IMG/VR virus record: IMGVR_UViG_3300006920_000208
Coordinates: 1-25,957 of that record
DNA: 25,957 nucleotides
Direction: 5' to 3' (one strand)
From: a virus
Shown piece by piece: positions 1 through 25,957 of this stretch. Within the stretch, counting starts at the first letter, position 1. Every line of letters begins with the position of its first letter. The notes beneath the pieces were generated by a model. That model was not told the origin of the DNA and did no database searches. It saw nothing but the letters and a program-made list of their open reading frames with translations. The translations under genes and the position numbers were made by a program.

Positions 1-1593
1 GATGCAAATGTAGTGTATGAGGACGGTGGTGAATACTGTTTCTCATGTGAGAGTTACAACGGTGTAACAGGAAAGAACGAAGAGAGAAGGGTACATACCA
101 TGTCATCAACAACAGCAAGCCAACATCAAGCTATGCTCAGTCGGGGTGGTATATATGCCATCGAAGACAGGTCAATCAGCCTTGAGACTGCACGTCACTA
201 TGGTGTGACACAGGAAGGAGGAAAGCACTTCTATCCTTACCACGACATCAACGGTAGCCACACTGCCAACAAGGTCAGGCACGTAGCCAACAAGAGCTTT
301 AATGCCGAAGGTACTATGCAGAAGTGTACACTCTTTGGTCAGCATCTGTTTGGTCAGGGTGGTAAGTACATCACCGTATGTGAGGGTGAGCTTGATGCCC
401 TATCTGCATTCGAAATGATGGGTAGCAAGTGGCCTGTAGTATCTGTACGTAACGGTGCACAGTCAGCAGTGAAGGACTGTAAGGAACAGTTTGAATACCT
501 AAACAAGTTCGAGAACATTGTGCTATGCTTCGACAACGACGAGGCAGGTAAGGCAGCAGCTCAACGTGTTGCCCAAGTGTTCGAGCCTAACAAGTGTAAG
601 ATTATGTCACTCACATACAAGGATGCCAACGAGTATCTGAAGAACAACAAACGTGAAGCATTCACCAAAGCATTCTGGGAGTCACGACCCTACACACCAG
701 CAGGTATTGTAAACCTTGCCAACTTCAGTGGCCTGTATGATACAGACAATCGTCAGACTGTACCGTATCCATACGAAGGATTGAACGACATGCTGTATGG
801 CATGAGGACAGGTGAGCTTATTACATTCACAGCAGGTACAGGTGCAGGTAAGTCCAGCATCATACGTGAGCTTGAACACCACCTACTCAAAAGCACAGAC
901 CACAACATCGGCATTGTATCTCTTGAAGAAAACTGTCCTCAAACTATCTTCCACCTGATGTCGGTCGAGGCCAACAAGAGAGTGTACATCGACGAGGTAC
1001 GTGCAACTATCCCACAGGAAGAGCTTGACCAGTACGAGAAGTTAACCGTAGGCACAGGTCGTCTGTTTGCCTTCGACCACTTTGGTTCCATTGGTACAGA
1101 TGAAATCATGTCCCGTGTTCGATACATGGTGAAGGCACTTGATTGTAAGTTCATTATCATTGACCACCTGTCCATCTTGGTGTCAGGCTTAGAGGGTGAG
1201 GACGAACGTCGTAACATCGACAAGATTATGACAATGCTACGTAGCCTAGTCGAGGAGACACAGTGTTGTATGCTGCTTGTATCCCACCTACGTAGAGCAA
1301 GTGGTGACAAGGGACAGGAGCAGGGAGCACAGATTAGTCTGTCACAGCTACGTGGTTCACACAGCATTGCACAGCTCAGTGATGCAGTGATTGCACTTGA
1401 ACGTGACCAACAGGCTAAAGATCCCATCGAAGCTAACACAACGTCAGTTCGTGTACTAAAGAATAGGTATGCAGGTGAGACAGGTATAGGTGCTTTCCTG
1501 TTGTACGACAAGGACACAGGTCGAATGAAAGAGATCAACGACCCAACACAGAGAGACGACTTTGATGTAGTAGATAAAGGAGATTACTTATGA
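1..1593 (+). CDS. T7 gp4-like primase-helicase, 5' end cut by window
   Basis: Bifunctional replicative primase and hexameric 5'-3' helicase acting at the phage fork. The frame is open from base 1 (first codons read D-A-N-V-V-Y-E-D), so the GTG at 13 is not the start and the N-terminus lies outside the window. The first visible element is the second half of a T7-type zinc ribbon (Y-C-F-S-C, bases 37-48), so the first Cys pair is missing. Numbering from base 13, the TOPRIM domain shows EGELDALS at 124-131 and the acidic FDNDEAG at 173-179. The DnaB/RecA-like helicase shows Walker A AGTGAGKSS at 274-282, Walker B FIIIDH at 380-385, SHLRR at 424-428, and a KNRYAGETG sensor/arginine-finger region at 483-491. 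It overlaps the next gene by ATGA. The family call is very secure; only the missing N-terminus is open. Confidence 0.96.
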   Translation, partial: DANVVYEDGGEYCFSCESYNGVTGKNEERRVHTMSSTTASQHQAMLSRGGIYAIEDRSISLETARHYGVTQEGGKHFYPYHDINGSHTANKVRHVANKSFNAEGTMQKCTLFGQHLFGQGGKYITVCEGELDALSAFEMMGSKWPVVSVRNGAQSAVKDCKEQFEYLNKFENIVLCFDNDEAGKAAAQRVAQVFEPNKCKIMSLTYKDANEYLKNNKREAFTKAFWESRPYTPAGIVNLANFSGLYDTDNRQTVPYPYEGLNDMLYGMRTGELITFTAGTGAGKSSIIRELEHHLLKSTDHNIGIVSLEENCPQTIFHLMSVEANKRVYIDEVRATIPQEELDQYEKLTVGTGRLFAFDHFGSIGTDEIMSRVRYMVKALDCKFIIIDHLSILVSGLEGEDERRNIDKIMTMLRSLVEETQCCMLLVSHLRRASGDKGQEQGAQISLSQLRGSHSIAQLSDAVIALERDQQAKDPIEANTTSVRVLKNRYAGETGIGAFLLYDKDTGRMKEINDPTQRDDFDVVDKGDYL

Positions 1594-2048
1594 TTAAAAC
1601 AACAAAGAGACCATTCGACAGAGCTTTGTACAACGCATCTGACCAGCCAGCAAGGAACGTGATTGTTTCCTACCTAACGAATAACGGTCACAAAATACTT
1701 GATACAAAAGAGGATTATAATGTTGACATCAAGAGCATTAAAGGAGATAATAAGTACTTCTCTGAGGTTGAAATCAAGTGGGGATGGAAGGGTGACTGGA
1801 ATCCTAGCTGGACAGAGATACGAATACCATATCGTAAACAGAGACTGATAGACAAGAAGGAGAAGGCAGACGAAAGCAGCTCATTCCTTAACTTCTATGT
1901 CATACGTAGTGACCTAGAGTATGCTTGGAGAATCAAAGACACTCTTATGATTGAGTCCGAGGTACGTGAGGCAAGTGGACGATACATCACAAAGGGTGAG
2001 CAGTTCTTTCACATTCCATACGAGAAAGCAGAGTTGATACAATTATGA
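1590..2048 (+). CDS. Hypothetical protein, possible PD-(D/E)XK nuclease fold
   Basis: A 152-aa protein of unknown function between the primase-helicase and the polymerase. Its start ATG overlaps the upstream stop (ATGA) and its end overlaps the polymerase start, so it is probably translated by coupling within the replication operon. I do not recognise the family with certainty. It has an acidic-then-ExK arrangement typical of restriction-endonuclease-like folds: V-D46-I-K, then F-S-E-V-E61-I-K63, followed by a basic R-K-Q-R stretch near 82-85. The rest is mixed alpha/beta with many charged residues and no signal peptide or membrane segment. What is seen is the motif spacing and the context; a nuclease role is inference. 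It could equally be a non-catalytic replication accessory protein. Confidence 0.75.
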   Translation: MIKTTKRPFDRALYNASDQPARNVIVSYLTNNGHKILDTKEDYNVDIKSIKGDNKYFSEVEIKWGWKGDWNPSWTEIRIPYRKQRLIDKKEKADESSSFLNFYVIRSDLEYAWRIKDTLMIESEVREASGRYITKGEQFFHIPYEKAELIQL

Positions 2049-3694
2049 AGCTAGTAGTAGACATTGAAACAGACAGCCTAGAAGCTACAAAGATATACTG
2101 TATCGTAGCTAAGGATATAGAAACAGATCGTATCTATACGTACAAGGAGGGGAGCCTACATCATGCTAAGTCATTGATTGAACAAGCAGATATACTTGTT
2201 ATGCACAACGGTGTATCCTTCGATGCACCTGTGTTGAAACGTCTACTAGATTGTAACATACCTCTAGCTAAGATACGTGACACACTTATCTTATCACAGA
2301 TGGCTGACCCCAATCGTGAGGGTGGTCACTCACTGGATGCTTGGGGTAAGTCACTAGGCTTTGCCAAGCTAGACTTCAAAGACTTCAGTGGGTATACTAC
2401 AGAGATGCTAAAGTATTGTATTCGTGACGTAGAGCTTACAGCTAAGGTATACAGTTCACTAGTACCAGTGATGACTAAGTTCTCACCACGTAGCATCAAG
2501 CTTGAGCATCAGATACGTGCCATCATTGACCAACAGGAAAAGAATGGTTTCACTCTTGATGTTCAATCTTGTATGCAACTTGTAGCTAGACTATCTGAAG
2601 AGTCACATGAAATCAGGCAGCAGCTACGTGTTACGTTCCCACCCATAACTGAGATACGTTACTCAGATAAGACAGGCAAACGACTGAAGGACAAGGTGAC
2701 TGAGTTCAACCCTGCTTCCAGACAACAGATTGCACAACGTCTTATGGACAGGGGATGGAAGCCTAGCAAACGTACAGACAAAGGTCACGTAATTGTAGGT
2801 GAAGAGATACTTGAAACGATTGACATGCCAGAGGCTAAGATCATTTCACGTTACCTCTTACTAGAGAAACGTATATCACAAATCAAATCGTGGATAGATG
2901 CAGTAAAGGAAGACGGTCGTGTACATGGTAGGGTGTTGACATTGAGAGCCGTGACAGGCCGTATGTCTCACACCTCACCTAACATGGCACAAGTACCTGC
3001 TGTGTATTCACCATATGGAAAGGAATGCAGAAGTGTATGGACTGTTGGTGATAATGGGTATACTTTATTGGGTAGTGATGCTTCAGGTTTAGAGCTACGT
3101 ATGTTGGCTCACTACATGAATGACCCTGACTACACCAAAGAAGTTGTAGAGGGTGACGTACACACAGCCAATCAACTGGCTGCTGGTCTACCCACCAGAG
3201 ACAATGCAAAGACTTTTATCTATGCCTTCTTGTACGGTGCAGGAGCTAGCAAGATAGGTAAGATAGTAAACGGTACAGCCAGAGATGGACAGGTACTGAT
3301 TGATAACTTCCTAGACAGAACACCAGCCCTAAAGAAACTAAGGGCTATGGTAGACAAACTATCTAGCAGAGGTTATCTTGTAGGTTTGGATGGACGTATA
3401 CTACACGTTCGTTCACAACATGCTGCACTCAACCTACTGCTACAGGGTGCAGGAGCAATTGTGTGTAAGGAATGGTTGAAACATATAACCATCGAGGCAC
3501 ACAAACGTAAGCTAGACTACAAGCTAGTGGCTAGCATACACGACGAATACCAGTTCGAAGTCAATCAGCAACATGCAGAGGAGCTTGGACAGGTTACTAA
3601 GTGGGCAATGAAAGAAACTGAGAAGTCTCTTTTAGTTAAGTGTCCACTAGATAGTGAGTACAAGACAGGTAAATCTTGGGACTTAACTCACTAG
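2045..3694 (+). CDS. Family A DNA polymerase, T7 gp5-like, with 3'-5' exonuclease
   Basis: Replicative DNA polymerase of 549 aa, shorter than T7 gp5 (about 700 aa). The N-terminal proofreading domain is intact: Exo I D6-I-E8, Exo II HN(54-55) through F-D60, Exo III Y124xxxD128. The polymerase domain shows motif A with D345 (DASGLELR), motif B/O-helix R385-D-N-A-K389 through Y-G-A-G, and motif C H499-D500-E501. In the O helix the residue equivalent to E. coli Pol I Phe762 is Tyr393, as in T7. The stretch 180-270 has no obvious long insertion, so the T7 thioredoxin-binding loop may be reduced. No DnaJ-like insert, as reported for the HMO-2011 polymerase, is visible. The start overlaps the upstream stop by 4 bases. 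Confidence 0.97.
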   Translation: MKLVVDIETDSLEATKIYCIVAKDIETDRIYTYKEGSLHHAKSLIEQADILVMHNGVSFDAPVLKRLLDCNIPLAKIRDTLILSQMADPNREGGHSLDAWGKSLGFAKLDFKDFSGYTTEMLKYCIRDVELTAKVYSSLVPVMTKFSPRSIKLEHQIRAIIDQQEKNGFTLDVQSCMQLVARLSEESHEIRQQLRVTFPPITEIRYSDKTGKRLKDKVTEFNPASRQQIAQRLMDRGWKPSKRTDKGHVIVGEEILETIDMPEAKIISRYLLLEKRISQIKSWIDAVKEDGRVHGRVLTLRAVTGRMSHTSPNMAQVPAVYSPYGKECRSVWTVGDNGYTLLGSDASGLELRMLAHYMNDPDYTKEVVEGDVHTANQLAAGLPTRDNAKTFIYAFLYGAGASKIGKIVNGTARDGQVLIDNFLDRTPALKKLRAMVDKLSSRGYLVGLDGRILHVRSQHAALNLLLQGAGAIVCKEWLKHITIEAHKRKLDYKLVASIHDEYQFEVNQQHAEELGQVTKWAMKETEKSLLVKCPLDSEYKTGKSWDLTH

Positions 3695-3707
3695 TTAAAA
3701 AAAGATG

Positions 3708-3741
3708 TTGACATTCGATTGTGGATGTGGCATTATATAAT
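3708..3741 (+). promoter_or_regulatory. Sigma70-type promoter upstream of the SSB gene
   Basis: A perfect -35 box TTGACA (3708-3713) is followed after 17 bases by CATTAT (3731-3736), preceded by TGG, which makes an extended -10 (TGn). A better-matching hexamer TATAAT lies 5 bases further on (3736-3741) but at a 22-base spacing. It sits in the longest gene-free stretch of the window (3695-3840), between the polymerase stop and the ssb start. The expected transcript start is about 3743-3748, giving a leader of roughly 95 nt. Use by host RNA polymerase is inferred from the consensus. Confidence 0.6.
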
Positions 3742-3840
3742 GGCTGACTACATGAGTTAGTTAGCTCAATCAACATAGCAACCTACCCGTTACTATGTAA
3801 CATAAACCAAAACGAAAACCATATTTAGGAGATATAAAAC

Positions 3841-4290
3841 ATGACAGTTATTTCAGGAACAGCATACTGGGCACACGTACAACAACCTAACACAACATAC
3901 GAACCTGTTTACTCTATCGACATCATGGTCGATGAGAACAATCGTGCAGCCATCGAAGCTGATGGTATCCCAATCAAGAACAAAGGTGATGACCGTGGTG
4001 ACTTCGTGCAGATCAGACAGAAGGTAGCACGACGTGACGGCTCAGAGAACCCTGCACCAGTTGTTGTAGATGCCAACAAAGAACAAACCAAAGTTCTGAT
4101 TGGTAACGGTAGTAAAGTAAACGTACTATACACTCCCTACGAATGGAGCATGAACGGCAAGTCAGGTGTCTCACCTTTGCTGAAGAAAGTTCAAGTCGTT
4201 GATCTAGTTTCTTACGGTGAAGACTTTGACGTGGTGCAAGGTGGTTACGCAGAGACAGAGGACACAATGAATGACGAAGTGCCTTTCTAA
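3841..4290 (+). CDS. Single-stranded DNA-binding protein, T7 gp2.5-like
   Basis: A 149-aa protein that probably coats ssDNA at the fork and recruits the polymerase and helicase. It is rich in beta-strand-type sequence, with aromatic and basic residues in the body. It ends in an acidic tail closed by a phenylalanine (D-T-M-N-D-E-V-P-F), the hallmark of gp2.5-type and bacterial SSB C-termini that bind partner proteins. The size is close to that of the phage family. The start is fixed by a clear AGGAG-type ribosome-binding site about 10 bases upstream. It has its own promoter candidate and a 100-nt leader, consistent with a need for abundant product. Its place between polymerase and exonuclease supports the role. 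The assignment rests on tail, size and context rather than a full fold match. Confidence 0.82.
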   Translation: MTVISGTAYWAHVQQPNTTYEPVYSIDIMVDENNRAAIEADGIPIKNKGDDRGDFVQIRQKVARRDGSENPAPVVVDANKEQTKVLIGNGSKVNVLYTPYEWSMNGKSGVSPLLKKVQVVDLVSYGEDFDVVQGGYAETEDTMNDEVPF

Positions 4291-4304
4291 TATAGGCTAA
4301 CAAC

Positions 4305-4384
4305 ACGGGGGGAACATAAGAAGTCGGTTCCCGAAGGCAGATAAGGAGGGCTGGGTACTCTGCCACATTTATAGGAGAATACTA
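4305..4384 (+). other. Structured gene-free leader with two tandem hairpins
   Basis: The 94-base gap after ssb can fold into two adjacent stem-loops. The first pairs 4310-4315 with 4327-4332 (6 bp, 11-nt loop); the second pairs 4336-4341 with 4359-4364 (6 bp, 17-nt loop). Neither is followed by a U tract, so they are unlikely to be intrinsic terminators. The second loop contains a purine-rich GGAGGG-like stretch, and a separate AGGAG site lies just before the ATG at 4385. They may be an mRNA-processing or stabilising element. I could not match them to a known riboswitch. Confidence 0.35.
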
Positions 4385-4609
4385 ATGAGTATGATTGAAG
4401 ACACATTCTTTGCTGCCAACTTTGTATTCCTTTACTTTGCTATAGTAGGTTTCATTCTAGGATGGATGATGCCAAGGGGCAGGTACTTGAAATACTTACA
4501 GTTAAAGTTCTTCAAGATTCTGCACAACTTCTTTGCAGACGAAGAGGAATACATACAACACAAGGTGGAACGAATTAAACAAGTAACTAAACCATATAGG
4601 AAAAAGTAA
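4385..4609 (+). CDS. Small single-pass membrane protein, unknown function
   Basis: A 74-aa protein of unknown function. Residues 9-29 form one strongly hydrophobic segment (phenylalanine, isoleucine and glycine rich, ending in a Met-Met-Pro turn). It is followed by a basic and aromatic stretch and a highly charged C-terminal tail (acidic 51-55, then lysine/arginine rich to the end). The charge pattern suggests the C-terminus stays in the cytoplasm. The start has an AGGAG site 9 bases upstream. Its stop overlaps the next small gene (TAATG). It sits among replication genes, far from the lysis cassette, so it is not an obvious holin or spanin. A membrane tether for replication or a host-modifying peptide is possible but not shown. 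Confidence 0.75.
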   Translation: MSMIEDTFFAANFVFLYFAIVGFILGWMMPRGRYLKYLQLKFFKILHNFFADEEEYIQHKVERIKQVTKPYRKK

Positions 4610-4755
4610 TGACTGACACCGACATCGTATTAATTTTAATAAGCATAACTACTTTTCTTTGTGTAACTTACACATACATTTTATTGAGAGAAGTAAATCA
4701 ATTCAAACAAACAGTTTCACAATGGATACAAGATGACACTGACAGAACACGGTAA
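4609..4755 (+). CDS. Tiny single-pass membrane peptide (48 aa)
   Basis: A 48-aa reading frame starting at the ATG that overlaps the previous stop (TAATG) and ending TAA at 4755. The translation has an acidic N-terminus (M-T-D-T-D), a hydrophobic segment at about 6-26 (I-V-L-I-L-I-S-I, then more Ile/Leu/Tyr), and a polar tail rich in Gln, Asp and Arg. Reality is supported by the coupled start, the absence of any other gene here, and the membrane-protein character shared with its upstream neighbour. Function unknown. The two may act as a pair. Confidence 0.6.
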   Translation: MTDTDIVLILISITTFLCVTYTYILLREVNQFKQTVSQWIQDDTDRTR

Positions 4756-4894
4756 GAAACTAGATCAGTGCCTCTGGGTGCTGAAGTACTTTGGTACTGT
4801 AGAACAAAGAGAGTACTACAAGAACAACAAATCTTACCTTCAGTGGGTAAGTCAATGTGAACAAGTTATAGAATCAAACAGATTGGGATATTAA
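4733..4894 (+). CDS. Small hypothetical protein (53 aa)
   Basis: A 53-aa reading frame from ATG 4733, overlapping the preceding small gene by 23 bases in another frame and ending TAA one base before the exonuclease ATG at 4896. The translation is soluble-looking and rich in Gln, Lys, Tyr and Trp, with two cysteines (Cys13 and Cys42). I do not recognise it. Its exact fit between two genes without leaving a gap is the main argument that it is translated. No strong ribosome-binding site is visible, so coupling would be needed. Confidence 0.5.
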   Translation: MTLTEHGKKLDQCLWVLKYFGTVEQREYYKNNKSYLQWVSQCEQVIESNRLGY

Positions 4895-4895
4895 A

Positions 4896-5750
4896 ATGAA
4901 AACTATCGACACTCTAGTAACAGACATATATGAGACACTTGAGCAGGGTGTCGATACGAGCCGAGCAGACGTGCAGGATCTTCTTGAAGAGTTCGGGAAG
5001 GATGCACAGGCTGCCGTAGCCATGATGCTTAGGGAGGGAAAACGTGAAGGTAAACAAAACCTACGGCTCTCTCAAATCGGTAAGCCAGACCGTCAAATCT
5101 GGTACGGGCTTCATGGTGCAAAGGAAGAGCCTCTAACTGGACAGACCCGAATCAAGTTCCTCATGGGTCACCTATTGGAGGCTCTTCTAATTGCTCTGAC
5201 TAAGGCAGCAGGGCACACAGTAGAAGATGCACAGGGAGAGGTAGTAGTTGAGGGTGTGTTAGGCCATCAGGATTGTATCATTGATGGTGTACTGACCGAC
5301 ATCAAGACTGCTTCTTCATATGCCTTCAAGAAATTTAAAGAAGGTACGTTGTCTGACAATGATCCATTCGGTTACATAGCACAGATCAGTGCCTATGCTA
5401 CGAAGAATGATCGTAAGGAAGCAGCCTTCTTTGCTATCGACAAGAACAACTCAGAGCTTACAGTGTTGAAGGTACATGAGATGGAGATGATTGATGCTCC
5501 TGCCCGTGTACGTGAACTAAAGAAAGTAAAAGAGATGGACTTCCCACCTGCCCGTTGCTACAAGGATGAGCCAGATGGTGCATCAGGTAACCGTAAGCTT
5601 GCAATAGGCTGTGTGTTTTGTAGCTACAAGAAAGACTGTTGGGCAGATGCTAACAATGGTAAGGGGCTACGTGGATTCCAGTACAGCAATGGAGTACGTT
5701 ACTTAACAAACGTAGGTAAGGTTCCAAACGTAGACGAAATAGAATTATAA
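4896..5750 (+). CDS. RecB/Cas4-like PD-(D/E)XK exonuclease with four-cysteine cluster
   Basis: A 284-aa nuclease that probably does the job of the T7 gp6 exonuclease: degrading host DNA, trimming ends and removing primers. The nuclease core shows G-H-L-L-E95, then D130 five residues before D135-I-K137 (the D-x-K catalytic strand), and Q163-I-S-A-Y167, which matches RecB-type motif III (Qxx.Y). At the C-terminus are Cys221, Cys239, Cys242 and Cys248 (C-x2-C-x5-C). This arrangement recalls the Fe-S cluster of Cas4/AddB-type nucleases, although here all four cysteines lie C-terminal to the core, so zinc is also possible. It ends in TAATG overlap with endonuclease I, with which it would act in recombination and host DNA breakdown. 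Confidence 0.85.
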   Translation: MKTIDTLVTDIYETLEQGVDTSRADVQDLLEEFGKDAQAAVAMMLREGKREGKQNLRLSQIGKPDRQIWYGLHGAKEEPLTGQTRIKFLMGHLLEALLIALTKAAGHTVEDAQGEVVVEGVLGHQDCIIDGVLTDIKTASSYAFKKFKEGTLSDNDPFGYIAQISAYATKNDRKEAAFFAIDKNNSELTVLKVHEMEMIDAPARVRELKKVKEMDFPPARCYKDEPDGASGNRKLAIGCVFCSYKKDCWADANNGKGLRGFQYSNGVRYLTNVGKVPNVDEIEL

Positions 5751-6154
5751 TGGGTTTCAAAAGAAAAAAATATAATCACAGTTACAAATCTAATTCTGAA
5801 AAGAGTGCAGCCGACCAGCTATCAAGTAAGAAAATAAAGTTTGAGTATGAAACATTAAAGCTACCTTACGTCTGGAGTGAAGACAAGAACTACATCCCAG
5901 ACTTTATCCTACCCAATGGTGTGATACTAGAAGTAAAGGGACGGTTTATGATTGAGGATAGAAAGAAACATCTATTCATTAAGTCAACCTACCCTGAGCT
6001 AGACATCAGGTTCGTGTTTGATAATCCATACAGGAAGTTATACAAGGGTGGTAAGATGACCTATGCAGATTGGTGTGACAAACACAAATACATTTACTGT
6101 AAATTAGGTGACGGCATCCCACAGGATTGGCTTGACAAACAGGATGCAAAGTAG
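5750..6154 (+). CDS. Endonuclease I (Holliday-junction resolvase), T7 gp3-like
   Basis: Junction-resolving endonuclease of 134 aa (T7 gp3 is 149 aa). It cleaves branched phage DNA before packaging and contributes to host DNA breakdown. The catalytic set of T7 endonuclease I is present in order and spacing: Glu17 on the first helix, Asp51 in Y-I-P-D-F, and Glu61-V-Lys63. The following D-R-K-K-H and P-E-L-D-I-R stretches and the K-L-Y-K-G near 97-100 are also family signatures. The start overlaps the exonuclease stop as TAATG. The C-terminal codons overlap the next gene. It probably acts as a domain-swapped dimer, as in T7 (family knowledge). Confidence 0.95.
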   Translation: MGFKRKKYNHSYKSNSEKSAADQLSSKKIKFEYETLKLPYVWSEDKNYIPDFILPNGVILEVKGRFMIEDRKKHLFIKSTYPELDIRFVFDNPYRKLYKGGKMTYADWCDKHKYIYCKLGDGIPQDWLDKQDAK

Positions 6155-6476
6155 TAATATCAATATCATACTGGATGAGTTTCGTCCAGACGAGTCGTCA
6201 CCTGAACGTACACTATTCCTATGTGTATTACTTCAGGCACTACTAGATGCAACCAAACAATGTTATAAGGGTGAGCCGACTGAATCAAAGATAGATAGGG
6301 ACAGAGCTACGGCTTGGTTCTTTGCTTCATACGGCACAACTGCAAAGGATTTCGAAGAGGTATGTAGTCATGCAGGGGTTGACCCAGACTACATGAGAGA
6401 CTATGCTTTTAAAGTATTAAAATCAGGAGAGATAGAATATGTTAGAAAAAGAATCAATGCAATCCTCGGACACTGA
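6144..6476 (+). CDS. Conserved phage hypothetical protein
   Basis: A 110-aa protein of unknown function. The frame also has an ATG at 6108, but that would lie deep inside endonuclease I. The ATG at 6144 follows an AGG-type site and overlaps the upstream stop by only 11 bases, so I prefer it. The centre carries A-W-F-F-A-S-Y followed by D-F-E-E-V-C and A-G-V-D-P-D-Y-M-R. This WF...DFxxVCxxAGxxP pattern is, to my recollection, common in small proteins of alphaproteobacterial phages of no assigned role. It is probably all-helical, and the C-terminal half has the look of a helix-turn-helix. Placement between a nuclease and DUF3310 suggests a DNA-metabolism accessory or regulator; this is inference. 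Confidence 0.75.
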   Translation: MQSSNINIILDEFRPDESSPERTLFLCVLLQALLDATKQCYKGEPTESKIDRDRATAWFFASYGTTAKDFEEVCSHAGVDPDYMRDYAFKVLKSGEIEYVRKRINAILGH

Positions 6477-6720
6477 CGGATATGAGTTGTTCGGGGACAT
6501 GATGGATGGGGATGCAGTAAACAACCCATCACACTACAATGCTAAGGGTGTCGAGGCTATTGTAGCTATCGAAGCCAGTATGTCAGACGAAGAGTTCAGA
6601 GGTTATCTAAAGGGTAACTGTATGAAGTATATGTGGAGATACAACTACAAGGGCAAGCCTGTAGAAGACTTGCAAAAAGCACAGTGGTATCTCAATAAGC
6701 TTATTGCATCTGTAGAATAA
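6439..6720 (+). CDS. DUF3310 protein (relative of the T7 gp1.7 C-terminus)
   Basis: A 93-aa protein with the DUF3310 signature: V-N-N-P-S-H-Y near 28-34, then G-N-C-M-K-Y-M-W-R-Y, then D-L-Q-K-A-Q-W-Y-L in the C-terminal helix. In T7, DUF3310-type sequence forms part of gp1.7, a thymidylate/nucleotide kinase, so a link to dNTP supply is reasonable. This protein is much shorter and shows no P-loop, so kinase activity is not supported. The start ATG 6439 has GGAGA at a good distance and overlaps the previous gene. ATG 6457 is an alternative. It sits directly upstream of the thyX/RNR block, in line with a nucleotide role. Confidence 0.85.
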   Translation: MLEKESMQSSDTDGYELFGDMMDGDAVNNPSHYNAKGVEAIVAIEASMSDEEFRGYLKGNCMKYMWRYNYKGKPVEDLQKAQWYLNKLIASVE

Positions 6721-6732
6721 GTATAGTATAAT
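6704..6732 (+). promoter_or_regulatory. Candidate sigma70-type promoter for the nucleotide block
   Basis: A perfect TATAAT (6727-6732) lies 17 bases after TTGCAT (6704-6709), which keeps the important TTG of a -35 box. The -35 lies in the end of the DUF3310 gene and the -10 just past its stop. Transcription would begin near 6739, leaving a leader of only about 15 nt before thyX, whose ribosome-binding site is weak (GGA). Confidence 0.45.
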
Positions 6733-6753
6733 TCAAACTCTTGGACATTTGAA

Positions 6754-7428
6754 ATGAACGTAACATACATAGATCATATGGGCAGTGACTTAACAGTCGT
6801 TAACTCTGCCAGAGTTTCCTTCAACAAGGAATCACAACTAGAACAAAAGGTGGGACACAGTGACTTATCTGATAAAGATGTTAAACTTATCAAGTACTTG
6901 GCAGATCATGGTCATTGGTCTCCATTCTCCCACTGCTCTATTCAATTCAGAATCGAAGCACCCCTTTTCGTAGCAAGGCAATTAGTCAAACATCAGGTAG
7001 GATTAGCTTGGAATGAAGTTAGTCGTAGATATGTAGACTCTTTACCGTCATTCTACACTCCTAAGATGTGGAGGAAGAGAGCAGACAATGTAAAGCAGGG
7101 TAGCTCTGAGGAGCAGGTGGAGTACGATATAAGCCAGTACACGTTGGCTTGTATCAATGAGTACCAACATATGTTAGATGCAGGGATTGCCCCTGAGCTA
7201 GCTCGTATGGTGCTCCCACAGAATATGTACACAGAATGGTATTGGTCTGGTTCATTGTATGCCTTTGCTAGGGTATGCAAGCAGAGACTAGACAGTACAT
7301 CACAAAAAGAAACACAGTATATTGCAGACTTAATTAGTCAAGAATGTGCAAGACACTTTAAGCATAGCTGGAAACAATTAACTGGAGAGGAGTATAGGGT
7401 TAGAAATGACAAACAATACATTGAATAA
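6754..7428 (+). CDS. thyX: Flavin-dependent thymidylate synthase ThyX
   Basis: Makes dTMP from dUMP using methylene-tetrahydrofolate, FAD and NADPH, independently of host ThyA. At 224 aa it is of normal ThyX length. Diagnostic parts are H-W-S-P-F-S-H (54-60), which binds folate/flavin, F-V-A-R-Q (72-76), and the signature region K79-H-Q through N87-E-V-S90-R-R-Y93. The classical signature is RHR, seven residues, Ser; here RHR reads K-H-Q and the spacer to the serine is one residue longer, with a Trp before Asn-Glu. The later A-R-M-V-L-P and the C-terminal H-F-K-H-S-W are also family-like. It overlaps the RNR gene by 23 bases, so thymidine supply and ribonucleotide reduction are coupled. Confidence 0.95.
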   Translation: MNVTYIDHMGSDLTVVNSARVSFNKESQLEQKVGHSDLSDKDVKLIKYLADHGHWSPFSHCSIQFRIEAPLFVARQLVKHQVGLAWNEVSRRYVDSLPSFYTPKMWRKRADNVKQGSSEEQVEYDISQYTLACINEYQHMLDAGIAPELARMVLPQNMYTEWYWSGSLYAFARVCKQRLDSTSQKETQYIADLISQECARHFKHSWKQLTGEEYRVRNDKQYIE

Positions 7429-9316
7429 TACATTGCCGACAGACTACCAAACATTCATTGCAACGTCACGTTATGCACGTTGGATTGAGGAAGAGAACCG
7501 TCGTGAGACTTGGACTGAAACAGTTGCACGTTTCATTGACAACATTGTACGTCCTGCCTATGACGACCCTAAAACAATCAATGAGATTGAAGAAGCCATC
7601 CTAAACTTAGAGGTCATGCCTTCAATGAGAGCCTTGATGACGGCTGGTCCTGCTGCAGATCGTGACAACACCTGTGTATATAACTGTAGCTACCTACCTG
7701 TAGACCACCCACGTGCCTTCGACGAGGCTATGTTTATTCTACTATGTGGTACAGGTGTAGGCTTCAGTGTTGAACGTCAAGCTATCCAGAAGCTACCATA
7801 TGTTCCAGTTGAGTTGTCTGAGACAGATGACATGATTGTTATACAGGACAGCAAAGAAGGTTGGGCTAAGGGGCTACGTAAACTAATCAACCTGTTGTAT
7901 CTAGGTGACGTGCCTAAGTGGGACTTGTCGAAGATACGTCCTGCAGGTACACGACTAAAGACTTTCGGTGGTCGTGCCTCTGGACCTGAGCCATTGAATG
8001 ATTTGTTTAACTTTGTTACAGCTAAGTTCAAGGGTGCAGCAGGTCGTAAGCTTAACAGTGTTGAGTGTCACGACATCATGTGTAAGATTGGTGAGGTTGT
8101 GGTAGTAGGTGGTGTACGTCGTAGTGCCATGATTAGTTTATCTAACCTATCTGATGACCGTATGAGACATGCTAAGTCTGGTCAGTGGTGGGAGAATGAA
8201 GGCCAACGTGCACTAGCTAACAACTCTGTTGCCTACACAGAGAAGCCTGACATGGAAACATTTATGAGAGAGTGGACTGCTCTTGTAGAATCTAAGTCAG
8301 GTGAACGTGGTATCTTCAGCCGTGAAGCTGCAGATAAACATGTAGAACGTAATGGTCGTCGTGAGACAGGACATGAGTGGGGTACTAACCCATGTAGTGA
8401 AATCATCTTACGTCCATATCAATTCTGTAATCTAACAGAGGTGGTGGTGAGACCAACTGACACAGAGAAGAGCTTGTCTAGGAAGATTAAACTTGCTACA
8501 ATACTGGGTACGATTCAATCAACCTTCACCCATATGCCTTATCTACGGCCTATATGGAGGAAGAATACAGAGGCAGAGAGGCTGTTGGGTGTGAGCCTGA
8601 CTGGTATTATGGACAATGAACTTACTTACAAAGCAGATAAAAAACTATTGGAGAAACTCAGGGGTGTGGCTGTACAAACAAATATCGAAGCTGCAGAAAA
8701 GCTTGGAATCAATCAGTCATCAGCCATCACTTGTGTCAAGCCTTCGGGTACTGTATCACAGCTTGTTGATAGTGCCAGTGGCATTCATGCTAGGCATAGT
8801 GAGTATTATATCCGTACTGTACGAGGGGATAACAAAGATCCTCTCACACAATTCCTAAAAGATTCTGGCATACCATCAGAGCCTTGTGTAATGAAGCCTG
8901 ACAGCACGACTGTCTTCAGCTTCCCTACTAAGTCTCCTGACAATGCAGTCACACGTAACGACATGGATGCTATTGAGCAGCTAGAGTTGTGGAAAAGCTA
9001 TGCACTGAACTGGTGTGAGCACAAGCCATCTGTCACCATCACAGTACGTGAAGCTGAGTGGATGAAGGTAGGTGCTTGGGTGTACGAGAACTTTGACATC
9101 TGCTCTGGTGTATCTTTTCTACCTCACTCAGATCATACCTATGCACAGGCTCCCTATCAGGATTGTGACAAGGCTACGTACAAGGAAGCTTACTCTAAGA
9201 TGCCAAAGGTAATCGACTGGGTTAAGTTGTCAGAGTATGAGATGGAAGATAACACAGCAGGATCACAGACATTGGCATGTAGTGGTGACTCTTGTGAAGT
9301 GGTTGACCTGATATGA
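7406..9316 (+). CDS. Class II (adenosylcobalamin-dependent) ribonucleotide reductase
   Basis: Reduces ribonucleotides to deoxynucleotides by a radical started from adenosylcobalamin, so it needs vitamin B12 but no oxygen and no second subunit. At 636 aa it resembles the monomeric triphosphate reductase type (Lactobacillus leichmannii, 739 aa). Visible residues are the N-terminal redox cysteine Cys94 (Y-N-C-S-Y), the radical loop N328-P-C330-S-E332 with the thiyl cysteine, the second redox cysteine Cys341 (F-C-N-L), the phosphate-binding K-P-S-G-T-V-S, and a C-terminal shuttle pair Cys625/Cys630. No ATP-cone is seen at the N-terminus. No separate small subunit lies nearby, which supports class II. 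The ATGA overlap with glutaredoxin suggests that protein, or the DUF1289 protein after it, helps re-reduce the C-terminal cysteines. Confidence 0.95.
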   Translation: MTNNTLNNTLPTDYQTFIATSRYARWIEEENRRETWTETVARFIDNIVRPAYDDPKTINEIEEAILNLEVMPSMRALMTAGPAADRDNTCVYNCSYLPVDHPRAFDEAMFILLCGTGVGFSVERQAIQKLPYVPVELSETDDMIVIQDSKEGWAKGLRKLINLLYLGDVPKWDLSKIRPAGTRLKTFGGRASGPEPLNDLFNFVTAKFKGAAGRKLNSVECHDIMCKIGEVVVVGGVRRSAMISLSNLSDDRMRHAKSGQWWENEGQRALANNSVAYTEKPDMETFMREWTALVESKSGERGIFSREAADKHVERNGRRETGHEWGTNPCSEIILRPYQFCNLTEVVVRPTDTEKSLSRKIKLATILGTIQSTFTHMPYLRPIWRKNTEAERLLGVSLTGIMDNELTYKADKKLLEKLRGVAVQTNIEAAEKLGINQSSAITCVKPSGTVSQLVDSASGIHARHSEYYIRTVRGDNKDPLTQFLKDSGIPSEPCVMKPDSTTVFSFPTKSPDNAVTRNDMDAIEQLELWKSYALNWCEHKPSVTITVREAEWMKVGAWVYENFDICSGVSFLPHSDHTYAQAPYQDCDKATYKEAYSKMPKVIDWVKLSEYEMEDNTAGSQTLACSGDSCEVVDLI

Positions 9317-9549
9317 GGATGGTAGCAGAGATATGGGGCAGGGAAAACTGTACCTACTGTATCAAAGCAAAAGAACTTTGCACACAAAGAAACATACCAT
9401 TTGAGTATATAGATGTTAACACACCTGATCTTCTTGATTCGTTTAAGAAAAACTTTCCAGACCAGAAGACAGTGCCACAGATAAAACTTAATACTAAGTA
9501 CGTCGGTGGCTACACAGAGTTAGCTAATAAACTAGACAATGAACCTTAG
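9313..9549 (+). CDS. Glutaredoxin
   Basis: A 78-aa dithiol glutaredoxin of the short phage/NrdH-like size. It carries the redox motif C13-T-Y-C16 after the first beta strand, T-V-P at 53-55 (the cis-proline next to the active site), and G-G-Y near 65-67 for glutathione binding. It probably passes electrons to the ribonucleotide reductase encoded immediately upstream (ATGA overlap), as T4 NrdC does for its RNR. The C-terminal codons overlap the DUF1289 gene by 11 bases. Nothing is missing from the fold. Confidence 0.93.
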   Translation: MRMVAEIWGRENCTYCIKAKELCTQRNIPFEYIDVNTPDLLDSFKKNFPDQKTVPQIKLNTKYVGGYTELANKLDNEP

Positions 9550-9730
9550 AGTATACGGGATAGATTCTTCTAGCCCCTGCAAGACGGCCTGTGAGTTAGA
9601 TGCTGACAGGTCGTTTTGTTTAGGTTGTGGTAGAACAGTCTCAGACATTAGAAACTGGAGTAAGATGTCTGACGATACAAAAATTAAATCAAAGTTTGAA
9701 GCACAGAAAAAACTTCTTGACATCTTATAG
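9539..9730 (+). CDS. DUF1289 four-cysteine protein
   Basis: A 63-aa protein with the DUF1289 pattern: S-P-C14-K-T-A-C18, then C27-L-G-C30-G-R-T and a trailing I-R-N-W-S. The C-x3-C-x8-C-x2-C spacing suggests a bound metal (zinc or Fe-S). DUF1289 proteins (for example E. coli YdhL) are common in Proteobacteria and have no settled function. The gene overlaps glutaredoxin and completes the thyX-RNR-glutaredoxin run, so a role in redox or metal handling for the reductase is a fair guess. Its last codons contain the -35 box of the next promoter, so the gene end has a double use. Confidence 0.85.
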   Translation: MNLRVYGIDSSSPCKTACELDADRSFCLGCGRTVSDIRNWSKMSDDTKIKSKFEAQKKLLDIL

Positions 9731-9745
9731 TATATTTACTATAAT
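9717..9745 (+). promoter_or_regulatory. Perfect consensus sigma70 promoter for the sugar cassette
   Basis: TTGACA (9717-9722), exactly 17 bases, TATAAT (9740-9745): both hexamers and the spacer match the bacterial housekeeping consensus fully. The -35 lies in the last codons of the DUF1289 gene. The expected start site, about 7 bases past the -10, is near 9752, one base before the leader hairpin that follows. It should be one of the strongest host-type promoters in the window. Confidence 0.85.
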
Positions 9746-9751
9746 AGTAGT

Positions 9752-9819
9752 TGACGGTGGGGAGTACCTCCTTCTCTAACGATTCCTCTCTCACTCCCTG
9801 CCGTCATTAGGAGGTTTAT
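9752..9819 (+). promoter_or_regulatory. 5' leader hairpin with anti-Shine-Dalgarno loop
   Basis: From the predicted start site the leader folds at once into a 14-bp stem, 9752-9765 with 9793-9806 (two G-U pairs, otherwise Watson-Crick), with a 27-nt pyrimidine-rich loop (9766-9792). Three bases after the stem begins the perfect ribosome-binding site AGGAGGT (9809-9815), 4 bases before ATG 9820. The first seven loop bases, ACCTCCT (9766-9772), are its exact complement. The hairpin has no U tract, so it is not a terminator. Likely roles are protection of the mRNA 5' end and/or translational control by loop-to-RBS pairing. The pairing is seen in the sequence; regulation is inferred. Confidence 0.65.
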
Positions 9820-10005
9820 ATGACAAAGATAGAACAACTACACGTCGGAATACAAGCATGGAAGAAACTAGGATGGCTACCATACTGTCCAAATAACGTA
9901 AGAAAGTATATCTCTTTCATTCCTTTTTACATGCCATACAATCTGATGAGAAGAAAAATATACAACGGTTATACATTAACAATGGGTAATAAAAAGAATG
10001 TTTAA
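9820..10005 (+). CDS. Small basic protein leading the sugar cassette
   Basis: A 61-aa protein of unknown function, with the best ribosome-binding site in the window (AGGAGGT) and a consensus promoter in front. It is basic (many Lys and Arg) and has a Trp/Pro/Tyr-rich middle (K-L-G-W-L-P-Y-C-P) followed by an aromatic stretch, I-P-F-Y-M-P-Y, that could lie at a membrane surface. There is no clear transmembrane helix and no recognisable domain. It overlaps the glycosyltransferase gene by 8 bases. Strong initiation here may mainly serve to load ribosomes for the downstream enzymes by coupling. Confidence 0.7.
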   Translation: MTKIEQLHVGIQAWKKLGWLPYCPNNVRKYISFIPFYMPYNLMRRKIYNGYTLTMGNKKNV

Positions 10006-10768
10006 TGTACGTACCCCTACTATATATGTAGGCTATGACGTAAGAGATCACAGAGCCTACGAAGTATTACATGAATCAATTAAAAACTACACAGACAAGT
10101 ATCCAATCGTACCTTTGATTGAGCCAGTGCTCCGTAAGATAGGTCTGTTTCGTAGAACACATAATACATTTAAACATAATCCAATGCAGAAGTATGATGC
10201 CTTTGACGGTAAACCATACAGCACAGACTTTACATTCACACGATTCCTTGTCCCTAGTTTAAATCTACATAGTGGGCTGGCATTGTTTATGGATGCTGAC
10301 ATGCTAATGAGGTCAGACCCTACAGAAATCTTTGAGACATATGGCAGACAGAAGCAGTATGCAGTACAGGTGGTTAAACACAAATACAATCCAGAGGCAG
10401 GGGTTAAGCTAGATGGTGTAGAACAAACACGTTACCATAGAAAGAACTGGTCTAGTTTTATTTTGTTTAACTGTGACCACGAAAAGAATAGGCAGCTTAC
10501 GGTAGACGATGTAAATCTAAAGTCTGGTTCTTGGCTGCACTCTTTTGGTTGGCTAGAGGACGACGAGATAGGCAGCATCAACGAAGAGTGGAACTGGTTG
10601 GACGGTCACTCAGATCCTTTCATCGAACCTAAGAACGTACACTTTACCACAGGTGGTCCTTGGTTTAACAAGTGGAAGCCGTCACGTTTAGTTGACGAAG
10701 CATTCAGTGAAGAGTGGCTCAAGGCAGAACAATTAATAACAACAAAGAGAGTAATGGAGAACATGTAA
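9998..10768 (+). CDS. GT-A-fold glycosyltransferase (GT8-like)
   Basis: A 256-aa nucleotide-sugar transferase. After an N-terminal beta strand (I-Y-V-G-Y-D, 9-14) it has F-T-R-F-L-V-P (79-85), then the metal-binding D99-A-D101 in F-M-D-A-D-M, and a C-terminal H215-F-T-T-G-G-P-W that matches the second metal-ligand region of GT8-like enzymes. It is single-domain and soluble, with no signal or membrane segment. The donor could be the GDP-sugar made by the dehydratase encoded further down the same cassette, but the substrate cannot be read from the sequence. Its stop overlaps the next start as TAATG. It may decorate virion protein or host surface sugar. Confidence 0.85.
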   Translation: MFNVRTPTIYVGYDVRDHRAYEVLHESIKNYTDKYPIVPLIEPVLRKIGLFRRTHNTFKHNPMQKYDAFDGKPYSTDFTFTRFLVPSLNLHSGLALFMDADMLMRSDPTEIFETYGRQKQYAVQVVKHKYNPEAGVKLDGVEQTRYHRKNWSSFILFNCDHEKNRQLTVDDVNLKSGSWLHSFGWLEDDEIGSINEEWNWLDGHSDPFIEPKNVHFTTGGPWFNKWKPSRLVDEAFSEEWLKAEQLITTKRVMENM

Positions 10769-13068
10769 TGTATACGTTTGTAACATCATTTAATAAAGAA
10801 TCATACAACACATATGGACTAGAGATGTTAAAGTCTGTCAGTGAAAACTGGAAGACAACTGCAGGTATGTTACGTTTAGTTGTATACGTAGAAGGCTTTG
10901 ATAGTTTAGATGAGCTACCAGAACACGAGTTTAGTTCTGTCATTGAGTACCGTCACCTTGAACACGTAGAGGCACGTACTGTTTTCCTAGAACGTAACTC
11001 AGATAAGAACGGCACTCTTGAAGGTGGTCACTATAACTACCGTATGGATGCTGCACGTTTCTGTCACAAGGTATATGCTTTCTCTGATCTAGCATTTGAA
11101 TTAATTTCAGATGACTACAGAGGTTGGCTTGTCTGGTTAGATGCCGACACAGTTACTACAAAAGAGTTTACTGCTGGTGATGCAGCTAAGTTACTACCAG
11201 AAAGTAAAGAGGTAGTACACCTTGGTCGTATTGACATCGACTACAGTGAGACAGGGTTTGTAGGATGGAACTTAAACATGCACAATGCAGCATCTCTTAT
11301 TACAGACATGAGGGGTGCATATGATACCGATGAGATCTTTGGTTATAGAGAGTGGACAGATGCTTTCTTATTTGAACGTCTACTAAATATCTATAAGGCT
11401 CACGGCATGGAAGTATTAAATCTTTCAGAAGGTGTACGTGGACTAGCTGTAGTTGAAAACTCTCCACTAAAAGATTTCTTTGTACACAAGAAGGGTAACT
11501 TAAAGTTTGTAGATGCTGAACCAGCCCAACCTACCAAGCAGTTGAAAGGTGCTAAACGATACAAGCAACTAGCTGATATTGTTAGACATTATTCAGAAGA
11601 TAATGATAACTTTAGTATTCTTGAAGTTGGTACGTGGGACGGTCGTCGTGCTATTGAGATGGCACTGGCTGCTTTTGAGTCTGTTGACAAGGTGCACTAT
11701 CGTGGCTTTGATTTGTTTGAAGATGCTACAGATGAGACAGATAAGGTAGAACTAAACGTAAAGAAACATAATACTATATCTGCTATATCCGAAAGACTTC
11801 AACAGTTCTCTGATAAGATGAATGAGAATAATAAAGAGTTTACATTCTCTCTACATAAGGGAGATACAAAGGATACACTGAAAGGCTCTAAGCATTTAGA
11901 TGTTGACCTAGCTTACATTGACGGTGGTCATTCATATGAAACTGTTAAGAGTGATTACGACCATCTATCTTCTGTTCCTGTAGTTGTATTCGATGACTAC
12001 TATAGTCCAATGGATGAAGACACTGTTGTTTCAGAAGATCATAGAGGGATTATAAAAACATTTAAAGATATTAAAGTTAAACGTAAGGCAGTGCTTCCAT
12101 CTGAAGACCCAACAACATTGGGCTGGTATGTACACCTAGCTATTGCACTACAGGATTCAGATACCGTTAAGGACTTACCTACTTCGTTGACACGTGTACC
12201 TATTATTGTTAAGCCTAAAGACTCTATGCCTGTAGATGACATACGTAATAATGTACGTGAGAATGTTAAACTAATTAATAACTTTGATTGGGTAAAGAAC
12301 TACAAGCCTACAGAAGAACATGCAATCATTGTGTCAGGTGGTAAGTTAGACTTTATTAAGATAAAGAAACTACAGCAGGAAACAAATGCAAAAGTATTTT
12401 GTGTTAAACATTCCTATCAACGTCTGCTAAAGAATGGCATCAAACCATTTGCTTGTGTAGTGTTAGACCCACGTCCTATGGAAGGTGTTAGCACACATGG
12501 TGTAGTACGTAAAGACTTGTTTAAAAAGATTGATCCTACGACTAAGTTCTTTATTGCTTCTATGACAGACATTACGGTAACGAAATACATAATGGAAAAG
12601 ACAGACAACATACTAGGCTTCCATGCTTTTACGGATGCCATACGAGATGAAACTGTTACTAATAAAGTAACTATTGCAGAGGGCATTGGTATAAATCCAG
12701 GGGAATTATTAATCTCTGGTGGCACATGTGCTGCTACTCGTACCATTGGATTGCTTGAGACATTGGGATATACTAACCAACATTTGTTTGGTTTTGATTG
12801 TAGTGTTACAGAGAAGGAAGCTAAGAAGCATAAGGATATTAAAGACGAAGCAGGTAACGACAAGTATCTTGCAGTAGAAACAGGTGACAAGAAGTTCTTT
12901 ACAACTGGAGAGCTGCTAGCTTTAGCTCAGGACTTAGAACGTATGTTTGAAGACAAGGCATGTAAAATAAACTTTAAGTTTTACGGCTCTGACAGTCTAG
13001 CTGCACAGGTGTTTGAGCAATCATATTACAATGAACATTATAAGACGTTTGACCAATGGCTAAATTAA
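10768..13068 (+). CDS. Three-domain protein: glycosyltransferase + SAM methyltransferase + DUF115/MAF-like
   Basis: A 766-aa fusion. The frame opens at 10714, but the ATG at 10768 overlaps the upstream stop (TAATG), has GGAG upstream and starts a beta strand (M-Y-T-F-V-T-S-F), so it is the likely start. Residues 1-245 are GT-A-like, with D125-A-D127 and W-T-D-A-F-L-F-E-R. Residues about 265-450 are a class I SAM methyltransferase: motif I E-V-G-T-W-D-G-R (286-293) and Y-I-D-G-G-H-S-Y (383-390), as in Methyltransf_24-type sugar methylases. Residues about 515-760 resemble DUF115, the MAF flagellin glycosyltransferase family: V-S-G-G-K-L (522-527), N-G-I-K-P...V-V-L-D-P and I-S-G-G-T-C-A-A (649-656). 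It probably transfers and methylates a sugar; acceptor unknown. Confidence 0.85.
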   Translation: MYTFVTSFNKESYNTYGLEMLKSVSENWKTTAGMLRLVVYVEGFDSLDELPEHEFSSVIEYRHLEHVEARTVFLERNSDKNGTLEGGHYNYRMDAARFCHKVYAFSDLAFELISDDYRGWLVWLDADTVTTKEFTAGDAAKLLPESKEVVHLGRIDIDYSETGFVGWNLNMHNAASLITDMRGAYDTDEIFGYREWTDAFLFERLLNIYKAHGMEVLNLSEGVRGLAVVENSPLKDFFVHKKGNLKFVDAEPAQPTKQLKGAKRYKQLADIVRHYSEDNDNFSILEVGTWDGRRAIEMALAAFESVDKVHYRGFDLFEDATDETDKVELNVKKHNTISAISERLQQFSDKMNENNKEFTFSLHKGDTKDTLKGSKHLDVDLAYIDGGHSYETVKSDYDHLSSVPVVVFDDYYSPMDEDTVVSEDHRGIIKTFKDIKVKRKAVLPSEDPTTLGWYVHLAIALQDSDTVKDLPTSLTRVPIIVKPKDSMPVDDIRNNVRENVKLINNFDWVKNYKPTEEHAIIVSGGKLDFIKIKKLQQETNAKVFCVKHSYQRLLKNGIKPFACVVLDPRPMEGVSTHGVVRKDLFKKIDPTTKFFIASMTDITVTKYIMEKTDNILGFHAFTDAIRDETVTNKVTIAEGIGINPGELLISGGTCAATRTIGLLETLGYTNQHLFGFDCSVTEKEAKKHKDIKDEAGNDKYLAVETGDKKFFTTGELLALAQDLERMFEDKACKINFKFYGSDSLAAQVFEQSYYNEHYKTFDQWLN

Positions 13069-13514
13069 AAGAAAAACAAGAGCTGTTCTGTCAGAACTAT
13101 TTTATTACACGTAATGCTACGAAGGCAGCTCAATCTGCTGGATATAGTGAGCAGTCTGCATACAATCAGGGCTATCGTCTACTCAAACAACCTGACATCC
13201 AAGACAGGTTAAAAGAGTTAGAGTCAGAAGTAAGTACCGACCTAGATGTTATAACAGAGCTAGAGCAGCAGTACGAAGCTGCTAAACTAACTGGCTCTGG
13301 TCAGGTGGCACTCAAGGCACTAGAGTTGTTGTCACGTGTACGTGGTAACAATCAGGAAGACGAGGGGCCTACAGACTTAGAAGGACTAGAAGAAAGCATT
13401 AAGCATTCGTTTCAAACAATAGGTAAAGAAAAAGTATACGAGCTTTTAATGCAAACATTCCCTGAAGACTTTGACGACGAGGAAGAAGAGGACAAGGTAG
13501 ATGCTGATAGCTGA
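13056..13514 (+). CDS. Terminase small subunit
   Basis: A 152-aa DNA-recognition subunit that starts packaging. The N-terminal domain has the Terminase_2-type helix-turn-helix: K-Q-E-L-F-C-Q-N-Y at 7-15, then N-A-T-K-A-A-Q-S-A-G-Y-S and a basic L-L-K-Q-P-D-I-Q-D-R-L. A central helical region would form the ring oligomer. The C-terminus is very acidic (D-D-E-E-E-E-D-K), as in other small terminases. It overlaps the three-domain sugar enzyme by 13 bases and lies on the opposite strand from the virion genes. The large subunit is not in the window. This separation from structural genes is unusual compared with T7, where gp18 and gp19 sit with the late genes. Confidence 0.88.
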   Translation: MAKLKEKQELFCQNYFITRNATKAAQSAGYSEQSAYNQGYRLLKQPDIQDRLKELESEVSTDLDVITELEQQYEAAKLTGSGQVALKALELLSRVRGNNQEDEGPTDLEGLEESIKHSFQTIGKEKVYELLMQTFPEDFDDEEEEDKVDADS

Positions 13515-13701
13515 GGCACTTTGTTATCTATACCTACAAACTGCAACACATGCACGTATGGACAATCAATCTAATGTATTAGTACGTCGTTGTCATTATA
13601 ATTGTGACGGTGTATCTAAAACACATCAGATATATTTTGAAGATAAATGTCCTGATAAAATAAAGAAAGGGACTAGATCAATCTATAAAAACGTGTTATA
13701 A
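13501..13701 (+). CDS. Small hypothetical protein (66 aa)
   Basis: A 66-aa protein of unknown function overlapping the terminase small-subunit end by 14 bases. A GAGGACAAGG stretch lies just upstream of ATG 13501. The C-terminal half is basic, with R-C-H-Y-N-C and D-K-C-P-D (three cysteines and a histidine, possible metal ligands). The N-terminus is weakly hydrophobic. It fills the space before gmd almost exactly, and its stop lies inside the -10 box of the gmd promoter. The close fit and phage-like codon use support it, but no family is recognised. Confidence 0.55.
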   Translation: MLIAEALCYLYLQTATHARMDNQSNVLVRRCHYNCDGVSKTHQIYFEDKCPDKIKKGTRSIYKNVL

Positions 13702-13702
13702 T
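13694..13702 (+). promoter_or_regulatory. Extended -10 promoter upstream of gmd
   Basis: TGT followed by a perfect TATAAT (13697-13702) forms an extended -10 element. The -35 region 17 bases upstream (13674-13679, TAGATC) is poor, which extended -10 promoters tolerate. The stop codon of the preceding small gene lies within the -10 box. The expected start is near 13709, giving a 29-nt leader to gmd. Confidence 0.55.
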
Positions 13703-13737
13703 AATAAAGAATTTTTTGGGAAGAAAGAGTATATAGT

Positions 13738-14751
13738 ATGACAAAGACAGCACTAGTAACAGGTATAACAGGACAGGACGGAGGCTACCTAGCAGAGCTT
13801 CTTATTGATAAGGGTTATGAGGTACATGCTCTACGTAGACGTAGTTCTTCTGTTAATGATTTACATCGTATATCTCATCTATTAGATACAGACAAACTAC
13901 ATCTACATTATGGTGATCTTACTGACACAGGTTGTCTAGTAAAGTTGTTTGATAAGAAATTATTTAATGAGGTCTATAATCTAGGTGCACAGTCTGATGT
14001 ACGTGTGTCATTTGACATACCAGAATACACAGCAGATGTAGATGCCTTGGGTACACTGAGGCTGCTAGAGTGCATTAGAACACTAGGCATGATGGAACAT
14101 ACTAAGTTCTATCAAGCCTCTACGTCAGAGCTGTACGGTAAGGTGGTAGAGATACCACAGAATGAAAGCACTCCCTTCTATCCACGTTCACCCTATGGTG
14201 TAGCCAAACAGTTTTCCTTCTGGTCTGTTAAGAACTACAGAGAAAGCTATGGACTACATGGTTCTAATGGTATTTTATTTAACCATGAATCACCGTGGAG
14301 AGGTGACAACTTTGTCACACAGAAGATAGTAAAGGGTGTATCTAACATTGCTAGGGGAGCACAGAGCCACATAAGTCTAGGTAACATGGATTCTAAGAGA
14401 GATTGGGGACATGCTAAGGACTATGTAGATGGCATGTATCGTATGCTACAGCAAGAAAAAGGTGACGACTATGTGCTGGCAACAGGTGAGCTACACTCTG
14501 TACGTGAGCTAGTGGAGATATGTTTTAATTACTTTGATATTAAGATACACTGGGAAGGTTCTGGTACAGATGAAAAAGCTATCGACGAGAACGGCAACAC
14601 TGTAGTTAATGTTAACCCAGAGTTTTATCGACCAGCCGAAGTAGAGTTATTAGTAGGAGATCCAAGCAAAGCAAAGAATGTACTAGGGTGGAAGCCTAAG
14701 TATACCTTTACTACTTTAATAGAAGAGATGTTGGAAGCTACTCTATACTAA
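13738..14751 (+). CDS. gmd: GDP-mannose 4,6-dehydratase
   Basis: Converts GDP-D-mannose to GDP-4-keto-6-deoxymannose, the precursor of fucose, rhamnose, perosamine and related sugars. At 337 aa it is close to the usual size. It is an extended short-chain dehydrogenase: NADP-binding G9-I-T-G-Q-D-G-G near the start, S-T-S-E131-L-Y-G-K carrying the catalytic Ser/Thr and Glu, and Y153-G-V-A-K157 with the catalytic Tyr and Lys. The N-H-E-S-P motif (182-186) is present, but the usual R-R-G and F-V-T-R-K-I read W187-R-G and F-V-T-Q195-K-I. No epimerase or reductase is visible to finish the sugar, so either the host does this or the keto-sugar is used directly. Its stop overlaps the stop of the opposing gene. 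Confidence 0.95.
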   Translation: MTKTALVTGITGQDGGYLAELLIDKGYEVHALRRRSSSVNDLHRISHLLDTDKLHLHYGDLTDTGCLVKLFDKKLFNEVYNLGAQSDVRVSFDIPEYTADVDALGTLRLLECIRTLGMMEHTKFYQASTSELYGKVVEIPQNESTPFYPRSPYGVAKQFSFWSVKNYRESYGLHGSNGILFNHESPWRGDNFVTQKIVKGVSNIARGAQSHISLGNMDSKRDWGHAKDYVDGMYRMLQQEKGDDYVLATGELHSVRELVEICFNYFDIKIHWEGSGTDEKAIDENGNTVVNVNPEFYRPAEVELLVGDPSKAKNVLGWKPKYTFTTLIEEMLEATLY

Positions 14752-15950
14752 CCCCTAAAGTTACCAAACCCACTGAAGCCTGTGCCTCCTGTAGTTGCTG
14801 TCTGTGCACTTTCTTGTGTAGTCGGTGAGACATACGAGCTTGTAGGTGACGTAGCAGCAGGATTAAATACAGGATTCATGTTACCATACGACGTATAGTT
14901 ATAACCCTCTAAAGGATTATTAAGTCGAGGACCTTGACCAAATGAAATACTTCCAGTAGGGTTCTGATAATCATTCTGCATTATCATTTGTCGTTGATAC
15001 TCTGGCATAGCATTAGGATCAGTAACAGTATTAGTATATGTCTGAGCTGGAGAAGTAAATTGATTCATAGCTCCACTACCCTGATAACCCATAGGTGATT
15101 GATAAGGTGTATATGACTGTTGAGTAAATGGTGCACCAAAATAATTAGAACTGCTTTGCATAAATCCAGTGTAAGGATTTACAGTCATACCACCTAGAGT
15201 AGAACCCCCAACATTTCCTGTTGTCTGACCAGCCTGATCTTGACTATAATACTGAGAGTAACCTGTGTAAGGAGCAATAGTATCTACCTTAGTAGGAGCT
15301 ATTACTTGAGTTCCTGGAGTAGTAGATATTTGTTGGTTATTTATTTCCTCTTGAAAAACATCAGAAGCACCTAACAGAGGGTTTGTATTTGTAATGCCTA
15401 CACCTGTTCCTGTCCCTACATTAGTTGTACCTACAGTAGATTGATTATTAGCTATACTATCTAATACAGAATTAATCTGTGTATTTATATTACTCATTGA
15501 TGGAAGGTTTGACACAGGTGATGGTTGATTACCTGCAAAAATATTAGAAGCATTTAATAAAGGATTTGTACTTTGATTATATTCTTGTGCTAAAGAAGAA
15601 ACATCTACATTACCTAAGCCACCACCTTGATTTGCATAGTCTGAATAAATAGAAGCTCCTCGATTAGCCATAGGCTCTGGAGCTGGCTCTCTATTAGTAG
15701 CTGTTGGAGTTTGTGAAATCAGATTTAATACATTTAATAAATCATAACCACTAGCATCTCCTTGTTTTGATATTGAATCTAACATTTGTTGAGGTGTTAA
15801 GTTTACCGTTGGTTCTTCAAAGACTGCAGCTTTTTTAGCTTTAGGTCCTTGTACAGTAGGCTCTGTAGTAAGTCCTGAAAGTCCTCTATTACCACCATAC
15901 CTAGCCCTCATTGCTCTGTTATACTCTTCTGTGTTATTTCTAACTACCAT
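14748..15950 (-). CDS. Asn/Gln/Ser/Thr/Gly-rich low-complexity protein
   Basis: A 400-aa protein at the distal end of the virion/lysis operon. Composition is dominated by Asn, Gln, Ser, Thr, Gly, Pro and Tyr, like a disordered or prion-like protein. The first 60 residues are more ordinary and basic, and the C-terminus is G-F-S-G-F-G-N-F. There is an internal repeat: T-N-P-L-L-N-A-S-N-I-F near 128-138 and T-N-P-L-L-G-A-S-D-V-F near 189-199. N-P-Y-T-G-F (258-263) recurs as N-P-Y-T-G-L in the 395-aa virion protein of the same operon. There is no signal peptide, no membrane segment and no known domain. It starts 3 bases after the holin stop. It may be a minor virion or tail-tip protein; being Ser/Thr-rich, it could be a glycosylation target. 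Both are guesses. Confidence 0.75.
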   Translation of the reverse strand: MVVRNNTEEYNRAMRARYGGNRGLSGLTTEPTVQGPKAKKAAVFEEPTVNLTPQQMLDSISKQGDASGYDLLNVLNLISQTPTATNREPAPEPMANRGASIYSDYANQGGGLGNVDVSSLAQEYNQSTNPLLNASNIFAGNQPSPVSNLPSMSNINTQINSVLDSIANNQSTVGTTNVGTGTGVGITNTNPLLGASDVFQEEINNQQISTTPGTQVIAPTKVDTIAPYTGYSQYYSQDQAGQTTGNVGGSTLGGMTVNPYTGFMQSSSNYFGAPFTQQSYTPYQSPMGYQGSGAMNQFTSPAQTYTNTVTDPNAMPEYQRQMIMQNDYQNPTGSISFGQGPRLNNPLEGYNYTSYGNMNPVFNPAATSPTSSYVSPTTQESAQTATTGGTGFSGFGNFRG

Positions 15951-15953
15951 GTC

Positions 15954-16319
15954 TTAACCTTTCAACTTACCTATAGATTTTAATCCAAAGCTAGCTGCAA
16001 TACTAGCTAGTATGCCGTACTTAATAAAGTCAGGAGCTTCCTTTAGAAACTCAAAGCCACTCTTCATAGCTGGCTGTAGTGGTTCAATGAAGCTACAAAA
16101 TATTACAAGTATGAAACAGATTGTCCAAGCTTCGTCCTTCCACGAATCAGTGCTGGCAGACATAGCTTTCTCTTCCCAGCCACCGTCTTGCTCTACTTGT
16201 TTAGCCTGTGCCTCAATCTTAACTACTTCTAGTTTTTGTTTAGCTTCTGCTTTCTTTTGTTTACCTTCTAGCCAAGTGGTAGCTATGCCAGCAACAGGTC
16301 CTAGTAATGCTTGTAACAT
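15954..16319 (-). CDS. Holin, GTA 3-TM holin family
   Basis: A 121-aa membrane protein that probably opens the inner membrane for the endolysin. It has a semi-hydrophobic N-terminus (1-17), then a charged Lys/Glu/Gln-rich helix (18-50), then S-W60-K-D-E before a hydrophobic segment at 65-80 (W-T-I-C-F-I-L-V-I-F) and a last segment at 97-114 (I-K-Y-G-I-L-A-S-I-A-A-S-F-G). The W-K-D-E lead-in and A-A-S-F-G closing stretch are features of the holin family found in the Rhodobacter gene transfer agent and related phages. It lies one gene away from the lysozyme and one base after the stop of the gene between them, so lysis genes are coexpressed with virion genes. Confidence 0.85.
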   Translation of the reverse strand: MLQALLGPVAGIATTWLEGKQKKAEAKQKLEVVKIEAQAKQVEQDGGWEEKAMSASTDSWKDEAWTICFILVIFCSFIEPLQPAMKSGFEFLKEAPDFIKYGILASIAASFGLKSIGKLKG

Positions 16320-16320
16320 T

Positions 16321-17061
16321 TTATTCCTCTATTTCATTTTTAATAAGTAGTATAGCAAAGACTGCACTAACTTCGTTAACACCTGAGCTTGATTCTGCTG
16401 TTACTTCGATGTCAGATTTTTCTGGTATAGGTAAAGGAAATTTATATATTTCCTCATAGCTTCCTCCAGCTATAGTAAACTTAGCTTTTGTTTTAAATAC
16501 ACCACCAAACTCTCTTACTTTAAGCCTAACTCTTACAAATTTATTTGCTACCTCCGTAGCAGTATTGGCTGCTATTTGCTCTAAGTATCCAGTATAACCA
16601 GCAGGTATAGTATACACAGCTTGTAAGCTTTGGTTTTCTTCAGCAGCTATTTCTGAATTTAGATTTCCGTCTGAGTTTAATATTCTAATAGAAGATGTAG
16701 GTTCAGCATCGTTACTAACAAAGGCACGATTAACACGAATAAAAGAATCTGTAGTAGTCACAGTTGTTGTACCGTTTATTGTTACGACAGTACTTATTTC
16801 ATTATAGTTTACATCTAAACCTTCTATTGTAATAGCAGAGCTAACGTCAACAGTGGATGTACCTACTACTAATAAAGGAGCTGCAGTTGTAGCATATACA
16901 TAAGCTAGACCACCATTAAAGACTGCTACCTCTGAGCTACTTACTGAAGTAGCATAGCCAAACTTATTAATAGCTTTGTGTCCCTGAACAAAACCTCTTT
17001 GTATATGTAAGTCAAGGTCTTCTGTTTTTCCAAACCTACTGATTGAACTATATTGTCCCAT
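16321..17061 (-). CDS. Beta-rich virion structural protein
   Basis: A 246-aa protein of almost pure beta-strand character. Recognisable blocks are T-I-E-G-L-D-V-N-Y-N-E-I-S near 77-89, V-N-R-A-F-V (109-114), L-Q-A-V-Y-T-I-P-A-G-Y-T-G-Y near 146-159, and G-G-V-F-K-T-K near 184-190. To my recollection this combination is common in marine podovirus structural proteins of unassigned position (capsid decoration or fibre-like). No catalytic motif, signal peptide or membrane segment is seen. It lies between lysozyme and holin, with TAATG overlap to the lysozyme stop, an odd insertion of a structural gene into the lysis pair. Confidence 0.75.
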   Translation of the reverse strand: MGQYSSISRFGKTEDLDLHIQRGFVQGHKAINKFGYATSVSSSEVAVFNGGLAYVYATTAAPLLVVGTSTVDVSSAITIEGLDVNYNEISTVVTINGTTTVTTTDSFIRVNRAFVSNDAEPTSSIRILNSDGNLNSEIAAEENQSLQAVYTIPAGYTGYLEQIAANTATEVANKFVRVRLKVREFGGVFKTKAKFTIAGGSYEEIYKFPLPIPEKSDIEVTAESSSGVNEVSAVFAILLIKNEIEE

Positions 17062-17483
17062 TATTCTACTCCTGTTTCCATCATCCTAGACAAAGTATAT
17101 GACCGACCTTTTACTTGTCGTGCCCATTTACTATCTAACATTTCTATTGCAGCTTGTTCATAATCATCAAGCTCAATTGCTTTCCACATCTTAACAAATC
17201 CTTTAAGACGAGGCACACCGACATTAAAAGCCATATCAAGAACAACCCTGACACGAACATCATTAAGTTTAGAAACCATAGGAAAGGCAGCAGTAAGTTC
17301 TCTTTCAACGATTTCAATATCATTGTCACAAAGATAACGTGCTTCATCTTCACTAATTCCCCTGTCTCTAAGGTTACGGCCTACACCAATAGTCTCAAAC
17401 CCTTCGGTACACTTGTATACTTTAAGCTCAAGACCTTCGTGTTTAATTAACTGGTCTACTAATTTATCTTTATTATACATCAT
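17061..17483 (-). CDS. Endolysin, GH24 lysozyme (muramidase)
   Basis: Cleaves the glycan strand of peptidoglycan for host lysis. At 140 aa it is slightly shorter than T4 lysozyme (164 aa). The catalytic spacing of T4 lysozyme (Glu11, Asp20, Thr26) is kept exactly as Glu16, Cys25, Thr31 in H-E-G, Y-K-C-T-E-G and E-T-I-G-V-G. The middle residue is thus Cys instead of Asp, which is known in other phage lysozymes and tolerated in engineered T4 lysozyme. There is no signal peptide or N-terminal anchor, so export depends on the holin. The gene begins ATGATG one base after the previous stop, so either Met may be first. No good ribosome-binding site is seen, which suggests coupling. Confidence 0.93.
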   Translation of the reverse strand: MMYNKDKLVDQLIKHEGLELKVYKCTEGFETIGVGRNLRDRGISEDEARYLCDNDIEIVERELTAAFPMVSKLNDVRVRVVLDMAFNVGVPRLKGFVKMWKAIELDDYEQAAIEMLDSKWARQVKGRSYTLSRMMETGVE

Positions 17484-17484
17484 A

Positions 17485-20400
17485 TCAGTCTAGTATCCCA
17501 CTCCCTTGTAGATCATCGTATATACTAAATATTTCATCGTAGTCAATTGGAATTTCCATATCTTCAAAGTAATATTTTTCTTTAAGCTGATAAGGGTCAA
17601 AGAAATTATCAAGAGCATTGTTAAGAACAGTACCTGTATCTCCTCGAAGACTCTTTCTACCTTTATCTGTAAGGCTTTCTACTACACTACCAAACACATC
17701 GTCACCATAAATTGCTGAGTAGTCCTCCATTAAACTTGTTAACTTCTGATACCCAGCTAATCTTTTATCCTGTGCCTTTAAGAAATCATTAGTTACAACA
17801 CTAGAATCCTGTCCTGAGAAAAGACCTCTTGCATAGTTAGGATCACTACGTAAATTATATTCAAGCTCACTGCCAGCAGTATTTATTTCTTGTATTAAAG
17901 GGTTAATATTAAATTGTGTACCAGCAGTAATATCTAGCCTATCTCTTTTAAGACCAAGTGAAGCAGCTAAATCTACTTCACCTTCTGTAAAGTAAGCTCC
18001 ACTTTTCTTCTTACCTTTTTCATTTAAACTTTTTTCATACTCTAACCGTTTATTAATTAAGGTTACAAATCCAGGAGTAAAGACATCTATTAATGGTTCA
18101 AATCTACTTGCATCTAATTGTACTACGTCTTCACCAAAGGTATCACCCTCTCTACTCTTACCCATAAAGACACTTGCCAAAGCTTCGGTTATCATAGACG
18201 GTGCAAGGAAGGGACCAAGAGCCTGATCTAAAGTTCCCAGTGCTATTTTATCTAGTTCTACTTCAGCTTCTTCTCCTGTTATATTACCTAGTACTAAAGC
18301 ATTCGTTCCTTTAGCTATATTTTTAAGATAACTAAATGGGTCTATTGGACCTAAGTTTAAAAAGTCTACAGATGTTTGTCCATTTTCATCTTCACCAATA
18401 GGAGTTAAATAAATTTTATCTTGGTTATAAGTAAAGTTAGATCCTATGTTTTCTAATGCTTCTTTTTGAGTTGAAGATATACCATTCATACTTGCTGAAA
18501 AATCAGACAACATTGTTGGAGCTACACCTGCTGCAGTTAAACCACCTAGTCTTTTAAACCCTGCCTCTGCTAATGCCTTATCTCCACTAGCTATATCCTG
18601 TAGTGTATACTTACCTAAGTTTTTACTTATCCTTACCATTTCTGCAGGGAAAGCAAGAAAGTCACCCAATACACCCGTCCTTAAATTTTTAAGAGCTTTA
18701 GGAACAAGGTTGTAGTTAGGCATTAAATCTCTTGTACGTTGAGCAGCTACCTCTTCTTGTTTAGCTAGAGGCAGGTCTCCATACTTTTTACTTTTTTTAA
18801 TATAGTCAAGAGTTTTTTCAAAGTGAGCAATTTTAAATAGGTCATCTTCTGCTTGATATACTTCTAATACTTTATTATCAGTTATTTTACTTAATAGATT
18901 TCCTCTATTAGCTGCACTGGTAAGAGCTGCATCTGGGTCTGTTCCAAAAGCATTTAAGTTACGTCTTATAACTCCTATATTAACACCACTACTAGCTACA
19001 CCTAGTTCAGTATATCTTGCATATCTATTTGCAATTTCTTTACTAGTTTTATTACGAAGTTTATTAGAAGTTGCTTTTAAAGCTGTGCCAAAACCCTTTG
19101 GCCCTATGAATCCATTAGCTATCATAAGTATACCGTTACCCATTACGTTACGTCCGTGTGTAGCTGGGTTGTAAGCAGTTTTAAAAGCTTGAGAAACACC
19201 TTTACCTGCCATAAATGTTTGCATAAAAACACCATCTGGTTGTAAAGTATTTAATCCATCTTTAATAGCTTTAGCATAATTATCATTAACATATAAACCT
19301 TCAAGAGGGTTTACTACCTGTCCTTTAGCTACAGATGTTCTACCAAAGACACGGCCTAGCCTTTCCTCACCAATAACATCAAGAGGATTTGTACCTATAG
19401 CTTTTCCAGATGCAGATAAGTTTCTTAGATGGTTTCCCACACCCTTTAAGAAGTCATCTTCTGCACCAATCCTAGAAAGGTTAGTCATAGTTTTAACATA
19501 GTTTTTATAAGGGTCTTTAACTTCACCAAGTAAAGCTCTAACTCCTTCTGGTAAATCTTTACGTTTCATACCTGATTTAGTATCACCTATTCTTTTACCA
19601 TGTGTTAGTAAACCACCAAGAAAATCTCCAGCTTCTTTATTATCTCCCTTAGCCATTAACTTTTTTAATACATCATAAGACTCTTCAGCATTCTTACCTG
19701 TAGTATCCATTATACTTTTTAATGCTGTAGAAAATACACCATCTGGGTCTGTGCCGTCTTTATCAAACTTCTTAAACTTATTTAAAGTTTGTTTTCTAAC
19801 TCCTGGATCATCAAAAAAATCATAGCTTCTAGTCAGATATATTTCTAACTTTTTATTTATTTTACTTTTAAGTTTACCTTTAGTAAGACCTAAAGCTTTA
19901 GTACTTAACTCATCTACATTCTTTCTCATTTCAGAAACAATAGACTGAGTATCTGGTTTTAATTGTTTAAGTGCTACGTTGTCTCCATTCAATGCTTTAT
20001 TAATAACTTGATCTACGTTACCAAGATTATCTTTATATTCTTTTTTAACAACTGAAGACAAATCAGAAGCTAGTCCTTCAGCACGTATCATTCCTGCTTC
20101 AGCACCTTTGCTAACTTTTTGAATTAAAGATAACATAGTGCTGTCTGTTCCTAAACGTGAAGACCAGTTAGCACCGATAGAAGGTAGCTTATCTAAATAG
20201 GGTAAACTTTTAACAGCTTCTTTAACAGGTTTAAATGCTATGCTGGCTCCCTCAGCAATAGGTTTTTTAAGTTTACCTGCTAACAATAAAGGAGAGAATG
20301 CTACACCTAAACCTAAGTTAGATAGCAAAGCTTTTATATATTGTTCAGCTTCTGTATCTGTCTCATCTACTCGAAGTCTTTCTAAGTATGTAGTAGATTC

Positions 20401-21099
20401 GGGAAAGCTTTCTCTTAATAAATTAACTACACCTTCTTCTGGATCTTCTACAATAGTTGCAGCTACTGCGCCTTTAGTACCAGTACCTGCTGCTTTCATA
20501 AGAGCTTGACGTTTACTATTTTCAGATATTTTCTTAAATGTTTTGTTAGCTAGAGAACGTGTACCTGCAGAAGATAAAGCTTTTGAAGCCTTACCTACAC
20601 CAGAAGCAACCTTAGTTACACCCATAAAAGGAACAATATAAGAACCTAATGTACCTACTATTTCTTCTCCACCTGCTATTAGACCTTCTCCGTGATATGG
20701 ATCAAATACTTCAGAAGATAGTTTTTTAATTTCGTCAGGTATGTAGTCACCTATCTCATCAGCAGCTTTACCAATTGCTTCTTCCATAAAATCTGGCAGA
20801 ATCATTGCACCGAAATCAGTAAGACCCTCAGCAGTTTCACCAATGGCTCTACCTGCAGCACGACCAAACCAAGTTGTACGTGCACGTGTGTCGTCAACTT
20901 CGTCACCTACACGTAGCTCACCTGATTCAAAAGCTGTTGTATAGTCCTGCAAAGCCCCTGCATAATCTACAGGATCAATCTCTTTTTGCTCTAGGAATTT
21001 ATTTTTTTGTTCTTTAGTACTAATTTCTCCAGCTTCTATCTTTTGATCTAACTCGTCAAAAGCAGACTGGAATGTACCTGATCTAAAGCTAATTGCCAT
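17485..21099 (-). CDS. Large internal virion (ejection) protein
   Basis: A 1204-aa protein, probably the counterpart of the large T7 internal core proteins (gp15/gp16) that are ejected with DNA and form a channel across the envelope. It is largely helical. Hydrophobic glycine-rich stretches near 140-170 and 258-280 could insert in membranes. Further on, N-P-A-T-H-G-R-N-V-M-G-N-G, D-D-L-F-K-I-A-H-F-E and a block with M-P-N-Y...F-L-A-F-P-A-E-M-V-R-I-S-K-N recall, to my knowledge, conserved parts of large virion proteins in marine podoviruses. No transglycosylase motif is evident. The start has AAGGAT upstream, after a 31-base gap. Position between the 878-aa protein and the lysozyme fits a virion core role. 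Confidence 0.8.
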   Translation of the reverse strand: MAISFRSGTFQSAFDELDQKIEAGEISTKEQKNKFLEQKEIDPVDYAGALQDYTTAFESGELRVGDEVDDTRARTTWFGRAAGRAIGETAEGLTDFGAMILPDFMEEAIGKAADEIGDYIPDEIKKLSSEVFDPYHGEGLIAGGEEIVGTLGSYIVPFMGVTKVASGVGKASKALSSAGTRSLANKTFKKISENSKRQALMKAAGTGTKGAVAATIVEDPEEGVVNLLRESFPESTTYLERLRVDETDTEAEQYIKALLSNLGLGVAFSPLLLAGKLKKPIAEGASIAFKPVKEAVKSLPYLDKLPSIGANWSSRLGTDSTMLSLIQKVSKGAEAGMIRAEGLASDLSSVVKKEYKDNLGNVDQVINKALNGDNVALKQLKPDTQSIVSEMRKNVDELSTKALGLTKGKLKSKINKKLEIYLTRSYDFFDDPGVRKQTLNKFKKFDKDGTDPDGVFSTALKSIMDTTGKNAEESYDVLKKLMAKGDNKEAGDFLGGLLTHGKRIGDTKSGMKRKDLPEGVRALLGEVKDPYKNYVKTMTNLSRIGAEDDFLKGVGNHLRNLSASGKAIGTNPLDVIGEERLGRVFGRTSVAKGQVVNPLEGLYVNDNYAKAIKDGLNTLQPDGVFMQTFMAGKGVSQAFKTAYNPATHGRNVMGNGILMIANGFIGPKGFGTALKATSNKLRNKTSKEIANRYARYTELGVASSGVNIGVIRRNLNAFGTDPDAALTSAANRGNLLSKITDNKVLEVYQAEDDLFKIAHFEKTLDYIKKSKKYGDLPLAKQEEVAAQRTRDLMPNYNLVPKALKNLRTGVLGDFLAFPAEMVRISKNLGKYTLQDIASGDKALAEAGFKRLGGLTAAGVAPTMLSDFSASMNGISSTQKEALENIGSNFTYNQDKIYLTPIGEDENGQTSVDFLNLGPIDPFSYLKNIAKGTNALVLGNITGEEAEVELDKIALGTLDQALGPFLAPSMITEALASVFMGKSREGDTFGEDVVQLDASRFEPLIDVFTPGFVTLINKRLEYEKSLNEKGKKKSGAYFTEGEVDLAASLGLKRDRLDITAGTQFNINPLIQEINTAGSELEYNLRSDPNYARGLFSGQDSSVVTNDFLKAQDKRLAGYQKLTSLMEDYSAIYGDDVFGSVVESLTDKGRKSLRGDTGTVLNNALDNFFDPYQLKEKYYFEDMEIPIDYDEIFSIYDDLQGSGILD

Positions 21100-21130
21100 T
21101 TAATTAATCCTTAATATTAACAGTTATTTA

Positions 21131-23767
21131 TTATCCTAAGTTTTGTTGCTTCTTTGCTTTTTGTTCTTGTTCTTCTCGTTTTTTATTTAGAGTTTTTTGT
21201 GCTGTTGACCTTGATCCTCCTTTTTTACCTTGTTGTAATGTGTCGTCAACAACAGGATCAACAGGATCAACAGGATCAATAGGATCACCATTACCAGTCT
21301 TAAAAGGTTCTAGTAACCTTGCATACTCTGCCATGACCAACCTAGCAATTTGATTTTCATCAGTGATATTAGCATCACGAGCTGCCAAGGTAGCCGTTGC
21401 TAAAGCTTTATCTTGAAGAGGTAATGTTAGCCTCCTCGTTTCATCTAGTAATTTATCTTTTCCAAATACTCTTGTTTCAACATCAGCAAACCGAGCAGGT
21501 GTTATGTCTGGAAAGATTAATTCAGGTGTTAAGTCTTTAATTTTCTCACCCACTGCTAGAGTAGATAGTAAGCCTTCTAGTTTTGCCTTACGTTCTTTTT
21601 CAGGAAGGTCTTCTACCTGTGCCTGTATAGTAGCAAAGTCACCTAAAGAAGAAGCTGCACCTGAGCCAATGGCTGCAAGAGCACCTCGTGATGGGTCAGC
21701 AGAAAGAATACCTAAACCAGCCTGAGTAAGAGCAGCAGCCTTTTGAGCTTCTATTTTTCTCATCTCTGCTTCTTTATCAAACTTACCTACTCCAGCTAAA
21801 ACTTCCTTTAAGTCCTCAAGGTCAATACCTAAATCAGCTAGCCCAGCCAAGCCACCTGCTTGACGATAAGCTACACGATCTTTATTGGTAGGTTTCATTG
21901 ACCCACCCTCTTTCCTAAACATACCACTTAGTCCATAGATACTTAAACCAGCACCTGCTGCCTGTTGGAATGGGCTAGGTTGGGCTGGTGGTTGAGTAAT
22001 CTGAAAAGGAAAGCCTTGAATAAGAGAAGACATTTGTTGTAGTTGCTGTGCTGGAAAATCTCTTTGTTCTTGGAATTGTTGATATGCAAGGTCAGCACGT
22101 CCTTGTTCCATACCACGACCAGCCTCACCTACACCTGATAGGTAACCAAGTTCACGATACTGTTGACCAAGAGCACCTTGTCCAAGATTAGCAAAGGCAG
22201 GAGCAAAGCCAGCAAGACCTGCAGCTTGTTGTCCAAATGCACCTGCACCTTGACCATATAGTCCAGCTTGTTGTCCATAAGCACCACCTAATCCCTGATA
22301 TAGTCCACCAGCTTGTCCAAACTGACCAGCTAATTGACCACGTTGAGTAGCTAAGTCACCAAAGCCTTGAGCCTGTTGACCAAATGCACCACCTAATCCC
22401 TGTAAACCAGTAGCTAACTGTCCATATGTACCACCTAATGCACCCTGTTGTCCAGCAAGTCCAGCATACTGTTGTCCTATTTGACCTAGCTGTCCTGCTG
22501 TGCCACCAAAGCCAGTTGCTGCAGCACGTAGTTGTTCAGCTAAACCACCATAACCACCTAGTCCTAGTTGTTGACGGGCTAAAGCAGATGACTGAGCCTG
22601 TGAGCCTAGACCAGCTAGTGCCTGTGCCAGACCAGTTTCACGTTGTAGTCGAGCTACATCTTCACCATAGCCTAGTTGTTGTTGTTGTGCAGCAGTCTGT
22701 AATGCTTGTTGATAAGCTGCCTGTGAGCCTCTTGATTGTATATCTGCTAGTCGTCCACCTAAATCAGATGCAGCCTGTCCCTCTAGTAAAGCTTGACGTG
22801 AGCCACCAAAGCCTCCTGTTGCAGCAGCCTGAGCAGATAGTTGTTGATCGTACAACTGAGCTTCTTTTATAGCTTCTCTTTTAGCTATATCAGTAACTTC
22901 TTGTTGGAAAGGATCCATGTATCTACCAATTTGTAAGTCACCAATGTCTACACCACGAGCTGCACCACGTTGTACGTCAGCAGCTTCCCTAGCAAGGCCA
23001 CGTTCTTCTGCTAGTCCTAGACCAGCTAAACCTAGTTGACTTTGAATGTCAGCAACAGGAGCCAATGAAGAACGTAGTAAAGCTTCTTGTGTTCCTACAC
23101 GTTGTTGTTGTTGCTGGTATCGTCTAGCTGCTTCATCTAGTGTAGGCTGTTGACGACCTAGTGCTTCTGCCTGTGTAGCATATGCCTGACCAGCTAAACC
23201 TAGATAAGGAGCCTGTCCTCTTAGAGACTGCTCATAATTCATTAAAGCTCTGTTGGCTTCAGCTAACTGTGCAGGAGATTGTCCATATAAATCTCCTGCT
23301 TGACCATAAGCTACTTCTGCCATACCAAGGGAAGGAGCTACACCTTTTAATAGCTGTCCACCTACCTGTTGTGTTGCTAGTCCTTGTTCTAAAGAACCTA
23401 GAGCAGGAGCATAGTAAGAACCTGCCTGAGATAGACGAGGGTCAGCAGCAGCTAAACCACCTTGTGTAGCCTGTGATACAATACCCTGACGAGCTAGTTG
23501 TTCCATAGGACTAAAGCCTACGAGACGTTCTCCCATGTAGGGTACATATTGTTGTTGTGTACCGTATAAACCTTCAGCTCTGTTTAAAACATTTCTTACA
23601 TAAGGTTGCAAGGTAGGAGGTACGTCTTGTTGACTACCACCTCCACCACCTTTACCGTAGGCTATGTGTGAGTTTAGTTTTTTCTCAAGCCACTTATCTT
23701 CTACCTCAATGGATGAACCCATAAGATCTTCAAAGTTATGCTTTGGTTTTTTATCAAATAAAATCAT
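21131..23767 (-). CDS. Gly/Gln/Ala-rich heptad-repeat internal virion protein
   Basis: An 878-aa protein. The N-terminus (1-50) is charged and ends in a poly-Gly turn. Residues 50-400 are Gln/Ala/Leu-rich helical, including Y-M-D-P-F-Q-Q-E-V near 283-291 and G-G-F-G-G-S-R-Q near 318-325, which I recall as conserved in a family of marine phage virion proteins. Residues 434-531 are 14 consecutive heptads with an aromatic first position and a Gly-Gln core. After a Pro/Gln linker (590-602) comes an ordinary charged helical region, and the end carries D-P-V repeats and a Lys/Gln-rich tail. It probably forms part of the internal core or ejection apparatus (T7 gp14/15-like role), by position and composition only. 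The start overlaps the gp13-like stop as ATGA. Confidence 0.8.
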   Translation of the reverse strand: MILFDKKPKHNFEDLMGSSIEVEDKWLEKKLNSHIAYGKGGGGGSQQDVPPTLQPYVRNVLNRAEGLYGTQQQYVPYMGERLVGFSPMEQLARQGIVSQATQGGLAAADPRLSQAGSYYAPALGSLEQGLATQQVGGQLLKGVAPSLGMAEVAYGQAGDLYGQSPAQLAEANRALMNYEQSLRGQAPYLGLAGQAYATQAEALGRQQPTLDEAARRYQQQQQRVGTQEALLRSSLAPVADIQSQLGLAGLGLAEERGLAREAADVQRGAARGVDIGDLQIGRYMDPFQQEVTDIAKREAIKEAQLYDQQLSAQAAATGGFGGSRQALLEGQAASDLGGRLADIQSRGSQAAYQQALQTAAQQQQLGYGEDVARLQRETGLAQALAGLGSQAQSSALARQQLGLGGYGGLAEQLRAAATGFGGTAGQLGQIGQQYAGLAGQQGALGGTYGQLATGLQGLGGAFGQQAQGFGDLATQRGQLAGQFGQAGGLYQGLGGAYGQQAGLYGQGAGAFGQQAAGLAGFAPAFANLGQGALGQQYRELGYLSGVGEAGRGMEQGRADLAYQQFQEQRDFPAQQLQQMSSLIQGFPFQITQPPAQPSPFQQAAGAGLSIYGLSGMFRKEGGSMKPTNKDRVAYRQAGGLAGLADLGIDLEDLKEVLAGVGKFDKEAEMRKIEAQKAAALTQAGLGILSADPSRGALAAIGSGAASSLGDFATIQAQVEDLPEKERKAKLEGLLSTLAVGEKIKDLTPELIFPDITPARFADVETRVFGKDKLLDETRRLTLPLQDKALATATLAARDANITDENQIARLVMAEYARLLEPFKTGNGDPIDPVDPVDPVVDDTLQQGKKGGSRSTAQKTLNKKREEQEQKAKKQQNLG
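21255..21287 (-). repeat. 9-base tandem repeat coding D-P-V units
   Basis: On the plus strand GGATCA recurs every 9 bases at 21255, 21264, 21273 and 21282. On the coding strand this gives D-P-I/V repeated near the C-terminus of the 878-aa virion protein, before V-V-D-D. Such a microsatellite can gain or lose units in frame. The peptide is probably an extended acidic proline linker ahead of the basic tail. Confidence 0.85.
22175..22468 (-). repeat. 14 tandem heptads, aromatic-Gly-Gln type
   Basis: Residues 434-531 of the 878-aa protein divide without gap into 14 heptads, for example YGQLATG, FGQQAQG, FGQAGGL, YGQQAGL, FGQQAAG. The first position is Tyr or Phe in 10 of 14, usually followed by Gly-Gln, and the rest is Ala, Leu and Gly. 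The 21-base period also shows in the DNA, but codons vary, so selection acts on the protein. Weaker versions extend up to about residue 402. Confidence 0.85.
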
Positions 23768-24183
23768 AATTCTTTTTCCATATATGTTACATCTTTATAA
23801 CCAAATTTCTTGAGGGCTTTTAACCAAGCTTTTCTCCCCCCACCCATTATCTTTTTACAATTAAATATATCTGCAGTTTCTTCTAAAGCTTTCTGTAAAT
23901 ATTCCATATCTATCTTTTTAGTATCTACCGAAGAAATAAAAACTACATTTAATCCATTATAAGAATCAAAACTAATTACTTGTGTAACATATACTAAGCT
24001 TAGTTCACCTTCTTCTAATACAATAAACAACTGCCACATGTTATTTATTAATCTATTAAATGTACCGTCAACGGTTACTTCATTGTTTCCCGACTTATCA
24101 ATAGCTTTTTGAATGAGTGGGTTAAATAAGTGCCAATACTTTGCCACATCCTGTGGGGGTACTTGGTAGTGTTCTTGAGTCAT
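23764..24183 (-). CDS. GNAT-like virion protein, T7 gp13-like
   Basis: A 139-aa protein of the phage acetyltransferase-like group that in T7 includes internal protein gp13, needed for virion assembly although not kept in the mature particle. The N-terminal half has W17-H-L-F-N-P-L-I-Q and a Trp-Gln-Leu-Phe strand (50-53), then L-V-Y-V-T-Q-V (63-69). The C-terminal end has G-G-G-R-K-A-W-L-K-A-L-K-K-F-G-Y, the typical closing helix and strand of this group. A true acetyl-CoA pyrophosphate loop is not clear, so catalysis is doubtful. It overlaps both neighbours (TAATG upstream, ATGA downstream), immediately before the two large internal proteins, as gp13 precedes gp14-16 in T7. Confidence 0.75.
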   Translation of the reverse strand: MTQEHYQVPPQDVAKYWHLFNPLIQKAIDKSGNNEVTVDGTFNRLINNMWQLFIVLEEGELSLVYVTQVISFDSYNGLNVVFISSVDTKKIDMEYLQKALEETADIFNCKKIMGGGRKAWLKALKKFGYKDVTYMEKEL

Positions 24184-25370
24184 TAAACCATTCTGCTAAG
24201 TTCTTTAGCACCATCTATTTGCTTAGGCTGGCTTTTTCTCCCCATTGCTTTCTCTCTCAAAGCTGTTCTAAAATCATCTAATCTTTTAGCACCTGCATCG
24301 GACGAACCGTTGCCAAGTGCCGACACTGTGTAGGCATCCATCACATACTCGTCAGGACTTAACTGAGCACGTTCAATCTGTGGGTCACCAACTACTTCAA
24401 AGGCTACGTTATCTGACATACCGTCACCTAGTCTTCCATCTACCATACCTGAGAACATGCCACTAGGCTGTCCACCCTCATTTAAACTAATAGGACCACC
24501 CTCAGCAGCCATACGTGTAGGACGGAAGAACTGAGGCATCTGTCCACCACCACGGATGTACTTATCTATTTCTGCTCTCGATACGTTAGCTGACTCTTGT
24601 GGGTTTTGTATAGCTTCGATAGGACCATAAGAAGGTTTAACCATTTCTACTGGAGAGGCTACTCCTGCTGCCAGTGCACCACCTGCTACAGATTTAAGAC
24701 CTTGGTCTTTTAGTGCTTGTAGTCCTGTTCGTCCTGCTGCCCCTGCTAGCTGACCCATAGTAGCAGGTTGTAGTGCTCCTGCTGTTTGTGCCGATGCTAT
24801 GTCTGCAAAACTAGATGTTCCTGCTGCTCCTGCTGTACCAGAAGGAAAAGCACTTGATGGTATAGGTTTAAAACTTCCTAATGCACCTGACCTAGTAACT
24901 TCACCAGGAACAAAATTACTTAATGCTTCAGTTCCTGCTCCAGTTGCTGCTCCAGTTGTTGCTCCAGTTGTTGCTCCAGTTGCTGCTCCAGTTGTTGCTG
25001 CTGCTGGTGCAAACATACCTGCTGTTACACCTGAAGTAAGACCTGTTAGAGCTGCTTCCTCAATACTTTGACCTGCTGCCAATCCACCACCTGCTGCACC
25101 TAATCCAGTACCGAAGGCTGCACCAACGGCAGGACCAAGAAAAGCTGCACCAGCTACTGCACCCAGCACTGGTAGAATATCTTTAAGTTTGAAAGCTTCA
25201 GGTAAACCTGTATAAGGATTACGTGTAAGACCTCCAGGAGCCATAGCTTCTAAAGCTTTTAGCTCCATAGGATTAACGTGGACTAGGGTGTTATCTCCCT
25301 GCCTTCCCTTCATTGCTGCCAGACCTGTTAGTCCCGACATTGGTGCATTCATGTTTTGTCCGTATGCCAT
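24183..25370 (-). CDS. Gly/Ala-rich virion protein with conserved C-terminal module
   Basis: A 395-aa protein. The N-terminus carries H-V-N-P-M-E-L-K-A-L (31-40) and R-N-P-Y-T-G-L-P-E-A-F (50-60), a pair of motifs I recall from marine phage proteins. Residues 64-120 are Gly/Ala-rich and hydrophobic with GxxxG-type spacing, possibly membrane-seeking. Residues 127-147 are T-G-A repeats. The C-terminal module (about 335-390) has L-S-P-D-E-Y-V-M-D and S-A-L-G-N-G-S-S-D-A-G-A-K-R-L, widespread at the ends of podovirus structural proteins, then a basic tail. GAGG lies upstream of the start. A role as a minor internal or head-tail protein that reaches the host membrane is inference. Confidence 0.78.
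   Translation of the reverse strand: MAYGQNMNAPMSGLTGLAAMKGRQGDNTLVHVNPMELKALEAMAPGGLTRNPYTGLPEAFKLKDILPVLGAVAGAAFLGPAVGAAFGTGLGAAGGGLAAGQSIEEAALTGLTSGVTAGMFAPAAATTGAATGATTGATTGAATGAGTEALSNFVPGEVTRSGALGSFKPIPSSAFPSGTAGAAGTSSFADIASAQTAGALQPATMGQLAGAAGRTGLQALKDQGLKSVAGGALAAGVASPVEMVKPSYGPIEAIQNPQESANVSRAEIDKYIRGGGQMPQFFRPTRMAAEGGPISLNEGGQPSGMFSGMVDGRLGDGMSDNVAFEVVGDPQIERAQLSPDEYVMDAYTVSALGNGSSDAGAKRLDDFRTALREKAMGRKSQPKQIDGAKELSRMV
24930..24992 (-). repeat. 12-base tandem repeat coding A/T-T/A-G-A units
   Basis: Near-identical 12-base units (core GCTCCAGTTGTT or GCTCCAGTTGCT on the plus strand) repeat about five times and encode tetrapeptides of the type A-T-G-A and T-T-G-A at residues 127-147 of the 395-aa protein. 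DNA identity between units is high, so recent slippage expansion is likely. It separates the hydrophobic part from the rest of the protein. Confidence 0.85.
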
Positions 25371-25394
25371 AGTCTTCCTCTATTAAATTACCTT

Positions 25395-25423
25395 ATTATA
25401 CAACAAAGATAGCTGATATACCA
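25395..25423 (-). promoter_or_regulatory. Weak candidate promoter inside the virion operon
   Basis: The 57-base gap between the 88-aa and 395-aa genes holds a perfect TATAAT on the minus strand (25400 to 25395). The region 17 bases upstream (TGGTAT) is a poor -35, and no TGn extension is present. It is the only gap of this size in the minus-strand block, so a secondary start for the internal virion proteins is possible. Confidence 0.3.
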
Positions 25424-25427
25424 GCTT

Positions 25428-25694
25428 CTAATTAAAATCTACCCATCCTGCAGCAGTCGTGGTATACCCTCTAAACTTAGTAGTGCTAGTAGAATATGCT
25501 ACATCTCCTGGTCTAGGTCTTCCTATTTCAGATACACTGGCTACCGTATAGATAGTTGTAGACGGTCTAGTCCTAACAGCAGTGTCTTCTGTATCTAATT
25601 CACGTGTTAATTCATTACCCCAATTAATCAAAGTCGTCTGTAGATCAGCTAAAGATCGAGATGGATAGAAAGGAAACTTAGGATAATTAGCCAT
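25428..25694 (-). CDS. Small virion-associated hypothetical protein
   Basis: An 88-aa protein. The N-terminal half is helical (S-L-A-D-L-Q-T-T-L-I-N-W-G-N-E-L near 14-29). The C-terminal half is beta-rich, with I-Y-T-V-A-S-V (48-54), G-D-V-A-Y-S (63-68) and K-F-R-G-Y-T...G-W-V-D-F (73-87). The layout recalls small phage structural proteins with a helical neck and a beta cap, as in short fibre or neck proteins; I cannot assign a position in the virion. Its start overlaps the stop of the upstream structural gene as TAATG. No membrane segment is present. Confidence 0.7.
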   Translation of the reverse strand: MANYPKFPFYPSRSLADLQTTLINWGNELTRELDTEDTAVRTRPSTTIYTVASVSEIGRPRPGDVAYSTSTTKFRGYTTTAAGWVDFN

Positions 25695-25957
25695 TACCGA
25701 TCCCCGTCAGGCTGCACAGAGAGCCGTAGAGCACCCCATCTCCATCCACCTGTGTTGGTAGCCGAAAGCCTTACACTGGCCTGTCTGCCCCTTGTTCTCA
25801 TGTCTACCTTAGTAGTATTCTGTGAGATAGTAAAAGGTCCCTTTGTACGTTCTGTGCTGTTAGGATAATCTTTAGTATTTAAAGATATATCAATTGTTTC
25901 ACCTGCAGTAAAACTAAAGTCAGGAATAATTCTATCTGCAAACAGTAACTGCTTACC
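25694..25957 (-). CDS. C-terminal end of a virion structural protein, cut by window
   Basis: The minus-strand frame is open from the window edge to a TAA at 25696-25694, giving 87 C-terminal residues of a longer protein. They are beta-rich (F-S-F-T-A-G-E-T-I-D-I-S) and end in a block with R-G-R-Q-A-S-V-R-L, then G-W-R-W-G-A-L-R-L and a final P-D-G-D-R. I recall this RGRQ...W..G..R......DG.R ending from large structural (stabilisation or tail-tube-like) proteins of marine podoviruses. The TAATG overlap with the 88-aa gene shows that the operon continues to the right of the window. Confidence 0.75.
   Translation of the reverse strand, partial: GKQLLFADRIIPDFSFTAGETIDISLNTKDYPNSTERTKGPFTISQNTTKVDMRTRGRQASVRLSATNTGGWRWGALRLSVQPDGDR

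Follow-up and report, generated by a model that had tools for sequence, protein, structure and literature searches.

The window analysed here, the whole stretch of 25,957 nucleotides of IMG/VR record IMGVR_UViG_3300006920_000208, has the appearance of a podovirus-type phage contig, with a primase/helicase, a DNA polymerase, a Cas4-type exonuclease, a terminase small subunit (TerS) and virion proteins; ThyX and ribonucleotide reductase genes were named by eye from the translations. The deposited phages that come closest by polymerase are the pelagiphages HTVC103P/104P/115P at 48–49% identity, and the annotation of the relatively close isolate HTVC104P over positions 1–50000 names no glycosyltransferase or methyltransferase. 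At the end of the replication and nucleotide gene block of the window, pointing the same way as the replication genes, with the structural genes in the other orientation, lies a cassette whose central gene is a single unbroken frame (ATG at 10768, stop at 13068) encoding a 766-aa fusion protein (Table 1). A GTG 54 nt upstream is an alternative start that would yield 784 aa, but the ATG is preferred on the strength of the family alignment and because the stop codon of the upstream gene, here called G, overlaps the fusion start codon (TAATG). A first-pass annotation had read the protein as three sugar-related folds in one chain, a glycosyltransferase followed by a methyltransferase and a DUF115 domain, and profiles, structure prediction and conservation all bear this out. 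The domain boundaries it suggested (1–250, 260–480 and 510–766) were close, and are better drawn at residues 1–248 (N), 253–466 (M) and 476–766 (C).

Table 1. Features of the cassette and its flanks in the window.
Feature	Position	Strand	Basis
Partner gene G, 256-aa GT8-like glycosyltransferase (DxD, HFTTGGP)	9998..10768	+	Glyco_transf_8
Three-domain fusion ORF: GT-A, O-methyltransferase, Maf-like/PF01973	10768..13068	+	ORF, Pfam, AlphaFold2, structure matches
N domain, residues 1–248, GT-A fold nearest GT6 enzymes	10768..11511	+	Structure match, invariant residues, stand-alone relatives
N-domain DAD motif, residues 125–127	11140–11148	+	
N-domain His240-x-Lys-Gly	11485–11496	+	
M domain, residues 253–466, TylF/MycF-type SAM-dependent O-methyltransferase	11524..12165	+	PF13578, PF05711, MycF alignment, fold
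M-domain YIDGGH, residues 383–388	11914–11931	+	
M-domain DD, residues 409–410	11992–11997	+	
C domain, residues 476–766, PF01973 MptE-like/Maf central domain, sialyltransferase-like fold	12193..13065	+	PF01973, 5mu5/8sd5 matches
Terminase small subunit (TerS), overlapping the fusion gene at its 3' end	13056..13514	+	Terminase_2 2e-18, phrog_51
GDP-mannose 4,6-dehydratase (gmd), full gene, just after TerS	13738..14751	+	TIGR01472 1e-147

The full-length AlphaFold2 model, built on 41 relatives, has a mean pLDDT of 86 and a pTM of 0.46, so that the single domains can be trusted but their mutual arrangement cannot. A PDB sequence search with the whole protein returned chance matches only. When the model was used for a structure search, residues 1–249 matched GT6 enzymes (4ayl, Z 15.1, rmsd 3.5, 192 residues; 4ayj, Z 15.0), and the expectation that the DAD region adopts a GT-A fold is thereby upheld. 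The N domain shares this fold with the GT6 glycosyltransferases, including the ABO transferases and BoGT6a, but differs from them in carrying a DxD motif and in the lack of any sequence-level match: the N-terminal region of the window protein matches no Pfam family, Pfam searches with 24 N domains at E 0.1 brought up no glycosyltransferase-6 family, and the PDB sequence search with the N domain gave no match at E 10. Residues D125, D127, E161, D198 and H240 are invariant in all 41 members, and the domain also occurs as stand-alone relatives.

The middle of the chain had been called a Methyltransf_24-like methylase, and the corresponding Pfam profile (PF13578) indeed matches residues 285–411 above its gathering score (5e-10). 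TylF (PF05711) follows at residues 258–413 (1.8e-5; 24.6 bits against a cut-off of 23), and residues 253–464 of the model match O-methyltransferases such as MycF and COMT with Z scores of about 15 (MycF, 15.5). In a profile alignment, YIDGGH and FDDYY line up with the conserved acidic motifs of MycF; D385 is retained in 39 of 41 members and D409 and D410 in 40, one member lacking M altogether. The M domain thus resembles the TylF/MycF macrolide sugar O-methyltransferases in fold, motifs and family, but differs from them in being one piece of a multidomain phage protein. Other collections contribute little here, with weak methyltransferase matches only from NCBIfam for the full protein and a single partial one from PHROGs, to phrog_2675.

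The C-terminal region had been predicted to fold as DUF115, and this prediction proved correct. PF01973 (MptE-like, formerly DUF115) matches residues 494–682 at 2e-11 (44 bits against a cut-off of 34.6). Modelled alone, the C domain reaches a pLDDT of 90 and a pTM of 0.88 and superimposes on residues 244–503 of the Maf protein 5mu5 (Z 18.7, 3.5 Å, 228 residues), ahead of 8sd5 (Z 14.9), SteA (about 10), thiamine pyrophosphokinases (8–9) and sialyltransferases (7–8); in the full-model search, residues 482–740 fell on MjHPPK/MptE and Maf 5mu5 topped the whole list. The domain carries the motifs SGG (523–525), LDPR (566–569), GGT (651–653), D677, E715 and QD (721–722), and S523, G525, D567, R569, G651, G652, R658, D677, E715, Q721 and D722 are invariant across 41 members. 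Of 28 C domains, 27 are recognized by the NCBIfam profile FlagModPseD for PseD flagellin modification (best 3e-12) and six, weakly, by that of the Kdo transferase WaaZ (best E 0.009); PHROGs gave no reliable match for the domain.

Since the same fold also serves an HPPK, the C domain might be a pyrophosphokinase of the HPPK/MptE type, or some other nucleotide enzyme, in which case the fusion would not form one glycan pathway. The archaeal 6-hydroxymethylpterin diphosphokinase (MjHPPK, 8SD5) is the second-best structural match, and the Pfam family carries the MptE name. We regard this reading as very improbable, because Maf scores higher and FlagModPseD recognizes nearly every member, and because the domain is fused to sugar-type enzymes and is in the permanent company of G, N and the O-methyltransferase, none of which are pterin genes.

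The likeness to Maf flagellin glycosyltransferases (PF20157 plus PF01973; 5MU5) is confined to the central fold. The Maf N-terminal domain (PF20157, Maf_flag10_N) was not matched in any of 41 members at E 0.1, while the same profile matched all three alphaproteobacterial Maf-like proteins scanned as a control, and the Maf C-terminal helical domain is missing, the 5mu5 alignment stopping at residue 503 and the phage chain ending shortly after. An intact O-methyltransferase stands in place of the Maf N-terminal domain, a GT-A domain is added in front, and the gene sits in a packaging operon rather than a flagellar locus. As two defining Maf domains were tested for and are missing, the fusion is Maf-like at its C-terminal end without being a true Maf, and should not be classed as one. 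At full length, 5mu5 covers phage M plus C as well, with an rmsd of 14.7, and that alignment is not counted as evidence for a shared domain arrangement. The Maf N-terminal domain has been described as a Rossmann fold that is degenerate and weakly resembles methyltransferases (PMC11339370), and the pairing of an intact methyltransferase with a Maf-like domain may reflect the origin of that domain, which we note as a lead.

The first-pass annotation had gone on to propose build-and-cap glycosylation of a protein acceptor, either virion or host flagellum/receptor. The general idea of building and capping finds support, but the flagellar variant is weakened by the missing Maf domains. Glycosylation of host flagellin with a nonulosonic acid could appeal to the homology between the C domain and Maf, and the phage protein may conceivably transfer nonulosonic acids. 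Flagellin as the target is nevertheless extremely improbable: both Maf-specific domains are absent, no CMP-sugar synthetase was found in 14 possibly incomplete records, and the fusion is a core gene linked to packaging.

This core status, like the obligate GT8-like partner, had been missed by the first-pass annotation, and it emerged from relatives collected by scans of IMG/VR, whose contigs may be fragments, so that absences are soft, and whose locus counts are partly non-independent. A profile search for the same domain order, which the first-pass annotation had proposed as a check, recovered N-M-C in 127 ORFs, some loci repeating a contig, and 123 loci are left once known repeats are dropped. 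The window protein is 38–99% identical to 40 representatives. Median dN/dS is 0.087, 0.115 and 0.09 for N, M and C, about 0.1 in each, and the predicted catalytic-type residues are either invariant or missing from no more than two of 41 members, counting the one without M (L140); these values and this conservation indicate that all three domains are under purifying selection and kept functional. G, which matches Glyco_transf_8 in 13 of 14 members (best 1.5e-5), lies immediately upstream of the fusion in 104 of 117 loci; in the remaining 13 a single gene separates the two. On the other side, the TerS ORF overlaps the fusion in 97 of 108 loci, and G, the fusion and TerS form an operon coupled by these overlaps. 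With TerS as bait the fusion was found immediately upstream in 71 of 71 loci (62 with at least 2.6 kb of upstream sequence). That scan covered the best 80 matches, so its result, that the fusion is a core gene, holds for the clade surrounding the window. In contrast, gmd was found in 36 of 123 loci; as only part of the clade has it, it is not an obligate part of the cassette, and it is a possible supplier of a GDP-deoxysugar in one subclade.

A wider family became visible with a divergent C alignment, which gave 584 candidate relatives. In the best 80 loci of these, the architectures were N-C (43), N-M-C (18), M-C (12) and C alone (8), and in several of the 12 M-C loci N is encoded separately, immediately ahead of M-C. 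Of the 55 loci with room for G, 48 have it upstream and in the same orientation. The separate parts keep the order G, N, M, C, in the combinations G+N+M-C, G+N-C and G+M-C. M is sometimes missing or a separate gene while G, N and C stay together, and methylation therefore looks optional; the pattern of split and fused versions looks like that of one pathway with an optional methylation step. Directly downstream of the cassette, a portal gene on the same strand is found in 30 of the 80 loci, mostly overlapping or abutting, and the terminase large subunit (TerL) is upstream in 16. PHROG matches of representatives confirmed portal, TerL and major head protein, with one of five portal candidates unmatched; certain portal genes were named by eye, and the TerL of the window clade is missed by phrog_2. 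Together, the portal downstream and TerL upstream place the cassette in a head and packaging operon. Proximity to the terminase was rejected as a general rule, as stand-alone N genes were distant from TerL in the loci where the latter could be located.

Several side observations were made in the wider survey. A gene of about 250–300 aa (gene R), weakly similar to a putative glycosyltransferase (DUF6716), occurs with the cassette in 41 of the 80 wider-family loci and in many N loci (for example L293:3191–3988, L291:6719–7630, L011:7348–8178 and L012:4792–5613); no copy was found in the window or in the rest of its clade. Pelagibacter phage Mosig (L011; MT647606.1, 126524–131228), an isolate, has a gene block that combines N with a GT8-like gene, R, a sulfotransferase and two methyltransferases, and is a possible experimental model; with no isolate known from the window clade it is the nearest one for experiments, although no C domain was seen in it at the sensitivity used. 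A prophage-like region of an alphaproteobacterial genome (L195:3650–12081) has TerL, two sulfotransferase-like genes, a stand-alone C gene and a portal-like gene (named by eye) in a row. A 1.1 Mb genome from the search of the alphaproteobacterial class (L272:996–3980) carries a HAD-like domain fused to PF01973, near a repetitive tail-fibre-like ORF.

Outside the uncultured viruses, relatives are scarce. In a tblastn search of 50,697 phage records, the N domain only was found, in Mosig and in a Manatee Spring podovirus, and C or M-C queries from four sources gave no match. The C alignment searched against bacterial genome contigs found two loci, both on phage-like contigs within metagenome bins. 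Contigs L174 and L175, binned as Sneathiella and Flavobacteriaceae genomes, look like phage contigs that carry the cassette. An uncultured Caudovirales protein of 714 aa (UniProt A0A6J7X5Q0) is a full-length structural match to the window protein at 30% identity and is annotated as a methyltransferase-domain protein only. In the literature, we found no paper describing the N-M-C architecture and none relevant on MptE-like or DUF115 proteins in phages; phage glycosylation is already known, whereas for a three-domain fusion with a Maf-like C domain no earlier description was found.

On the basis of sequence and models, the fusion would be a soluble three-step enzyme that works with G to build and cap a glycan, with a virion protein as the most likely acceptor, a reading to which we give about an even chance. 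The activity, the order of steps, the donors and the acceptor in the scheme that follows are all what we infer. G (GT8-like) and N (GT-A, with a metal-dependent DxD) would transfer nucleotide-activated sugars to the acceptor in the host cytoplasm, M would methylate a sugar hydroxyl with SAM, and C (Maf/sialyltransferase-like) would cap the product with a further residue, most plausibly from a host-made CMP-activated ulosonic acid. From the fold alone we infer a CMP-sugar as the donor of C. CMP-Kdo would be the obvious candidate in Gram-negative hosts, and is attractive by analogy since a Maf enzyme is reported to take CMP-Kdo in addition to CMP-Neu5Ac (PMC11339370); the weak WaaZ matches of the C domain also count in its favour. 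A search of the 14 family-carrying records, which may be incomplete, turned up no CMP-sugar synthetase (PF02348), and the donor must then be host-made, or be something else. The acceptor, most likely a virion protein, would be modified late, before or during head assembly. A virion protein is favoured because the gene is core, has an obligate GT8-like partner and keeps company with packaging and head genes. There is also a precedent in mycobacteriophages, which use glycosyltransferases of their own to modify capsid and tail-tube proteins (Freeman 2023, cited in PMC12363180). In those systems (Che8, Corndog, Myrna) the virion acceptors have been shown, while here they are proposed, and the available text of PMC12363180 describes no PF01973/Maf-like domain or three-domain fusion for them. 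Counting against a virion acceptor, genes beside a terminase or portal can be inserted accessory cargo, the stand-alone N genes of other phages are distant from TerL, and in the window the cassette runs with the replication genes and counter to the structural ones.

The main rival, though an unlikely one, is that the cassette alters the LPS core or another host glycan during infection and so blocks re-adsorption or competing phages. Core-type transferases work without a transmembrane carrier, and WaaZ-like and capsule-type glycosyltransferase signals do occur within the cassette; moreover, phage glycosyltransferases that alter the host serotype are known (PMC12619734). Against this reading, the gene is core and strictly conserved, not variable like an accessory gene, and is linked to terminase and portal genes; no Gtr-type membrane genes were seen adjoining the cassette. 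It is improbable that the transferases decorate modified bases of the phage DNA. Glycosyltransferases encoded by viruses are able to attach diverse glycans to DNA as hypermodifications (Pyle 2024, cited in PMC12619734), and the cassette does sit at the end of the replication and nucleotide gene block, but no thymidylate synthase/dCMP-hydroxymethylase homologue (PF00303) was found in the window or in 11 further records, many of which may be incomplete. A search with Tet_JBP was also negative, but its control was silent too and the absence carries no weight.

More tentatively still, and with some doubt, we propose that G, N, an optional M and a Maf-like C, fused or split, may constitute an undescribed and widespread phage system, core and packaging-linked, in uncultured marine and other phages, that would cap virion proteins with a host CMP-ulosonate such as Kdo; the methyltransferase/Maf-like pair may in addition mirror the ancestry of the Maf N-terminal domain. 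Comparing split with fused versions gives an order for the parts of one pathway, with no experiment needed. The C lineage, with hundreds of relatives in uncultured viruses and none found in the 50,697 deposited phage records, marks an annotation gap. A soluble Maf-like transferase without the flagellin-binding parts would be useful for studying how Maf enzymes choose their acceptors. If the proposal is true, a core gene encoding 766 aa is devoted to particle decoration in a clade of marine podoviruses; this would bear on host recognition or shielding.
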